Part shown: piece after piece, positions 1 to 64,000 of the stretch | Layout of the letters: each line of letters starts with the position of its first letter | Numbering within the stretch: position 1 is the stretch's first letter | Assembly (NCBI RefSeq): GCF_018736065.1 | Contig: NZ_CP076128.1 | Location: 186,001-250,000 of the forward strand | Source of the DNA: Flammeovirga kamogawensis | GTDB lineage: Bacteria; Bacteroidota; Bacteroidia; Cytophagales; Flammeovirgaceae | DNA: 64,000 bases | Direction of reading: 5' to 3' | Notes under the pieces: generated by a model | Database searches by the model: none | What the model saw: the letters and a program-made list of their open reading frames with translations, nothing else | What the model was told of the DNA's origin: nothing | Program-made: the position numbers and the translations under genes

Positions 1-566
1 TAGAACCATTGATCAGTTTCTACAGTACTTAGTAATTCAGGGTCTAAAACGGCTTGATTAAATACTGTCCAATCACATTTTAAACCAAGTTTTTTTACAG
101 GTCCAGTTAAAACTGCAGTCATAGAGCATTCTGCACCAGTACCAGCAACAGTAGGTACACCCATATGGTAGATACCCGCTTTCTTTACTAAATTAAGACC
201 TTGGTATAACTGAGATGAACCTTCGTTTGTTACCATTAAAGATAAAGCTTTTGCAATATCCATAATAGAACCACCACCAATACCAATGATACCAGCAGGA
301 ATACCTTTGTCAGCAAGAATTTGATCTCTTAAGTTATCTACTTGGTCAGTAGTCGGCTCATATTGATCAATATCTTCAAAGAAAACCATATCTTCTGCTT
401 TTGCAGGGATACGGTCTGCTAATTCTTTACCTTCAAAATATTTATCAACGATAAATACCATGAAGCCATCATTTTCAGTACGTTTAGGAGCTAAAATTTC
501 ATCTATTTGATTAAATGAACCCTTACCGTAAACGATTTTATCTATATTTTTAAAATTCTTATGCAT
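1..566 (-). CDS. kdnB: 3-deoxy-D-manno-octulosonate 8-oxidase KdnB, iron-type alcohol dehydrogenase family (3' end outside window)
   Basis: The first 188 codons are present; the gene runs off the left edge. The product belongs to the iron-containing alcohol dehydrogenase family: a glycine-rich nucleotide-binding segment (GIGGGSIMDIAKAL) is followed by GTGAECSMTAVLTG, where the family begins its metal site. In Shewanella, KdnB oxidises the C8 hydroxyl of Kdo to an aldehyde, which KdnA then aminates to give 8-amino-3,8-dideoxy-Kdo (Kdo8N) for LPS. The assignment rests mainly on the neighbour: the ATG lies 9 bp after the kdnA stop, so the two are almost surely one transcript. The metal-binding histidines should lie in the missing part. 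A generic alcohol dehydrogenase is the alternative. Confidence 0.82.
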   Translation of the reverse strand, partial: MHKNFKNIDKIVYGKGSFNQIDEILAPKRTENDGFMVFIVDKYFEGKELADRIPAKAEDMVFFEDIDQYEPTTDQVDNLRDQILADKGIPAGIIGIGGGSIMDIAKALSLMVTNEGSSQLYQGLNLVKKAGIYHMGVPTVAGTGAECSMTAVLTGPVKKLGLKCDWTVFNQAVLDPELLSTVETDQWF

Positions 567-575
567 CTTAATAAA

Positions 576-1778
576 TTAGTTTACTGCAACTACAGCATTA
601 AGAGAAGCGATGATATCATCAGCAAGTTTATTTACTTCTGCTTCTGTCCAAGTAGCACGAATACCAACAGATAGTAATCTACCAATGATATTTTGTGATT
701 TAGGTAATTCTAAAGCATTGTAATCTTGACGATTTTCATAATCATGGATTGCTAATTTATAAGGAGATTTTAATGCCTTTAAATGATCCCATTGATTAAT
801 GAAGTGATACATGTTTGTATACCAATAAGCAACGCCAACACCGTCTTTTGCACATTGATTAGCAGCTGCCTGAGCTAACTCAGGAGTTTCCATAAAGAAG
901 TTTAAGAAAGTAGCAGAATCACCTTCTTCGTCTGGAAGACAACGGAAAGTAATAAATGGAACTTCTTTTCTTAAGCGTTCTTTTAAGATTGCTTTATTTT
1001 TAATGTTATTTTCACGGATCATTTCTAGTTTACGCATTTGAGCAACTGCTACAGCAGCATTCAATTCGCCTAATCTATAATTAAAACCCATTATTGGATG
1101 TGGTTCCATTCCTCTGTTATCACCTACATGTGAGTGACCATGATCAGAGAATTGACCCATGATTTCATATTTATTAGTGTCATTTGTAAAACAAACACCA
1201 CCTTCGCCAGCTGTTGTAATTTTGAAGAAATCAAAAGAAACAGCACCAGCCTCACCATGTAAGCCTACGTGTTTTCCTTTATAGAAAGCACCTAGAGCTT
1301 GTCCAGCATCTTCTAATAATTTGATATTGTGCTTATCACAAACTGCTTTAATTCCATCAAGGTCTGCAGCAGCGCCACACATATGAACTAAAAGAACAGC
1401 TTTTGTATTAGGAGTAATTGCAGCTTCAATAGATGCTGCACTTAAATTTAAAGTTTCGTCTACTTCTGCAAATACAGGAATACCACCTGCAAATAAAACA
1501 GCTTCTATAGGAGCAATGAAGGTGAAAGGAGTACAAATTACTTCGTCTCCATGTCCAATACCAGCAGCAGCCATCATACAAGCAACAGCAGCAGAACCAC
1601 TTGATACAGCATGAGCATGTTTAGCTCCTGTGTACTCTTCAAAAAGTTGTTCAAATTCTCTTGCTTTCCAATGTCCGTTACGTTGGTTATCATGGTTATA
1701 TCTAAAAAGCATTCCTGACTCTAAAACGTCATTTACTTCTTTTTTTTCTTCTTCACCAAAATATTCCGTTCCTGGCAT
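576..1778 (-). CDS. kdnA: 8-amino-3,8-dideoxy-Kdo aminotransferase KdnA (DegT/DnrJ/EryC1 family)
   Basis: A 400-residue PLP-dependent sugar aminotransferase of the DegT/DnrJ/EryC1 fold. Visible family marks are the phosphate-binding SSGSAA near residue 60, the cofactor aspartate D157 in LLEDAGQALG, and the Schiff-base lysine K186 in SFDFFKITTAGEGG. In the Kdo8N pathway KdnA transfers an amino group, from glutamate, to the C8 aldehyde made by KdnB. Pairing with an iron-type dehydrogenase 9 bp downstream favours this role over other nucleotide-sugar aminotransferases, because no other sugar-nucleotide genes are near. The enzyme is cytoplasmic. A Bacteroidota -7 box lies about 50 bp upstream. 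Family membership is certain; the exact substrate is inferred. Confidence 0.82.
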   Translation of the reverse strand: MPGTEYFGEEEKKEVNDVLESGMLFRYNHDNQRNGHWKAREFEQLFEEYTGAKHAHAVSSGSAAVACMMAAAGIGHGDEVICTPFTFIAPIEAVLFAGGIPVFAEVDETLNLSAASIEAAITPNTKAVLLVHMCGAAADLDGIKAVCDKHNIKLLEDAGQALGAFYKGKHVGLHGEAGAVSFDFFKITTAGEGGVCFTNDTNKYEIMGQFSDHGHSHVGDNRGMEPHPIMGFNYRLGELNAAVAVAQMRKLEMIRENNIKNKAILKERLRKEVPFITFRCLPDEEGDSATFLNFFMETPELAQAAANQCAKDGVGVAYWYTNMYHFINQWDHLKALKSPYKLAIHDYENRQDYNALELPKSQNIIGRLLSVGIRATWTEAEVNKLADDIIASLNAVVAVN

Positions 1779-1830
1779 AATTGTATCTTGTTAATATTAA
1801 ATAAGACTTGTCTGTCTGAATTTTGAAGTG

Positions 1831-1838
1831 CAAATGTA
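1831..1838 (-). promoter_or_regulatory. Probable -7 box of the kdnA-kdnB promoter
   Basis: On the minus strand this reads TACATTTG, a perfect match to the Bacteroidota -7 consensus TAnnTTTG, 52 bp upstream of the kdnA ATG. A TTGAC lies 16 bp further upstream, closer than the usual 19-21 bp, so the -33 element is uncertain. Confidence 0.5.
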
Positions 1839-1990
1839 CAAAAAATATAGATGTCAACCACCTATCAAAATAAATAGTTTTTGTCCATGCAATCCTAATA
1901 ACTCTATTTTAGAAAAAATAATTACAAGATCTATCTTAATAAATGTATACATAAACATTTATATAGATTTGATGTTAATTTTTAGACACA

Positions 1991-2015
1991 AAAAAAGGAA
2001 CCAATAGGGTTCCTT
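1991..2015 (-). terminator. Intrinsic terminator after the LysM-protein gene
   Basis: An 8-bp stem (AAGGAACC at 1995-2002 with GGTTCCTT at 2008-2015) has a 5-nt loop and, on the minus strand, runs into six T. It lies 20 bp beyond the stop of the LysM gene and ends the minus-strand run that begins with the PhoB-like gene. Confidence 0.85.
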
Positions 2016-2034
2016 AAATTGAATAATATTTTTT

Positions 2035-3996
2035 CTATTTTACTCTTAATCGTTGTCCAATTTTAATTTCATTCGAAGACATGTCATTAAAATTTTTAAT
2101 GTCAGCAACGCTAGCACCATACTTGCGTGACACAGAGTACAATGTGTCCCCTTTTTCAACAACATGGTATTCTGCAACTGATGCGTCTTGTGATACAGTT
2201 TGTTTTGTTGTTACTGCAGCAGTTGCAACATTTGTAGTAGGTGTGCTTTCTACCTTATCTGAGGGAGTAAGTTGTAGAACTTGTCCTACATTTATTGCTC
2301 CGTTAGAAGGTAAATTATTCCACTTAATTAAATCTTTATGATAAACACCCGTTTTTCTTGATACAGCAAATAGAGTTTCTCCTTTAACTACAGTGTGTGT
2401 TGTAGCATTTTCTACGATAATTTCTTCTTTTGGTTCTTCAATCACTTCAGTAGAAGCAACAACAGCTACAGTAGTTGTAGAAACGGGCTTTTCAGCAGCA
2501 ACTTGACTATAAGGATCATTTGTTACTTGTTCAACTGCAGGTTGATCATAATTAGTTGTTGCAACTACTTCAGGAGTAGCATTAGCAGATCTAATAGGAA
2601 TTTGTAATAACATACCTCTTTTAGGTTGCTCTCCTTTTAATCTAGCTGCGTTAAACCCATAAATATCAGAAGATGGAATACCATATTTTTGAGCAATTTT
2701 CTCAACAGTTTCACCACTTTCTACAGTGTGTGTTTTAATTTCTCCAGAGAAGTTGCCTTTTGCATCGATACCAGAATTACCTGCTACAGCAAAAGCACCA
2801 TTATTTTGTATTGGAGAACTTACTCTTATCGATTCTCCTGGATGTAGTTCGGCATTATCATTCCAAGCTTGTAAGCTTTGAGGTGATACAGAAAATTTAC
2901 GAGCAATTCCATAATAAGAATCTCCATTTTGAACTACATAAGAAGTAGGAGCAGCTGGAGCTTCTTCAATAGCTTCTTCTTCAGTTATTGCAGCTGCAGC
3001 ACCAACAGTTATTGCACCAACAGTAAATGTTTCAGCAGCTGTATTTGTTTGCGGTCCTCTGTTAGTAAATTCACCTTTTGGCATAATAGCAAAGCTGTCT
3101 TCTTTAACAGCTTCTGATTGTGGAGTGGCTACCACGGTAGTTGTCGCTACTGCTGCAGAAGGCTTTACTTCAGAATTTTCCGTCCCTACAATAAGAACTT
3201 GTCCTTCCTCAAGAGATAAATCATCTCCTATTTGATTCCACTCTTTAATATCCAACATATTCACATTATACATTCTAGATATTGTGAATAAACTTTCACC
3301 ATCTTGAACAGTATGTGTTTTAGAATTAGGATCTAATGAGAGAGAAGTTGAATCTGCAGCAGCAACTACTACTGCGGCAGTTGTTGTTACTTCTGCTGTT
3401 ACTTCAGGTGTAGTTACCTCTACATCTTCTGCAGGGGGGACATCAACAACTGTAGGAGGGACTGATTTTGGACGTGTTTTTTGTAAGAATAAAACACGAC
3501 CTCTAGCTAAAGGATCGTCTTTAGCCATTCTATTTTTCTTTGCTAATTTCGTTAACTTAATACCATATTTTTGAGAAACTTCCCATAAGTTCTTTTCCTC
3601 AATCACTGTATGCATAGCTGTAGTCGCTTTGCTTTTCTTAGCTTTTAGATAGTATACATGACCTTCTTGTAGGTCATCATACGCATCCATATCGTTATAT
3701 TTATATATTTTTTTTACATCAATGCCTAATGACGTTGCTACCAAAAGTAAATTTTGATTAGCCCCAGCAATAAATGCAGGAATATTGTTAGCATCAACTA
3801 AAGTTATTTCCTCTCCGTTAACAGTTTTCGTATGAACATTTGTTACGATAGGATATGGGTTATCACTTTGTGATGGGCTTAATGTTTTATTAATTGCAAA
3901 AGGAGTTGCAATAATATTGTTTTCAGTGTTATGAGTAAATGAAGATAGAATTGAACCTAAGCCCAATAAAACTCCTATTGTATATGTTTTTTTCAT
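2035..3996 (-). CDS. Secreted multi-LysM peptidoglycan-binding protein
   Basis: A 653-residue exported protein with an N-terminal signal peptide (hydrophobic residues 7-20) and six LysM modules at about residues 129-172, 227-271, 352-394, 422-467, 533-576 and 609-652. Most carry the HTV-x-GE/D-(T/S)-L signature of glycan-binding LysM. The modules are joined by long, low-complexity linkers rich in Ala, Val, Thr and Glu, as in flexible wall spacers. There is no recognisable catalytic domain, so it is more likely a wall-bound scaffold or division/remodelling cofactor than a hydrolase. It follows an O-methyltransferase gene by 89 bp on the same strand and has its own terminator. Residues 55-120 may hold a further, divergent LysM-like segment. 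Confidence 0.85.
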   Translation of the reverse strand: MKKTYTIGVLLGLGSILSSFTHNTENNIIATPFAINKTLSPSQSDNPYPIVTNVHTKTVNGEEITLVDANNIPAFIAGANQNLLLVATSLGIDVKKIYKYNDMDAYDDLQEGHVYYLKAKKSKATTAMHTVIEEKNLWEVSQKYGIKLTKLAKKNRMAKDDPLARGRVLFLQKTRPKSVPPTVVDVPPAEDVEVTTPEVTAEVTTTAAVVVAAADSTSLSLDPNSKTHTVQDGESLFTISRMYNVNMLDIKEWNQIGDDLSLEEGQVLIVGTENSEVKPSAAVATTTVVATPQSEAVKEDSFAIMPKGEFTNRGPQTNTAAETFTVGAITVGAAAAITEEEAIEEAPAAPTSYVVQNGDSYYGIARKFSVSPQSLQAWNDNAELHPGESIRVSSPIQNNGAFAVAGNSGIDAKGNFSGEIKTHTVESGETVEKIAQKYGIPSSDIYGFNAARLKGEQPKRGMLLQIPIRSANATPEVVATTNYDQPAVEQVTNDPYSQVAAEKPVSTTTVAVVASTEVIEEPKEEIIVENATTHTVVKGETLFAVSRKTGVYHKDLIKWNNLPSNGAINVGQVLQLTPSDKVESTPTTNVATAAVTTKQTVSQDASVAEYHVVEKGDTLYSVSRKYGASVADIKNFNDMSSNEIKIGQRLRVK

Positions 3997-4085
3997 AATT
4001 AGGTGTTGTAACTACCTGGTGTTGAAAGAGTAAGAGATATTTATTCTTTCTTGATACTAAATAATGTAATTAATTCTTTGCTAAG

Positions 4086-4736
4086 CTACAATTTTTGAGC
4101 CATTAAAATGCCATCTCTAAGAGGTAAAATGCAACTTTGTACTCTTTTATCGGATGTAACCTTAATATTGAAATCCATAATGGCCTTTGTCATTTTATCA
4201 TTTATTTCAGGATCTGCAACATTGCCTTTCCATAAAACATTATCTATTAACAATAGGCCACCGCTTCTTAACTTTGGTAAGCATAGCTCAAAATAAGCAT
4301 CATTATTCATTTTATCGGCGTCAATGAAAATTATATCAATTTCATCATCTAGTGACGGAATAATATCTAAAGCTTCGCCAATATGGAGTTTGATAATTTC
4401 GTTAAGGTTTGCTTTATTGATGAATTTCTGAATAATATCTTCTTTTTCATCGTCAATTTCAATAGTATTAAGTTGTCCATTGCTATCCATTCCTTTTGCT
4501 AAAGCGATAGCAGCATACCCTGTAAAAGTACCAATCTCTAAAATATTTTTAGCATTCATACTTTTTGCTAGAATAGTAAGGAAAAGCCCTTGAGGATGCC
4601 CAGATAGCATATGAGGTAAGTTCTCTTGGAAATGTGTAGCTCTATCCAGTTCTACTAAAATAGGATCTTCTTCTGTGGCTACTTTTTCAATATATTTATC
4701 TATTTCAGGATGTGTTATAGGTAACATATCAATCAA
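4086..4736 (-). CDS. SAM-dependent O-methyltransferase (caffeoyl-CoA O-methyltransferase-like, Methyltransf_3)
   Basis: A 216-residue class I methyltransferase. The SAM-binding motif I is LEIGTFTGYAAIALAKG (about residues 61-77), followed by the acidic TIEID strand; the metal/substrate region IIFIDADK and LLLIDNVLWKG is typical of the cation-dependent caffeoyl-CoA-type family. Bacterial members methylate catechol-like or tRNA hydroxyl groups (for example TrmR-type 5-hydroxyuridine methyltransferases), and the substrate here cannot be told from sequence. The start codon immediately follows the stop of the upstream thioesterase, showing tight translational coupling. The order O-methyltransferase then LysM protein suggests cotranscription. 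Confidence 0.85.
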   Translation of the reverse strand: MIDMLPITHPEIDKYIEKVATEEDPILVELDRATHFQENLPHMLSGHPQGLFLTILAKSMNAKNILEIGTFTGYAAIALAKGMDSNGQLNTIEIDDEKEDIIQKFINKANLNEIIKLHIGEALDIIPSLDDEIDIIFIDADKMNNDAYFELCLPKLRSGGLLLIDNVLWKGNVADPEINDKMTKAIMDFNIKVTSDKRVQSCILPLRDGILMAQKL

Positions 4737-5222
4737 TTAATCAATAAATGGGTTCTCTTTAGTATTGTCTGAACTATTAAAAACTTGGATAGCGATAACT
4801 TCAGCTTCAGCTGTTTTAGTTGTATCTGACCAAGCTTCACAGTACATTGTGATTTTTCGACCTTTTCGTTCAGTAACAGTTGCTATTAATTTAATAGGCG
4901 TGTTAATTGGAGTAGGTTTTAAGAATTTCACATTTAAAATACCGGTAGCATACCTATAAAAAGGAGCAGAATTTAAAGCTCTATTTTCTGATTTATAGGC
5001 GTCAGCCATTGCTGTACCCATACAATGACAGTCAATTATTGTAGACAAAATACCACCGCTAAGCAAATTTGCCCAGCCGTGGTATTTTTCTTCTGCATTC
5101 CAAATACAGATAGCTTTATCATCCTCCCAATAACTTTTGATGTGTAAACCATCATCATTTTTACATCCACAGCCAAAGCATACATTGCCTTCCATGTGGT
5201 CTTGGAAATAAGGAGATATCAT
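4737..5222 (-). CDS. PaaI-like hotdog-fold thioesterase
   Basis: A 161-residue small hotdog protein. The segment CFGCGCKNDDGLHIKSYW followed by HGWANLLSGGILSTIIDCHCMGTA fits the PaaI/YbgC-like 'CFVCG' thioesterase group, in which an H-G-G segment before the long hotdog helix shapes the acyl-CoA pocket. Such enzymes hydrolyse acyl-CoA or aromatic-CoA thioesters. The native substrate is not predictable. It lies 2 bp after the pseudouridine synthase gene and directly abuts the O-methyltransferase gene, inside a minus-strand cluster. The several N-terminal cysteines are typical of this subgroup. Confidence 0.78.
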   Translation of the reverse strand: MISPYFQDHMEGNVCFGCGCKNDDGLHIKSYWEDDKAICIWNAEEKYHGWANLLSGGILSTIIDCHCMGTAMADAYKSENRALNSAPFYRYATGILNVKFLKPTPINTPIKLIATVTERKGRKITMYCEAWSDTTKTAEAEVIAIQVFNSSDNTKENPFID

Positions 5223-5224
5223 AA

Positions 5225-5941
5225 TTATTTAAATTTTCTCAATTGTGTAATCAAAGCACGCATATCTTTTGGATAATCAGCTTCTATATGAATGTCTGAT
5301 CCATCAAGGTCTTTGAATCTTAGTGATCTTGCATGTAAAGCAACTCTAGACATTAGTGGTTGTTCTTCCGTTCCTCCTTTTAGTTTGAATTTACGGCCTT
5401 TTACATCAGATAGGAAAGGAGTTTTTCCGCCATACACCTCATCAGAAATAATAGGAGAACCAACATAAGCCATGTGGATTCTAATTTGATGCATTCTTCC
5501 TGTTAGTGGTTTACATGCCACTAAAGAGTGAAATTTATAAATTTCCTCTGTTTTTACAGCTGTTTGTGAAGGCTTTCCTTCAATATCAATACGAACATTT
5601 CCACGGCCAGAAACTAAAATGTTTCTGTCGATCATTACCCCATCAAAATTTTCAATACCATCTACAACAGCGTGGTATATTTTTTCAACAAGACGTTTTT
5701 CAAATTGAATTGCTAAGTTTCTATATGCTTCCGGATTTTTGGCTATAGCCATTACACCAGAAGTTTCTTTATCTAAACGGTGGCACAATTGTGTGTCTCC
5801 ACCATATTTTTTTGCTTCTTGATAAACTGTAGGTAAAGTCTTATCCCTATCTTCTAAAGAAGAAATATAAGGAGGTTTATTTACCAATATATAATTATCG
5901 TTTTCGAAAATGATCCACTTTTTAAAATTCGGAATTTTCAT
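5225..5941 (-). CDS. RluA-family 23S rRNA/tRNA pseudouridine synthase
   Basis: A 238-residue pseudouridine synthase of the RluA family, marked by the catalytic motif HRLDKETSG (the Asp is the nucleophile) and GRMHQIRIHMA towards the C-terminus. It lacks an N-terminal S4 RNA-binding domain and starts directly with the catalytic fold (ENDNYILVNKPPYI), so it is RluA/RluC-like in size rather than RluD-like. The exact RNA site cannot be assigned. Its first 20 nt overlap the 3' end of the histidine-kinase gene, an arrangement that points to coupled translation within the phoB-phoR-rluA run. Confidence 0.87.
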   Translation of the reverse strand: MKIPNFKKWIIFENDNYILVNKPPYISSLEDRDKTLPTVYQEAKKYGGDTQLCHRLDKETSGVMAIAKNPEAYRNLAIQFEKRLVEKIYHAVVDGIENFDGVMIDRNILVSGRGNVRIDIEGKPSQTAVKTEEIYKFHSLVACKPLTGRMHQIRIHMAYVGSPIISDEVYGGKTPFLSDVKGRKFKLKGGTEEQPLMSRVALHARSLRFKDLDGSDIHIEADYPKDMRALITQLRKFK

Positions 5942-6992
5942 ATTCTGTATCTTGAACTAAATTTAAATCAAAAGAAAAAGTTGAACCCACTTCAGCTTCA
6001 CTCTGCAAAGTTATTGAAGTATTGTGTTGTTCCAATATATGTTTGCAAATAGCTAAACCTAATCCAGAACCACCTTGTTTTTTTGTTCTACTTTTTTCAA
6101 CTCTATAAAATCTCTCAAAAATTCTATTCTGATCTTCAAGAGGTATTCCCATGCCGTTATCTTTTACTAATAAAGTAACTAGATTATCATGAACTTGTAA
6201 AATTACATTTACCCAGCCTCCTTTTTCATTATACTTAATACCATTAACAACTAAATTAATAACAACTTGCTTTAACCTGTTGTAATCTGCATTAACATAA
6301 ATAGGATCGTCATTAGGAACTTCCAAAGATACGGTAATATTTTTCTTTTCAGCTTTTTGTTCTACTTGTTCTAGAACATCTACTATCATTATTTGTATAT
6401 CAAAAACTTCAAAATCCATAGAAATTTCTCCAGCTTCTATTTTGGAAACAGTCAAAAGGTCTTCTACTAGGATATTTAGAGCATTTAGTGATTTAGCTGC
6501 TTTTTTAAGAAAACGATCTCTAACTTTTTTATCATCAACAGCTCCGTCTAGCAATGTTAGAATAAAACCTTGAGTAGCAAAAATTGGTGTTTTTAATTCG
6601 TGAGAGATATTGGCTAGGAATTCTTTTCTGTAGCGTTCCATCTTTTTCAGTTGAGCAATTTCTTCTTCCTTCATTTCTGCATAATCTCGTATTTGAGATT
6701 TAATTCCAGAAATAGGGTTTTTACTACTTTTAACCAATTCGTTTGAGACTTCAAATGTAGTAGATTGGTTACTTCGTAGTTCATGAATTTGCCTATGGAT
6801 ATTTCCAACTTCCTTAAAAAAAATAAACTCAAGAATAAAATAAGTAAGAAGGAAAGATGATGAAAATGCTATAACTAAACCCACAATTACTCCTGTAATA
6901 GAAACATCTGGTATCAAAGATAAAAAAGCAGATGTTATACCCCCAATACATAATGCTAGAAGGAGGGAAACTGATTTGGCATTAAAGAACAT
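5922..6992 (-). CDS. PhoR-like sensor histidine kinase
   Basis: A 356-residue inner-membrane kinase. Two hydrophobic segments at about residues 7-27 and 34-55 are separated by only a few residues, so there is almost no periplasmic sensor. A short coiled linker leads to the HisKA domain (SHELKTP, phospho-acceptor H131) and a HATPase_c domain with the N box (VVNLVVNGIKYNEKGG), KDNGMGIP and GSGLGLAICKHILEQH. It lies 74 bp downstream of a PhoB-like regulator gene. In Bacteroidota such pairs often control phosphate or envelope responses, but no pho genes are near, so the signal is unknown. A hairpin lies between the two genes and may lower kinase expression. Confidence 0.87.
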   Translation of the reverse strand: MFFNAKSVSLLLALCIGGITSAFLSLIPDVSITGVIVGLVIAFSSSFLLTYFILEFIFFKEVGNIHRQIHELRSNQSTTFEVSNELVKSSKNPISGIKSQIRDYAEMKEEEIAQLKKMERYRKEFLANISHELKTPIFATQGFILTLLDGAVDDKKVRDRFLKKAAKSLNALNILVEDLLTVSKIEAGEISMDFEVFDIQIMIVDVLEQVEQKAEKKNITVSLEVPNDDPIYVNADYNRLKQVVINLVVNGIKYNEKGGWVNVILQVHDNLVTLLVKDNGMGIPLEDQNRIFERFYRVEKSRTKKQGGSGLGLAICKHILEQHNTSITLQSEAEVGSTFSFDLNLVQDTEYENSEF

Positions 6993-7011
6993 ATATTTAT
7001 TTATTTAAAAT

Positions 7012-7044
7012 AAAACCCCATTACCTGGTTGGAAATGAGGTTTT
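7012..7044 (-). terminator. Hairpin between the response-regulator and kinase genes, possible attenuator
   Basis: In the minus-strand transcript an 11-bp stem (7034-7044 with 7012-7022, one G-U pair) with an 11-nt loop is followed by a U-rich tract. It lies between the PhoB-like stop and the PhoR-like start. It could be a partial terminator that lets only some transcripts reach the kinase gene. Confidence 0.5.
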
Positions 7045-7066
7045 ATGCAAGTTACCTAAAGTTAGT

Positions 7067-7756
7067 TTAAGCTTCAAACTTATAACCAACACCTTTTACA
7101 GTTTTAATGTAACCTTCACCAATTTTTTCTCTAACTCGACGGATGTGAACATCAACAGTTCTAGCAAGAACGTATACATCAGCACCCCATATATTTCTCA
7201 AAAGATCGTCTCTATTAAAAACTTTGTTCGGACTTTCAGCTAAGAAATAGAGTAGTTCAAATTCTTTTTTAGGTAATGTTTTAGGCTCGCCATCAACATA
7301 TAAAGTATAACTAGATTTGTCAATAGAAAACTTACCAATATTTATAATATCCTTTTTAACTGAAGATGATTTACTTTTTCTTTTGAAAATAGACTCAATT
7401 CTCTTCATTAAAGCTCTTGGCTTTACTGGTTTAACGATATAATCATCAGCACCAACGTCAAAAGCAGCAACTTCAGAGTATTCTTCTGCTCTTGCAGTTA
7501 AGAAAATAATATGTGCCTCTGCTAAATCTGGATTTTCTTTTATTTGTCTACATGCTTCAACACCATCCATTACTGGCATCATTATATCTAAAATGATTAG
7601 CTCAGGATGAAACTCTTTTGCAACTTCAACGGCTTGTTTTCCATCGTTGGCAGTTTTTACTTGATAGCCTTCTTTCTTAAGATTATAACCCAATATTTCT
7701 ACTATATCTGGTTCATCGTCTACAACTAAGATTTTTCTTTCTATTTCTGAAGCCAT
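7067..7756 (-). CDS. OmpR/PhoB-family response regulator
   Basis: A 229-residue two-domain regulator. The receiver has the acidic pair D13/D14, the phospho-acceptor D57 in LIILDIMMP, the Thr of FLTA and the conserved Lys in DDYIVKP. The C-terminal winged helix shows the OmpR-type recognition and wing motifs ARTVDVHIRRVREKIG and IKTVKGVGYKF. It forms a pair with the kinase gene 74 bp downstream. It is very probably a DNA-binding activator or repressor that acts on sigma-70-type promoters; the targets are unknown. Confidence 0.88.
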   Translation of the reverse strand: MASEIERKILVVDDEPDIVEILGYNLKKEGYQVKTANDGKQAVEVAKEFHPELIILDIMMPVMDGVEACRQIKENPDLAEAHIIFLTARAEEYSEVAAFDVGADDYIVKPVKPRALMKRIESIFKRKSKSSSVKKDIINIGKFSIDKSSYTLYVDGEPKTLPKKEFELLYFLAESPNKVFNRDDLLRNIWGADVYVLARTVDVHIRRVREKIGEGYIKTVKGVGYKFEA

Positions 7757-7917
7757 GCTAAAGTTCTATGATAAAATGATGATCTGTTATGTTTGTCTAC
7801 AAGTTATATTCATAATATGACTCTTCAAAGAAAACACAGCATCTGTAAAGATATACTTGCATTTAGTTTACCTTGAGTTCATATTCATGCCATTAATATA
7901 TCTTTAATATGTATTTC

Positions 7918-10215
7918 TTATAAAGTTTTGTCTTGAACATATAAAGATTGTAGAACAGTAGAATCTACAACAACTTGATGTTTTGTGTGTAAACTTTTTA
8001 CCCATTCTTTCTCTAAGTATTCTTGATAATCTGCAATTACATTACCTTTAGACTCGTTGAATGTTTTGGGTGCAGTTGGTAAGATTTCTTTTACATTCAC
8101 TATAATAAAGCGATTGTTTTCTTCAAAAATGTATCTACCTACTTTCATTTCGATATTTTTCTTGTAAGGGAGTGAGTTTTCTGTGAAAATCCCATCCGTA
8201 TACTGAATAGCTAAATTATGTTCAGAATTTTTAGTGTTGATAAACTTTGTGACTTCAGTAGTGAAGTATTTTAAATCTACAACACCATTAACACCTTCTT
8301 CAAAGTGAGACTTAATTCTATTTATATTAACACCTTTTTTAACCAATTGATTTTTGATGTTATTAAATCTCTTTTTTCTTAAAACACTACCTTCTTTTTT
8401 GTCATACTCAACATTGATTACAATAAAGAGGTTGATTTCTGTATTTAAAACATCAGCAACTTTCTGAAGGTCTTTGATTCTACTTTTGTATAAATAAGAA
8501 CTATTTCTTTTGTAGTTAATTGTAGATACTTCAGTAGGAAATACTCTAAAATAACCAGAGTCTAACATTAATAGTGTTTCATTTTCTAAATCTTTACTTC
8601 CAGTATTATATACCTCAACATCTGCTCGGGTGTCCCACATGTAATCTTTTCTGTGTTGATTGTGATATGTTTTTAATGCTGTAATATCAGAAGATGCTTT
8701 ATTCCATACACAATCTTCCATTACTCTAAATAATAATAACCCATCTTTGTATTCTTGTGCAAGATGTTTGTATTCAGGGTATTTATCAGCAAGGTTCTTT
8801 TTTTCTTCTTCTAGTAGAATAATGTTAGAAAAAGAATCGAAATCACTGTTTAAAAGATTTTCAAGGTTGTCGTTTTTAGAACTCTTCTGTGTAGTCGATA
8901 CATAATCAAAAAAGTCGTTTACGGTAACTTTTCTTGTAGCCAAAGTGAAGATTACCTTTTTTGCATTTTTAACAGATAAGTCTTCGGGAACTTTCCATTG
9001 GCCTTTTAACCTTGTAGAATCTATTAAAGAGAAAGCAATTGATTTGTTTTCTTCGTTAATAGTATACTCATTGTCATTTTTCAGTTTTTGAATAAAATGT
9101 TGACGACTTGTTGAAGAACGACTGTCTTTTTTTACTTTCTTTACAAGGGTAGGGTAGAGTACTTCATATTCCATTACTGGTTTTTTCTGGTATAACCTTA
9201 TAATGTGCCATCCGAAATCAGTTCGAACAGGGTTTGATATGCTCCCTATTGAATCTAATGAATAGACCCCTTCCATAAATTCTTTCGGAAAACGTACTTC
9301 ACTTACAGGAGGGAGAATACCTTCTTTAGATGAAGACCTTTTATCATCGGAGAAATTACTACACATTGCAGCCCAATCACCACCAAGTTGTAGACTATCA
9401 TAGATAGCATTTATTTTTCTTTGAGCAATTTCTTGATTTTCAGCTTTATCTTTTTTAGTAGACTTAATCATGATATGTTGTACCTGTAATGTACCATATC
9501 GTTCTCGTTTATCTTTTACATAAATCAAATGATAACCGAAGTCGGTTCTGACTGGTCCAACCACATCTCCAATTTTTGCTTTGAAAGCTGCATCTTCAAA
9601 AGGATATACCATTTGTAAAGATGTAAAGTAACCCAAATCACCTTTATTTTGTTTAGCAGAAGGATCTTGTGAAGATGTAAAGGCAACCTGTTCAAAGTTT
9701 TTACCTTCTTTAATTTCTTCTAGTAAATTGATTGCTGTAGTATATGCTTTTAATGTATCTTCAGGACTTGCATCTTTTTTGGCTGTAATAAGAATATGAG
9801 AGGCTCTCACTTCAATTTTCTGACGATCGTAAGCCTCTTTTACAAGACTGTCGTTAAAAACTGATTCCGTTAAATAAGGTTCTTCTAGTTGGTTAAGGTA
9901 CATCTTATATTCATTTTGAAATGCAGGAAGAGTATCATAACCTAATGTGATTGCTTCAGCAACTTTTAGTTTAAAATTGATGAATAAATCTAAATAATCA
10001 TCAACACTTTCTTTTGAATAAAAAGCACTGTCATTACTGTAATTTTTATCATATAGATAAACGAAATTTTCTTTTGTTACAGCTTCGCCATCTAAAGAAA
10101 GTATATTTTCTGTTTTATGAAGTTTAGATTTTTGTCCAAAATTAGTCGCACATCCAATTAATAGAGAAGCTAGTGATGCCAAAGTAATAAATTGGCTAAA
10201 TTTTGAATTAAGCAT
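7918..10215 (-). CDS. Parvulin-type peptidyl-prolyl isomerase lipoprotein with two rotamase domains
   Basis: A 765-residue lipoprotein (lipobox LLIGC, lipidated C22). The N-terminal chaperone-like segment (about 35-133) precedes two PpiC/parvulin domains. The first, about 135-235, has RASHILI, GDLGYF and VGPVRTDFGYHLI; the second, about 243-345, has VQHIMI and NPVRTDFGWHII. A long C-terminal region of about 400 residues follows. This layout matches the large PrsA/SurA-like foldases of Bacteroidota that help outer-membrane proteins fold in the periplasm. Its position next to bamD supports a role in outer-membrane protein biogenesis. A terminator separates it from bamD, so it may rely on its own promoter or read-through. 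Confidence 0.85.
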   Translation of the reverse strand: MLNSKFSQFITLASLASLLIGCATNFGQKSKLHKTENILSLDGEAVTKENFVYLYDKNYSNDSAFYSKESVDDYLDLFINFKLKVAEAITLGYDTLPAFQNEYKMYLNQLEEPYLTESVFNDSLVKEAYDRQKIEVRASHILITAKKDASPEDTLKAYTTAINLLEEIKEGKNFEQVAFTSSQDPSAKQNKGDLGYFTSLQMVYPFEDAAFKAKIGDVVGPVRTDFGYHLIYVKDKRERYGTLQVQHIMIKSTKKDKAENQEIAQRKINAIYDSLQLGGDWAAMCSNFSDDKRSSSKEGILPPVSEVRFPKEFMEGVYSLDSIGSISNPVRTDFGWHIIRLYQKKPVMEYEVLYPTLVKKVKKDSRSSTSRQHFIQKLKNDNEYTINEENKSIAFSLIDSTRLKGQWKVPEDLSVKNAKKVIFTLATRKVTVNDFFDYVSTTQKSSKNDNLENLLNSDFDSFSNIILLEEEKKNLADKYPEYKHLAQEYKDGLLLFRVMEDCVWNKASSDITALKTYHNQHRKDYMWDTRADVEVYNTGSKDLENETLLMLDSGYFRVFPTEVSTINYKRNSSYLYKSRIKDLQKVADVLNTEINLFIVINVEYDKKEGSVLRKKRFNNIKNQLVKKGVNINRIKSHFEEGVNGVVDLKYFTTEVTKFINTKNSEHNLAIQYTDGIFTENSLPYKKNIEMKVGRYIFEENNRFIIVNVKEILPTAPKTFNESKGNVIADYQEYLEKEWVKSLHTKHQVVVDSTVLQSLYVQDKTL

Positions 10216-10318
10216 TTGATCAGAAATTATTAGAATTCTATTTAAAAAATAATACTTACAAATATATTAGTATTTTTTATTGACTAAATATGTCGTTTTT
10301 TAGATTCATAATCAATAA

Positions 10319-10353
10319 AAAAGGCGAATCAATTTAAAACTGATTCGCCTTTT
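10319..10353 (-). terminator. Intrinsic terminator after bamD
   Basis: A perfect 13-bp stem (10319-10331 with 10341-10353) with a 9-nt loop; on the minus strand it ends in a T tract. It lies 16 bp beyond the bamD stop. Confidence 0.88.
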
Positions 10354-10369
10354 GTGGAATTAGACTGTA

Positions 10370-11347
10370 TTAATCGTCATTTTTTTGATCTTGAATTTGC
10401 TCCAAGTTCTTTCCTCTTTTTCTTTTAGATCTACGGCCTTCTTTAGGTCCTTCTTTTTCCAATTTCTCAGCTTCTTCTTTTGAGATTTTACCTGCTTTAG
10501 CTTCAGCTTCGATTTTGGCTTTTTGTTTTTCCCAAGCAGCCTTTTTCTGCATGTGTTTCTTTAAATCTTTGTCGACACTAACTTTAAGCTTTTTAGCATC
10601 TTCATAAGCTCCACTATCAGAATAACGTTCTCCGAATTTCTTATACGTTTTTAAAGCGTCGTTGTATCGTTCTTCTTGCTTATTAAAAACAGACATCTTT
10701 GCTAACTCATATTCAGCTTCCATCTTCTTGTACATCGCCTCTGGCTTGTAATCTGAATCCGGATAATCCTTCATAAAGTTCTCATAAGCAATTGCAGCTG
10801 CTTTGTAATATCTTAAATGAGAATATTGTTTAGATACCTCAAATGCCTTTAATTCTAAACGAGCTCTTAATTCATTTATAAGGTCATCACATTGTTCTGC
10901 ATATTGACTAGTAGGGTATCTGTTAATGAAGTTTTGTAATTCTTCAATAGCAGCATCAGTACCAGATTGATCTAAATTGTAATCAGGAGTATCTTTATAT
11001 AAAGAGTACCCATTCATAAATAATGCTTCTTCTGCAAAAGGACTTCGATTATAGGTCTCGAAGAAACTTTTGAAGTGATGAGATGCAATTAAGTATTGTT
11101 GCTGCTCATATTGGCTATATGCGTAATAGAACTGAATTTTTTCGTATTCAGCTGCGCCAACAAAAGCTCCCATAATATCTTCAAAAAGAACAGATGCTTT
11201 ATAAAACTGTTTATTGTCGTAATAATTAAGAGCTGCATCATATTTTTCATTGATGTCTCTACTCTTAGATATTCTCGAAAACTTACTACAAGAGAAGGAT
11301 AAAGTACCTAAAATTGCACAAGTGATTAATATTTTCTTACTCAACAT
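10370..11347 (-). CDS. bamD: Outer membrane protein assembly factor BamD
   Basis: A 325-residue outer-membrane lipoprotein (lipobox LSFSC, C20). Repeated TPR-like helices follow, with the features of BamD: KYDAALNYYDNKQFYKASVLFEDI, YYAYSQYEQQQYLIASHHFKSF and SPFAEEALFMNGYSLY. BamD is the essential TPR partner of BamA and recognises substrate beta-signals. The last 50 or so residues form a lysine/glutamate-rich, probably disordered tail (KAGKISKEEAEKLEKEG) that Escherichia coli BamD lacks. It stands as a single gene with its own terminator, upstream of the PPIase lipoprotein. Confidence 0.88.
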   Translation of the reverse strand: MLSKKILITCAILGTLSFSCSKFSRISKSRDINEKYDAALNYYDNKQFYKASVLFEDIMGAFVGAAEYEKIQFYYAYSQYEQQQYLIASHHFKSFFETYNRSPFAEEALFMNGYSLYKDTPDYNLDQSGTDAAIEELQNFINRYPTSQYAEQCDDLINELRARLELKAFEVSKQYSHLRYYKAAAIAYENFMKDYPDSDYKPEAMYKKMEAEYELAKMSVFNKQEERYNDALKTYKKFGERYSDSGAYEDAKKLKVSVDKDLKKHMQKKAAWEKQKAKIEAEAKAGKISKEEAEKLEKEGPKEGRRSKRKRGKNLEQIQDQKNDD

Positions 11348-11502
11348 AACTGCAAATCTAGATTTGTGATCTCTTATTTAAAAAGGAAATTATTTCTAAA
11401 ACCGATGAAAGTTTGTAGTTGACTGATAATAGGTAGATTAATTTTCTTGTTAAGATCATTTTTTTGCTAAAAAATATAATTTTGCCCCAAATATAGCAGG
11501 AT

Positions 11503-11538
11503 AAAAAGAAAGACCCCCAATTTTTAAAAAAGGAGGTC
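11503..11538 (-). terminator. Terminator after the adhesin-like gene
   Basis: A 7-bp stem (GACCCCC at 11512-11518 with GGAGGTC at 11532-11538, one G-T pair) runs on the minus strand into a TCTTTCTTTTT tail. It lies 24 bp beyond the stop of the sigma/anti-sigma operon. Confidence 0.65.
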
Positions 11539-11561
11539 ATCTTTATTGAAAAAAAATATGA

Positions 11562-12572
11562 TTAATTAAATTTTATGCTTCCATATGCAGATCTTACATT
11601 AATTGTTTTGTCAGAAGATGCTTCATTATTGTAACCGCTATATTCTGCAGATGTATTTTTTTCGATCTGTTTATTGATAGTTAAACCTTCTAAATTTGAT
11701 TTGAAGCTTCCGTATTTAACAGATGCATTAAATTGAAAACTTACGTCCGGATCAAAATCAATTTTTGCAGAACCATAAGAGACGTCAATATCCATACTTT
11801 TAAATGAGGTAGCTACTTTGTTTACCTTTACAGAACCATAATCTGCTTCCGCTTGTAAAGTACTTCTTAAAATATCAACGTTAAGATTAGAATAAGCACA
11901 ATCAGCAATTAAGTCTCCAGCAGTACCAATATTAATATTACCATATTTATCATCTATTTCTGCAGAATTAACTTGCCCAATCGATAGTTTTCCTAAATAT
12001 CTCGAACGAATCTCTGCATTTTCAATAAAATCAATTTCACAGCTACTATAGCTAATATTAATTGAGTTTGATTTTCCATTTAATTCATTGGCAATAAAAG
12101 AACCATAGCTAACATTAAATTCACCGCTGCCATTAATAGATTCAGTAACTAAACTCCCGTATTTATTATCAATATCTAGATTTATGTCTTCAGGTGCAGT
12201 TACATTGTATGTAATTTTAAACCCTTTCTTATTATTTATAGATACAGAACTTGGAGTAATTGTGGTGAACAAAATAGTATTATCACTTATATTATTTTGC
12301 ACTTTAATTGATGATAAAATATCTTCAGCTTTACCTTGGTTAGGATGCCAAGCTTCTATAACAATCTTTACCTCTATTGTTTTTTGTTGTTTTGATGTAG
12401 AAATATTAATATCTCCATATTTATTATTTATTGATAAAACAGTAGAAGAATTAATGTCATTGAATGTTTTTTCTATTGTTTTTTCAGCATTAGGATGCTG
12501 TGCAAATGCCCAGTTAGATAAAATAACTAAAAAGGCGATTAGACTATATTGAATAATGTTGCGGCTTTTCAT
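11562..12572 (-). CDS. Secreted beta-repeat protein, DUF4097/head-GIN adhesin-like
   Basis: A 336-residue exported protein with a signal peptide (cleavage near AFAQ, residues 22-25). The rest is an array of short beta repeats centred on KYG/SYGS motifs (INNKYGDINIS, VSYGSFIAN, ISYSSCEI, DDKYGNINIG, ADYGSVKVN, VSYGSAKID, VKYGSFKSN, RSAYGSIKF), as in DUF4097/DUF2807 beta-helix proteins. These are often the third gene of an ECF sigma/anti-sigma operon in Bacteroidota, as here; their function is unknown. The gene overlaps the anti-sigma gene by 29 nt and so is translationally coupled. It is probably periplasmic or bound to the outer membrane and may be involved in sensing or adhesion. Confidence 0.78.
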   Translation of the reverse strand: MKSRNIIQYSLIAFLVILSNWAFAQHPNAEKTIEKTFNDINSSTVLSINNKYGDINISTSKQQKTIEVKIVIEAWHPNQGKAEDILSSIKVQNNISDNTILFTTITPSSVSINNKKGFKITYNVTAPEDINLDIDNKYGSLVTESINGSGEFNVSYGSFIANELNGKSNSINISYSSCEIDFIENAEIRSRYLGKLSIGQVNSAEIDDKYGNINIGTAGDLIADCAYSNLNVDILRSTLQAEADYGSVKVNKVATSFKSMDIDVSYGSAKIDFDPDVSFQFNASVKYGSFKSNLEGLTINKQIEKNTSAEYSGYNNEASSDKTINVRSAYGSIKFN

Positions 12573-13308
12573 CTTTTATCTCTTCTTTTGATGTACTAAT
12601 AATAATTTCCATTTGTTTGTTTAGCAACTCGACTTGTAGCTCTAAATTAATAAGCATCTGATGTTTAATCACCTCTGGCTGACTACTTGTTTTTTCTTCA
12701 GCCTTTAATCTCTTATAGCCCTTTTTTAGGCTTTTAAGTTGGCTGTCAAAATCTTGAAGTAGTTTGATATCTTTAAAGTTTAGTGCCTTAATTTGCTTTC
12801 TTTTATTAGATATCATAGACATGTAATAACCTTCTGCCTGTTGCCATTCTGAAGCTGGTTTTTCTGGAGTTGTTTGCATAGAGTTGTAACTTCCAATCCA
12901 ACCAATACCGATACCAATAATTATAGCTGCTGCTACAGAAATCCACTGTTTAGAAATTTTGAATTTAACTTCTTTAGTAGGAGTTTTCTTTTCTTCTTCT
13001 TTATCTAATTGATTCTCAATTTTATCCCATAAAGAAGAAGGAGCATCATATTTATCAAATGATTGATTGGAAAGTTGCTCTATTTGAACAGATGAAATAC
13101 TTTCTTTATCTAATTCTGAGGCAATTTTAAGCCATACGTTGTCCTGAGGTTTATGAAAATCTAGCTCACTTTTTTTGCTCAGTATTTCACGTTCAAGATT
13201 GTCATTTAAAACCTCTTTAAATCTATTGTTTGTATTTGTAGAAGGAGATAAGCAGTCTAACTTATCTTTATTTTCTAATATAAATCGTTCTAATTTGTCC
13301 ATAATCAT
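12544..13308 (-). CDS. Probable membrane anti-sigma factor
   Basis: A 254-residue protein with a cytoplasmic N-terminal half (about 1-125, charged), one transmembrane helix (about 128-148, WISVAAAIIIGIGIGWIGSY) and a C-terminal coiled, charged domain of about 100 residues. It has no conserved zinc anti-sigma HxxxCxxC motif. Its identity rests on topology and position: it begins 8 bp after an ECF sigma gene and overlaps the following gene. The two repeat-like N-terminal segments, KPQDNVWLKIASELDKE and APSSLWDKIENQLDKEE, look like short sigma-binding or interaction motifs. It would hold the sigma factor at the inner membrane until an envelope signal releases it. Confidence 0.7.
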   Translation of the reverse strand: MIMDKLERFILENKDKLDCLSPSTNTNNRFKEVLNDNLEREILSKKSELDFHKPQDNVWLKIASELDKESISSVQIEQLSNQSFDKYDAPSSLWDKIENQLDKEEEKKTPTKEVKFKISKQWISVAAAIIIGIGIGWIGSYNSMQTTPEKPASEWQQAEGYYMSMISNKRKQIKALNFKDIKLLQDFDSQLKSLKKGYKRLKAEEKTSSQPEVIKHQMLINLELQVELLNKQMEIIISTSKEEIKDEKPQHYSI

Positions 13309-13316
13309 TGCTGCTT

Positions 13317-13841
13317 TTATAGAGAAACTTTTAAAATGTCTTTCAATTTTTTCTTAGCTCTGCTGTATTGTGATTTTGATGCAGACTCTGAAATTGAAAG
13401 TATCTGAGAGATTTCTCTATGGTCATATCCCTCAAGTAAATACAATGAAAATACAATACGGTAGCCATCTGGTAGTAACTGTATAGCTTCTCTAATACGG
13501 TCTATGTTGAGGATTAAATCAATATCTTTTTCTTCCTTTTCTGGAATACTAGAAATATTATTTTCTTCCATTTCTACCAAATCTAATCTTCTTTTTTTTA
13601 CATGATTAATAGAATGATTCACTACTATTCTTTTTAACCATGCACCAAAAGATGATGTGCCATTAAATTGATGAAGATTTTTAAAAGCACTCAAAAACGA
13701 TTCTTGTAATATATCTTCTGCTTCTTCTAGATTGTTTACAATCCGTACACAGATGTTATACATTGCCTTCGAATATTGATTGTACAATTCGAATTGAGCT
13801 TTGCGGTCACCTTCTTTACATTTATCAAGTATTGCTGTCAT
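13317..13841 (-). CDS. ECF RNA polymerase sigma factor, RpoE-like
   Basis: A 174-residue sigma-70 factor with only regions 2 and 4. Region 2 is at about 20-80 (YNICVRIVNNLEEAEDILQESFLSAFKNLHQF, then WLKRIVVNHSINHVKKRR), and region 4 at about 110-165 (LPDGYRIVFSLYLLEGYDHREISQILSIS as the helix-turn-helix, ending SQYSRAKKKLK). It redirects RNA polymerase to an unknown regulon, probably under control of the downstream membrane anti-sigma gene 8 bp away. Its targets likely include its own operon. No autoregulated promoter motif could be identified by eye. Confidence 0.9.
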   Translation of the reverse strand: MTAILDKCKEGDRKAQFELYNQYSKAMYNICVRIVNNLEEAEDILQESFLSAFKNLHQFNGTSSFGAWLKRIVVNHSINHVKKRRLDLVEMEENNISSIPEKEEKDIDLILNIDRIREAIQLLPDGYRIVFSLYLLEGYDHREISQILSISESASKSQYSRAKKKLKDILKVSL

Positions 13842-13907
13842 TGTGATAATATCTAATTCACTTTAAAAGACAGAGATAAAGATAGAAGGTTGCGTGAGGG
13901 AGAAAAA

Positions 13908-14330
13908 TTATTGATTACATTTTTTACAAGTACCTACAATTAAGTAGTTAGTTTCTGAGGCTGTATAGCCTTCAGGTAGGGTAACTGGATGAATTGGGAG
14001 GTCATCCATACATTCTGTATCACCGCAAGACTGACATTTAAAATGTACATGTTCATGTCTATGGTGAGATTCAGTACAAAAATCTGAATTGCACATTGCA
14101 AACTTTACTAAGCTATTTTCATCAATTACTCGATGTAAAATACCTTTTTCAATAAACGTTTTTAATGTTCTATAAATAGTTGCACGGTCACAAATACCAA
14201 CTAATTGCTCTTCGATGACATTTTCACTTAAAGCAATCTTAGTTCCCATAAAAATGTTTAAGATACTAATTCTGCTTGCGGTTCTTCGTAAATCGAAGTC
14301 GTTTAATATTTGTAGTGCTGTTGTACTCAT
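13908..14330 (-). CDS. Fur-family metal-responsive regulator
   Basis: A 140-residue Fur-type repressor. The N-terminal winged helix carries the family recognition segment DRATIYRTLKTF, and the dimer/metal domain has HHRHEHVHFKCQSCG followed by a second CxxC (CKKCN) at the C-terminus; the two CxxC pairs form the structural zinc site. Fur, Zur and PerR cannot be separated by eye, but the length and compact C-terminus are common for Zur/Fur-like regulators of this phylum. It lies between a terminator upstream and the sigma-factor gene 66 bp downstream on the same strand. Confidence 0.85.
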   Translation of the reverse strand: MSTTALQILNDFDLRRTASRISILNIFMGTKIALSENVIEEQLVGICDRATIYRTLKTFIEKGILHRVIDENSLVKFAMCNSDFCTESHHRHEHVHFKCQSCGDTECMDDLPIHPVTLPEGYTASETNYLIVGTCKKCNQ

Positions 14331-14345
14331 AATGCAAAAATAAAA

Positions 14346-14375
14346 AATGCGGATAACATTACTATTATCCGCATT
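14346..14375 (-). terminator. Terminator upstream of the Fur-family gene
   Basis: A perfect 11-bp stem (14346-14356 with 14365-14375) with an 8-nt loop runs, on the minus strand, into TTTTTTA. It ends the mlaD/unknown-protein transcript 20 bp after its stop codon and isolates the Fur-family gene. Confidence 0.85.
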
Positions 14376-14394
14376 GTAAAAAGTATTTAATTTT

Positions 14395-15021
14395 TTATAC
14401 TACGTTTCCAGGACGAACCATGAAAGAATTGCAGAATACTTGGAACACCGGTACATTATCAATTTCTAATACACTACCAATCTCCTTAATTTTATCTAAT
14501 TCAACTTCAGTAATAGATCTTTCATTTAATAGATCATCATCTTCTTCCATAAATAAGAATGAAATAAATTTCACAAAAATAAACGGAGCATTAAGAATAT
14601 CTCTTTTAAGATCTCCAGTTAATGATTCAGGGTTTTTAAGCGTTTCTAAAATTACATTATTAGCCTTTAAAGAAGAGTGCATTGTAATTTTAATTAACTC
14701 ATAAAAACGGTGTTCCCATTCTGTAAAGTTGTACGATAAATATTTTAATGCAGGTGCTAAAGGATCATTTTTTTGGAAGAAACTTCTTCTTGATAACTTT
14801 CTAGCCTTTCTTCTTAATGTAATTTCTTCGTAATGACTTACACTGCCATTTGCTAGTGTAATACCAATCGAAGGTGAGATAAGAATAATAGAAATAAAAT
14901 CGTCATCACTTAAGTCCATAAAATTTGGATCGATTTTCAAAAAATCTTTCTTAAGTTTTGTCATTTCATTAAAGAAATCATTATCTCTTACCAGTGTAAT
15001 TAATTCACTCCCTGTAATCAT
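14395..15021 (-). CDS. Conserved-looking protein of unknown function
   Basis: The ATG at 15021 (protein begins MITGSELITLV, 208 residues) is preferred. An upstream in-frame ATG at 15108 would add 29 basic residues and overlap mlaD by 59 bp. The product is mostly helical, with no signal peptide or membrane span visible, and has an acidic FMEEDDDLL segment near residue 165. I do not recognise the family. It lies 28 bp after the mlaD stop and is followed by a strong terminator, so mlaD and this gene probably form a two-gene unit. A soluble, perhaps regulatory, partner role is only a guess. Confidence 0.6.
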   Translation of the reverse strand: MITGSELITLVRDNDFFNEMTKLKKDFLKIDPNFMDLSDDDFISIILISPSIGITLANGSVSHYEEITLRRKARKLSRRSFFQKNDPLAPALKYLSYNFTEWEHRFYELIKITMHSSLKANNVILETLKNPESLTGDLKRDILNAPFIFVKFISFLFMEEDDDLLNERSITEVELDKIKEIGSVLEIDNVPVFQVFCNSFMVRPGNVV

Positions 15022-15049
15022 TATTTTTTCGTTTATATTATTAGTTATT

Positions 15050-15994
15050 TTATTTCTTGTCTTCTTTTGGTGCTTTGTCTTTTTTACCAAAAACCGAGAA
15101 GTGAACATATCTTTTAGGATGAGCTTTAAAATCGATCAATAGACTATCCATACTTGCCATAGTACTTACTAATTGATCGTGCATTTCCCTTTGTGTAAGT
15201 AAAGCACCTACAGATCCATTTGGATCGTTGATAGCATTAAGAGTTCTGTTTGCATTTGCTAAAACGTCTTGAGCATTCTTTACTGTTTGTGTTAAAGGTG
15301 CATTGTTTAATGAGTCGGCTAAATGATCCATTTTTGCTAATAAAGGAGTAAGTTCTGCTGAAGCATCCTTTAAATTAGCAGTCATCACCTTTACATTGTA
15401 TAAAGTTTGATCTATACCACCCTTGTCTACTTTACTCATTATTGAGTTTGTCTTATCAAGCATCTGATTAACACGCTCACCTGTACCTCTAAAACCAGCT
15501 AAAACCATTTGAACGGAATCTAAAGTTTGTTCTAAAGATTTCATTAACGGATCTGCCTTAGTTGCAAGAGACGCAAATAACCCGTCTTCAATACCTCCTT
15601 GAAGTGTTGCATTAGGTTCAGCAATAGTAGTTTTATTCTCAGTTCTTAAGATAATTTGTTTATCACCTAACATTCCTTTGTCAGCAATAAAAGCTTTTGT
15701 TTCGGTATAAATTAGTATATTATCTTTTAGATCAATAGTTACACGAACAACATTATTTTGATTTTGTAAAAGTTCTATTGCAGATACTCTTCCAACTATA
15801 ACACCATTAATAGTGACATTATTAGAGACCTGCAGGTCGGGACTTTTATCATATTCAATAAAATATGTGTGATGGTCAGAAAAAATATCTATTCCTTTTA
15901 GGAAATTAAAACCGGTGTAAAGTACAATGCCACAGACGATTGCAAATAATCCGACCTTGACTTCATTTGATAATTCAATTTTAAAATTGGACAC
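15050..15994 (-). CDS. mlaD: MlaD/MCE-family lipid-transport protein
   Basis: A 314-residue inner-membrane-anchored protein: one N-terminal helix (about 12-31, VGLFAIVCGIVLYTGFNFL) and an MCE domain (about 37-125, YDKSPDLQVSNNVTINGVIVGRV, with KGMLGDKQIILR). A long helical C-terminal part with repeated leucine heptads forms the periplasmic tube or shaft. MlaD-type proteins hexamerise and move phospholipids between the inner membrane and outer membrane. The MlaE permease and MlaF ATPase usually found with it are not within this window's neighbourhood. It lies divergent to lptD, across a 176-bp gap, so two outer-membrane lipid systems share one control region. Confidence 0.85.
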   Translation of the reverse strand: MSNFKIELSNEVKVGLFAIVCGIVLYTGFNFLKGIDIFSDHHTYFIEYDKSPDLQVSNNVTINGVIVGRVSAIELLQNQNNVVRVTIDLKDNILIYTETKAFIADKGMLGDKQIILRTENKTTIAEPNATLQGGIEDGLFASLATKADPLMKSLEQTLDSVQMVLAGFRGTGERVNQMLDKTNSIMSKVDKGGIDQTLYNVKVMTANLKDASAELTPLLAKMDHLADSLNNAPLTQTVKNAQDVLANANRTLNAINDPNGSVGALLTQREMHDQLVSTMASMDSLLIDFKAHPKRYVHFSVFGKKDKAPKEDKK

Positions 15995-16109
15995 AATAAT
16001 AGTATTTGATTTGAATTCTTTTTCTTCTAATGTAGCTTGCAGCTGTATTTCGACATCTCAAATTTATCAAAGAATATCATTTAATCTATATTTCTTTCAA
16101 CTTTTGATC

Positions 16110-16139
16110 TTGAAGACTAAAAATATTACATTAAATTTG
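16110..16139 (+). promoter_or_regulatory. lptD promoter (Bacteroidota type)
   Basis: TTG at 16110-16112, then 19 bp, then TAAATTTG at 16132-16139. This is a full match to the -33/-7 consensus of Bacteroidota sigma-A promoters. It is 31 bp before the lptD ATG, so the predicted leader is short. A reverse TAnnTTTG (TAAATTTG on the minus strand) at 16059-16066 could serve mlaD. Confidence 0.65.
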
Positions 16140-16170
16140 TATAACATGATGTTTTAATATCATCTGATAA

Positions 16171-19100
16171 ATGATCTATACTTTTTTGAATACTATATAT
16201 AAACTTAATTTTTTGCAAAGCTTATTGTATGGCGTTATCGCCTTTTTCTTTGTTTCGATGTTTACATTGAACGAAGCTAAAGCTGATACTAATTTTAAAG
16301 GCGAGGTTGCATATTTTAAGATAGAAAATGATACCGCTCAAAGTAGACAAGCGGCTAGGCAATTGGCAAAAACTCTACGCTTGTTAAATTCAAGTGCAAA
16401 AAATGAGTTGTTAACTAATTATGCGGACGCATTGCATGCATTCTCTGATTCTGTGCTGTTCAGAGGTGATCGAGATTTACAGCAAATCCGAGTTGATATG
16501 GCTGATCCCGAAATTGTCGAAAGAATGAATCAGCTGAACACAGCTTTAAAATCTGATGACCCTACAGAATGGGAAAAGGCAAAAGATTCTGGTGTTTTTG
16601 ATGATATGGATGATATCATGATGGATTATAGTGATTTTGACCTGCCTTCTGAAGATGTTATAGAAACTTTAGATATGTGGAAGACTGGAGAAGATATCTC
16701 AGCTCCTGTCGATCAGTTTGATTCTCCAGTGAAATATACTTCAGATTGGTCTAATTTTGAGATGAGGACTCAAACAATGTACATGAAGGAAAATGCAGAA
16801 GTGGAATTTGGGGAACAAACCTTAAAAGCTGGAGATATACAAATGAATTTTGTAACAAAAATTGTCAAAGCACAAGGTATAGAAGATTCTACAGGTACTG
16901 TTGTTGAGAAACCAATTTTTAAAGATGGACAGTCTACATTCAATGCGAATGAGATGATCTATAATTATGAAACAGGAAAAGGTTTAATAAAAGGTATTGT
17001 AACAGAAGAAAGTGATGGTATTATTACTTCACAGGTTGTAAAGAAAACAGCGGGTCCAGAAATGTATATGGGCGATAATGTTTATACAACATGTAGATTA
17101 GAGCATCCTCATTTTGGGTTTAGAACCAAAAAATTAAAGGTAGTTCCAGAAAAAAATATTGTATCAGGTCCATTTTTAGTAGAATTAAACGAATCACCTT
17201 TACCCTTAGGCTTCTTTTTTGGAATATTTCCCGCAACTACTGATAACACTTCTGGTTTTATTATGCCTTCTTATGGAGAATCAACAGATCGTGGATTTTA
17301 TTTAAGAGATGGTGGTGTGTTTTTAGCACTAACAGATTACTTTAACTTAACTGTTTTAGGTTCTGCATATACACTAGGTGGTTGGGGTTTAAATATTTCA
17401 TCTCAATACCGTAAAAGATATGCTTTCAGTGGTAATACAAGGGTCTCTTTTGTAAATAACTTGTTTCAAGAAAATGATGGTTCTTTAACAGTAAGACAGG
17501 ATTACCAAATACAATGGTCACACTCACAGGAAAGTAAAAAGAACTCTAGGTTCTCTGCAAACATAAATATTGCAAACTCTGACTATAATAGAAATAACTC
17601 TCAGGATGCGAATGATTATCTACAATCATCTATGAACTCATCTGTTAGTTATAGTAATTCTTTTAATTTAGGTAACGTAAATTTGAATACAACTGCTCAA
17701 ACACGATACCAACAAAACGTGCAAACTGGCGAAGCAACTTTAACTCCAGAAGCCAGTTTAAACATGCAAAGAGTTAGACCTTTTCAAAACTTGTTTAAAA
17801 AATCAAATTTAATTTCAGAAATTGGATTAACATATAGTGTGAAAGCTAATGGATCGGTAACCAATAAACCAGGTTCAGGTAAATTACCATTTAATGTATA
17901 TGGAGCAGATAATTCTACAGATGATGGTATAGACCCGGAGACTGGAAAATATCCTGATTTATTGACAAATTTTGGTGAATATCAAGATGATTTTAGATGG
18001 GGTGTTACTCATGATATTCCAATTAGTACACAAATGAAAGTGTTAAAGTATTTTACATTTTCTCCAAGTTTTAACTATAAAGAATATTGGCATCCAGTAA
18101 GTTATGATTATACTTATCTGGAATCAGAAAATGCAGTTAAAGTAGATACGACTAACTCAATGACTCGTTATTCTGAATACAGTACTGCTATTGGTTTTAA
18201 TACTAACATGTTTATGTTTTATAACATGAAAGGTGGTTCAATTATTCGTCATACTATTCAACCTTCTGCCTCTATGAGTTTTAGACCAGATTTTGGTGAT
18301 CCTAATTATGATTATTATCAAATGGTACAAACATCTGCTACTAACCCTCAAGGAACAAATGTATTTAGGTCTGAAGGTGGTTTAGTTGGTAAACCATCTG
18401 CAGGAAGAAGTAGTGCTTTGAGTTTTTCTGTAAATAACGTTTTAGAATTGAAAAGCGGTAAAAAAGGTGAGGATGGCAAAGCAAAGAAAACCATGCTTCT
18501 TAATAACCTAAATGTCAGTTCGGGATATGATTTTGAGAGAGATTCTTTAAACTGGTCAGATATTTCTGCTGGTTTTAGAACTACACTATTAAAGAAAGTA
18601 GATGTTTCTGTTAGCTCTAGATGGGATCCATACCGTTATGTTGTTACAGATACTAAATATGATGAAACTTTAAAGAAAGAGGTTGTAACAAGTCAATATA
18701 AATCACAATATACATTAAGTGAAACTGGAGGCGGTTTAGCTAATTTAAGTAACATGACCGTTTCATTAGGTACAAGGTTAGCACCGAAAGGAGCAAAAGA
18801 AAAGAAAGAAAAGAAACTTAATGAGCTAGAACCACGTAATGAGTTAGAGAGACAAATGTTAGAAGAAATGAGGAGAAATCCTGATTTGTATATGGACTTT
18901 GATATTCCTTGGTCACTTTCAATAAATTATAACTTAAATTATAATAAAACAGGTGAACAAGAGTCTACAGTTACTCAAACGCTTACTTTTTCTGGAGACC
19001 TTTCTTTAACGCCAAAATGGAAATTTGCTTTTAGATCGGGTTATGATTTTAAAGAATCTGCGTTTTCTTATACATCATTTGACATTACAAGAGATTTACA

Positions 19101-19245
19101 CTGTTGGCAGTTAACTGCAAACTGGATTCCTTTTGGTCCTCGTCAATCATATAATATTACCATTGCGGTTAAAGCAGCTATGTTGCAAGACCTTAAATGG
19201 GAGAGACGTAACTCTTGGATTGACAGAAACGATAGATTTGAATAA
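16171..19245 (+). CDS. lptD: LPS-assembly outer-membrane protein LptD (OstA family)
   Basis: A 1024-residue outer-membrane protein. A signal peptide (residues 13-38) is followed by an N-terminal region of about 150 residues rich in Asp and Glu, then the OstA/LptA-like periplasmic beta-jellyroll (about 190-330: MYMKENAEVEFGEQTLKAGDIQ, with ITSQVVKK and PEMYMGDNVYTTC). The C-terminal two-thirds is a beta-barrel with alternating polar/aromatic strands. A lone cysteine sits in the ...TTCRLEHPHFGF... segment. LptD forms the pore that inserts LPS in the outer leaflet. The acidic insert before OstA is not in E. coli LptD. A good promoter lies just upstream. Confidence 0.85.
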   Translation: MIYTFLNTIYKLNFLQSLLYGVIAFFFVSMFTLNEAKADTNFKGEVAYFKIENDTAQSRQAARQLAKTLRLLNSSAKNELLTNYADALHAFSDSVLFRGDRDLQQIRVDMADPEIVERMNQLNTALKSDDPTEWEKAKDSGVFDDMDDIMMDYSDFDLPSEDVIETLDMWKTGEDISAPVDQFDSPVKYTSDWSNFEMRTQTMYMKENAEVEFGEQTLKAGDIQMNFVTKIVKAQGIEDSTGTVVEKPIFKDGQSTFNANEMIYNYETGKGLIKGIVTEESDGIITSQVVKKTAGPEMYMGDNVYTTCRLEHPHFGFRTKKLKVVPEKNIVSGPFLVELNESPLPLGFFFGIFPATTDNTSGFIMPSYGESTDRGFYLRDGGVFLALTDYFNLTVLGSAYTLGGWGLNISSQYRKRYAFSGNTRVSFVNNLFQENDGSLTVRQDYQIQWSHSQESKKNSRFSANINIANSDYNRNNSQDANDYLQSSMNSSVSYSNSFNLGNVNLNTTAQTRYQQNVQTGEATLTPEASLNMQRVRPFQNLFKKSNLISEIGLTYSVKANGSVTNKPGSGKLPFNVYGADNSTDDGIDPETGKYPDLLTNFGEYQDDFRWGVTHDIPISTQMKVLKYFTFSPSFNYKEYWHPVSYDYTYLESENAVKVDTTNSMTRYSEYSTAIGFNTNMFMFYNMKGGSIIRHTIQPSASMSFRPDFGDPNYDYYQMVQTSATNPQGTNVFRSEGGLVGKPSAGRSSALSFSVNNVLELKSGKKGEDGKAKKTMLLNNLNVSSGYDFERDSLNWSDISAGFRTTLLKKVDVSVSSRWDPYRYVVTDTKYDETLKKEVVTSQYKSQYTLSETGGGLANLSNMTVSLGTRLAPKGAKEKKEKKLNELEPRNELERQMLEEMRRNPDLYMDFDIPWSLSINYNLNYNKTGEQESTVTQTLTFSGDLSLTPKWKFAFRSGYDFKESAFSYTSFDITRDLHCWQLTANWIPFGPRQSYNITIAVKAAMLQDLKWERRNSWIDRNDRFE

Positions 19246-19257
19246 ACAATATACCTA

Positions 19258-19776
19258 ATGCCTTTTTATCACGATAAGCAAAAAAGTTACCCTCAAGAAA
19301 CAGAGTCAAGAGTTATTATCCGCTTTCAGGATTGTGACCCTTTTCGTCACTTAAATAATGCAAAATATTTTGACTACTTCTTTAATGCTAGAGAAGATAG
19401 AGTGCCACAGTTATATGGGTATAATATTGCAGATATTTTTAAAGAATATGGTACTGGTTGGGTAATATATAACCATCAGATATCCTATTTAAGACCAGCA
19501 GCCGTAGGAGAGTGGGTTCGCATTAAATCAAGTATTATTCATGTAGATGCCAATACAATTGTAGTGGAATATTACATGTTAGATGATGCCAAAAAAGAAT
19601 TGAAAACTGTATTATGGTCTACGATGAAATACATTAACCCTAAAAATGGGAAAAGTACAGATCATCAACCAGAAGTTTTTGATTATCTTGATACGATAAA
19701 AAATAAAGAGGTTAATTTTGCTGAAACAAGCTTTGATGACCGAATTAAAGCAATAAAAGAGAAGAGACATTCCTAA
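19258..19776 (+). CDS. Acyl-CoA thioesterase, 4HBT hotdog family
   Basis: A 172-residue hotdog-fold thioesterase. The signature RFQDCDPFRHLNNAKYFDYFFNAREDR is the 4-hydroxybenzoyl-CoA thioesterase motif (catalytic Asp in DPFRHLNN). The gene starts 12 bp after the lptD stop and so is likely cotranscribed. FadM, YbgC and similar enzymes of this family release free acids from acyl-CoA; the substrate here is not known. A terminator overlaps its last codons. Confidence 0.8.
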   Translation: MPFYHDKQKSYPQETESRVIIRFQDCDPFRHLNNAKYFDYFFNAREDRVPQLYGYNIADIFKEYGTGWVIYNHQISYLRPAAVGEWVRIKSSIIHVDANTIVVEYYMLDDAKKELKTVLWSTMKYINPKNGKSTDHQPEVFDYLDTIKNKEVNFAETSFDDRIKAIKEKRHS

Positions 19777-19795
19777 CAGGGTGTCTCTTTTTTTA
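19763..19795 (+). terminator. Terminator of the lptD-thioesterase unit
   Basis: A 7-bp stem (AGAGACA 19763-19769 with TGTCTCT 19782-19788) with a 12-nt loop, followed by TTTTTTT. It begins inside the final codons of the thioesterase gene and overlaps the stop of the convergent kinase gene. Confidence 0.7.
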
Positions 19796-22201
19796 TAGAT
19801 TAGGTATGGAAACAATAAATGTACTTCCATTACCTTTACTACTTATACATTCAATTGTTCCTTCCATTTCAGTAATGTATTTTTTTACAATTGATAAACC
19901 AAGACCCGTCGATTTCTCTCCAGCAGTTGGTTTTGCAGATAGTTTTTGATATTTCTTAAAAAGATTCTTTTTGTCATCATCACTAAAACCCGGTCCTTGA
20001 TCTGAGACTTTAATTTGTATAAAATCTTTATTTTTTTCCACAGAAGTAGAGATAATTGTATTCTGATCAGAAAACTTGATTGCATTCGAAATTAAGTTTT
20101 CTATAATTTGTGTGAAATGTTGTTTATTTACTTCTACTAAACCATCAGAAATCATATTATAAATTAATGTAATATTCTTTCTCTCTGCAATTCCAGTAAA
20201 TTCATTTACGATAACGTCAACAACATCAGAAGAAGAAAAAATATCTTTCATAGCTTTTTCTTTCTCCTCTTCCACTTTATTTTCAGTAACACGGGCGTCA
20301 AGAATTTCTTCTATCATGTTATTCATTCTATACATTGCATTTAAAGAACCACTAATGCACATTTTCTCATCATCGTCTAAAGCAGAATTGTTAGTGTCTA
20401 ACATACTTAGTAGAGATATTGAACTAGAAAGTGGATTCCTAAGATCATGGGCTACAATACCTAATAAATGGTTCTTTTCATTGTTAGCATTTTCAAGATC
20501 ATGATTTTTTTCTTCAATAAGTTCTTTCTGTTCTAAAATATGGTTGTTAGCCTTTTGTAATTTCTTTGATTTAGAGTTTAAATTAGAATAAGTACTAGAA
20601 TTTTGTAATGCTATACGAATATAGATAGCTAAGTTTCTTAATAAATTGAGTTTATAGCTATCAAAAGCATTTATATCAAAAGATTGAACTGTAAATACAC
20701 CAATTGGTTTTTTATGTTTTGCAACTAGTGGAATATAAATAATGGATTCAGCATTTTGTCCTGCAATAGGCTGTAAAACTTCTTTTACATAGTTCCTATG
20801 GTCGTTACTAAAATGTTGAATGAAGAACTCTTTTCGCTGATCAAAAGCCATTACAGCTAACCTCATTTTATCATTTAAATCATACGATTGCCCCTTTATC
20901 TCGATATCATTTTCGTAAATAAAAGGAAATTCAAGGGTGTTTGCTTTTTCATTAAAAATACCGATTCCGAAAATTGGTGTATCAATTAACTTATTAATAC
21001 TTTTATAAGCTGTTGTAATAATATCTTCTAAAGTAAGTTTTGCAGTAACATCTCTTCCAATTCCACTTAAAAGTTCAAGATCTTTGTATGCTTTTTTTAG
21101 AGATTTTGATTGTAAATCAATTTCCTGGTTTTGATGTTCTAACTGTTGGTTAGACCTTTTAACAAGGTTATTAAAATGAAATAAAGCAACTACCAGTAAT
21201 AATGTAAGGGATAGACTAACAACAAGAATATTTCTAATTGTGTTTTGTTGCGATATCTCTAATTCTTTTTGAGTAAGCCTTAAAAGCCTAATTTCTGATT
21301 CAATATTTAGTAAGCCAATTTCTCTTTGCTGGGTTTTTAGGGTGTCAATCATTTCAGAATTTCTATTCGAAATATCCCAAATAAGATCTGTTACTTTATC
21401 TCCTAAGTATTTTCGGATTAATGTATTAATGTAAGGCTTAAATTCTTTCGTTTTAAAAAATGCAGATAACGGAGTTTTCCAGCTAGAGTTTTTAGGTAAA
21501 ATAATTGCTAAACCATCATTTTCAGTCTGATAAAAAATTTGTCTATGTAGCATCAATCCTTTTGATAAGGCATATGCATAATTAGATAATTGAGTAAAAC
21601 CCCATAAATCTTGTCCATTTGCTATTTCAGAAATTAAATCCTCAGATGTATCTAGATATTTATATTCTAAAGCAGGAAGGTCCGCATGTTTTAACTTTAT
21701 AATATTTCGCTCAAAAGTAGAATTTTTGATTGTTACAGCTCGTAATGATTGAATAGCTGCATTGAAATTTTCTTTAGTTTGAAAAATTGGGACATTTGCT
21801 GATGAAATTATAATTTCTATGTCAGGCATATATGCGGGTAAATAATCAATATCCTTTTTGCGGTCGTCTGTTATTGTAATTCCTGATATACCAAAAATAC
21901 CTTCTCCGCCATCAGAAATTTTTTTGTACATATTGTCCCAACTCGAAACAGGTACCCATTTAATATTGATAATAGCTTTTAGTTCTTTCCTCTTTTGATG
22001 AATCATCTCAGCAAACATTTCATACTCAATACCTGCCATTCCACCAGTATGTAAAGAGTAGACAAATGGTTTATTCTGAATATAATAAACAGTAACAGTT
22101 CCTTTTTTATTTTCCCTTATTTTCTCCCATGAGTCTTGAGCATGTAAGCTCTGAGAAGCAATACAAAACAAGAGGAATAATATATATATATGGCGTTTCA
22201 T
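19793..22201 (-). CDS. Sensor histidine kinase with periplasmic solute-binding (SBP_bac_3) and GAF domains
   Basis: An 802-residue hybrid-architecture kinase. A signal peptide (about 1-21) is followed by a type 3 solute-binding domain (about 35-270; GGMAGIEYEMFAEM, GIFGISGITIT), a short coiled stretch, one membrane span (about 325-345, ILVVSLSLTLLLVVALF), a coiled coil, a GAF domain (about 370-520), and a HisKA domain with AHDLRNPLSS (phospho-acceptor H585), then HATPase_c (N box NLISNAIKF, DQGPGFS, STGLGLSIVKKY). The C-terminal end is the ATPase domain; there is no receiver domain. A small extracellular amino-acid- or oxoacid-like ligand is likely sensed. It is not paired with an adjacent response regulator. 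Confidence 0.85.
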   Translation of the reverse strand: MKRHIYILFLLFCIASQSLHAQDSWEKIRENKKGTVTVYYIQNKPFVYSLHTGGMAGIEYEMFAEMIHQKRKELKAIINIKWVPVSSWDNMYKKISDGGEGIFGISGITITDDRKKDIDYLPAYMPDIEIIISSANVPIFQTKENFNAAIQSLRAVTIKNSTFERNIIKLKHADLPALEYKYLDTSEDLISEIANGQDLWGFTQLSNYAYALSKGLMLHRQIFYQTENDGLAIILPKNSSWKTPLSAFFKTKEFKPYINTLIRKYLGDKVTDLIWDISNRNSEMIDTLKTQQREIGLLNIESEIRLLRLTQKELEISQQNTIRNILVVSLSLTLLLVVALFHFNNLVKRSNQQLEHQNQEIDLQSKSLKKAYKDLELLSGIGRDVTAKLTLEDIITTAYKSINKLIDTPIFGIGIFNEKANTLEFPFIYENDIEIKGQSYDLNDKMRLAVMAFDQRKEFFIQHFSNDHRNYVKEVLQPIAGQNAESIIYIPLVAKHKKPIGVFTVQSFDINAFDSYKLNLLRNLAIYIRIALQNSSTYSNLNSKSKKLQKANNHILEQKELIEEKNHDLENANNEKNHLLGIVAHDLRNPLSSSISLLSMLDTNNSALDDDEKMCISGSLNAMYRMNNMIEEILDARVTENKVEEEKEKAMKDIFSSSDVVDVIVNEFTGIAERKNITLIYNMISDGLVEVNKQHFTQIIENLISNAIKFSDQNTIISTSVEKNKDFIQIKVSDQGPGFSDDDKKNLFKKYQKLSAKPTAGEKSTGLGLSIVKKYITEMEGTIECISSKGNGSTFIVSIPNL

Positions 22202-22369
22202 TCTTTTTCATGTTGGAATTCCCTCAAAAATATTCAAATCATTTAGAAAAAACATATTTAAGTGTATAACTTTCATTTAATCAATAAAAATAATAGTCTA
22301 CGGCGTGTTATTTGAATATATTGAGAAATGATATAAATATAATGGTTAATAAGATCGTTAAAACTGCAT

Positions 22370-22377
22370 TATATTTG
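22370..22377 (+). promoter_or_regulatory. Probable -7 box upstream of the HupE-like gene
   Basis: TATATTTG matches TAnnTTTG exactly. It lies 90 bp upstream of the HupE-like ATG, leaving an untranslated leader of roughly 80 bases. No clear -33 TTG at the proper distance was seen. Confidence 0.45.
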
Positions 22378-22466
22378 CAAAGTGTAAACTAAGTCAGATT
22401 ATTTTTCTTTTAGGAGTATGTATGCTGGCAAAAAAATAAACGAATTACATTAAACTACTTAAAAGC

Positions 22467-23066
22467 ATGTCCTCATTTTGGGTGTATTTAGAAATTGGCT
22501 TACAACATATAACAGATGTTCAAGGTTATGACCATATATTGTTCATATTGGCACTTATGGCAACTTTTAGCTATAAGAATTTTAAACAAGTTGTTTGGTT
22601 AGTCACAGCTTTTACATTAGGACATACAATTACCCTTGGTTTATCAACTTTAGATATTATAACTATAAACCCGGATCTTGTAGAAAAATTAATTCCAGTA
22701 ACAATTTTATTGGTTTGTGTATCAAACTTTTTTGGTGTTAGTAAACTTACAACTGGAAACAGGCCTTCATATATCAAGAACACAAAAACATATAAAAAAT
22801 ATTATGTCGAAGCTGTTTTATTTGGTCTGATACACGGTTTAGGCTTCTCTAATTATCTTAAAGCATTATTAGGGTCAGAAAGTTCTATTTGGGAACCACT
22901 TTTAGCTTTTAACTTGGGTTTAGAAGTTGGTCAAATATTAATTGTAAGTATCTGTCTTTTAATAAATAACTTTATAATGAAGTTTACTTTATTGAACCAA
23001 AGAGATTGGAACTTCTTTTTAACAGGAGGAGCTTTTGTTTCAGCAGTAATTATTTTAGTGAATTAA
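22467..23066 (+). CDS. HupE/UreJ-family membrane protein
   Basis: A 199-residue polytopic protein with about six hydrophobic spans. It shows the family's N-terminal GLQHITDVQGYDHILFILAL, the TAFTLGHTITLGLS segment, the GLIHGLGFS motif and FNLGLEVGQ. Histidines in these motifs suggest nickel or other metal coordination. HupE/UreJ proteins are proposed nickel transporters for hydrogenase or urease, yet neither enzyme is in this window, so the metal and role are unclear. Bacteroidota frequently carry this orphan form. It is separated by 4 bp from the next gene. Confidence 0.82.
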   Translation: MSSFWVYLEIGLQHITDVQGYDHILFILALMATFSYKNFKQVVWLVTAFTLGHTITLGLSTLDIITINPDLVEKLIPVTILLVCVSNFFGVSKLTTGNRPSYIKNTKTYKKYYVEAVLFGLIHGLGFSNYLKALLGSESSIWEPLLAFNLGLEVGQILIVSICLLINNFIMKFTLLNQRDWNFFLTGGAFVSAVIILVN

Positions 23067-23070
23067 TACA

Positions 23071-23550
23071 ATGCAAAAAAATAGAAATTCTAAAGCCATC
23101 GTATGTAAGCCAAAAGTACCTGCTTTTGTAGCATTAGGTGTATTCTTATTTATTCTGTTATTAATAACTGTTGGTACAGTAAGATGGATTGAAATAGGTG
23201 GCTTTGAATGGTATAAATTATTGTTTTTAGTGAGCTTGGCTTTCATTTTAGTAATGATGATCGTCCGATTAATGTTTGCTTATAAAGTAGTTAGTTTTAA
23301 AACCAAGACCATAACTCAAGATTACCCTTTAAGAATTGGAGCAAAAGTAACAATTGATTTGTCTCAATATTTACTCTTTTGGGAGGTAAGACAACGCAAA
23401 ATAGGAAAGAAATTATTTAATATATTAACGATATATACTAAAACTGGTCAGCCGATACTTATTTCTAATAGAGATATGACATACTATCAAGAGGCTGTTA
23501 AATTTATGGAGACTAAGTTTCCCAAATTTCATAGATCTAAGGTGAAATAA
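23071..23550 (+). CDS. Membrane protein of unknown function (two spans plus soluble C-terminal half)
   Basis: A 159-residue protein with two hydrophobic segments at about 17-38 and 48-70, close together (an N-terminal hairpin), and a basic cytoplasmic C-terminal half (about 75-159) with alternating hydrophobic strands (KVTIDLSQYLLFWEVRQRK, LFNILTIYTKTGQPILI). That half resembles small PH-like bacterial membrane domains, but I cannot assign it to a family. It begins 4 bp after the HupE-like gene and is probably cotranscribed and functionally linked with it. Confidence 0.65.
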   Translation: MQKNRNSKAIVCKPKVPAFVALGVFLFILLLITVGTVRWIEIGGFEWYKLLFLVSLAFILVMMIVRLMFAYKVVSFKTKTITQDYPLRIGAKVTIDLSQYLLFWEVRQRKIGKKLFNILTIYTKTGQPILISNRDMTYYQEAVKFMETKFPKFHRSKVK

Positions 23551-23607
23551 TAAAGTATTTATCATCTTAAATGATTAAATTACAGTAGTCTGTAAAGTTC
23601 TATTGTA

Positions 23608-25278
23608 ATGCTTAACCCAAAAACTCAAAAAAATTATCTCCTTAAAATTTTTATTATTGGCTGTACAGCTTTATTAATAGGCTTAATTTTCACGCCTTTA
23701 ATTTGGCTGAAGTTACTGTTAATAGGGGTGATAATAGTATTAAGCATAAGATTGTATTTTAGGATTGTAAAAAGATCTGAGCAAGAACGATTAGGGGCGA
23801 TATACGCACATCAAGTAATAGATTTGGTATATCAGATTGTTGTTGTTCTCGATAAAGAATTTACTGTTTTAGATGTTCATTACCCAAATCATTTAAAAGA
23901 AAATCAAAAGCTGATTCAAGTAGGAGATACAATAGAAATCAGTAAGCATCATCCGTTACCATCAGAGTTTAGAACTCTTTTTAAAAAGGGAGTTTTTAGA
24001 AATAAAAGTCATTTTGATTATTTTCTAAATGGATACTTCTTCGAACTAAAAGTTGTTCAAAATTTTCAAGGGAACATTATTTGTCTTTTAAATGATTCTA
24101 CAAAAGCAAAAAAAGAAGAAGAAAAACTATCTAAGTTAAATGTTGATTTAGAAAACTTGCTAACTATTAACAATAGCGAACTAGCGCTTAAAAGAGAAAA
24201 ATTTAAAACAATCTTTGATAAATCATCTGACGCCTATTTTTTATTAGATGAAGGACTGAAGATTTCAATTTATAACGAAAAAGTAGAACAGCTTTTTGGG
24301 CGTTGTGATACCGTATTATTCTATAAGTGGATTGAGAAAAATTCGCCTTCCAATCAACCCAAAGGTGGCGATTCTTTATCTCTTTTTAAGAGCATGAAAG
24401 AAACATGTGACTTACAAGAGGAATTACGTTTTGAATGGTTATTTAAAAGTAAATCAAATGAAGATTTTCCATCTGAAGTTAGTTTAACACGCCTATCAAT
24501 TTCAGATCATATTTTATATTTTATGATCATAAGAAATATGGTAGGACAAAAGAAAATAGAATCAGAATTAAGAAAAAACCTAGAACGGGAGAAAGAGTTG
24601 AATGAAATGCGGTCAAAATTTATTTCGATGGCTTCTCACGAATTTAAAACACCTCTTGCTACAATTCTTACTAATCTTGATTTGATGGAACTAACCTTGA
24701 ATAAAGAGAATCTTCTAGAAGTAGACAGAATGAATAGGTTTATGGATAGAATGCGTTCTGAATCTACTCGTTTAACAATTTTAATGGATGAAGTACTTCA
24801 GTTAGGTAAGATTGAAGCAGGAAAAACCCCTTTTAAACCTATAAAAGTAAATACTTTACTTTTCATTAGTGATTATGTAAGTGAATTTAAAAGAAGATCA
24901 TCTACAGAAAGACAAATAGATATAACTTTTGATTTAAAAGAGAAAGAAGTTTGGTTAGATGTAAACTTAATGGAGCATGTTTTAGATAACTTATTAACTA
25001 ACGCAATTAAATACTCAGAAAAAGAGGTTGGAATTTTCGTTTCTACTTCAGGTGAAGGCTTATTAATAGAGGTTGTTGACAAAGGAATTGGTATTCCGCT
25101 TTCAGAATTTTCTCAGCTTTTTGATTCGTTTTTTAGAGGAAGTAACACCAATCATATTCAAGGAACAGGTCTTGGTTTAGTAATCGCCAAAGAATTTGTA
25201 GAACTTCATAATGGAATAATTGTTTGTGAAACAGAAGAGAATAAAGGAACTACTTTTAAAGTTGTAATACCATTTTAA
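23608..25278 (+). CDS. PAS-containing sensor histidine kinase
   Basis: A 556-residue kinase. Two adjacent hydrophobic spans (about 10-28 and 30-50) leave almost nothing outside, so it is probably a cytoplasmic or membrane-state sensor. A coiled region and one or two PAS-like domains follow (about 70-150, and 200-320 with SSDAYFLLDEGLKISIYNEKVEQLFG). The kinase core has SHEFKTPLATIL (phospho-acceptor H344), the N box LDNLLTNAIKYSEK, DKGIGIP and GTGLGLVIAKEFVELHNG. It has no neighbouring response-regulator gene, so it must act on a distant or shared one. Confidence 0.85.
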   Translation: MLNPKTQKNYLLKIFIIGCTALLIGLIFTPLIWLKLLLIGVIIVLSIRLYFRIVKRSEQERLGAIYAHQVIDLVYQIVVVLDKEFTVLDVHYPNHLKENQKLIQVGDTIEISKHHPLPSEFRTLFKKGVFRNKSHFDYFLNGYFFELKVVQNFQGNIICLLNDSTKAKKEEEKLSKLNVDLENLLTINNSELALKREKFKTIFDKSSDAYFLLDEGLKISIYNEKVEQLFGRCDTVLFYKWIEKNSPSNQPKGGDSLSLFKSMKETCDLQEELRFEWLFKSKSNEDFPSEVSLTRLSISDHILYFMIIRNMVGQKKIESELRKNLEREKELNEMRSKFISMASHEFKTPLATILTNLDLMELTLNKENLLEVDRMNRFMDRMRSESTRLTILMDEVLQLGKIEAGKTPFKPIKVNTLLFISDYVSEFKRRSSTERQIDITFDLKEKEVWLDVNLMEHVLDNLLTNAIKYSEKEVGIFVSTSGEGLLIEVVDKGIGIPLSEFSQLFDSFFRGSNTNHIQGTGLGLVIAKEFVELHNGIIVCETEENKGTTFKVVIPF

Positions 25279-25387
25279 AGTAAGGTGAAAAGTATTCTTC
25301 TTTTAAATCTTACAAATAGTATATATAAACTCCTTATGTTTTAACTTGACTATTAAGATTGGTTAGAATTTAAAAAGTTCCTATTAA

Positions 25388-26740
25388 ATGACAAAATCCA
25401 AAACTCCAGACTTAGGTCTAGATAGTATTAAAGATTTACTTGTAAAATTATCAGTACCTGCTGCTGTTGGTATGATGGTAATAGTTATTTACCAAATGGT
25501 AGATACCTTTTTTATAGGTAGATGGGTTGGTACATTAGGTATAGCAGGTATTTCTGTTGTAGCACCTTTAGTAATGCTAGTGCAATCTATTGGAATGGCA
25601 ATAGGCATGGGAGGAGCATCTTTAATTGCGAGAGCACTTGGTGGTGGGAACCCTAGGCATGCTTGTAAAGTTTTAGGAACGCAGAGTACAATTACATTAA
25701 TTTTAAGTTTATTAGCAGTAGTATTGGGTGTTCTTTTTGAAGAAAAATTATTACTTTTTTTTGGAGCAAATGGAGAAATTTATAGCTATGCCCAAGAGTA
25801 TTATCATATAGTTATTTTTGGAATGCCTTTTTTAACGATGTCTATTATGAGTAATAATGGCATCCGATCTGAAGGAAAGGCGAAAACAGCAATGATGTCA
25901 ATGATAATTCCAGGTGTTATTAATATCATTTTAGACCCAATCTTTATTGTTGGGTTCGATATGGGAATGCAGGGAGCGGCGTGGGCAACACTTATTTCTT
26001 ATATATTAGGCTTTTTATATATACTACATTACTACCTATTTAGAAAAACAGTTTTAAAATTACGATGGCAAGATTTTATTCTTGATAGTAGAATAGTTAA
26101 AGAAACATTGGCTTTAGGTTCTGCTTCATTTGTTCGTCAAGGAGCTTCTAGTGGGATTGCCATAATATTAAACCATATTTTATTTGATAATGGAGGAGAA
26201 TTAAGTGTAGCTGTTTATGGAGTGATAAGTCGCTTATTTATGCTTGCAACATTTCCTATGATTGGTTTAGGGCAGGGTTTTCTAACTATTTGTAGCTTTA
26301 ACTACGGAGCATGTAATTATAGAAGAGTAAAAGAAGTAATCTATAAATCTATTTTGTATGGTTCGGTTATCAATACGATAATAGTAATATTAGTTTTTAT
26401 TTTTAATAAAGAACTTACAGGACTATTTACAAAAGATGTAGAGCTAATAACAGAAAGTGTACCTGCAATATTTGGTGTCATGACAAGTTTACCATTTATA
26501 TCAATTGGTATTATTTCTAGTATGTATGCACAAGCTGTAGGTAAGGCAAAAGATGCTTTATTATTAACTTTAAATAGACAAGTTATCTTTAGAATTCCAT
26601 TTGTATTTCTTTTTTCACATATTTGGGGGATTTATGGAACATGGGGTTCTTTTTTTGTAGCAGATATATTCTCACTTATTGTTGCAGCGATCTACATGAA
26701 AAAGAAAATAAATCGAATAAATAATTATCTAACACAATAA
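25388..26740 (+). CDS. MATE-family multidrug efflux transporter
   Basis: A 450-residue polytopic protein with twelve predicted membrane spans. It has typical MATE features: LSVPAAVGMMVIVIYQMVDTFFIGRWVGT in the first helices, and IPGVINIILDPIFIVGF at the end of the first bundle. MATE pumps are Na+/H+-coupled exporters of organic cations and toxins. It begins 109 bp after the kinase gene. The following membrane gene starts 20 bp after its stop, which suggests cotranscription. Its substrate cannot be told from sequence. Confidence 0.87.
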   Translation: MTKSKTPDLGLDSIKDLLVKLSVPAAVGMMVIVIYQMVDTFFIGRWVGTLGIAGISVVAPLVMLVQSIGMAIGMGGASLIARALGGGNPRHACKVLGTQSTITLILSLLAVVLGVLFEEKLLLFFGANGEIYSYAQEYYHIVIFGMPFLTMSIMSNNGIRSEGKAKTAMMSMIIPGVINIILDPIFIVGFDMGMQGAAWATLISYILGFLYILHYYLFRKTVLKLRWQDFILDSRIVKETLALGSASFVRQGASSGIAIILNHILFDNGGELSVAVYGVISRLFMLATFPMIGLGQGFLTICSFNYGACNYRRVKEVIYKSILYGSVINTIIVILVFIFNKELTGLFTKDVELITESVPAIFGVMTSLPFISIGIISSMYAQAVGKAKDALLLTLNRQVIFRIPFVFLFSHIWGIYGTWGSFFVADIFSLIVAAIYMKKKINRINNYLTQ

Positions 26741-26760
26741 CCTTTTCAACTAAGAATTTG

Positions 26761-27672
26761 ATGAGTAATATTAAAGAAGTTGTTATACATGAAGTAAAAA
26801 AGACACTATTAGTCACTTTATATTTTGCAGTAGGTTTTAATCTTTTAGTACTGTTAGTAGGGTTACTGGTAGATTCTGTAGAGTTAAAAGTAGGGTATTT
26901 TGGAGCCGCTACTTTTTCTGCAGCGTTAACAGGTAAGGTTGTAGTTTTACTAGAGACAGTGGGTATAGACTTAAAATTAAAAAGAACTAAACTGATTAAT
27001 GTTGTAATCCTAAAAGCAGTTTTGTTTACAGTGGTTATTTTCTTAGCAATTGTAATAGAAGATATTTTAAAAGGAATGATTGCCGATGATTTAACTTTTA
27101 GTGAAGCACTTCATCATGTGATTGCCTCTTTTAATAGTCATTTCTTTTTAGCAAGATGTATTTATATGTTTATGCTTTTTGCTTTATACCACTTTATTTT
27201 TGAAGTAGATAAATTTTTGGGTACAACAGAATTATTTGATATGGTATTTTCTAGATTTTTTAATCAGAAAGACCGTGAGTATATTATGTTGTCTTTAAGA
27301 TGGAATTTTCAATCTGACTCACTTGAGGATCATATTAAGATTACTCAAGAATTTACACACAAAATTAATCAAGTATTACCTAAGTATAAAGGTACAATTT
27401 CATCTTATGAAATAGATGGTATTATGTGTTTGTGGGAAAACTCCGACTCTAAGGATTTTATGACTAAAGCAAAAGAGTTTTTTAAAGAAACACAGAAATT
27501 GGATGGGAAATATGGTGTAGTAAATATTAGAGGAGCTATAAAAAAAGGAATTATTTCTGAAGCTGAAGTTGGTGGTTTTCTTAAAAAAGAAATTCTTAGA
27601 ATCAGTCCTATTTTAGTTGAAGTTAATGCTGCGTCTAAATTAGAAAGTGGTTTACCTTTAAAAGAGTTATAA
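26761..27672 (+). CDS. Membrane protein with a degenerate class III nucleotide-cyclase-like domain
   Basis: The ATG at 26761 is preferred over an in-frame TTG one codon upstream. The 303-residue product has four hydrophobic spans (about 16-37, 42-60, 78-100, 125-150). Its C-terminal part (about 180-300) aligns by eye with Bacteroidota adenylate/guanylate cyclases: YEIDGIMCLW stands where those have the metal-binding GDE of YVGDEVVLTW-like strands, and RGAIKKGIISEAEVGGFLKKEI stands where they have RAGLHxGxVxVGEVGxxKxDI. The metal-binding aspartate pattern is only partly kept, so it is probably a pseudocyclase. It follows a MATE pump gene by 20 bp. I name no function; a regulatory or ligand-sensing role is likely. 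Confidence 0.6.
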   Translation: MSNIKEVVIHEVKKTLLVTLYFAVGFNLLVLLVGLLVDSVELKVGYFGAATFSAALTGKVVVLLETVGIDLKLKRTKLINVVILKAVLFTVVIFLAIVIEDILKGMIADDLTFSEALHHVIASFNSHFFLARCIYMFMLFALYHFIFEVDKFLGTTELFDMVFSRFFNQKDREYIMLSLRWNFQSDSLEDHIKITQEFTHKINQVLPKYKGTISSYEIDGIMCLWENSDSKDFMTKAKEFFKETQKLDGKYGVVNIRGAIKKGIISEAEVGGFLKKEILRISPILVEVNAASKLESGLPLKEL

Positions 27673-27686
27673 ATTCTTACTAGTTT

Positions 27687-27746
27687 AATCACTAAATCAA
27701 AAAGCCCAATTGAAATTTTTCAATTGGGCTTTTTGATTTAGTGATT
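27687..27746. terminator. Two-way terminator, 29-bp perfect inverted repeat
   Basis: Bases 27687-27715 are exactly complementary, inverted, to 27718-27746, with only TT between. A GC-rich AGCCCAATTG core is flanked by A/T runs, so it works as a terminator in both directions. It overlaps the last three codons of the convergent CDF gene. Confidence 0.92.
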
Positions 27747-28649
27747 GCAATCCTCATGACAATCTTCATCTTCTCTTTCAATTTCAATTGTAATATGTTT
27801 TACATCGTCTTTATCTATTATTTCTCTTACTTTCTTTTTTATTTCAGCAGCTCTTTCGATTGTAACTTTTTGAGCCACTACTAAATGTAAACTCATTATA
27901 TTAAATTCTCCATCTAATGACCAAATGTGGAGGTCATGAGTATCTACTACGTCGGGAATTTTTATTAATTCATTAATGATTTTTTCTTGATCGACTCCAG
28001 TAGGAGCAGCCTGAAGAAAAATTGGCATAATTGCGATTAAATTTTTAATGGCATTATATAGAATAAAGGTGGCAATACATAACGATAATATTGGATCAAT
28101 AATAGGTAGGTCCCAAAACACCATAACTCCAGCTCCAATTAATACAGCAATCCATCCTAAAGTGTCTTCTAACATATGGAGCATCATTACTCTTTGATTT
28201 GCCGAATTTTTATTGCTCATGAGTTTAAATACAGCAGCTCCATTTACAATTACTCCTAATATGCCCATATAGACCATTCCTTGAGCGTCTACTGCTTCTG
28301 GTGTAATTAGCCTAGGAATAGTTTTTACTATCATTAAAATGGATCCTGTTGTTAAAACAACTATGTTGATCATTGCAGCTAAAGTAGAATAACGTCTATA
28401 ACCATAGGTGTAAAAATTATTCTCTTTCTTATTGGAATATTTTTCAAAAAAATAGCCAACTCCAATTGCTACGGTGTCGCCGAGGTCGTGAACTGCATCA
28501 GCCATTATTGCAACAGAATTTGTAAATGCTCCGCCTATAAATTCAATAATGGTAAAAAATAAATTTAAAAAGAAAGCCCATCCAATATTATCAGTTGAAT
28601 GGTTATGTTGACCGTGAGAATGTCCGTGATGATGATGTTGATGTGCCAT
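27738..28649 (-). CDS. CDF-family zinc/cation exporter (CzcD/ZitB type)
   Basis: A 303-residue cation-diffusion-facilitator protein. The N-terminal His-rich segment (MAHQHHHHGHSHGQHNHS) and a C-terminal HEDCNH tail bind metal. Six spans follow, with the family motif in the second (SVAIMADAVHDLGDTVAIG; HxxxD metal site) and the matching HMLEDTLGW in the fifth. The cytoplasmic C-terminal domain has DVVDTHDLHIWSLDGE. Such pumps export Zn2+ or other divalent cations by proton antiport. It converges on the pseudocyclase gene and shares a two-way terminator whose right arm encodes its final residues. Confidence 0.88.
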   Translation of the reverse strand: MAHQHHHHGHSHGQHNHSTDNIGWAFFLNLFFTIIEFIGGAFTNSVAIMADAVHDLGDTVAIGVGYFFEKYSNKKENNFYTYGYRRYSTLAAMINIVVLTTGSILMIVKTIPRLITPEAVDAQGMVYMGILGVIVNGAAVFKLMSNKNSANQRVMMLHMLEDTLGWIAVLIGAGVMVFWDLPIIDPILSLCIATFILYNAIKNLIAIMPIFLQAAPTGVDQEKIINELIKIPDVVDTHDLHIWSLDGEFNIMSLHLVVAQKVTIERAAEIKKKVREIIDKDDVKHITIEIEREDEDCHEDCNH

Positions 28650-29005
28650 ATATCCTTACTATATTTTTCTTTCAATTTACAATTAATTATGAGAATAGTA
28701 AATCAATAATTGCGTATATATAATTTCGTTTAACGATTCGCGAATTTTCGCCACTTGTGTGTTTACGCTACAGGTGAATTTTCTTTGTGTAAATAGTGAT
28801 AAGGTGTGAAAAATACAATTTTAAAATCAATCTTTTTTTGATTTTTTTTAGTAATAAAATTCAAATAAACAGCTGTTTTAGTGTATGTTAGGTGGTTTTT
28901 TATTAGATCATTTTATTTTAGTGATGATCATCACTGAAATAGAATTTTACTACTTCCATATTTGTATCACACAAAGAGAAAACATCTCATAAAAATTTCA
29001 ATTAT
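28650..29005. other. 356-bp control region between the CDF gene and focA
   Basis: Divergent promoters must lie here. It holds the CRP/FNR-like palindrome described separately, a 10-bp palindrome ATTCGCGAAT at 28736-28745 that could be an operator for the metal exporter, and a weak CATATTTG box at 28957-28964 that could be the focA -7 element. I saw no small gene. Confidence 0.5.
28920..28935. promoter_or_regulatory. CRP/FNR-type palindrome upstream of focA
   Basis: AGTGATGATCATCACT is a perfect 16-nt palindrome. Its core GTGA-N6-TCAC matches CRP-family sites, and its TGAT-N4-ATCA resembles FNR half-sites. The centre is 78 bp before the focA ATG. If CATATTTG at 28957-28964 is the -7 box, the site centres near -43, where class II CRP/FNR activators bind. 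A redox- or oxygen-responsive regulator of focA-pflB is inferred. Confidence 0.6.
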
Positions 29006-29848
29006 ATGGGTTATTCATCACCAAAAGATATTTTAGGTAACATCAGAAATGGTGCTTTACAAAAAGGAAATATGTCTGTCCAACAATTATTGGTTTTCGG
29101 ATTCTTAGGAGGAGCTTATGTAGCTTTTGGCTTTTTATTAGCCATTGTAGTTGGAGGTGGAATGCCTGGGATAGGAGCAGAAAATCCTGGAATACCAAAA
29201 TTTATGATGGGTGCAGTATTTCCTGTAGGACTTATCTTATGTATAATAGCGGGAGCTGAACTTTTTACATCGAGTACTGCAATGATGACAGTATCAGTCT
29301 TTTCAAAAGACCAGTCGATTAAAAAGCTTGGTAAAGTTTGGACATTTGGGTACTTGGGTAATTTTGTAGGCTCATTATTCGTTGCATATTTTATTACAAC
29401 ATTAACAGGAGTAGTTGATGGAGAAGTTTTCCATAACTCTTTAATTAGTGTTGCAGAACATAAAGTAGGTAACCCATTCTACAAAACATTCTTTAAAGCT
29501 GTAGGTGCAAACTGGCTTGTTTGTTTAGCAGCTTGGCAAGCTTACGCCGCTAAAGATGTTATGGGAAAAGTGATAGGAATTTGGTTTCCTGTAATGACCT
29601 TTGTGACTTTTGGATTTGAACACTGTATTGCAAATATGTATGTAATTCCTGCAGCAATTTTTAATGGAGCTGCAATTACTTGGTCAGATTTTATCTTCAC
29701 AAACTTGATTCCAGCAACAATAGGAAATATTGTAGGGGGGGCATTCTTTGTAGGTACAATATACTGGTGGATGTTTGTGAAACCAGAGCAAGAAAAAGAA
29801 AAAAAACAGTTAGATAAAGAGCTTGAGTCTATTAACATTAATAGCTAA
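29006..29848 (+). CDS. focA: Formate channel FocA, formate/nitrite transporter family
   Basis: A 280-residue FNT-family membrane protein with six predicted spans. Recognisable features are GGAYVAFGFLLAIVVG, the AGAELFTSSTA segment, ANWLVCLAAW, and GFEHCIANMY, where the His corresponds to the conserved pore histidine of E. coli FocA. FNT proteins are pentameric channels for formate. The gene lies directly upstream of pflB with a 98-bp gap and no terminator, so the two are likely cotranscribed; this allows formate to leave the cell as it is made. A CRP/FNR-like palindrome is upstream. Confidence 0.9.
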   Translation: MGYSSPKDILGNIRNGALQKGNMSVQQLLVFGFLGGAYVAFGFLLAIVVGGGMPGIGAENPGIPKFMMGAVFPVGLILCIIAGAELFTSSTAMMTVSVFSKDQSIKKLGKVWTFGYLGNFVGSLFVAYFITTLTGVVDGEVFHNSLISVAEHKVGNPFYKTFFKAVGANWLVCLAAWQAYAAKDVMGKVIGIWFPVMTFVTFGFEHCIANMYVIPAAIFNGAAITWSDFIFTNLIPATIGNIVGGAFFVGTIYWWMFVKPEQEKEKKQLDKELESININS

Positions 29849-29946
29849 AATTTTTAACAACTGTTTTATTAATAAGATTTAATTACAGCATCTAAATGTG
29901 AAAATAAGCCGTTAATGATGTTGTAGATTGTAAAGAAAAACTAAAA

Positions 29947-32223
29947 ATGAAGACAATGGAAAACGCTGTATTAGACTCTCAGTTAAAAGGAACGAAATGG
30001 CAAAACGAAATTGATGTTTACGATTTTGTTGTTAATAATGTTACTCCTTATTACGGTGATAAAACTTTCTTAGAAGGTGCTACAGAAGCAACTAAAAAAC
30101 TTTGGGATATCTGTTTAGCAGGTATGAAAGAAGAACGTGAAAACGATGGTTGCCGTGACATCGATACCGATACAATTTCTACAGTAACTAGCCATAAAGC
30201 TGGTTATATTAATAAAGAATTAGAATCAATTGTTGGTTTACAAACTGACGAACTTCTTAAGCGTGCTATGAAACCTTTTGGTGGTTATAGAGTAGTTAAA
30301 AATGCTGTAGAAGAAAAAGGTAAAACAGTTAACCCTAAAGTTGGTTATGTTTTCCAATATGCTAAAGATCACAACAACCAAGTGTTCTCTGCATACGATA
30401 AAGAAATTAGAACTTACCGTTCATTAGGTGTTTTAACTGGTCTTCCTGATAATTATGCGCGTGGTCGTGTAATTGGTGATTACCGTCGTTTAGCACTTTA
30501 TGGAACAGATAAATTAATAGCTGCAAAACAAGCAGATTTTAATGCAATTGAGGATGGTTTAATTACTGGTTCAGGAGCTGATATTGCGGAGCAAATTCAA
30601 CTTCGTGAAGAAATTACATCTCAAATTCAATCATTGAAAGACATCGCTGAGATGGCTGCAATGTATGATGTAGATGTTACAAAACCTTCAGTAACTGCTA
30701 AAGAAGCTGTTCAAGCTGTTTATTTTGCTTATTTAGCAGCCGTTAAAGAGCAAGATGGTGCTGCAATGTCATTAGGTAACGTTTCATCTTTCTTAGATAT
30801 TTATATCGAAAGAGATTTAGAAGCTGGTACTATTACAGAAGTTGAAGCTCAAGAGTATATTGACCACTTCGTAATGAAATTACGTATGGTACGTCACTTA
30901 CGTCCTGGTGCTTATGATGAAATCTTTGGTGGTGACCCAACTTGGGTAACAGAAGCAATTGGTGGTCAATTCCACGATGGTCGTACTAAAGTAACTAAAT
31001 CATCATTCAGATTCTTACAGACACTTTACAATTTAGGAGCATCTCCAGAGCCAAACTTAACAGTACTTTGGTCTAAAGATCTTCCTCAAGGGTTTAAAGA
31101 TTTCTGTTCTCAAGTATCAATTGATACATCTTCTATCCAATACGAAAATGACGATTTAATGCGTCCTAATCGTGGATCAGATGATTATGGTATTGCTTGT
31201 TGTGTATCTTACCAACATATTGGTAAGCGTATTCAATTCTTCGGTGCTCGTACAAACTTACCGAAAGCATTATTAATGGCAATCAACGCAGGACATGATG
31301 AGAACAAAAATGTTCTTACTGTTGAAGGTGTTGAAGCAATGGCTAACGATGAGTACTTGGATTACGACAAAGTAATGACGCAATTCAAGAAAACAATGAA
31401 AGAAGTTGCTCGTGTTTATGTGAAAACGATGAATATCATTCACTATATGCATGATAAGCATTATTACGAAAAAGCTCAATTCGCATTCTTGGATACTAAT
31501 CCTGGTATCGATATGGCTTATGGTGCTGCTGGTATTTCTATCATTGCCGATTCATTATCAGCAATTAAAAATGCAAAAGTAAAACCTATCCGTGATGAAA
31601 ATGGTTTAGCTGTTGATTTCCAAATTGAGGGTGATTTCCCTAAATATGGTAACGATATTGATGAAGTAGATAACATTGCAAAAGAAATTACGCATATCTT
31701 CTTCTCAGAATTAGCGAAACACAAAACATACCGTAACGCAGTACCTACAATGTCATTATTAACAATTACTTCAAACGTAATGTATGGTAAGAAAACAGGT
31801 GCTACACCTGACGGTCGTAAAGCTGGTGAGCCATTTGCTCCTGGTGCTAACCCAATGCACGGTCGTGATACAAACGGTGCTGTTGCTTCGTTAAACTCTG
31901 TTGCAAAACTAGATTATAGCGATGCTCAAGATGGTATCTCAAATACTTTCTCTATCGTTCCTAAATCTTTAGGTTCTGATCGTGAAACTCAAATTAAGAA
32001 CTTAGTAACAATGATGGATGGCTACTTTGCTGAAGAAGGCGGAATGGCACATCACTTGAACGTTAACGTTCTAAATAGAGATACTTTAATGGATGCTTAC
32101 AATCACCCTGAGAATTATCCTCAGTTAACAATCAGAGTTTCTGGTTACGCTGTAAACTTTATTAGATTGTCTAGAGCACATCAATTAGAAGTAATTCAAA
32201 GAACATTCCACGAGTCTATGTAA
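29947..32223 (+). CDS. pflB: Pyruvate formate-lyase (formate C-acetyltransferase)
   Basis: A 758-residue glycyl-radical enzyme that converts pyruvate and CoA to acetyl-CoA and formate under anoxia. The catalytic cysteine pair is at C418-C419 (IACCVSYQ), the same numbering as in E. coli, and the glycyl-radical motif is RVSGYAVNF with G733. It appears intact. Arginine is mostly CGT here, unlike the AGA-rich neighbours, a sign of strong expression. An alternative start is the ATG three codons in. No activating-enzyme gene (pflA) lies adjacent, which is unusual. A strong hairpin follows the stop. Confidence 0.95.
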
Positions 32224-32260
32224 TTCGTAGTTCTGGAATAGAATTTAAATATTAATAAGA

Positions 32261-32292
32261 AAGGTTACTTCTAAATGGAGTAACCTTTTTTT
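32261..32292 (+). terminator. pflB terminator
   Basis: A 9-bp stem (AAGGTTACT 32261-32269 with AGTAACCTT 32279-32287) with a 9-nt loop, followed by a run of T. It ends the focA-pflB transcript 37 bp after the stop. Confidence 0.85.
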
Positions 32293-32427
32293 AATAGATG
32301 TAACTAATTTTATTAATTTTCGCTTTAACCATTGCTATCGATTTATGAAAATTATATGCACTAAGCATTTAACTTTCAGACTATGAACTAATTTTAATAA
32401 CTCTTTCAATCTTATAATTCTTTAGAA

Positions 32428-33375
32428 ATGAATACACGAAATCTACCAATTGGGTTAGGTGGCGTTGCCTTGGGTACACTAACATTAGGTATAGCATGGA
32501 ACAATATGGATTATTACTTAATCTATTATTTAACAATAGCTATTTCTATAGCGTTTTTTGGAGTGCTAATTGTTCGAAATATTTTTCACTTTGATTTGAT
32601 CATTAATGAGTTAAAACATCCTATATTAGGCAGTTTTGTACCTACATTTTCAATGGTAATGATGGTTTTATCGGGTATTTTAGTAAAACAGTTTTCATCA
32701 TTTGGAAAAATATTATGGCTTTCTGCTATTATTATCCACCTTTTGATTTTAGTAATATTCTCATTTTACCAATTAAAAGAATTTAAAATTTCTTCCCTAG
32801 TGCCTAGTTGGTTTATACCGCCCATTGGAATTGTCGTCGCCTGTGTGAATTCTACTAATATGGAATACCCTAACTTAGTTTCTTTAATCTGGTGGGTAGC
32901 AACACCTCTATATTTTCTAATTCTTTTATTACTGTTTTATCGATTGTCTTTTTATAAATTCGAAGCATTAGAAACGTTTGGTATTATGGCTGCTCCTGCT
33001 AGTTTATGTTTTGCAGGCTATTTAACAATAGAATCTCACCCTAATGATTTCATTTGTCATGTTTTACTAACTCTTGCCATATTTATGACGCTATTGCTAT
33101 ATATCTCTTTTTTTAAATTATTAAAGTACCAGTTTAACCCAAGTTTTGCGGCATATACTTTTCCTTTAGCAATTGGGGTAGTAGCCCTCCAAAAATATAG
33201 TTACTATTTAATTGAAAGTGGAGAGTTTGTTATGGGAGAAGTAATTAGAAGTATATCAAATATTGAATTAATAATTGCATCGGTATTAATTTTATACGTG
33301 ATATATAAGTATTTTTTTTATTGTATAGATGAACTATTCAAACCACAAACATTAGTGAATTTAAATAATAAATAG
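32428..33375 (+). CDS. TDT-family (TehA/SLAC1-like) anion channel or transporter
   Basis: A 315-residue protein with about ten hydrophobic spans in the pattern of the tellurite-resistance/dicarboxylate transporter family. Features are PIGLGGVALGTLTLGIAWN in the first helix, a central MAAPASLCFAGYL and PSFAAYTFPLAIGVVALQKY towards the end. Members include TehA and the plant SLAC1 anion channel; bacterial relatives move C4-dicarboxylates, sulfite or other anions. It lies after the pflB terminator, so it probably has its own promoter. Its place next to a formate-producing locus makes organic-acid or formate export a reasonable guess, not proven. Confidence 0.75.
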   Translation: MNTRNLPIGLGGVALGTLTLGIAWNNMDYYLIYYLTIAISIAFFGVLIVRNIFHFDLIINELKHPILGSFVPTFSMVMMVLSGILVKQFSSFGKILWLSAIIIHLLILVIFSFYQLKEFKISSLVPSWFIPPIGIVVACVNSTNMEYPNLVSLIWWVATPLYFLILLLLFYRLSFYKFEALETFGIMAAPASLCFAGYLTIESHPNDFICHVLLTLAIFMTLLLYISFFKLLKYQFNPSFAAYTFPLAIGVVALQKYSYYLIESGEFVMGEVIRSISNIELIIASVLILYVIYKYFFYCIDELFKPQTLVNLNNK

Positions 33376-33413
33376 GAGCTAAATGTATTTTGAAATAACA
33401 GAATTAAAATGTA

Positions 33414-33445
33414 AAAGGGTACTCTAACTAAATAGAATACCCTTT
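33414..33445. terminator. Imperfect two-way terminator
   Basis: A 12-bp stem with one mismatch (AAAGGGTA 33414-33421 with TACCCTTT 33438-33445, then CTCT/AGA-type pairs inside). It lies between the convergent TDT and BspA-like genes. The T run is weak on both strands. Confidence 0.55.
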
Positions 33446-33488
33446 ATAAATTAATAAAATTAGCTATTTCTTAGAATAAGATTATCAT

Positions 33489-36400
33489 TTATAGTTTGAT
33501 CACTTTAGTTCTTTCTTTATCGATGACAAGATAATAAGTACCTGTTTTCCAATTTACAACACTAATTGATGAAGTCTTGAATTTTTCGTTAGAGTAAACT
33601 ACCTGTCCTGAAATATTATAAATATATACTTGATGGGTTTTACCATCTTTAATAAGATCAATATTTAAGGAAGTACTTACTGGGTTAGGGTAGATAGTAT
33701 ATGTTACTTGAGGTTGGTTTTCTCTGACAGTTAGTACATCATACAATGCAATAACAGTTAAGTTGTCTGTAACCTCATTAAAAGTAGTATCCCACCCAAT
33801 AAAAGAATAGCCACTTCTCGTAGGGTTTTCAGGAGCAGTAGCAGGAGCTTTGTAATTTACTTCTTCAGATTTAATTATAGACCCATCATGGTCTTTAAAA
33901 ATTACTGTATAGGTATTAATTTCGTACGTTGCTGTAACAATTAAATCTGCTGTAATTATATCAAAAGTAGTATCCCACCCAATAAAAGTATAACCACTTC
34001 TCGTAGGGTTTTCAGGAGCAGTGGCAGCATCTTTATAATCTACTTCTTCAGACTTAATTTCTAATCCATCATGATCTTTAAACGTTACCGTAAATGTGCT
34101 AATCTTATACATTGCTGTAACTATTAAATCTTCTGAAATCAAATCAAAAGCTATGTCCCATCCTGTAAAAATATATCCAATTCTTGACGGATCTGAAGGG
34201 GCTGTAGCTGTATTTCCAGATATAACTATTTCAGATTTTAATAAAGTTCCATTATAGTCATTGAAATTAACAGTATACGTAATCACAACATTATAAAGTG
34301 CTTTAATCGTTATGTCTTCTGTAATTGATTCATAATTAACGTCCCAGTTGGAAAATATATAACCACTTCTAATTGGGTTATCAGGAGGGGTAGCAGTTTT
34401 TTCAAATTCGACATTTTCAGATTTGAGAACTGTATCATCATGATCAACAAAAGTTACTGTATAAGTATTAATGTTATATTCAGCTTTTACAGTCAAGTTG
34501 TTGCTAACGGAATTAAACTCCGTGTCCCAATTATCAAAAGTATACCCTCTTCTAGTAGGATTATCAGGAGGAGTTGCAGTTTTTTCAAATTCGACATTTT
34601 CAGATTTGAGAACTGTATCATCATGATCAACAAAAGTTACTGTATACGTATTAATGTTATACTCAGCTTTTACAGTCAAATTGTTGCTAACGGAAGTAAA
34701 TTCTGTGTCCCAATTATCAAAAGTATACCCTCTTCTAGAAGGGTTATCAGGAGGGGTGGCAGTTTTTTCAAATTCGACATTTTCAGATTTGAGAACTGTA
34801 TTATCATGATCAACAAAAGTTACTGTATAAGTATTAATGCTATATTCAGCTTTTACAGTCAGGTTGTTGTTGACGGAATTAAATTCTGTATCCCAATTAT
34901 CAAAAGTATATCCTATTTTAGTAGGGGGCGATGGGGCAGTTGCTGATGCACCCAACATAAGTGTTTCTGTTTTTAATAATGCATTGTTATAATCAACAAA
35001 ATCAACTATATAAACTCTGTGGTTGTATTTGTAAGAATTACTAGATTCTATTTTAGTAACTGTGGAGCCTAAATTATACGAGTGTGATGTATGCCATATA
35101 CCTGTGTTTGGTAAATCAATACCATTGTCTGGTAGACTACCGGCAAAAGCATCATCACCAATAGTAATAAGTGAAGTACTCAGTGTAATATCTTCTAATG
35201 TAGAATTACTGTAAAAAGCATTTTCTTCAATTGTTGTAATGCTATTACCCATTGCTAGAGAGTATAAGTTTCTTCTACTGAATGCACCTATACCTATAGT
35301 TTTTACTTTAACATCCATACCATCAATATTAAAGTTTTCAGGAATTACAATATCAGTAGCAAAACCTATATAATTTATAATTGTACCAGTTGTTTCCTCA
35401 AACTCAACATCATTTAATGCTAATATTTTGCTGAAGCGAGCAAAACAACCTTTTTCGTCATTAAAAAATCCACTTCCGGCACTATATATTGTACCGTCTT
35501 GGTCATAGAAATTAATAAAATTAGGGACTACACTTGTAGGTAATATTATTGGATCGTCGAGTGAATAGTTTCTTTCGAAACTCAAAGAAGATATGTATTT
35601 TAGATTAGATTCATTTTCAAAAGTTACAGCTGTAAGGCTGTTATAAGCAAAAGCTCTACTGCCTATGTATTCAATACTTTTTGGGAAATGAATTGTTTTT
35701 ATTCTACAATATCTAAATGCACCACCTCCTATATAATTAATACCTTCATGAAGAGATATTTCATTAAGACTTGTGGAATAAAATGAATAATACCCAATGT
35801 TTGTTAGGTTAGTGGGTAAATCAACGGAAGTTAAGCTACAATATGAAAATGCATATTCATCAATTTCTGTAACCTCATCAGATAGGAAATTGATTACACT
35901 CTCTGTACCTCCATAAGATGTAATAATTGTATAATCAACAGACCCATCATCGTTTCTACCATAAAATAAGCCATTATGTGCAGATCCATTTACGGTTGTA
36001 ATTTCATTACTTGAAAATGCTCCACCACCAAGTATTGTACTACTATTTGCTATGTTTACCTGAGAAATTTTATTGCGAGTAAAAGACTGTTTATCAATTT
36101 TCAACAAAGAACTTGGTAAACTAATTGATGTTAAATCGTTTAAATGAAAAGCATAGCTGCCAATTTCTTCAATTCCTTCACTTAAGTTTAATGTAGTGAT
36201 ATCGTTATAAGAAAATGCTCCAGAACCTATTGTTTTAATAGTAGATGGAATAGTAACTTCTGTGAAATTACAATATGAAAATAATCCATTCGGGATTTCA
36301 GTCATACTCTTAGGAAAGTTAAACTCTTTAATATCATTGTAGCCAAAGCAGTTTGTTCCCACTTCACAGCCTTCTGGAATAAATAGTTTGGTTAAATTAT

Positions 36401-37826
36401 TTTGATAAAAAGCACTATTACCAATTTTTTGTAAGTTGTCTGGGAATATTACTGAGCTTATATCGTGTCTTTGAAAGGCATAAGTACCAATTTCACGAAT
36501 AGGATATTCTACACCATCAATCGTAAAACTATTTGGAATTATAATATCTGTAGCTATTCCTTTATATGAACTAATACTACCTGTAGATGTATTAAATGTG
36601 ACATCTTCAATACTCAATGTTTCTAGTATTTTACTTCTTAATGATAACGTAAAATCAGTTATACTTTCTCCAGGATCATAAGCTTCTAAATTGCTATCTA
36701 CATACGAATGAAAATTAGTTTGAGTATGAGTTGGTAAAACAATAGGAGCCAATGTTTCTGTACTTTTAAAGGCATTTACACCAATTGTATTAATTGTACT
36801 ATTGTTTTCAAAAATTACAGAAGTAAGAGGGTTGTCAGTAAATGCAGAAGTACCAATTGTCTTCATACTAGCAGGAATAGTAATACTAGTTAGTTTATTG
36901 CTTTGAAAAGCATTGAATTCAATTTCTTCTAATTGACTAGGGAGATTAATAGTTTCTATTTGGTTATTAAGAAATGCTCTATATCTAATTTTCTTCAACG
37001 TACTAGGTAAACTAACAGAGGTTAGAACATTACTATTAAAGGCATCAACTCCAATATCAGTAACTCCTTCAGGTATAATTACTGAAGTTAGAAGGTTATC
37101 TTCAAAGGCATAAAAACCTATTTTAGATAAATTTTTAGAAATTACAATAGAGGTTAATTTGTTTTCAGCAAATACACGACTATGGAAAGTGGTGATACTA
37201 TTTGGTAATTCAAGTGTTGTTAATTCATTTTGAGTAAATGCACCATCATGTAGTTCAACAACACCGTCAGGTATTTCTACTGAGGTTAATGAACTAAATG
37301 CAAAAGCATACGATTGAATTACTGTAACAGTGCTTGGTATAAAATCAATTTCTGTAGCAGTGCCACCATAACAAACTAATTGAGTATTATCTTCTGTTCC
37401 ATCTTCTTTTAGTCCTAAAAATATACCATTTGAAGGTTCGCCATTTATTTCTGTAATATTATTACTACTAAAAGAACCTTTACCTAACTCTTTTAACCCT
37501 GTTGGTAAAGTAACCGAAGTCAGTTCATTTTTAGCAAAAGCTAAAAATTTGATTGAAGTAATTGTATTAGGGAAACTAACATTAGTAAGTCCTTTACCTT
37601 GAAATGCATAATATCTTATACTTTTTACAGTAACTTCTGTTCCACTTACATTAAAACTTTCAGGAATGATAATGTCTGTCGCACTACCAGAGTAGTCTGT
37701 GATTTCACCATTTACAGCATCAAAACCAACGTCATCAATAGTTATGGTGGTTTGTGAATAAGTCTTGCTAATTATTGCTAATAACAAGAATGTTATCCAA
37801 ATGGGAGTGAGTTTGCTTATTTTCAT
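33489..37826 (-). CDS. BspA-like leucine-rich-repeat surface protein with InlB B-repeats and T9SS sorting domain
   Basis: A 1445-residue secreted protein. A signal peptide (about 1-24) is followed by a large BspA/LRR_5 region with repeated AF...NxLTSVxLPxxL units (about 25-900). That region is built as three modules, each opening with a similar 60-residue block (IDDVGFDAVNG..., IEDVTFNTSTG..., LNDVEFEETTG...). Next are seven InlB B-repeats (Listeria-Bacteroides repeats; GYTFDNWDTEF pattern; 61 residues each), some nearly identical in DNA. The last 75 residues form a type A T9SS C-terminal sorting domain (YTIYPNPVSTSLNIDL ... GTYYLVIDKERTKVIKL). It should be exported by T9SS, with SprA, and act as a cell-surface adhesin. 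A kinase/regulator pair is upstream. Confidence 0.88.
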   Translation of the reverse strand: MKISKLTPIWITFLLLAIISKTYSQTTITIDDVGFDAVNGEITDYSGSATDIIIPESFNVSGTEVTVKSIRYYAFQGKGLTNVSFPNTITSIKFLAFAKNELTSVTLPTGLKELGKGSFSSNNITEINGEPSNGIFLGLKEDGTEDNTQLVCYGGTATEIDFIPSTVTVIQSYAFAFSSLTSVEIPDGVVELHDGAFTQNELTTLELPNSITTFHSRVFAENKLTSIVISKNLSKIGFYAFEDNLLTSVIIPEGVTDIGVDAFNSNVLTSVSLPSTLKKIRYRAFLNNQIETINLPSQLEEIEFNAFQSNKLTSITIPASMKTIGTSAFTDNPLTSVIFENNSTINTIGVNAFKSTETLAPIVLPTHTQTNFHSYVDSNLEAYDPGESITDFTLSLRSKILETLSIEDVTFNTSTGSISSYKGIATDIIIPNSFTIDGVEYPIREIGTYAFQRHDISSVIFPDNLQKIGNSAFYQNNLTKLFIPEGCEVGTNCFGYNDIKEFNFPKSMTEIPNGLFSYCNFTEVTIPSTIKTIGSGAFSYNDITTLNLSEGIEEIGSYAFHLNDLTSISLPSSLLKIDKQSFTRNKISQVNIANSSTILGGGAFSSNEITTVNGSAHNGLFYGRNDDGSVDYTIITSYGGTESVINFLSDEVTEIDEYAFSYCSLTSVDLPTNLTNIGYYSFYSTSLNEISLHEGINYIGGGAFRYCRIKTIHFPKSIEYIGSRAFAYNSLTAVTFENESNLKYISSLSFERNYSLDDPIILPTSVVPNFINFYDQDGTIYSAGSGFFNDEKGCFARFSKILALNDVEFEETTGTIINYIGFATDIVIPENFNIDGMDVKVKTIGIGAFSRRNLYSLAMGNSITTIEENAFYSNSTLEDITLSTSLITIGDDAFAGSLPDNGIDLPNTGIWHTSHSYNLGSTVTKIESSNSYKYNHRVYIVDFVDYNNALLKTETLMLGASATAPSPPTKIGYTFDNWDTEFNSVNNNLTVKAEYSINTYTVTFVDHDNTVLKSENVEFEKTATPPDNPSRRGYTFDNWDTEFTSVSNNLTVKAEYNINTYTVTFVDHDDTVLKSENVEFEKTATPPDNPTRRGYTFDNWDTEFNSVSNNLTVKAEYNINTYTVTFVDHDDTVLKSENVEFEKTATPPDNPIRSGYIFSNWDVNYESITEDITIKALYNVVITYTVNFNDYNGTLLKSEIVISGNTATAPSDPSRIGYIFTGWDIAFDLISEDLIVTAMYKISTFTVTFKDHDGLEIKSEEVDYKDAATAPENPTRSGYTFIGWDTTFDIITADLIVTATYEINTYTVIFKDHDGSIIKSEEVNYKAPATAPENPTRSGYSFIGWDTTFNEVTDNLTVIALYDVLTVRENQPQVTYTIYPNPVSTSLNIDLIKDGKTHQVYIYNISGQVVYSNEKFKTSSISVVNWKTGTYYLVIDKERTKVIKL
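34375..34930. repeat. Nearly identical 183-bp tandem repeats within the T9SS adhesin gene
   Basis: Three 61-codon units with the same start sequence at 34445, 34628 and 34811, exactly 183 bp apart, differ at only a few positions. The neighbouring units at 33.7-34.4 kb and 34.9-35.0 kb are more diverged. Such arrays can expand or contract by slipped pairing. Confidence 0.85.
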
Positions 37827-37977
37827 AATTTTATATGTTGATTTATTATTTAAAATACAGTGTGCTATTATTTATTTAAGAGTATTTTCTGTGTTGATTT
37901 TTGGGCATAGCAATGCCATGTTAATAATTTTGGACTATTAACCTTACATTAGAATTTTTATAGTTGATTAAAGATTC

Positions 37978-38616
37978 CTAGGATTCTAATAAGTTGTTTT
38001 TAATTGCTATACGAATTAATCCTGCTACATTTTTGACACTTAATTTAGAAAACATATTTTTCCTATGTGTCTCAACAGTGTTCTGACTTATGAACAGTTT
38101 ATCAGCAATTTCCTTTGTTGTATATTCATCACCAATTAAATGGAGTACTTCTTTCTCGCGTTTACTTAGTTCGGGCATTGGGTTGTATTTTCTACTAAAA
38201 GTACTTTCCGATATTATATCTTTTACTTCTTTAGAAAAATAATTTTCTCCATTTACTATTGTGCTTACAGCAGTAAGTAATTCTTCTTTTTCTGCATTTT
38301 TTAAGAGATATCCATTTACTTCTTGTTTTACTATCTTCGAAATAACATTTGCTTCATTATGCATACTTAAAACTAATGTATGTATATATGGATATTTGCT
38401 TTTTACAGTATCTATAAGACTACTTCCATCTACATCTGGCATACTCAGGTCTGTAATAATAATATCTGTTTGTTTGTCTTTTAAAATAGTTAAAGCCATT
38501 CCTACATTAGAGGCAGTACCTACAACTTCAATATTATTTTCGTTAGCAAACAGAGATTGTAATCCCTCCAAAAACATAAGATGATCATCGACGAGCAATA
38601 CTTTAATTTTATTCAT
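37978..38616 (-). CDS. NarL/LuxR-family response regulator
   Basis: A 212-residue regulator. The receiver has D10/D11, phospho-acceptor D56 in DIIITDLSMP, and the Lys in GYLLKNA. The C-terminal LuxR-type helix-turn-helix has KREKEVLHLIGDEYTTKEIADKLFISQNTVETHRKN. It follows its cognate kinase gene by 19 bp and precedes the T9SS adhesin gene by 151 bp, same strand. A link to control of that adhesin is inferred from position only. Confidence 0.88.
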   Translation of the reverse strand: MNKIKVLLVDDHLMFLEGLQSLFANENNIEVVGTASNVGMALTILKDKQTDIIITDLSMPDVDGSSLIDTVKSKYPYIHTLVLSMHNEANVISKIVKQEVNGYLLKNAEKEELLTAVSTIVNGENYFSKEVKDIISESTFSRKYNPMPELSKREKEVLHLIGDEYTTKEIADKLFISQNTVETHRKNMFSKLSVKNVAGLIRIAIKNNLLES

Positions 38617-38635
38617 TGTAGTTTGTTCTAGTAGT

Positions 38636-40591
38636 TTATGTTAATGGAATTTCTATGTTTACCAAGCTCCATTGTCCCAAAGCAGATTCTATTGAACAAG
38701 TGCCATTTAATGCTTTAATTCTAGAATGAATGTTTTTTAATCCAATTCCATTAGTAGCAATTGTCGTATCGAAACCAATGCCATTATCCTCAAACATTAA
38801 GCTTAAGTATTCATCGCCTCTAGTTATTTGAAGGTCTACTACATCAGCTTTTGAATACTTAATTACATTACTCATTAGTTCTTGAATAATGCGATATAAT
38901 TCAATTTTAATTTCGCTAGATAGCAGGTCAAGTTTTGTTTCTGGATAAAGGTTTAGATTAATTTTAATTTTGTTGCCCACTAACATTTCATCTAAAAACT
39001 TCTGAACTATATATGTGAAAGAGTGGCTATTCATTTTTACAGAAACTAAATTATGGGAAATTTCTCGAATCTCTTTATAAGTATCATCAATATTTAGCAT
39101 AATTACTTTGAGCTTCTCATCAGAGTTGCGATCAATTATATTACCTAAATTGAGTTTAATACTTGCAAGATTTCCGCCTATTCCATCATGTAATTCTTGG
39201 GCAATTCTTTTACGTTCCTTATCTCTACCTTCAATAACAGATTTAATTGCACTAACTTCTTGTTGTTGTATTAAAGAATAAATCTCTTTTTTATTTATCT
39301 CTTCTGTTTTTTGAGCTATTAATTTTTCAGCCTTTAGTTTTTGTTTATAAAACAGATAAATAAAAATTATACCAGCAACGCATAGTATTGCAACACTAAT
39401 AGTTACGTTTCTGATAATGCGATTTATTTTTAGATTATATGAGCTAACAATCAACTGCTGATCTTGTATTTCTTTTTCCTGTTTTAGTAATAAAATTTCT
39501 TTTTCTTTTCTTTCTGCTTCAAACTCTGCTAATAAACTTTCGTTGTTTTTAGCTTGTTCTATATTAAATAAGCTGTCTTTCAGTTGGATATGTTTTTGTT
39601 GAAAGAATAAAGCATCCTTGTAAATAGATTTTGATTCGTATAATTTAGCAAGCATATTGTAGGCCAATAATAATTGATCATTTGTTTCTGTTTCTAAAGA
39701 GAGAGCAATTGATTTATTGTAAAAATTGATAGCATTAGTATAGTCTTTCATGGATTCGTAAGCAGATGCAAGACTTAAGTACGTATGGGCTAAATCTCTT
39801 TTATTATTTTCCAGCTTTTCATATTTAGCAATTTGATGTAAATATTTCAATCCTTTTTTATAAGAAGAGTCATCGATTAACTGATTAGCAATATTATGAA
39901 GAATATCGTTTCTGTAAATAGTAGCTAAGTTATTATCGTCACACATTTTAAGTGATTTATTATAATACTCCATCGCTAAACTATCTTTACCAATTTCTTT
40001 ATACGTAGTGCCTATGTTAAGTAAAATAATGTGTTTGCCAATTATATCATCTTCAAGTTCATAACTTTTAAATAAGTAATCTAATGCCTGTTGTTGCTTA
40101 CCCATATGTGATACTACAACAGCTAAATTAGAATAAATATCAGCTAACCTAGAAGATTCTATACGTTCTGCAATTTCAATTCCTCTTCGGTAGGTTTCTA
40201 TAGATTCTTCGTATTTACCTAAGTTTTTATAAACTATACCTAATTCATTTAAGACAAGAACTTGTCGTTCGGGTTTTTCCATTTCAACATAATACTCCAA
40301 TGCTTTATTATGGTATTTTATTGCCGAACGGTTTCTTCCTTTTTTTCTATTATAAAAGCCTAAGCAGTAGTAACCAAATGCAGACACCCTAATGCTTTTT
40401 TCATCATTTAAGCGTAATGCCTCTTCAACATTTGCTTTTGCTTGATCTGCACTGTCATTAATTAAATAAGGAAATGAGCTGATTAGTGAATCTACAAGAT
40501 GAGGAATTTCTTCCGTTTCTTTAGCTTTAGTAGATTGAACGCACAAGCACATTAATGTAGCAATTATTATATATAGTTTACCTTTAAGCAA
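38636..40591 (-). CDS. TPR-containing sensor histidine kinase (HisKA_3 type)
   Basis: A 651-residue kinase typical of Bacteroidota. A signal peptide (about 1-23) is followed by a periplasmic array of at least seven tetratricopeptide repeats (about 30-350; for example LNELGIVYKNLGKYEESIETYRRGIEIAE), a coiled stretch, one membrane span (about 392-412), a second coil, then a NarL-partner HisKA_3 domain (RIAQELHDGIGGNLASIKLNLG, phospho-acceptor H468) and a HATPase_c domain (IIQELMSNVIKYSKA, DNGIGFD, GIGLKNIHSRIKAL). It phosphorylates the NarL-type regulator encoded just downstream. A -7 box and an operator-like palindrome lie upstream. Confidence 0.88.
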   Translation of the reverse strand: MLKGKLYIIIATLMCLCVQSTKAKETEEIPHLVDSLISSFPYLINDSADQAKANVEEALRLNDEKSIRVSAFGYYCLGFYNRKKGRNRSAIKYHNKALEYYVEMEKPERQVLVLNELGIVYKNLGKYEESIETYRRGIEIAERIESSRLADIYSNLAVVVSHMGKQQQALDYLFKSYELEDDIIGKHIILLNIGTTYKEIGKDSLAMEYYNKSLKMCDDNNLATIYRNDILHNIANQLIDDSSYKKGLKYLHQIAKYEKLENNKRDLAHTYLSLASAYESMKDYTNAINFYNKSIALSLETETNDQLLLAYNMLAKLYESKSIYKDALFFQQKHIQLKDSLFNIEQAKNNESLLAEFEAERKEKEILLLKQEKEIQDQQLIVSSYNLKINRIIRNVTISVAILCVAGIIFIYLFYKQKLKAEKLIAQKTEEINKKEIYSLIQQQEVSAIKSVIEGRDKERKRIAQELHDGIGGNLASIKLNLGNIIDRNSDEKLKVIMLNIDDTYKEIREISHNLVSVKMNSHSFTYIVQKFLDEMLVGNKIKINLNLYPETKLDLLSSEIKIELYRIIQELMSNVIKYSKADVVDLQITRGDEYLSLMFEDNGIGFDTTIATNGIGLKNIHSRIKALNGTCSIESALGQWSLVNIEIPLT

Positions 40592-40957
40592 AATGTAAGT
40601 ACTTATTTATTGGAGTCAGAAGTAAAATAGTATATGCAAAACTAATTTTTTATTTGATTATTCGTATCACGGTTTACCGTGAATTGAAAGATTTTGTTGT
40701 ATAAAATCATAGTTATACAAACATTACTTCGTTAGTATTTGATTTAATAAAATTTTTTATCGATTCACCTGACTATAAATGTGGTACTGTACCTTAAAAG
40801 TTCTCACAGATAAATTTAAATTCCTACTGCTAATCATTATTTAAATGTTATGTAAGCATAATAAAATTTTCATATATTGCTTGCTGAAATTAATTGATGT
40901 AATTAATACACTTTTATAATATCAGTCAAACAAACCAATACACACAAAAATAACACT
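40592..40957. other. 366-bp divergent control region, TPR kinase / thiolase
   Basis: No gene was found. The left third holds the kinase promoter elements (CAAAACTA at 40637-40644, palindrome at 40667-40682). The right part is AT-rich, with ATTAATTGATGTAATTAAT at about 40888-40906, an imperfect inverted repeat in the thiolase promoter region. I could not place a clear TAnnTTTG for the thiolase gene. Confidence 0.45.
40637..40682 (-). promoter_or_regulatory. Promoter and operator-like palindrome of the TPR-kinase gene
   Basis: On the minus strand TAGTTTTG (40637-40644) fits the -7 consensus TAnnTTTG. Upstream lies the perfect inverted repeat TCACGGT-TT-ACCGTGA at 40667-40682, whose centre would fall near -44, in the usual place for an activator. 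No TTG -33 element is present, which fits an activator-dependent promoter. Confidence 0.5.
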
Positions 40958-42136
40958 ATGGAAGAAGTTTATATTGTATCTGCAGTAAGAACTCCGATCG
41001 GGAGTTTTGGCGGAGCATTATCATCTGTATCAGCAACAGATTTAGGAGCAGCTGCTATTAAAGGAGCATTAGAAAAAGCTGGAGTGGCACCTACAGAAGT
41101 TAATGAGGTTTATATGGGGAATGTTATTTCTTCTAACCTTGGTCAAGCACCAGCTAAGCAAGCTGCTTTAGGTGCGGGTATAGGTATTGATATTCCTTGT
41201 ACTACAATAAATAAAGTTTGTTCTTCGGGAATGAAAACAATTATGCTGGGTGCTCAATCTATTATGATGGGTGACAATGATGTTGTAGTTGCTGGTGGAA
41301 TGGAATCGATGTCTAATATTCCATATTATATCCCAAAAGGACGTTATGGTTATGGTTATGGTCATGGCCAAATGTTGGATGGATTAGTTAGGGATGGCCT
41401 TGCAGATGCGTATTCAAATCAGCCAATGGGTATTTGTGCAGATGCAACTGCAAAAAAATGTGAGATTAGTAGAGAGGAGCAAGATAACTTTGCCATTAAT
41501 TCATATAAGAAAACAGCATCATCAACAGAGAATGGTATTTTTGCAGAAGAGATTGTACCAGTAAGCGTTCCACAAAGAAGAGGAGAACCAATTATTGTTG
41601 ATAAGGATGAGGAATTTAAAAATGTGAAATTTGAAAAAATCCCAAACCTTAGAGCTGTTTTTACTAAAGATGGTACAGTAACTGCTGCAAATGCTTCAAC
41701 TATAAATGATGGTGCAGCAGCATTGGTTCTTGTCAATAAAAAAATTGTTGATAAATTAGGCTTAAAACCTATTGCAAAAATTATATCATATGCAGATGCA
41801 TCAAAAGAGCCAGAGTGGTTTACAATAGCACCACCCGATGCAGCAAGGAAAGCATTAAATAAAAAAGGGCTTACAATTGATGATATTGACTATTTTGAGG
41901 TCAATGAAGCATTTTCAGTTGTTACTTTAGCATTTGCTAAGGAATTGGGAATTTCATTAGATAAAATAAACGTTCATGGAGGTGCTGTTTCTATGGGGCA
42001 TCCTTTAGGAGCATCAGGAGCTAGAATTGTAGTCACTCTTGCAGGAGTTCTAAAACATGAAAAAGGCACAAAAGGACTTGCTGCTATTTGTAATGGTGGC
42101 GGAGGTGCCTCAGCACTTATCATAGAAAAGCTTTAA
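40958..42136 (+). CDS. Acetyl-CoA C-acetyltransferase (thiolase)
   Basis: A 392-residue type II thiolase that condenses two acetyl-CoA to acetoacetyl-CoA, or cleaves 3-ketoacyl-CoA. All catalytic residues are seen: nucleophile C88 (NKVCSSGMK), H348 (GGAVSMGHPLGASG) and C378 (CNGGGG), the same spacing as in characterised enzymes. The N-terminal VSAVRTPIGSFGG and NEAF motifs are intact. The lack of an adjacent hydroxyacyl-CoA dehydrogenase gene means that beta-oxidation or acetoacetate roles cannot be separated by context. It is transcribed alone and ends in a perfect two-way hairpin. Confidence 0.92.
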   Translation: MEEVYIVSAVRTPIGSFGGALSSVSATDLGAAAIKGALEKAGVAPTEVNEVYMGNVISSNLGQAPAKQAALGAGIGIDIPCTTINKVCSSGMKTIMLGAQSIMMGDNDVVVAGGMESMSNIPYYIPKGRYGYGYGHGQMLDGLVRDGLADAYSNQPMGICADATAKKCEISREEQDNFAINSYKKTASSTENGIFAEEIVPVSVPQRRGEPIIVDKDEEFKNVKFEKIPNLRAVFTKDGTVTAANASTINDGAAALVLVNKKIVDKLGLKPIAKIISYADASKEPEWFTIAPPDAARKALNKKGLTIDDIDYFEVNEAFSVVTLAFAKELGISLDKINVHGGAVSMGHPLGASGARIVVTLAGVLKHEKGTKGLAAICNGGGGASALIIEKL

Positions 42137-42141
42137 ATTAG

Positions 42142-42172
42142 AAAAGGAGATGTAGTTATTACATCTCCTTTT
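42142..42172. terminator. Two-way terminator after thiolase
   Basis: A perfect 13-bp stem (42142-42154 with 42160-42172) with a 5-nt loop; runs of A and T on the two sides allow termination in both directions. It abuts the stop of the convergent small gene at 42173. Confidence 0.9.
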
Positions 42173-42451
42173 TTAATGACTCACTAATAATTCATTATAA
42201 GAATCACTCATTTTACCTATACTACCTCTAAGTAATTTGATATAATAATCTTCAGAATCATTTTCTAGGTTGATTCTAATATTATGTATTTCTTTGTTTA
42301 CATCTTCAACACGTATAGTTAGTTGATAGGTATTCAAATAATCAATCCATGCAGTTGTTATAGAAATAATCTTTCCTGTAGGGAGATCTTTATTGTTAAA
42401 CTGAATCCATTTATTCAGCATTAAATCGAATATGGTATTATAAATTGCCAT
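42173..42451 (-). CDS. Small conserved-looking protein of unknown function
   Basis: A 92-residue open frame, MAIYNTIFDLMLNKWIQF..., ending in a regular hydrophobic/acidic pattern, with no signal peptide, membrane span or cysteine cluster. Its ORF lies between two terminated or promoter-bearing intergenic regions and ends exactly at the shared hairpin, which supports it being a real gene. I recognise no family. Confidence 0.55.
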   Translation of the reverse strand: MAIYNTIFDLMLNKWIQFNNKDLPTGKIISITTAWIDYLNTYQLTIRVEDVNKEIHNIRINLENDSEDYYIKLLRGSIGKMSDSYNELLVSH

Positions 42452-42574
42452 TATATCATAAAGTTATATAGATATAACGTAGTACTTTTAAAAGTATTCT
42501 ATTATTTTACCTTAAAATTAGAAAGTTCAACTATTACAGCAAATTTCATCGAAAAATATTACGTATCGTAAGCT

Positions 42575-43951
42575 ATGGCTAAGAAAAAGAAAGGATCAAA
42601 TCTAAAACTCTATATAATACTTGCTGTTGTTGTTGTGGCAATTGTAGCTGGAGGGTATTTTTATAATAAAAGTAATGAAGAAGCAACAAAAGTAGAGCTA
42701 GAAGCAGTTACTTATGGAACGATAACTGAAAAAGTAGGAGCATCAGGAAAAGTTCAACCTATAAATGAAGTAAATTTATCATCTGAAGTATCTGGTGAAA
42801 TTAGAGAACTTTACGTACAAGAGGGAGACTCTGTACATGAAAAGCAACTTCTTGCACAAATTCGCCCAGATAACTTTCAATCTGCATTAGATCAGGCAAG
42901 AGCGTCATTAAATGCTCAAAAAGCACAATTGGCTCGTTCTAGAGCTGACGCAGCACAAAATGAGGCCAGATTAAGACAAGCAAAATTAACTTTCGAAAGA
43001 AATAAAAACCTTTGGGAAGATAAAGTGATTTCAGATCAAGATTATGAGAATAGTCAAGCAGATTATGATATTGCTCAAGCAAATTTAACTTCTGCTCAAG
43101 AAAATGTGAGAGCATCTCAGTTTACTGTAAAAAGTGCACAAGCTCAAGTTGATGATGCGAAAGAAAGTTTACAGTTAACAAAAATATTTGCACCAATGTC
43201 TGGTGTAGTATCAAAGCTTTCTGTTGAAAAAGGTGAAATGATTGTTGGTGCTAGACAAATGTCTGCTACAGAGATGATGCGTATTGCAAACCTTGCAGAA
43301 ATGGAAACGCGAGTTGATGTAAATGAAAATGATATTATTAGAGTACATATTGGTGACACAGCAGTAATTGATGTTGATGCATATTCTTATCGAGATTTAA
43401 AATTTAAGGGGATCGTAACAGCAATAGCTAACTCAGCAAATGAGACAACAAGTTCTGATGTAGTGACAGAGTTTGAAGTAAAAATTAAAATTCTTGCATC
43501 TTCTTACGCAAATATGAATGCTGAACAAAAAGGACAAGAATCTCCATTTAGACCGGGAATGACTGCTTCAGTTGATGTAATTACTCAAACAAAGAAGGAT
43601 ATTTTAATTGTGCCTTTAACAGCAGTTACAACAAGAAAAAGGTTTGAGTTAGAAAAGAAAGGTGAAGAGGATAACGATGATAATGAAAATGCATTGAAAT
43701 CTAAAAAAACAGCTAAGGATAACGAATTAGTTGAAGTAGTATTTGTATACAATGATGAGACGAAAACTGTTTCATCAAGAAAAGTAAAAACAGGTGTTTC
43801 TGACTTTGAAAATATAGAAATATTAGAAGGGGTAGAAGATGGAGAGGTGATTGTAAAAGGACCATTCCGTGTAATTTCTGAAACTCTTTCTGAAGGTGAC
43901 CTAGTAGAAGAAATGAATAGTGAAGAAGCAAATAAGAAACCTTGGGAGTAA
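42575..43951 (+). CDS. Periplasmic adaptor (MacA/RND membrane-fusion protein family)
   Basis: A 458-residue membrane-fusion protein. One N-terminal anchor (about 9-30) is followed by a split biotinyl/lipoyl-like domain (VSGEIRELYVQEGDSVHEKQLLAQI and APMSGVVSKLSVEKGEMI), a long alpha-helical hairpin (about 105-210, rich in Gln/Ala coiled-coil repeats), a beta-barrel (about 245-340) and a C-terminal membrane-proximal domain. It would link an inner-membrane pump to an outer-membrane TolC-like channel. No MacB, RND pump or TolC gene flanks it, which is unusual; the next gene is a YhhN protein. Confidence 0.82.
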   Translation: MAKKKKGSNLKLYIILAVVVVAIVAGGYFYNKSNEEATKVELEAVTYGTITEKVGASGKVQPINEVNLSSEVSGEIRELYVQEGDSVHEKQLLAQIRPDNFQSALDQARASLNAQKAQLARSRADAAQNEARLRQAKLTFERNKNLWEDKVISDQDYENSQADYDIAQANLTSAQENVRASQFTVKSAQAQVDDAKESLQLTKIFAPMSGVVSKLSVEKGEMIVGARQMSATEMMRIANLAEMETRVDVNENDIIRVHIGDTAVIDVDAYSYRDLKFKGIVTAIANSANETTSSDVVTEFEVKIKILASSYANMNAEQKGQESPFRPGMTASVDVITQTKKDILIVPLTAVTTRKRFELEKKGEEDNDDNENALKSKKTAKDNELVEVVFVYNDETKTVSSRKVKTGVSDFENIEILEGVEDGEVIVKGPFRVISETLSEGDLVEEMNSEEANKKPWE

Positions 43952-43961
43952 TTAAATATTT

Positions 43962-44678
43962 ATGACAGTAGAAAATAAAGCAGTAAAAGAACCTTTAAAT
44001 AACAGTCAGAAAAAGGTTTTTTGGAGTATTTTTTTGGTAGTGATTACAGTTAATTTATTAGGTAATTATTTTGAAGACTATTATGTTGTTTTGTATTCAA
44101 AACCTCTAATAATGCCTTTTATTTCAATATATTTCTCAACTACATGGCAACAGAAATCAGAAAATTCTATAATCTACAAATGTATGATGATAGGTTTTTT
44201 CTTTGCATGGTTGGGAGATTTATACATGATGTTTCTAAATGATGAGTTGATCATGTTACTTGGTTTAGCCTGTTTTTTAGTTTGTCATCAGATGTATATC
44301 ACGGCTTTATTCTTTTCATCAGTAAAAGATAATTATAAGCTTACTTTATTTATTACTTTTCCATTGTCAATAATTGGTGGATACATTGGTTATTTAGTAG
44401 CCGTTAAAAGTTCTGTTATGTTTGCACCAATACTAGTTTATAGTGTGATATTGGTGACAATGTTCTCATTTGCTTTAATTCGATGGATTAATAGAAGAGA
44501 CAGATGGGGTTTTATGACAATGATAGGAGCGTTATTGTTTATTTGTTCTGATTTAATGATTGGCCTCAAGAATTTTCAAGGGCTTGATATTTCTGAAGTA
44601 TTTATAATGGCAACATATATTATAGCTCAATTTTGTATAAGTAGAGGAATGCTTTGCGAAGGAGCTGACAAAGTTTAA
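43962..44678 (+). CDS. YhhN-family lysoplasmalogenase-like membrane protein
   Basis: A 238-residue protein with about eight hydrophobic spans, containing the family signatures KPLIMPF, FFFAWLGDLYMM, GLACFLVCHQMYI, GALLFICSDLMIG and ATYIIAQFCISRG. Conserved acidic, cysteine and histidine residues within these form the presumed active site of lysoplasmalogenase (TMEM86B and bacterial YhhN), which hydrolyses the vinyl-ether bond of lysoplasmalogens. Whether this organism makes plasmalogens is not shown. It starts 10 bp after the adaptor stop and is likely cotranscribed with it. Confidence 0.78.
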   Translation: MTVENKAVKEPLNNSQKKVFWSIFLVVITVNLLGNYFEDYYVVLYSKPLIMPFISIYFSTTWQQKSENSIIYKCMMIGFFFAWLGDLYMMFLNDELIMLLGLACFLVCHQMYITALFFSSVKDNYKLTLFITFPLSIIGGYIGYLVAVKSSVMFAPILVYSVILVTMFSFALIRWINRRDRWGFMTMIGALLFICSDLMIGLKNFQGLDISEVFIMATYIIAQFCISRGMLCEGADKV

Positions 44679-44696
44679 AGAAGATATATTTTGTAA

Positions 44697-44743
44697 TACA
44701 AGAAGAGGGTTGAATTTATTATAAATTCAACCCTCTTCTTGTA
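44697..44743. terminator. Two-way terminator, 23-bp perfect inverted repeat
   Basis: Bases 44697-44719 are perfectly complementary, inverted, to 44721-44743, with a single central base, so 3-5 inner bases form the loop. It lies between the convergent YhhN and glutamine-synthetase genes. Confidence 0.92.
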
Positions 44744-44759
44744 TGTGAAAAGTTAAGAA

Positions 44760-46949
44760 TTAACGTAAAAACAATAATTCTCGGTATTTAGGCAATGGCC
44801 ACATTTCGTCGTCAACCATAGTTTCTAATTTGTCAACATGCCATCTTAATTCTTCAAAATATTTCTTTTTGATATCATCACAATAGGCAATAGCTTTTTC
44901 TTCAACATTCTCAATACTATTAATACGTTTACGTTCTTGTGTCATTTCATTTGCTAAACGTTTAACTTGATTAAGGTGTTTTGCAAGCTTTTTAATGGTG
45001 ATCATTGTTTCTTCTGTTTCATCACCTAACCCAATATCTTTCATGCCTTTAACATTTTCAATCAGAATAGATTGATAACGTAACGCTGTTGGGGCAATAT
45101 GATTTAATGCTAAGTCTGCCATTACACGAGACTCAATTTGCATTTTCATAGTGTAATTTTCTAAGCGAATTTCGTGTCTTGCATCAACTTCAGCTTGCGT
45201 CATAATACGCATACGCTTAAATAATCTACCCGTACTAGGTTTTTTTAAGATTGCTAAAGCTCTAGGAGTATCTGTAAAGTTAGATAACCCTCTTCGTTTT
45301 GCTTCTTTTATCCATTCAGGTCCATAACCATTGCCCTCAAAGACAACCTTTTTTACTGATGGTATATATGATCTTAATATATCAATTATTGCAACTTCTT
45401 TCTTTTCATCTTGCTCAATTAGTTTATCAACTTCTTTTTTGAAAAGCTCTAATTGATTAGCAACTGCAGTATTTAAAACAGTCATTGCTCTAGCACTATT
45501 AGCGTTAGAACCTACTGCTCTAAATTCAAATTTATTACCAGTAAAAGCGAACGGCGATGTTCTATTTCTATCGGTATTATCTAAAAGAATAGGTGGTATT
45601 TTATTAATACCAAGTTTCATATAAATGTTATCTCCTTTTTTTACTTGAATATCTCCATTATTCTCTAATTCAGTAAGAATATCAAATAGTTGAGTTCCAA
45701 TAAAAGCTGACATAATATTTGGAGGTGCTTCGTTAGAACCTAAGCGATAGTCGTTACTTTCTGAAGCAATAGATGCTCTTAAAAGATCAGAATAATCGTA
45801 AACTGCTTTTAATATGTTTATAAAAAAAGTAATAAAGATAAGGTTCTCTTTCGCTTTAGTACTTGGCTGAAGTAGGTTTTTGCCTTTGTCTGTAATTAAT
45901 GACCAGTTGTTGTGTTTACCACTACCGTTCATTCCTTCAAAAGGTTTTTCATGAAAGAGAACTCTAAAATTATGTCTAGAAGCTACCTTTTTCATTAAAT
46001 CCATTAGCAATTGATTGTGATCATTTGCTACGTTTACTTCTTCAAAAATAGGAGCGACTTCAAACTGACTAGGAGCAACTTCATTGTGTCTAGTTTTTAC
46101 CGGTATACCAAGTTTATAAGCTTCAATTTCTAATTCTTGAAGGAACCTTGTTACACGAGATGGAATAGAACCAAAATAATGATCATCCAATTGTTGACCT
46201 TTAGGAGGTGTTCTTCCAAATAACGTTTTACCAGTAAGTAGAATGTCTGGTCGGGCATCAGCAAGAGCTCTATCAATTAAGAAAAACTCCTGTTCACAAC
46301 CTAACGATGCTTGTACTTTTTCAATACTTCTATCAAATATCTGGCATACAGAAGTAGCTGTTTTGTCAACACGTTCCAATGCTTTTAATAGCGGAGCTTT
46401 ATTATCTAAAGATTCTCCAGTGTAAGAAACAAATACAGTTGGAATACATAAAGTTTTTCCTGTACCACTTTCAATAATAAATGCAGGAGATGTAGGATCC
46501 CAAGCTGTGTAACCTCTTGCCTCAAAAGTTTGTCTTAACCCTCCACTAGGAAATGATGAAGCATCTGGTTCTTGTCTGACAAGGGCACTGCCTTTAAAAC
46601 GCTCTATAGCCATACCTTCTGAACTTAGTTCAAAAAAGGCATCATGCTTTTCTGCAGTAGAACCTGTTAATGGTTGAAACCAATGTGTATAATGAGTAAC
46701 TCCTTTAGAAATAGCCCATGCTTTTAGTGATGTAGCTACAGCATCAGCAACATTTTCATCTATTTGTTCACCTTTATTTATTGCATTTTGTAACCTTCTA
46801 TAAATATCAGAAGACAATTGTTCTTTCATAATTGCCAACCCGAACGTATTGATTCCAAAATAATCTGATACTTTTTCACTAGGAGCTTTTATTGTAATTG
46901 GTTGCCTTAGTTCTACAAGTTTAAGTGCATCAAAGCGTTGTCTTGCCAT
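44760..46949 (-). CDS. glnN: Glutamine synthetase type III
   Basis: A 729-residue GSIII-type glutamine synthetase, which makes glutamine from glutamate, ammonia and ATP. Features are the long N-terminal VSDYFGINTFGLAIMKEQL, KTRHNEVAPSQFEVAPIFEE, FEGMNGSGKHNNWSL, DNTDRNRTSPFAFTGNKFEFRAVGS, and the long C-terminal coiled region unique to type III. The length fits this class, which is common in Bacteroidota and cyanobacteria. Its expression is normally controlled by nitrogen supply; no regulator gene is adjacent. The gene stands alone and converges on the adaptor/YhhN pair. Confidence 0.92.
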   Translation of the reverse strand: MARQRFDALKLVELRQPITIKAPSEKVSDYFGINTFGLAIMKEQLSSDIYRRLQNAINKGEQIDENVADAVATSLKAWAISKGVTHYTHWFQPLTGSTAEKHDAFFELSSEGMAIERFKGSALVRQEPDASSFPSGGLRQTFEARGYTAWDPTSPAFIIESGTGKTLCIPTVFVSYTGESLDNKAPLLKALERVDKTATSVCQIFDRSIEKVQASLGCEQEFFLIDRALADARPDILLTGKTLFGRTPPKGQQLDDHYFGSIPSRVTRFLQELEIEAYKLGIPVKTRHNEVAPSQFEVAPIFEEVNVANDHNQLLMDLMKKVASRHNFRVLFHEKPFEGMNGSGKHNNWSLITDKGKNLLQPSTKAKENLIFITFFINILKAVYDYSDLLRASIASESNDYRLGSNEAPPNIMSAFIGTQLFDILTELENNGDIQVKKGDNIYMKLGINKIPPILLDNTDRNRTSPFAFTGNKFEFRAVGSNANSARAMTVLNTAVANQLELFKKEVDKLIEQDEKKEVAIIDILRSYIPSVKKVVFEGNGYGPEWIKEAKRRGLSNFTDTPRALAILKKPSTGRLFKRMRIMTQAEVDARHEIRLENYTMKMQIESRVMADLALNHIAPTALRYQSILIENVKGMKDIGLGDETEETMITIKKLAKHLNQVKRLANEMTQERKRINSIENVEEKAIAYCDDIKKKYFEELRWHVDKLETMVDDEMWPLPKYRELLFLR

Positions 46950-47200
46950 GTTTAAAAGTCTTTTTTTAGAAATATTGATTTTACTCTTAAAAGTACATTT
47001 ATTTTTTTAATTATTGTTGTTTTTATAACACTTCAAAATATGATTTCTAATTAATAAATATCAAATGACAAAAAGAGAGGTTGATTTTTATACTTGGTAT
47101 GTAATTTGATTAATCTAATACCAATGACTCAATATTACTTAAATAAAGTCGTTAAAGTATATATAAATAGTGCTATCAATATATTTAGCTTAGCATATAA

Positions 47201-50200
47201 ATGCTTAATAGAACTTCTATGAAGATTTTTTTACTTAGTTTTCTTCTTTTATTTTTCACTCAATTAGGGTGGTCGCAATCTGTTGTATCAGGCTCAATAT
47301 CAGTTGAAGGAGGACTAGAGGTAACCAATAACCCTGAGGGGAGAGTCCAATTAAAAATAAAATATTCATCGGCTGTAACTCACATGAAGATCAGTAGAGA
47401 TGAAAGTTTTAGAGGTGTTGTTTGGGAACGTGTGAATTGGGAAAAATCAAATTATCCAATCATCAGAAGAGGTGAGGGTGATGGTTTAAAAACAATTTAT
47501 GCAGTTTTTAAAGATGAAGTATCAGGAAATGTATCTGAAGTTTCATCAATTATGATTGAATTGGATAGAACTCCTCCTCAGAACCCAGAGTTATTGATAA
47601 ATGGAGGGTTACCATTTACAAATAATAAATCTAGAATGGTGACTTTATTCTTATCTGCTGATGAAGCTCAGTATATGAGAATTGCTAACCGTCCGGATTT
47701 TTATGGGAAAGAATGGATTCCATACAGCCAAAAGGTGGATAAATATAAATTGATCGGGTTAGATGGAAAAAAGGAAATTTTTGCACAGTTTAAAGATGCC
47801 GCTGGAAATGAATCTGAAGTTATTAGTTCTACTATAACTATAGATATTACTCCTCCTACTGCAGGGAAAATGAAAATTAATGACGGTGAAAAATATCTAA
47901 AAGATTCTGTAGTTACTTTACATTTTTTTGCTGAAGGAGCTTCTCATATTCAAATTAGAGGTGGTGATGGCTGGATAGATTATGCAGAAGAAGTGCCTTG
48001 GACTTTATCAAGAGGAGACGGAGAAAAGGTAATTTATGCAAGATTTAGAGATGAAGTAGGTAACTACTCATCAATTGTTTCTGCAAGAGCAATTGTTGAC
48101 AGAGTTCCTCCAAGATTTGGTAGAATAATTATTGACGATGGTCGTAAATTTATTGATAATCATGCACGCCATAAACTTCAATTAATTATTCAGGGTGCAA
48201 CTGAAATGAAGGTTTCTAATAATGAGAATTTTAGTGATGCTGATTGGATTCCTTATACTCCTGTGCTTCCAGTTTGGAACTTTCCTATTGGAGATGGTAA
48301 GAAAACAGTTTATGTAAAGTTTAGAGATAGAGCTAAGAACGAATCTGAAGTTTTTACATCGTTTGTAATGTTAGATGCTACTCCACCACAAAATCCAAAA
48401 CTAGATATTGTTGCAGAGGGAATTGTTCAGGATACAGCAAATAATGTAAAGCTATTAAAAGATGATAAACGCATTGTAGATTTACAGATAAAAGCAGATG
48501 ATGCCCGTTTTATGATGATTGCTAACCAGCAAACATTTTTTGGGGCAAGATGGATGGTTTATAAAGAATCTGTAACAAAATGGGAGTTAAATGCTGGTCA
48601 AGACGGTGTAAGAACAGTTTACATTAAGTTTATGGATAGAGCTAAAAATATCTCTGAAGTAGCTTTTGATCGTGTTGTTATTGATACTGAAGCACCTGTA
48701 GGTGGTAAAGTTACAATTGATAATAATAAAGAATTCTCAATTGATAAAGAACACTTTGCTACATTGAAATTATTTGCTAGAAAAGCAGATTTTATGCAAA
48801 TAAGTAATGATCCTACATTTATGGATGCAAATTGGGAGCCTTATCAAGTAGTACGCAAATGGAAATTAGCAGGCAACGATGGTGTAAAAACTGTATTTGC
48901 TAGATTTAGTGATTTGGCCGGTAATGTTTCAGACCCTGTTTCTGATAACATAATGTTAGATACTAAGCCTCCATTTAATTGTACTATCGTGGTTAAAAAC
49001 CACAAAGATGGAGTTGTAAATCATCCAGATGCAATCGCTCTTTTAAGAGTAAATGCTGAAGATGCTGTTAAAATGCAAATTAGTAACCATCCTAACTTTG
49101 AAAAAATTAGATGGATTGGTTATTCTGAATATAATATTCCTTGGAGACTTCCAGGTCAAGATGGAGTGAAAGAGATTTACACAAGATTTATGGATGAGGC
49201 AGGGAATGTAACTGATACTTATTCTGTAAATGTAACACTAGATAGAACTCCACCTGTTGAAGGAACAGTAGAAATTGACGAGGCGAAAGATAAACTTGTT
49301 AATTTAGAAGAAGTAAACTTAACCATTGCTGCAAAAGGGGCATCAACTATGCGTCTTTCTTCAAGATCTGATTTTAAAGGTGCAGAATGGGAGAAATTTA
49401 CAACAAATAAAAAATGGAAGTTCCCTGCAGGAGATGGTGTTAAGTTTGTTTATGTAATCTTTAAAGATGAAGTAGGAAACATTTCAAGACCTTCATATGC
49501 GTCTGTTGGTGTAGATACAGATGCACCAAGAGAAGGAAGTATCTTGATTGGTCAAGGTGAAAAATATTGTACAGATTTTGATGCTCGTGTAAGACTTAAA
49601 TTAAGTGCACGTGGTGCAACAAAAATGATGATCTCAAATAATAAAGGTTTTGAAGGTGCTGAATGGCAAAAGTTCAAATTCTATATTTATGATCATTATT
49701 TAGATGCTGAAGAAGATGGTGAAAAAACGGTATATGCTAAATTTAAAGATGATGCAGAGAACGTTACATCGGCAGTTTCATCAAGTATTATTCTTGATAG
49801 ACAAGAACCTGTAAATGAAAAGTTGATTGTTAATAATGGAGAGAAGTTTACCAATGATAAAACTGGTAGAGTACAATTAGAAATTTTTGCAGAAGGCGCA
49901 AAAGAAATGAAGGTGACGAATGATAGATACTTTAAACAACGTATAGATTGGGAACCTTATTCTACATCAAAAGATTGGATTATTAAGCACAGTAGTGATG
50001 GTGAAAAGTTTGTTTATGTGAAATTTAGAGATGAAGCAGGAAATGAATCAATGATTACAACTGGTTCAATCACTTTAGATACTACCCCTCCAATTCCTCA
50101 ATTTGTAAAAATAGAAGGAGGTAAAACAGCAGTTGACTCACCTACAGTGACAATAACTACTAAAGCAAGAGAAGCTACTTATATGATGGTTTCTAATAAA

Positions 50201-50365
50201 CAATCTTTTGCAGGAGCAATTTGGAGACCTTATTCAGAGCAGTTTAGTTGGAGTTTGGAATCTGGTCCTGGTTTAAAGAGAGTATTTATTAAATTTAAAG
50301 ATAATTCTCAGAATGAATCTGATTTTAAATTTGCTGAAACTACATTATATGATGGTAACAAATAA
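47201..50365 (+). CDS. Secreted protein with eleven Ig-like repeats
   Basis: A 1054-residue exported protein, with the signal peptide starting most plausibly at the second in-frame ATG at 47219 (MKIFLLSFLLLFFTQLGWSQ). The rest is eleven repeats of about 90-95 residues, each shaped like INxGxxFTNxxxVxLxLxAxGAxxMxISN...W.PY...W.L..GDG.KTVYxKFxDxAGNxSE...IxLDxTPP. These resemble bacterial Ig-like 'TPP' repeats (Big/PKD-like). The DNA of the repeats is diverged. There is no T9SS sorting domain and no other enzyme domain, so it may be an anchored or shed adhesion or matrix protein. It ends with a strong hairpin, now next to an IS3 element. Confidence 0.75.
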   Translation: MLNRTSMKIFLLSFLLLFFTQLGWSQSVVSGSISVEGGLEVTNNPEGRVQLKIKYSSAVTHMKISRDESFRGVVWERVNWEKSNYPIIRRGEGDGLKTIYAVFKDEVSGNVSEVSSIMIELDRTPPQNPELLINGGLPFTNNKSRMVTLFLSADEAQYMRIANRPDFYGKEWIPYSQKVDKYKLIGLDGKKEIFAQFKDAAGNESEVISSTITIDITPPTAGKMKINDGEKYLKDSVVTLHFFAEGASHIQIRGGDGWIDYAEEVPWTLSRGDGEKVIYARFRDEVGNYSSIVSARAIVDRVPPRFGRIIIDDGRKFIDNHARHKLQLIIQGATEMKVSNNENFSDADWIPYTPVLPVWNFPIGDGKKTVYVKFRDRAKNESEVFTSFVMLDATPPQNPKLDIVAEGIVQDTANNVKLLKDDKRIVDLQIKADDARFMMIANQQTFFGARWMVYKESVTKWELNAGQDGVRTVYIKFMDRAKNISEVAFDRVVIDTEAPVGGKVTIDNNKEFSIDKEHFATLKLFARKADFMQISNDPTFMDANWEPYQVVRKWKLAGNDGVKTVFARFSDLAGNVSDPVSDNIMLDTKPPFNCTIVVKNHKDGVVNHPDAIALLRVNAEDAVKMQISNHPNFEKIRWIGYSEYNIPWRLPGQDGVKEIYTRFMDEAGNVTDTYSVNVTLDRTPPVEGTVEIDEAKDKLVNLEEVNLTIAAKGASTMRLSSRSDFKGAEWEKFTTNKKWKFPAGDGVKFVYVIFKDEVGNISRPSYASVGVDTDAPREGSILIGQGEKYCTDFDARVRLKLSARGATKMMISNNKGFEGAEWQKFKFYIYDHYLDAEEDGEKTVYAKFKDDAENVTSAVSSSIILDRQEPVNEKLIVNNGEKFTNDKTGRVQLEIFAEGAKEMKVTNDRYFKQRIDWEPYSTSKDWIIKHSSDGEKFVYVKFRDEAGNESMITTGSITLDTTPPIPQFVKIEGGKTAVDSPTVTITTKAREATYMMVSNKQSFAGAIWRPYSEQFSWSLESGPGLKRVFIKFKDNSQNESDFKFAETTLYDGNK

Positions 50366-50382
50366 TTGAAAATCGGTATATT

Positions 50383-50416
50383 AAAAAGGCATCCTTTGAA
50401 GAAAGGATGCCTTTTT
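50383..50416. terminator. Strong terminator after the Ig-like-repeat gene
   Basis: A perfect 15-bp stem (50383-50397 with 50402-50416) with a 4-nt loop, plus T runs on both strands. Before the IS inserted it lay about 20 bp from the arginase stop and probably served both genes. Confidence 0.9.
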
Positions 50417-50428
50417 TAATGCCTGATG

Positions 50429-50453
50429 TGTCTCGTCCTGAATTAGTGTTACA
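50429..50453 (+). repeat. Left terminal inverted repeat of the IS3 element
   Basis: TGTCTCGTCCTGAATTAGTG then TTACA. It matches the right end at 18 of 25 bases. It begins directly after the ATG target duplication. Confidence 0.85.
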
Positions 50454-50467
50454 CAAAACGTAACATT

Positions 50468-50896
50468 ATGAATGAAGATCAAGAAAATCAGTACACTAAG
50501 CGTACACAAAAAGATTACAGCTACTCTTTTAAATTACAAGTTGTAGATGAAGTGGAACGAGGGGAAATTGGTATAACGGCAGCAAGACTTAAATATGGAA
50601 TACAAGGTCATGGTACCATCCGTACTTGGATAAGAAAGTATGGTAATTTAGATTGGGATAATAAATCTGATTTAAAAATGGGAAAGACACCAGAACAAAA
50701 ATTATTGGAGCTAGAACAAAAGGTTCTATTATTAGAGAAACAAAAAGCTTCTTTAGAAAAACAACTCTACGTAACAGATAAAAAAGCAATTTTCTTTGAT
50801 ATGATGATCGATATTGCTGAGGATGAGTTTAATATTCCTATTAGAAAAAAGTCTTTACCCAAGCAGTTGACCAATTCAAAAAAGAAGAAAAAATAG
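50468..50896 (+). CDS. IS3-family transposase OrfA (helix-turn-helix protein)
   Basis: A 142-residue first ORF of the IS. An N-terminal helix-turn-helix (KLQVVDEVERGEIGITAARLKYGIQGHGTIRTWIRKYG) binds the terminal repeats, and a leucine-rich coiled coil follows (LLELEQKVLLLEKQKASLEKQL, about residues 79-100). The ORF ends in a Lys-rich tail produced by an A-rich run that also carries the frameshift signal. OrfA alone is usually a repressor, while the OrfAB fusion made by the -1 shift is the transposase. Confidence 0.9.
   Translation: MNEDQENQYTKRTQKDYSYSFKLQVVDEVERGEIGITAARLKYGIQGHGTIRTWIRKYGNLDWDNKSDLKMGKTPEQKLLELEQKVLLLEKQKASLEKQLYVTDKKAIFFDMMIDIAEDEFNIPIRKKSLPKQLTNSKKKKK
50878..50884 (+). 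other. Programmed -1 frameshift site of the IS3 element
   Basis: A_AAA_AAG is the canonical heptamer for -1 slippage in IS3 elements, here read in the orfA frame 10 bases before the orfA stop. orfB is in the -1 frame and open from this point. Confidence 0.8.
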
Positions 50897-50916
50897 GAGT
50901 CAAACCGACTTGTGAA

Positions 50917-51774
50917 TTGCTTGGGTTAGATCGACAAATTTATTATCGTTCGAAAAGGAAAGTAAAAAATAATAATAGTATTGCATCTAAAGTAGTAGAC
51001 TTAGTGAAAAGAATTCGTTTGAAGCAAACTAAAATAGGGACAAGGAAATTATATCAATTACTTCTTCCTGAATTGCAATTACTAAATGTAGGTAGAGATA
51101 AGCTTTTTGATATCATGAGGGCTAATCGACTCGATATCAAGCCTAAAAAACAATATCATGTCACTACAAATTCTCATCACAGGTTTAAAAAGCATAAAAA
51201 CCTTATTGAGCATTTGGAAATAAATAGACCTGAACAAGTATTAGTTTCTGATATAACTTACATAGGTGAGCGAAGTAACCCAATGTATCTATCCTTAGTA
51301 ACAGATGCCTATTCTAAGAAAATAATGGGGTTAAATGTATCAGATAGTTTGAATGCAAATGGAGCTATTGCAGCATTAAAAGAAGCACTGAAAAATAGAA
51401 ACTATGTTGATTTACCAATGATACACCATTCAGATAGAGGATTACAATATTGTAGTCACGAGTATCAACGACATCTTCAGGAAAATAAAGTATTGTGCTC
51501 GATGACGGAATCTTACGATCCTTATCAAAATGCGGTAGCAGAAAGAATAAACGGAATTCTTAAGCAAGAATTTATTTTAGGAATAAAAATTAATGATCTC
51601 GATTTAATGAATAAATTTATTAGAGAATCTGTATATATTTACAATAATGAAAGGCCTCATTGGAGTAATTATATGAAGACACCTGTTGAGATGCATCAGC
51701 AAAGTGAAATAAAAATGAGAACTTATAAAAGTAAAAATAGCACCGAGCTTACACCCGATGCTATCAATATATAA
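50917..51774 (+). CDS. IS3-family transposase OrfB (DDE integrase domain)
   Basis: A second ORF in the -1 frame, with the earliest near-start codon TTG at 50917; it is normally made as the OrfAB fusion from the slippage site at 50878. It carries an rve-type integrase domain with an intact DDE triad: D in VSDITYIG, D in HHSDRG and E in NAVAERINGILKQEF. The typical IS3 tail, YIYNNERPHWSN...TPVEMH, follows. The reading frame is intact to its stop at 51774, inside the right terminal region. Confidence 0.88.
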   Translation: MLGLDRQIYYRSKRKVKNNNSIASKVVDLVKRIRLKQTKIGTRKLYQLLLPELQLLNVGRDKLFDIMRANRLDIKPKKQYHVTTNSHHRFKKHKNLIEHLEINRPEQVLVSDITYIGERSNPMYLSLVTDAYSKKIMGLNVSDSLNANGAIAALKEALKNRNYVDLPMIHHSDRGLQYCSHEYQRHLQENKVLCSMTESYDPYQNAVAERINGILKQEFILGIKINDLDLMNKFIRESVYIYNNERPHWSNYMKTPVEMHQQSEIKMRTYKSKNSTELTPDAINI

Positions 51775-51785
51775 TAGTCTAAATC

Positions 51786-51810
51786 TGTAACGCTATGGAC
51801 GGACTAGACA
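51786..51810 (-). repeat. Right terminal inverted repeat of the IS3 element
   Basis: It reads TGTCTAGTCCGTCCATAGCG then TTACA on the minus strand. The outermost base lies 7 bp before the arginase stop codon. Confidence 0.85.
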
Positions 51811-51817
51811 ATGTTAA

Positions 51818-52783
51818 TTAACCAACTAATGAAATTGATTTACCTTTTAATGATTTTACCGTTTCATTTAAGATTTTAAAAGCATTGTTGGCCATAATAT
51901 TATTTTGATCCAAAGTAGGGTTTACTTCTACCATTTCCCAACATATAACTTTCTCATCAGCTACTAATGTTTTATTAATAGCTAGCGCTTCTTCAACTGT
52001 AAGACCATTTGCAACTGGAGTTCCAGTGCCTTTGCTAATTGTCGGATCCATGCTGTCTACATCAAAAGAGATGTAAATCATATCACACTCTTTCAATATG
52101 TTTAAAGCGTCATTAGCCATAACCTCGGGGCCATTTTTGCGAACTTCATCTACAGAAATATTTCTAATTCCAAATTTATCAAGGATAACATCTTCAGGTC
52201 CTTCAGTATCCCGAACGCCAATAAAAACAATATCCTCTGGTTTTACTTTTGCTTCCTTAGTACCAACCTTTTTTATTTCCTCCCAATATTCAATTGTTTC
52301 TTGGTTAGGAGAGTTAACACCTTCTTCAGTATTATCAACATAAGTAACCATGGAAAGTGGCATTCCATGCATATTTCCTGAAGGTGTAGTGTAAGGTGAG
52401 TGGAAATCAGCATGAGCATCAATCCAAATTACTCCAAGACGTTGATTAGGATAAGCTTGCTTAATACCAGAAATCGTACCTGCAGCAGTAGAGTGGTCTC
52501 CTGCAAGAACAATTGGAGTTTGCCCACCTGCCAAAGTATCATAAGTGTTATTACTTACTCTCTTTAGCATGGTTAATACCCCATCAATATGTTTTGCATT
52601 GAGGAAGTTGTTGTTTTTAAATAGGATGTTATTTACATCGTCAATGTTTTGAATTGTATTCTCATTAAAGAAAGAAGAATGCTGTCCAAGACTTGCTACA
52701 ATTAGTGCATCAATGCCCATTCCTGCTCCTCTAGTTCCTGCTGCTATTTCAGAGCGAACTGTTAAAACCTTAATATCTTTCAT
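51818..52783 (-). CDS. rocF: Arginase
   Basis: A 321-residue ureohydrolase that cleaves arginine to ornithine and urea. The two-manganese site is visible: GDHSTAAGT, WIDAHADFHSP, and FDVDSMDP. The sequence GNMHGMPLS is arginase-like rather than agmatinase-like. The gene starts with an ATG after a 342-bp upstream region. The IS3 element inserted 7 bp past the stop, so its 3' end now lacks an adjacent hairpin. Formimidoylglutamase is the less likely alternative. Confidence 0.85.
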   Translation of the reverse strand: MKDIKVLTVRSEIAAGTRGAGMGIDALIVASLGQHSSFFNENTIQNIDDVNNILFKNNNFLNAKHIDGVLTMLKRVSNNTYDTLAGGQTPIVLAGDHSTAAGTISGIKQAYPNQRLGVIWIDAHADFHSPYTTPSGNMHGMPLSMVTYVDNTEEGVNSPNQETIEYWEEIKKVGTKEAKVKPEDIVFIGVRDTEGPEDVILDKFGIRNISVDEVRKNGPEVMANDALNILKECDMIYISFDVDSMDPTISKGTGTPVANGLTVEEALAINKTLVADEKVICWEMVEVNPTLDQNNIMANNAFKILNETVKSLKGKSISLVG

Positions 52784-53125
52784 GTAAATTGATAGTTAAA
52801 TATGGTATGTGTATGTGGTAAGTGTGTACGTAAGTGTGCTCCTAAAGAATTAGAATTAATTAATAGGGCATAAAGAAAAATGACTTTTATTTAAAGTCGA
52901 TTTTAAGGACAAGAAAGATTTGTGAAGATTATGAGAATGCCAATAACTGAGAAGGATCAAAGAACTGATCTATCAAAACATATAGGGAATATGTGTTATT
53001 TGATTTTGACATTTTGTGTGTTTTATACGTTTAAAGTACAATTATATTTTTTATGAATGTAAAGTGCAAATAAAAAGGAGAGATTTTGCAATCTCTCCTT
53101 AAAATAACTTGATTTATTATTTTTT
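52784..53125. other. 342-bp region upstream of arginase, containing one terminator
   Basis: The amidase terminator lies at 53075-53100. The remainder is AT-rich and should hold the arginase promoter. I saw no clear -7 box or gene. A GTGTACGTAAGTGTGC stretch at about 52822-52837 is unremarkable. Confidence 0.4.
53075..53100 (-). terminator. Terminator after the amidase gene
   Basis: A perfect 11-bp stem (AAGGAGAGATT 53075-53085 with AATCTCTCCTT 53090-53100) with a TTGC loop, then a T run on the minus strand. It lies about 26 bp past the amidase stop. Confidence 0.88.
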
Positions 53126-54043
53126 CTACTTCTTGATAGATACTACAAAAGCATCTTTAAAACCAAGGCCTCTTATTCGTTTCTTTAAATTTTGGGCTGA
53201 ATATGAAGAATTTTCATTCCCAACAGTATATTTATAAATAGACTTGTTATTTCTAATAAAATGATGTTCTTGAATTGATAACCCAGCATTCGCTAATTTT
53301 TTAAACTGAGGGTTCGTATTTGAAACCTTTTTATTAGTTGCAAGGATTTGAATGCTGTAAGCATCTTTATCTATTGTAGAAGGAGTATAGACGCTTCTAT
53401 GAAAAGAGTAAAAACCACTGTAAATCGCTTTAGCAATTTCTGTTTGCCCTTTTTCAGAATTTAAATATTGACTTTCGTATTTGTTAGAAAGAAAACCACA
53501 TTCAATTAAAATTGAAGGCATAGTAGAGTGTTTAAGAACATATAAGTTGTAACCTCTATCTTCTTTGTTCATAATACCTCTTGATTTTAGTGGAGTAGTA
53601 CGCTCTATAGTATCTAAAATATTAGTAGCTAAAGCTCTTCCGACATAATCGGAGTTTGTGTCAATATGTATTTTAGAGCCAATTATCCATTTATTAGGAT
53701 TAGAATTACTATGAACACTGATAAAGTAATCAGCTTCTGCAATTTCGGCAAATTTAACTCTATCGTCTAAACTAACATATACATCAGATGTTCTAGTGTA
53801 ATACACTTGAACATCAATCATATTATCTCTTATTTGTTTCCCTAGTTGTTGTGCAATTACTAGATTAAGATCTTTTTCATGGTTATGTTTAGCAACTCCT
53901 CTAGGTTTTCCAGGGTCTTTTCCTCCATGTCCAGGGTCAATAACTACAATAAACTTTTTTTTATGATTTTGTGCTTCAACAAACGAAACAGTAATTATAA
54001 ACAGTAATAGTATTATTGAAGTTTTATGTACTATTTTTTTCAT
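53126..54043 (-). CDS. N-acetylmuramoyl-L-alanine amidase with SPOR domain
   Basis: A 305-residue, exported Amidase_3-type enzyme. A signal peptide (about 1-24) is followed by the zinc-dependent amidase (about 30-210). Metal and catalytic residues are visible in IDPGHGGKDPG (His), HEKDLNL (Glu), ISVHSNSNP (His) and the catalytic LIECGFLSN (Glu). The C-terminal 80 residues look like a SPOR domain (AYSIQILATN ... SIYKYTVGN ... LRGLGFKDAFVVSI), which binds denuded septal glycan. It probably splits peptidoglycan between daughter cells. It lies 16 bp after the LMW phosphatase gene. Confidence 0.85.
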   Translation of the reverse strand: MKKIVHKTSIILLLFIITVSFVEAQNHKKKFIVVIDPGHGGKDPGKPRGVAKHNHEKDLNLVIAQQLGKQIRDNMIDVQVYYTRTSDVYVSLDDRVKFAEIAEADYFISVHSNSNPNKWIIGSKIHIDTNSDYVGRALATNILDTIERTTPLKSRGIMNKEDRGYNLYVLKHSTMPSILIECGFLSNKYESQYLNSEKGQTEIAKAIYSGFYSFHRSVYTPSTIDKDAYSIQILATNKKVSNTNPQFKKLANAGLSIQEHHFIRNNKSIYKYTVGNENSSYSAQNLKKRIRGLGFKDAFVVSIKK

Positions 54044-54059
54044 TTAATTAATGGGGTAC

Positions 54060-54539
54060 TTAATCTTGTTTGAGTAGTTTGTCTAAAAAATTTACTATAC
54101 TTTCTGAAACAACATTGTAACAATTTTCAAATCCAGAAATTCCACCATAATATGGATCATCTACATCTTTACCACTCTTCTGGTTATCGAATGTTCTTAA
54201 TTTAACTACTTTTTCCCTGTCAGAATTATTTCTAGCTAAATTTAAAACGTTGTTTAAATTACTATCATCCATAACTACAATGTGTTCAAATTTATCAAAA
54301 TCATTAATAATAAATTGACGAGCAATTGAGTTTAATTCAACACCGTGATTTGCTGCAGTTTTTCGCATTCTCTTATCGGCTCTTTCGCCTGAATGCCCTG
54401 CATAAGTTCCTGCTGAATCGATTTTAAACTGAGCTGCAATTCCTCTTTTATTTACTTCATGAACCATAAGACCATCTGCCAGGGGAGATCGACAAATATT
54501 GCCTAAGCAAACAAAGAGTATACTATAATTTGTAGCCAT
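54060..54539 (-). CDS. Low-molecular-weight protein-tyrosine phosphatase
   Basis: The ATG at 54539 is chosen over a GTG one codon upstream, giving 159 residues. The active-site loop VCLGNICRSP (C11, R17) and the general acid DPYYGG near residue 130 match the LMW-PTP family. Such enzymes remove phosphate from tyrosine residues, often on exopolysaccharide-export kinases; no such kinase is near. The gene lies just before the SPOR amidase gene on the same strand and is probably cotranscribed with it. Confidence 0.88.
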   Translation of the reverse strand: MATNYSILFVCLGNICRSPLADGLMVHEVNKRGIAAQFKIDSAGTYAGHSGERADKRMRKTAANHGVELNSIARQFIINDFDKFEHIVVMDDSNLNNVLNLARNNSDREKVVKLRTFDNQKSGKDVDDPYYGGISGFENCYNVVSESIVNFLDKLLKQD

Positions 54540-54722
54540 CACACACTGTTAAAAATAGGATGTATTTAATATTAAAAAAATATAATGATGTAAAATAAAT
54601 TCTTTATTTGTAAAAAGCATATTCTAAGCGAAAAAAATGTGATATTACCTATATTAAATAAACAATACATCTTTTTTGATAAGAAAAACCATAATTATTG
54701 AGTATCTTTTTTATAAATTATT

Positions 54723-55721
54723 ATGAAACAAATTATACGAAAAGTGCTGTTAGCTTCCTTTATTATCATTGGCTTAATTGTACTGTTCTTCTTCTGGGCC
54801 AAATCACCAAATTGGGATAAAAAAGACTATGCTCAAGTAAGGAATTTTAGAATAGATCAAAAAGCTATTTCAGATTCGACATTATCGATAATATCTTACA
54901 ACATAGGGTATCTGTCTGGTATGACTAATAATACATCAGTAAGACCTACTAAAGAGTTTTATCAGAAAAATATGACTGATGTTCTAAACCATTTCAAAAA
55001 GCATAAAGTAGATATATTAGCATTACAAGAAATAGATTATGGAGGGAATAGATCTTATAAAGTCGATCAATTTGATGTAATAGGTAATGCACTTGATTAT
55101 AAAAATGGAGCAATGTCTGTAAATTGGGATAAAAAATATGTTCCTTTTCCATATTTTCCTCCAACAGTCCATTTTGGTAAAATGTTAAGTGGGCAAGCTG
55201 TTTTGTCTAATTATCCAATTGAAGAACATGAAAGGGTAGAATTATCTAGAGTAAGAAGTCAACCCTATTATTATTCATCAATGTATCTTGATCGTTTAGC
55301 TGAAAGAGTTAAAATTAAGGTCGGAGAGCAAGAAGTAATGTTTTTTAATGTTCATACAGAAGCATTTGATCATTCTACTAGAGTAAAACAAATTGAATTT
55401 TTAAAAGATTGGTTTTTGAGAATTGCTGAAGAAATGCCAGTAATTATGGTAGGTGATTTTAATAGTGACCCAAGATATGATAATGCAGGAGTTTTAAAAT
55501 TCTATGACGATGAAAGAATTGGGGCTATGTGCGCTAAAGAAAATTTAGCAAAAAAATCGACACTTACATATCCCACAGATAAGGCTATTGAACAATTAGA
55601 TTTTGTATTCTTTTCTACAGCTCATTTTGAAGTGTTAGAATGGGATGTTTTACAAGAATTTGGACAAGTCTCAGATCACTTTCCCGTTTATACCAAACTA
55701 AGATTAAAAAAAATAAAATAA
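54723..55721 (+). CDS. Membrane-anchored endonuclease/exonuclease/phosphatase-family protein
   Basis: A 332-residue protein with one N-terminal anchor (about 7-27) and an EEP-fold domain: ISYNIGYL, LALQEIDYGGNRS, FFNVHTEAFDHSTR, MVGDFNSDP and QLDFVFFS...VSDHFPVY. These fit the metal-dependent EEP superfamily (DNase I, sphingomyelinase, inositol phosphatase), in which one Asn, Glu, two Asp and His are catalytic. It probably acts in the periplasm. Substrate unknown. Confidence 0.8.
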   Translation: MKQIIRKVLLASFIIIGLIVLFFFWAKSPNWDKKDYAQVRNFRIDQKAISDSTLSIISYNIGYLSGMTNNTSVRPTKEFYQKNMTDVLNHFKKHKVDILALQEIDYGGNRSYKVDQFDVIGNALDYKNGAMSVNWDKKYVPFPYFPPTVHFGKMLSGQAVLSNYPIEEHERVELSRVRSQPYYYSSMYLDRLAERVKIKVGEQEVMFFNVHTEAFDHSTRVKQIEFLKDWFLRIAEEMPVIMVGDFNSDPRYDNAGVLKFYDDERIGAMCAKENLAKKSTLTYPTDKAIEQLDFVFFSTAHFEVLEWDVLQEFGQVSDHFPVYTKLRLKKIK

Positions 55722-55726
55722 TACCT

Positions 55727-55757
55727 AAAAGCATTCCTAATAAGAATGCTTTTTTTA
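55727..55757 (+). terminator. Terminator after the EEP-family gene
   Basis: A 10-bp stem (AAAAGCATTC 55727-55736 with GAATGCTTTT 55744-55753) with a 7-nt loop, followed by a further T run. Confidence 0.8.
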
Positions 55758-55773
55758 TTAGCTTTGCTTCCTT

Positions 55774-57150
55774 ATGAAGTATGCTGTTATAGATCTTGAA
55801 ACTACAGGAGGTTCGGTAGCTCAAGGCGGAAAAATTATAGAGATTGCAATTATAGTATTAGAAGATGGTATTGAAATAGATCGATATGAGTCTTTTGTGA
55901 ATCCTGAAATGGGTATTCCCCCTTTTATTGCTGGCTTAACAGGGATAAAAAATTCTATGGTTAAAAATGCACCTAAATTTTTTGAGATAGCAAAAGATGT
56001 AGTTGAGGTAACTAAAGGATGTGTTTTTGTTGCACATAACGCAGACTTTGATTATAATTTTGTGAAAGATGAATTTGCAGAATTAGGTTTTAAATACAGA
56101 CGTAATTCTATATGTACAGTTGAATTATCTAGAAGATTACTTCCAGGTATGAAATCGTATAGTTTAGGTAAACTTTGTGATGAAATTGGCATTCCTCATA
56201 ACAAACGTCACCGAGCAATAGGTGATACAGAAGCAACCGCAAAATTATTTCAATTATTATTGAAGCAAGAAAATGCTGCTGATATAATTGAAGAAATGAC
56301 TGATTATGATGTGTATAATAGCAAGAAACATTATCAGTTATCAAGAGAGCAAATAGATTCTTTACCAGACGAAACAGGTGTCTATTATCTTTATAATAAG
56401 GATAAAGACTTAATATATATAGGTAAGAGTAAAAATATAAGAAAAAGAGTACTCCAGCATCTTTCTAATAAAACAACTCCAAGAGCAATAAAAATGGCTG
56501 ATGAAGTACGAGATGTAACTTTTGAGGCGACAGGAAGTGAGCTTGTTGCATTATTATTAGAATCTGATGAAATTAAAAAACACCTCCCTAAATACAATAG
56601 AGCCCAAAGAAGAACGAAAACATATTTTGGTATCTACCAAAGTACTAATGAAGAGGGATATTATACTTTTAAAATAGCACCTTTAGCAGATGGTGATTAT
56701 CCCATTACAACAACTTTCTCTAGAAAAGAAGCAGAGAAAATTCTAGATAGAATGGTAGATAAGAATTCACTCTGTCAGAAATTGTGTGGTATAGATAATA
56801 GCTCAAAAGCGTGTTTTAGATATCAATTAAAAACATGTAATGGAGCATGTATTGGTGAGGAAACTCCAGAGAAATATAATGAAAGAGCAAAAATTGCTGC
56901 AATGCGTTTTAGCTACGGTGTTCCAAATATGTTTATTATTGATAAAGGTAGAAACGAAAAAGAAAAAGCAGTTGTACAGATTGCTAAGGGTATTTATCGA
57001 GGGTTTGGTTATATTGATATTAATGAAGATTACTCTACTGAAGAAATGAAAAGTGTAATTAAAAAGTATAATGATAATGCTGATGTTAATAAAATTATTC
57101 GTGGCATTTTAAGAAAAAAGAAAGGTGTCGAGAGAAAGATATTTTATTAA
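55774..57150 (+). CDS. DnaQ-like exonuclease fused to a GIY-YIG (UvrC/Cho-like) nuclease
   Basis: A 458-residue two-nuclease fusion. The DEDDh exonuclease (about 1-165) has D7/E9 in VIDLETTGG, NADFDY near 91, and HRAIGD (H146, D151). The GIY-YIG domain (about 198-275) has GVYYLY (202-207), YIG (215-217) and downstream arginines. The C-terminal part has a cysteine cluster, LCQKLCG...ACFRYQLKTCNGAC, like UvrC-related proteins. It plausibly nicks and trims DNA during repair, combining UvrC/Cho incision with 3'-5' exonuclease action. This fusion is known from Bacteroidota but poorly studied. Confidence 0.85.
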   Translation: MKYAVIDLETTGGSVAQGGKIIEIAIIVLEDGIEIDRYESFVNPEMGIPPFIAGLTGIKNSMVKNAPKFFEIAKDVVEVTKGCVFVAHNADFDYNFVKDEFAELGFKYRRNSICTVELSRRLLPGMKSYSLGKLCDEIGIPHNKRHRAIGDTEATAKLFQLLLKQENAADIIEEMTDYDVYNSKKHYQLSREQIDSLPDETGVYYLYNKDKDLIYIGKSKNIRKRVLQHLSNKTTPRAIKMADEVRDVTFEATGSELVALLLESDEIKKHLPKYNRAQRRTKTYFGIYQSTNEEGYYTFKIAPLADGDYPITTTFSRKEAEKILDRMVDKNSLCQKLCGIDNSSKACFRYQLKTCNGACIGEETPEKYNERAKIAAMRFSYGVPNMFIIDKGRNEKEKAVVQIAKGIYRGFGYIDINEDYSTEEMKSVIKKYNDNADVNKIIRGILRKKKGVERKIFY

Positions 57151-57868
57151 ATCGTTACTCATTATTTGCATTACTTTATTTACTTCACCACTAATTGCAG
57201 GTAATGGGGTATTGAAGTTTGCACAACAAGCTATACAACTTGGGAAAGTTGATGCCACTACCGAATACAAAATATCAATCCCAATTAAAAATATAGGAGT
57301 AGATACTTTAAAACTACTCAGAGTAAGTACAGATTGTGGGTGCTCATCTGCTAAATTTTCAAAACAACATTTAGCAGTAGGAGAGGAAGCTGTTTTATCT
57401 GTTAATTTTAAACCTACAATAGGGGAAACGCCTTTTTATAGAAGTATAATTGTACTTACAGATTCTAAAATACCTCAATATACGGTTACTTTAGAAGGTG
57501 AAGTATCTAATAATAAAAAAGGAGAACCAATAGATAATGAGCTTATCATTAGTTGGGTAGAGTCTCAAAAATCAATACCAATTTTATCTGCTTATTCTCT
57601 TAATGTAGTAGGTGCAAAAGATGAATACAAAACCATTCCATTATACATTTCTAATTTAGGAGAAAAGTCATTAATTATTGAGTCTTTTGATATGAAAGGG
57701 GTGAGTATAGAAACAGTGCAATTGCCTAGATCAATTCCTAAAGGTTTTATCATGTCTTTACCTCTGAAAATAGATTTTTCTGATGCTGGTAATCAATTGA
57801 ATTATTTGAAAATAAATACAGACGAGAGAACTCTAATGTTTCGTCTTCAAACAGTAGTAAATGATTAA
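57125..57868 (+). CDS. DUF1573-family exported protein
   Basis: A 247-residue protein starting at GTG 57125, overlapping the exonuclease gene by 26 nt; no ATG is available before the signal peptide (about 7-25). DUF1573 features are TEYKISIPIKNIGVDTLKLLRVSTDCGCSSAKFS and the following VNFKPTIG region. An immunoglobulin-like second half follows. DUF1573 proteins are abundant and exported in Bacteroidota, with unknown exact role. Cotranscription with the exonuclease gene is likely because of the overlap. Confidence 0.78.
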   Translation: MSRERYFIKSLLIICITLFTSPLIAGNGVLKFAQQAIQLGKVDATTEYKISIPIKNIGVDTLKLLRVSTDCGCSSAKFSKQHLAVGEEAVLSVNFKPTIGETPFYRSIIVLTDSKIPQYTVTLEGEVSNNKKGEPIDNELIISWVESQKSIPILSAYSLNVVGAKDEYKTIPLYISNLGEKSLIIESFDMKGVSIETVQLPRSIPKGFIMSLPLKIDFSDAGNQLNYLKINTDERTLMFRLQTVVND

Positions 57869-58837
57869 ATGCCATTATTGAAATCAAAGAAATTAAAAAT
57901 GCCTTTTTGGCACTTTAATGGACACTTGCAAACTATTCTTCCATCTATACAAAGGAAAATTGATGGAGTTGAGTACAAAAGAGAAAGAATTTCAACTCCT
58001 GATAACGATTTTTTAGACTTAGACTGGTCTTGCCGTAATAATAAACGACTTGTAATAGTTTCACACGGTTTAGAGGGTGGTGCTGATCGCCATTATTGTA
58101 AGGGTATAGTTAAATTATTCAATAATAATAATTGGGATGCACTTGCATGGAACTGCCGATCTTGTAGTGGGGAACTAAATAAATTGCCAAGATTTTATCA
58201 TCATGGAGATGTTGATGACTTTAAATTGGTTATTGATAAAGCAATAGATAAAGGGTATAAAGAAATAGCATTAGTAGGGTTTAGTATGGGGGGAGCAATT
58301 TCTATGAATGCATTAGGAACTGATCGTTTTCCTATGGAAAATATAATTGGAGCAGTAGCTGTATCAACACCAATTGATTTAATTTCAAGTAGTGATGAGC
58401 TAGAAAAAAAATCAAAAAGCTTTTACAATCAGAAATTTTTCAAAAAACTAAAGAAGAAAGTGATTGCTAAAAGTCAATATATGACTGATTTAGATGCAAC
58501 TCCACTCTTAAATGATGAAATTAAATCACTAAGGGGATTTGATGAATATTATACTGCCCCATTGCACGGGTTTAATAATGCACACGATTTCTATTATAAT
58601 GCAAGTGTTGAAAGAAGGTTGGATAAGATTAAAAAACCGGTCTTAATTTTGAATGCAAAGAATGATCCGTTCCTTACAGGAAAAAGCTATCCAATAGATT
58701 ATGTTAAAACGTGTGATAATATCTATCTAGAAGTGCCAAAAAATGGAGGACATGTTGGTTTTTGTATTGTAAATTCACAATTTACTTATGCAGAGGTTCG
58801 AAGCCTAGAATTTTTAAACTCTCAATCATCATTGTAA
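57869..58837 (+). CDS. YheT-family alpha/beta hydrolase
   Basis: A 322-residue alpha/beta-hydrolase of the YheT/AB-hydrolase 4 group. It has FWHFNGHLQTILPS, the oxyanion HGLEGGADRHY, nucleophile elbow GFSMGGAISM (Ser near 143), an acidic residue in LNAKNDPFLTG, and a catalytic His in NGGHVGFC. It begins directly after the DUF1573 stop. The substrate is unknown; likely a lipid ester or carboxyl ester hydrolase. Confidence 0.85.
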   Translation: MPLLKSKKLKMPFWHFNGHLQTILPSIQRKIDGVEYKRERISTPDNDFLDLDWSCRNNKRLVIVSHGLEGGADRHYCKGIVKLFNNNNWDALAWNCRSCSGELNKLPRFYHHGDVDDFKLVIDKAIDKGYKEIALVGFSMGGAISMNALGTDRFPMENIIGAVAVSTPIDLISSSDELEKKSKSFYNQKFFKKLKKKVIAKSQYMTDLDATPLLNDEIKSLRGFDEYYTAPLHGFNNAHDFYYNASVERRLDKIKKPVLILNAKNDPFLTGKSYPIDYVKTCDNIYLEVPKNGGHVGFCIVNSQFTYAEVRSLEFLNSQSSL

Positions 58838-58860
58838 TTTTTAATAAACTATACCACATT

Positions 58861-59964
58861 ATGAAAAAGATAACATCGGTTTTATTGCTCTTTTTAGGAG
58901 TTTTTACACTAGCTTTTACAAGCTCATGTTCAAATAATGAAGGTGCAGATAGTGATTTTCAGAAATCTTATTTGCCTTCAGCAAAAGGTAAAGCAGGTGA
59001 AATGGTTTTAGTGATTGATTCTACACAATGGTTACCAGATAAAAGTGTTGGAGGAGAGTTGTATAGAACTGTACTTGGAAGAACACGCGGAGTATTACCA
59101 CAGGAAGAACCTCAATTTACAGTAACTCAAGTAAGACCTTCAGGGTTTAATAGCATTCTGCGCCAAGCTCGTAATGTAATGATAGTAACTACTTTTGATC
59201 AGAAGGGACAAGAGGCTGCAATACTTCGATCATTTTTTGGAGATGGTGTTATCCAAAGTTTAAAAAAATCTGATAAATTCTTTTTTGTAAAAACAGATGC
59301 GTGGGCACAAGGACAAACTGTAGTATTACTGTTTGCAAAAACTGAAGCTGAATTAAGAGAGATATTATCTAAACCTGAAAATCAATTTGCTTTAAGCGAA
59401 CCATTTAATGATTTAGAAACAATTAACCTTCAAAAACGACTTAAAAAAGAATACAGTAAACCAACAGATACTTTTTTAAGAAGAGAATTAAAAGTTAGTA
59501 TGCATTTATTAGATGGCTATAAAGTGGCAGAAAATGATGATAATTTTTTATGGTTACGTCATCCAGAGCTAAGTTTTGATAATAATGTATTTATAGTAAA
59601 AGTACCATATACTGATCAAAAGCAATTTTCAGAAGAAGAGATTTTAAAGTTTAGAGATAAAATTGCTAAACAATATTTATACGGAGATCCAAGTAACCCT
59701 GATTCTTTTGTAGTTACAGAAGATAAAGTGAAGCCAGAAATGCAGAAAGTGAAAATTGATGGACGCTTAGCAATAGAGTTGAGAGGACTTTGGAAAACGA
59801 ACAATATTTCTATGGGTGGACCTTTTGTGAGTTACACATTTACAGACAAGACAGGAAGCTATTTATATTATATTGAAGGTTTTATTTATGCTCCTGGAAT
59901 GAAAAAAAGAGAGTTAGTTCGTGAAATGGAAGCACAATTGAAAACTTTCAAAGAGATTGATTAA
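58861..59964 (+). CDS. DUF4837-family lipoprotein
   Basis: The start is set at ATG 58861, which begins a lipoprotein signal (lipobox FTSSC, C23), not at an upstream in-frame ATG that overlaps the YheT gene. The 367-residue product matches DUF4837, a Bacteroidota family with no experimentally known function, in its overall layout: KAGEMVLVIDSTQW near the N-terminus, an FNDLETIN linker, and RRELKVSMHLLDGY...LWLRHPE in the second half. A signal-anchored outer-membrane role is inferred. Confidence 0.78.
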   Translation: MKKITSVLLLFLGVFTLAFTSSCSNNEGADSDFQKSYLPSAKGKAGEMVLVIDSTQWLPDKSVGGELYRTVLGRTRGVLPQEEPQFTVTQVRPSGFNSILRQARNVMIVTTFDQKGQEAAILRSFFGDGVIQSLKKSDKFFFVKTDAWAQGQTVVLLFAKTEAELREILSKPENQFALSEPFNDLETINLQKRLKKEYSKPTDTFLRRELKVSMHLLDGYKVAENDDNFLWLRHPELSFDNNVFIVKVPYTDQKQFSEEEILKFRDKIAKQYLYGDPSNPDSFVVTEDKVKPEMQKVKIDGRLAIELRGLWKTNNISMGGPFVSYTFTDKTGSYLYYIEGFIYAPGMKKRELVREMEAQLKTFKEID

Positions 59965-59975
59965 AGATTTTAAAT

Positions 59976-60578
59976 ATGTATTATTATATTAGAGGTAAGT
60001 TAACGAAGAAAACTCCCACTTTTGGCGTGTTAGATGTTCAAGGTGTAGGGTATGAAATTCGTTGGCCACTGAGTGCTTTCAGTAGTGTTAATGAAGGAGA
60101 GGAGTATACTTTATTTACATATTTATATGTAAAAGAAGATGTACAACAACTTTTTGGATTTATATCTGAAAACGATAGAAGCTTGTTTCTTTTATTAATA
60201 AGCATTTCTGGAATTGGTCCTTCTACAGGAATAGCTTTTTTATCTTCATTATCATCGTCTGAAATCTGTTCAGCAATTATGTATGAAGATGTAAAAACTG
60301 TTCAAAGTGTAAAAGGAGTAGGTGCAAAAACGGCTCAAAGAGTTGTAATTGAATTGAAAGATAAAATTTCAAAGCTTCAGTATTCTGGAGAATTACAGCA
60401 GTCTGCCACACCAGCAATGGCTCAAGATAGTGCAGTTACAGAAGAAGCTATGGACGCTTTAGTTGCATTAGGATTTACTAGAGCAGGCGCACAGAAATCG
60501 ATTAAGTTAATTACTAAGAAACATGGTAATGATTTAACTGTTGAAAAATTAATAAAACTAGCTTTAAAGCAAAATTAG
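59976..60578 (+). CDS. ruvA: Holliday-junction DNA helicase subunit RuvA
   Basis: A 200-residue RuvA. The N-terminal OB-fold (MYYYIRGKLTKKTPTFGVLDVQGVGYEI), two helix-hairpin-helix segments (LLISISGIGPSTGIAFL, VKGVGAKTAQRVVIELKDK) and the C-terminal RuvB-binding helices (ALVALGFTRAGAQKSIKLI) are all present. RuvA tetramers bind four-way junctions and position RuvB to drive branch migration. The gene order ruvA-sprA is conserved in many Bacteroidota. It follows the DUF4837 gene by 11 bp. Confidence 0.95.
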   Translation: MYYYIRGKLTKKTPTFGVLDVQGVGYEIRWPLSAFSSVNEGEEYTLFTYLYVKEDVQQLFGFISENDRSLFLLLISISGIGPSTGIAFLSSLSSSEICSAIMYEDVKTVQSVKGVGAKTAQRVVIELKDKISKLQYSGELQQSATPAMAQDSAVTEEAMDALVALGFTRAGAQKSIKLITKKHGNDLTVEKLIKLALKQN

Positions 60579-60651
60579 CCTATGAGAAGAACCAGTACTT
60601 TTTAAGCACATAATGTGCATTTGATCTATCATTAATTATACTGACTTCACT

Positions 60652-63600
60652 TTGTTTCGCTTAAATATAGCAACTATTGCCGCTGTACTAACTAACTTAC
60701 TCTTCATTCTACAGGCTTCTGTGGCAATGAGTAGTACTCATAAAAGTGCAGCTCTTGATGTTTTTCAGCAAGATAAACCTCAAGAAATAAATACTGAAGA
60801 ACAGGATACAACGAAATTTGTTCCTTCTAAACCTTATGAAAAGGATAGAATAGGAGACCCTGTGTCTTCTCCTCAGCGAAAATCGCCTTTATTAGGTAAA
60901 ACCCCAGATGTTAATGTTGATATTAATATTGATTCTGCCGGTAATGCTTATGATATAAAGGAAACACTTAATGGCGGTGTTGATTATCGTGAGCCATCAT
61001 ATATCCCTTATGATGCTTACCGTGATTATTTGTTTAGAAAGCAAATGTCAGGGTATTATGATAATTTATCTATTCAGCAAGATGGAGGAGATGCTTTACC
61101 TGGAAAAGACGGTGGACGGTTAATTCCTGAAATCGAATTGGGTAGAGTAGCAGATTTCCTATTTGGAGGAAGTACTCTTGATTTTCAGTTAAATGGTAGT
61201 GCAATGCTAGATTTTGGACTATTATTTCAACGCGTTGATAATCCTCAGGTTCCAGTTACCCAACAAAGAAACGGAGGTTTTAATTTTGATCAACAAGTAG
61301 GACTTGGAATGGTAGGTAAAATTGGTGATAAATTAGAAATGTCTGCTAATTTTGATACTAAAAGTACTTTTCAGTTCGATCAGCAGTATAACATGAGCTA
61401 TACTGCCTATGATTATGATATAATTCAAGATATTCAAGTGGGTAACGTGAGTTTTAATGTGAGAAACTCATTAATTACAGGAGCTCAAAACCTTTTTGGA
61501 GTTTATTCTAAGCTCCGTTTCGGAAATCTATATGTATCAAGTGTTTTTAGTAGCCAGCGAGGCTCTCAAGAAACTATTGTTATTAAAAATGGTGGGCAAA
61601 ATAGAGAATTCGAATTTAGAGCAGATACTTACGATAACAATAGACATTTTTTTATTGGTCATTTTTTCAGAGACAAATACGAAGAAGCACTAAAAGCCAC
61701 ACCAAATGTTATTTCTGGAGTAGTAGTTACTAGAATGAAAGTATATGTTACAAATAGAAGTAACGATACGCAAACTCAAAGAAACTTAGTAGGTCTTATG
61801 GACCTTGGTGAAGCTAAACCTTATAACCCAGCATGGGGTACAAGTACAAACCCTGCAGCATCAAATGATGCCAACACATTGTATACTACTGTAAAGAATT
61901 TAAATAGAAACTCTGATGCAATAAAAGGCGAATTAGAAGGGCTAGGCATGGAAAATGGCTCTGAATTTGAAATTCTTAGAAGTGCAAGAGAATTAAACGA
62001 ATCAGAATTTACCTATAACCAGCAGTTAGGTTATATATCTTTAAATACACCAATACGAAATGACGAAATTTTAGCTGTTGCTTTTGAGTACACATTTAAT
62101 GGACAGTCATATAAAGTAGGTGAATTAAACGAGGATTTACCCAACTTGTCTCAAGATGAGGTAATGTTTATGAAAATGTTGAGTCCTTCAACAATTAATA
62201 CTTCTTTACCAATGTGGGATTTATTAATGAAGAACATTTATTCTCTACAAGCAAATTCTATTCAAAAAGAAGATTTTCAATTACGTATTATTTATAGAGA
62301 TGATAATACTGGTGTAGATAATCCAAGTATACAAGAAGGCCAAAATTTAGCCAATGTACCATTAGTAGAAGTAACTGGTTTAGACCGTTTAAACATGAAC
62401 CTAGAACTTCAAAAAGATGGTAATTTTGACTACATAGAAGGTGTAACTGTAGATTCTAAAAATGGTAGAATTATATTCCCAGTTTTAGAACCTTTTGGTC
62501 AGACACTTGAAAACAATTTTGAACCTTCAGAAACAACATTAGTAACTAAATATGTGTTTGAAGATTTATATGCAAAAACTCAAGCAGATGCTTTATTAAA
62601 TACAAAACAAAATAAGTATTTTTTATTAGGTAGTTATAAAGGGGGATCAGCCAATGAAATTTTATTACCTGGTATAAATATCGCAGAAAATTCGGTTGTA
62701 ATAACAGCAGGTGGAGTTACCCTTACAGAAGGTGTACAATTTACTGTAGATTACCAATTTGGACGTGTCACAATATTAGACGAAGGAGTTCTTAATTCTG
62801 GTAAAGACATTAGAATTACGTATGAAAGAGCTGATTTATTTAACTTCCAAACCAAAACATTAGCTGGTGTTGATTTAGAATACCATATTTCTGAAGACTT
62901 TATTATCTCAGGTACATTATTGCATTTATCAGAGAAACCTTTGATTTCTAGAGTAAATGTAGGAAGTGAACCAGTGAAAAACACAATGTGGGGTCTTACT
63001 TTAGATTATACAACGGAGTCTAGGTTCCTTACTAAACTGGTAGATAATATCCCAGGTATTGATACTAAAGAAAGGTCTACGTTCTCTTTTAAAGGTGAGT
63101 TTGCTCAATTGATTCCCGGGACACCAAAACTTATCGGTACAGATGGTACAGGATACATAGATGATTTTGAAGGTGCAGAAGTACCATATGATTTAGGATT
63201 AAATCCAATTTCTTGGGCACATGGTAGTACTCCTAATTATATTTTAGAAGATCAAGGTTTAATAACAAATCCTCCAGCAACATCACAAGACTCATTAAAA
63301 TACAACGACAGAAGAGCCTTAATGGCATGGTATAATATTGATAATGTATTCTATTATACATCTGGGTCAACGAGTAGACCAGGAAATATTACTGACGAAG
63401 ATATGCAGAATCATTATGTACGTTTAGTACCTTATGATGAAGTATTTAAAAATAGACAAGCGAATCAAATTAACACTAATGAGGTTACTTTTGATTTAGC
63501 TTACTACCCAGCTGAAAAAGGACCTTACAATTACAATACAGATTTAAATTCTGATGGTAAATTGATGAACCCTGAAAAGAATTTTGGGGCAATAACAAAA

Positions 63601-64000
63601 GCAATTACTACAGATGTCGATTTCGATAATTTAAATGTACAGTATTTAGAATTTTGGATGATGGATCCTTTTATTGCTGGGAAAAATGCAGTAATTGAAG
63701 GTCAAAACAATACCACCGGTGGTAAAGTATTTATTGATTTAGGTAGTATATCTGAAGATGTAGTGCCTGATGGTCGTCATTTCTTTGAGAATGGTATGAC
63801 AACAAATAAAAGTTTATTATACCAATCTGTTTGGGGATATGCCCCAACTACTCAATTTGTAAATAACGTCTTTAACACAGCTGTAACAAGAGATGCACAA
63901 GATATTGGTTACGATGGTTTAACTAGTGAAGAAGAAGTTAATTTCTTTAAAACACATTTTATCGATCAATTACCATCTGTATTAACACCAGAAGCAATGG
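60652..64000 (+). CDS. sprA: T9SS outer-membrane translocon SprA (5' part; 3' end outside window)
   Basis: The open frame runs to the window end (about 1116 codons of an expected 2300 or more). The likely start is TTG at 60652, giving the signal peptide LFRLNIATIAAVLTNLLFIL; the first in-frame ATG at 60727 would remove it, and a stop lies at 60622. SprA-type segments are GSAMLDFGLLFQRVDNPQVP, NFDTKSTFQFDQQYNMSY, GNVSFNVRNSLITGAQNLFG and EFEILRSARELNESEF. SprA is the giant 36-strand barrel that exports T9SS cargo and supports gliding motility. Cargo in this window includes the BspA-like protein. It begins 73 bp after ruvA. Confidence 0.95.
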   Translation, partial: MFRLNIATIAAVLTNLLFILQASVAMSSTHKSAALDVFQQDKPQEINTEEQDTTKFVPSKPYEKDRIGDPVSSPQRKSPLLGKTPDVNVDINIDSAGNAYDIKETLNGGVDYREPSYIPYDAYRDYLFRKQMSGYYDNLSIQQDGGDALPGKDGGRLIPEIELGRVADFLFGGSTLDFQLNGSAMLDFGLLFQRVDNPQVPVTQQRNGGFNFDQQVGLGMVGKIGDKLEMSANFDTKSTFQFDQQYNMSYTAYDYDIIQDIQVGNVSFNVRNSLITGAQNLFGVYSKLRFGNLYVSSVFSSQRGSQETIVIKNGGQNREFEFRADTYDNNRHFFIGHFFRDKYEEALKATPNVISGVVVTRMKVYVTNRSNDTQTQRNLVGLMDLGEAKPYNPAWGTSTNPAASNDANTLYTTVKNLNRNSDAIKGELEGLGMENGSEFEILRSARELNESEFTYNQQLGYISLNTPIRNDEILAVAFEYTFNGQSYKVGELNEDLPNLSQDEVMFMKMLSPSTINTSLPMWDLLMKNIYSLQANSIQKEDFQLRIIYRDDNTGVDNPSIQEGQNLANVPLVEVTGLDRLNMNLELQKDGNFDYIEGVTVDSKNGRIIFPVLEPFGQTLENNFEPSETTLVTKYVFEDLYAKTQADALLNTKQNKYFLLGSYKGGSANEILLPGINIAENSVVITAGGVTLTEGVQFTVDYQFGRVTILDEGVLNSGKDIRITYERADLFNFQTKTLAGVDLEYHISEDFIISGTLLHLSEKPLISRVNVGSEPVKNTMWGLTLDYTTESRFLTKLVDNIPGIDTKERSTFSFKGEFAQLIPGTPKLIGTDGTGYIDDFEGAEVPYDLGLNPISWAHGSTPNYILEDQGLITNPPATSQDSLKYNDRRALMAWYNIDNVFYYTSGSTSRPGNITDEDMQNHYVRLVPYDEVFKNRQANQINTNEVTFDLAYYPAEKGPYNYNTDLNSDGKLMNPEKNFGAITKAITTDVDFDNLNVQYLEFWMMDPFIAGKNAVIEGQNNTTGGKVFIDLGSISEDVVPDGRHFFENGMTTNKSLLYQSVWGYAPTTQFVNNVFNTAVTRDAQDIGYDGLTSEEEVNFFKTHFIDQLPSVLTPEAM

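Follow-up and report, generated by a model that had tools for sequence, protein, structure and literature searches.

Mammalian C1/C2 and soluble guanylate cyclase alpha/beta retain a cyclase domain with a partial active site, which serves in structure or regulation. Mycobacterium Cya/Rv1625c has been put forward as a receptor-type membrane cyclase, and a receptor role of cyclase membrane domains is a published proposal and a question still debated (PMC9433096, PMC4821796). For Bacteroidetes, one report describes DUF2652 proteins as uncharacterised and cyclase-like (PMC4886424). In the literature searched, which lay mostly outside subscription journals, no paper was found on pseudo-cyclases, on inactive class III cyclases in Bacteroidetes or on a Flammeovirga adenylate cyclase, and for inactive bacterial cyclase homology domains a single optogenetics review was returned.

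The window analysed here (64,000 nt of Flammeovirga kamogawensis contig NZ_CP076128.1, positions 186,001–250,000) carries a gene for a 303-aa protein in which a four-helix membrane domain and a linker precede a degenerate class III nucleotide cyclase domain (Table 1). The open reading frame is as given in the preliminary description, with both motifs singled out there (YEIDGIMCLW and EVGGFLKKEI) present in the translation; the ORF program proposed a TTG start at 26758, versus the ATG at 26761. Four membrane spans had also been proposed and agree with four helices in the full-length predicted model (residues 2–36, 44–66, 77–108 and 127–153, followed by beta-alpha-beta-beta-alpha-beta), a poor model with a mean pLDDT of 56.4. 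Hydropathy alone gives peaks at 16–34 (overlapped by 26–44), 81–99 and 128–146, and no separate above-threshold peak for the second span (44–66).

Table 1 Features of the pseudo-cyclase locus, in window coordinates.
Feature	Position	Strand	Remarks
HupE/UreJ-type membrane protein	22467..23066	+	PF13795; conserved neighbour
159-aa protein, membrane-like by eye	23071..23550	+	No Pfam family over cut-off; conserved between HupE and histidine kinase, 9/9 genomes
Histidine kinase, PAS-like part	23608..25278	+	HATPase_c and HisKA above cut-off, PAS under it
MATE family exporter	25388..26740	+	PF01554, 171.5 bits (cut-off 24.9); TIGR00797; adjacent in 9/9 genomes
Membrane pseudo-cyclase gene	26761..27672	+	ATG 26761 to stop 27672, 303 aa
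Four-helix membrane domain, residues 1–153	26761..27219	+	Model helices; stand-alone 4TM profile scores
TM4 end and cytosolic linker, residues 143–166	27187..27258	+	20/24 positions invariant, 9 orthologues
Degenerate class III cyclase domain, residues 167–303	27259..27669	+	Final ~44 domain residues absent
Codon R180, invariant, at place of first metal-binding aspartate	27298..27300	+	
Codon D219, second metal-binding aspartate	27415..27417	+	Kept in 8/9
Codon R257, invariant, at place of base-binding lysine	27529..27531	+	
Long inverted repeat with U-tract	27686..27747	.	-41.7 kcal/mol, z -12.25 vs 200 shuffles

No Pfam or NCBIfam model matches the pseudo-cyclase ORF at E up to 1. The class III nucleotide cyclase profile (Guanylate_cyc, PF00211), on which the preliminary description had relied for a hit with the C-terminal part, gives no direct match at E up to 1 to that part, to the whole protein or to the three of the eight other orthologues that were scanned, and its gathering cut-off is not reached; the link to cyclases was therefore made through intact relatives. 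PDB sequences include no match to the ORF (profile A1 returned three, E 0.58–1.4, none of them a cyclase), PHROGs gave one row (E 0.25) and the PADLOC PycC profile matches weakly (E 0.0098 over 40 residues). The sole other match in the same genome (L002, E 0.33), an 835-aa protein, reads as unrelated. Ten weak matches were found outside the genus, in 7 of 49 genomes: eight are cyclase-motif proteins of 363–426 aa (161–239 query residues covered, 18–26% identity), of which the four scanned pass the PF00211 cut-off; the remaining two, L013 and L020, are short membrane proteins lacking a cyclase domain.

A profile built from these eight cyclases scores 48.6–60.6 bits on all nine full-length orthologues, and its C-terminal part 12.6–19.6 bits on the C-terminal halves of all nine, with a shuffle control of at most 7.1 bits (900 shuffles of three orthologues). 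Alignment by hhalign of the nine orthologues with 19 intact cyclases gives a probability of 98.5 (E 1.6e-15, 231 columns), and of the C-terminal part alone, from six sequences, 95.6 (E 1.3e-8). The C-part model, built from six sequences (mean pLDDT 70.3; core blocks 81–88, one at 69), has the strand order beta-alpha-beta-beta-alpha-beta. Class III cyclases fill the first 42 places of its Foldseek list in PDB (2w01_B at the top, E 6.6e-6), the first unrelated match, a beta-alanine synthase, standing at row 43. With VIA-align the best match is Mycobacterium Cya (7yzk_A; Z 11.1, rmsd 4.5, 125 residues aligned), which heads the list for both models, although others lie within 1 Z of it; the Z score is not specific by itself because designed ferredoxin folds reach 10.2 (79 residues) in the C-part list. 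A degenerate GGDEF domain was considered and rejected: in a separate match list the first GGDEF chain appears at row 30, behind 29 class III rows, and at the sequence level, too, it is class III cyclases that match. hhalign, the C-part model, Foldseek and VIA-align all identify the fold of a class III nucleotide cyclase catalytic domain, and the proposed cyclase likeness of the C-terminal half is borne out by the profile-profile match, the predicted fold and scores above shuffles. In a tree from which one cyclase (AC_L041) was left out, the nine pseudo-cyclases group in one clade (100/100); its branch is 3.05 changes per column long, and its place among the intact cyclases is not to be trusted.

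Catalytic positions were compared in an alignment of the nine orthologues with 30 other cyclases (27 of 43 cyclase-like proteins and three from A2; the remaining cyclase-like proteins, mostly of other architecture, were left out, and several of the rows used are near-copies). Both metal-binding aspartates are present in 30/30 of these other cyclases and all six catalytic residues in 28/30, and in alignment A5 (19 rows) five of the six are invariant. In all nine pseudo-cyclases the first metal aspartate is replaced by Arg (R180) and the base-binding lysine also by Arg (R257); the base aspartate is retained in two, the transition-state Asn in one and the transition-state Arg in one, never together, and the domain ends ~44 residues earlier at the C-terminus than in intact cyclases. 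None of the class III residue pairs (two metal aspartates, base Lys and Asp, transition-state Asn and Arg) is found complete. At the second metal site eight orthologues retain the aspartate (D219), and F. pacifica (L009) has Asn. The motifs had been called worn, with absence of the two metal aspartates as a proposed check; the first aspartate is indeed absent, but YEIDGIMCLW keeps the second in 8/9 orthologues.

The alignment register is backed by a remnant of the GDxxN motif in two orthologues (L009 and L010); it is surer at the first three catalytic sites than at the last three and weak past residue 281, and the low-confidence stretches of the two models (residues 266–289 and 267–285) overlap part of the lost active site. 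Replacement of the lysine by Arg is by itself a weak sign of loss, because two otherwise intact cyclases (L041 and L113) also have Arg here. Absence of the first metal aspartate from every orthologue weighs most. Profiles, model and alignment all support cyclase homology with catalytic residues missing, and to judge from those residues the enzyme part is very probably dead and makes no cyclic nucleotide.

Three other cyclases have features of their own. L051 (G008:C2:1826526), a membrane cyclase with base Asp changed to Glu and transition-state Arg to Lys, lies on a very long branch and is perhaps another cyclase on the way to a change of function. L113:994–2079 is the otherwise intact membrane cyclase with Arg at the base-lysine place and belongs to another family of the phylum. 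In L114 (G266:C1:2269700) the cyclase frame begins within the domain (159 aa from its ATG, catalytic motifs kept downstream); this gene is either truncated or frameshifted.

A search of 58 genomes revealed an orthologue in all nine Flammeovirga genomes, the source genome included (the other eight proteins 58–89% identical to that of the window; five named relatives carry the gene), and in 0/49 genomes outside the genus. Profile A1 found matches in five of 296 genomes of the phylum, again including the source genome; since the other four are three full cyclases, by eye, and the shortened frame L114, with motifs kept, no further member was seen. The frame is open in 9/9 genomes and there are no internal gaps across the orthologues. 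Whole-protein dN/dS is 0.014–0.077 in six of the eight pairs tried and undefined in two, with dS saturated or undefined in several pairs and >1.6 in four of the six that give a ratio; compared with that of its nearest relative (L003), the window gene has a ratio of 0.077 across the whole protein (membrane part 0.042, cyclase part 0.106). This purifying selection means that the gene is no dying pseudogene. Among the stretches compared, conservation is highest in the TM4 end plus linker and in residues 268–280 (10/13 invariant), whereas residues 167–303 overall have 36/137 invariant positions; the invariant fraction is 0.57 in the membrane part, 0.83 in the linker and 0.26 in the cyclase-like part, among nine genomes of which four are close kin (92–99% identical in either protein half). 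What selection preserves is the membrane module together with the linker and a single patch within the cyclase-like domain.

The membrane domain is homologous to stand-alone four-span (4TM) proteins, including the two short out-of-genus matches. A profile of the first 170 residues of the orthologues scores 35.2 and 32.1 bits on two such proteins of genome G011 (169–174 aa), against maxima of 13.8 for intact cyclases and 10.1 for 600 shuffles; in reverse, a stand-alone 4TM profile of four sequences, of which the Sinorhizobium one is by itself at shuffle level, scores 43.9–59.9 bits on the nine orthologues and at most 15.5 on intact cyclases. With L013 as query in 18 genomes, the pseudo-cyclases of 9/9 Flammeovirga were recovered (E 9.5e-8 to 3.5e-4), the other matches being L020, L013 itself and broken pieces in G016. 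The search of plasmids gave no match to the membrane part of the window protein and two to stand-alone 4TM proteins: a Gloeothece hypothetical protein (WP_013334530.1) held up as a further member (22.6 bits, against no more than 8.6 for shuffles), and a Sinorhizobium plasmid frame was rejected at 4.3 bits, the level of shuffles. These stand-alone proteins share the membrane domain (22.6–35.2 bits with the pseudo-cyclase profile) but have no cytosolic domain, whereas in the pseudo-cyclase 137 cytosolic residues follow the fourth span. The profile scores therefore indicate a module that also occurs alone and differs from those of intact membrane cyclases. An intact-cyclase membrane profile gives 19.8 bits on L020 and 3.5 on L013 (shuffles at most 6.6), and all these modules look distantly related. 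With the L020 query, run without a positive control, no stand-alone 4TM protein was found at E 1e-4 in 296 genomes of the phylum. L013, L020 and L119:1465–1950 represent an unnamed stand-alone 4TM kind in Bacteroidota and Cyanobacteria; Pfam has no family above cut-off in the two of these proteins scanned.

The MATE exporter reported directly upstream of the pseudo-cyclase is confirmed, with a gap of 20 nt. Order and strand of the HupE, 159-aa protein, histidine kinase, MATE and pseudo-cyclase genes are kept in 9/9 genomes (the window and eight other loci), and since this is a single five-gene block the MATE gene is no more linked to the pseudo-cyclase than are the kinase or HupE genes. The suggested co-occurrence with MATE was seen in the 9/9 Flammeovirga genomes only: MATE relatives in G010 and G011 (42 and 44% identity) are followed by no pseudo-cyclase-like gene within 1.4 kb, and no MATE gene was seen in the stretches read around the stand-alone 4TM genes of G011. 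The MATE link is thus conserved and seen only in this genus. Between the pseudo-cyclase and a convergent cation-efflux gene lies the inverted repeat of Table 1, a probable two-way terminator; it is not among the terminators listed by the scan, and Rfam finds nothing above gathering score in 19000–33000. Five of the nine genomes also have the cation-efflux, formate-transporter and formate-lyase genes downstream, in L102 separated from the pseudo-cyclase by a gap of ~2.2 kb. The other four have no match to them in the stretch examined (in L021 the contig ends ~3.9 kb after the gene), and because these four are near relatives the absence may reflect one event.

Two intact membrane cyclases of a related family are encoded on contig C2 of the same genome, and at least one intact relative is present in each of the nine Flammeovirga genomes. 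No Pycsar effector lies beside the pseudo-cyclase among the neighbours scanned (MATE, histidine kinase, HupE and cation efflux), and the one PF18967 match of the genome is on C2. There, an intact membrane cyclase gene shares one base at its start with the end of a PycTM (PF18967) gene (L106:4584–5756 and L106:5759–6946, both on the - strand). The PycTM gene scores 98.7 bits to PF18967, with an N-terminal part that is HD-like by eye and uncalled by Pfam. By coordinates, such a pair stands side by side in 9/9 Flammeovirga genomes and in G010, and this Pycsar-like cyclase-effector pair seems to belong to the core genome. G005:C112:34389–35707, where a second PycTM match (189-aa frame) adjoins a cyclase-profile match (332-aa frame, positions 8–120 only), is a possible further Pycsar locus.

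Retained by every sampled member of the genus, the protein has a cyclase domain without its active site and is therefore most likely a non-enzymatic partner or sensor, not a cyclase. Our preferred reading, with a probability of roughly 55%, is a membrane regulator or receptor, non-catalytic, that acts together with the kinase-MATE cluster. Such a protein would work as a dimer: the 4TM domain may sense a signal in or outside the membrane, or dock on a membrane partner, the linker would relay that signal, and the shortened cyclase-like domain would offer a surface for dimerisation or binding in place of enzyme activity. Sensing, dimerisation and the receptor role are all part of the proposal, as is the partner, the likeliest candidates being the MATE exporter and the histidine kinase of its own gene cluster. 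That the former membrane cyclase has become a non-enzymatic receptor gating the MATE exporter, or its kinase, by direct contact and without cyclic nucleotide is a considerably more tentative suggestion.

As the C-terminal part is the less conserved half, it may instead be a passive tail, inherited and serving only to fold and keep the protein in place, with the 4TM domain as the working part. The greater conservation of membrane part and linker (invariant fractions 0.57 and 0.83 vs 0.26), the stronger selection on the membrane part and the existence of stand-alone 4TM relatives in G011 and Gloeothece agree with this, but the cyclase-like part is itself under purifying selection (dN/dS 0.106, window vs L003) and retains the conserved patch at 268–280, and a mere tail seems unlikely. 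A little less likely again are mixed dimers, in which the pseudo-cyclase would lower or tune the activity of intact membrane cyclases in the same cell. Class III cyclases act as dimers with shared sites, so that a dead subunit can be dominant, and intact relatives are at hand in all nine genomes, two of them in this one. Their genes, however, lie on another contig, the missing ~44 C-terminal residues are part of the domain, and the membrane domain is of another subfamily (at most 15.5 vs 43.9–59.9 bits), which makes pairing through membrane and linker helices less likely.

An active cyclase with an unusual active site is very improbable: the second metal aspartate persists in 8/9 orthologues and Arg replaces the base lysine in the otherwise intact L041 and L113, but Arg stands at the first metal aspartate in 9/9, the transition-state Asn and Arg never occur together and the end of the domain is missing. 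Decay of a membrane cyclase into a functionless pseudogene, as lost catalytic residues and a lost domain end might suggest, is hardly credible given the open, gap-free frame in 9/9 genomes and the low dN/dS in 6/8 pairs.

The regulator or receptor preferred here is closest in architecture to the membrane class III cyclases of the same GTDB family and order (PF00211, mostly 340–430 aa), with the same membrane-linker-cyclase order and collinear over 231 columns. Unlike the pseudo-cyclase, these have both metal aspartates (30/30) and ~44 more C-terminal residues, and they are 16–20% identical to the window protein, versus 58–89% for the orthologues. DUF2652 proteins, set apart by description only, are reported as lacking membrane spans and conserving the metal aspartates (PMC4886424). 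Mixed or pseudo-heterodimeric cyclase structures appear among the VIA-align matches of the pseudo-cyclase models; in mammalian C1/C2 and soluble guanylate cyclase one site is shared with a partner, whereas here residues of both half-sites are gone. Mycobacterium Cya/Rv1625c shares the succession of membrane domain, linker and cyclase domain, but has six spans and is an active enzyme, against four spans and a presumably dead domain. With membrane domain and linker strongly selected and the enzyme lost, the pseudo-cyclase separates the two roles naturally, so that the function of the membrane part can be tested cleanly.
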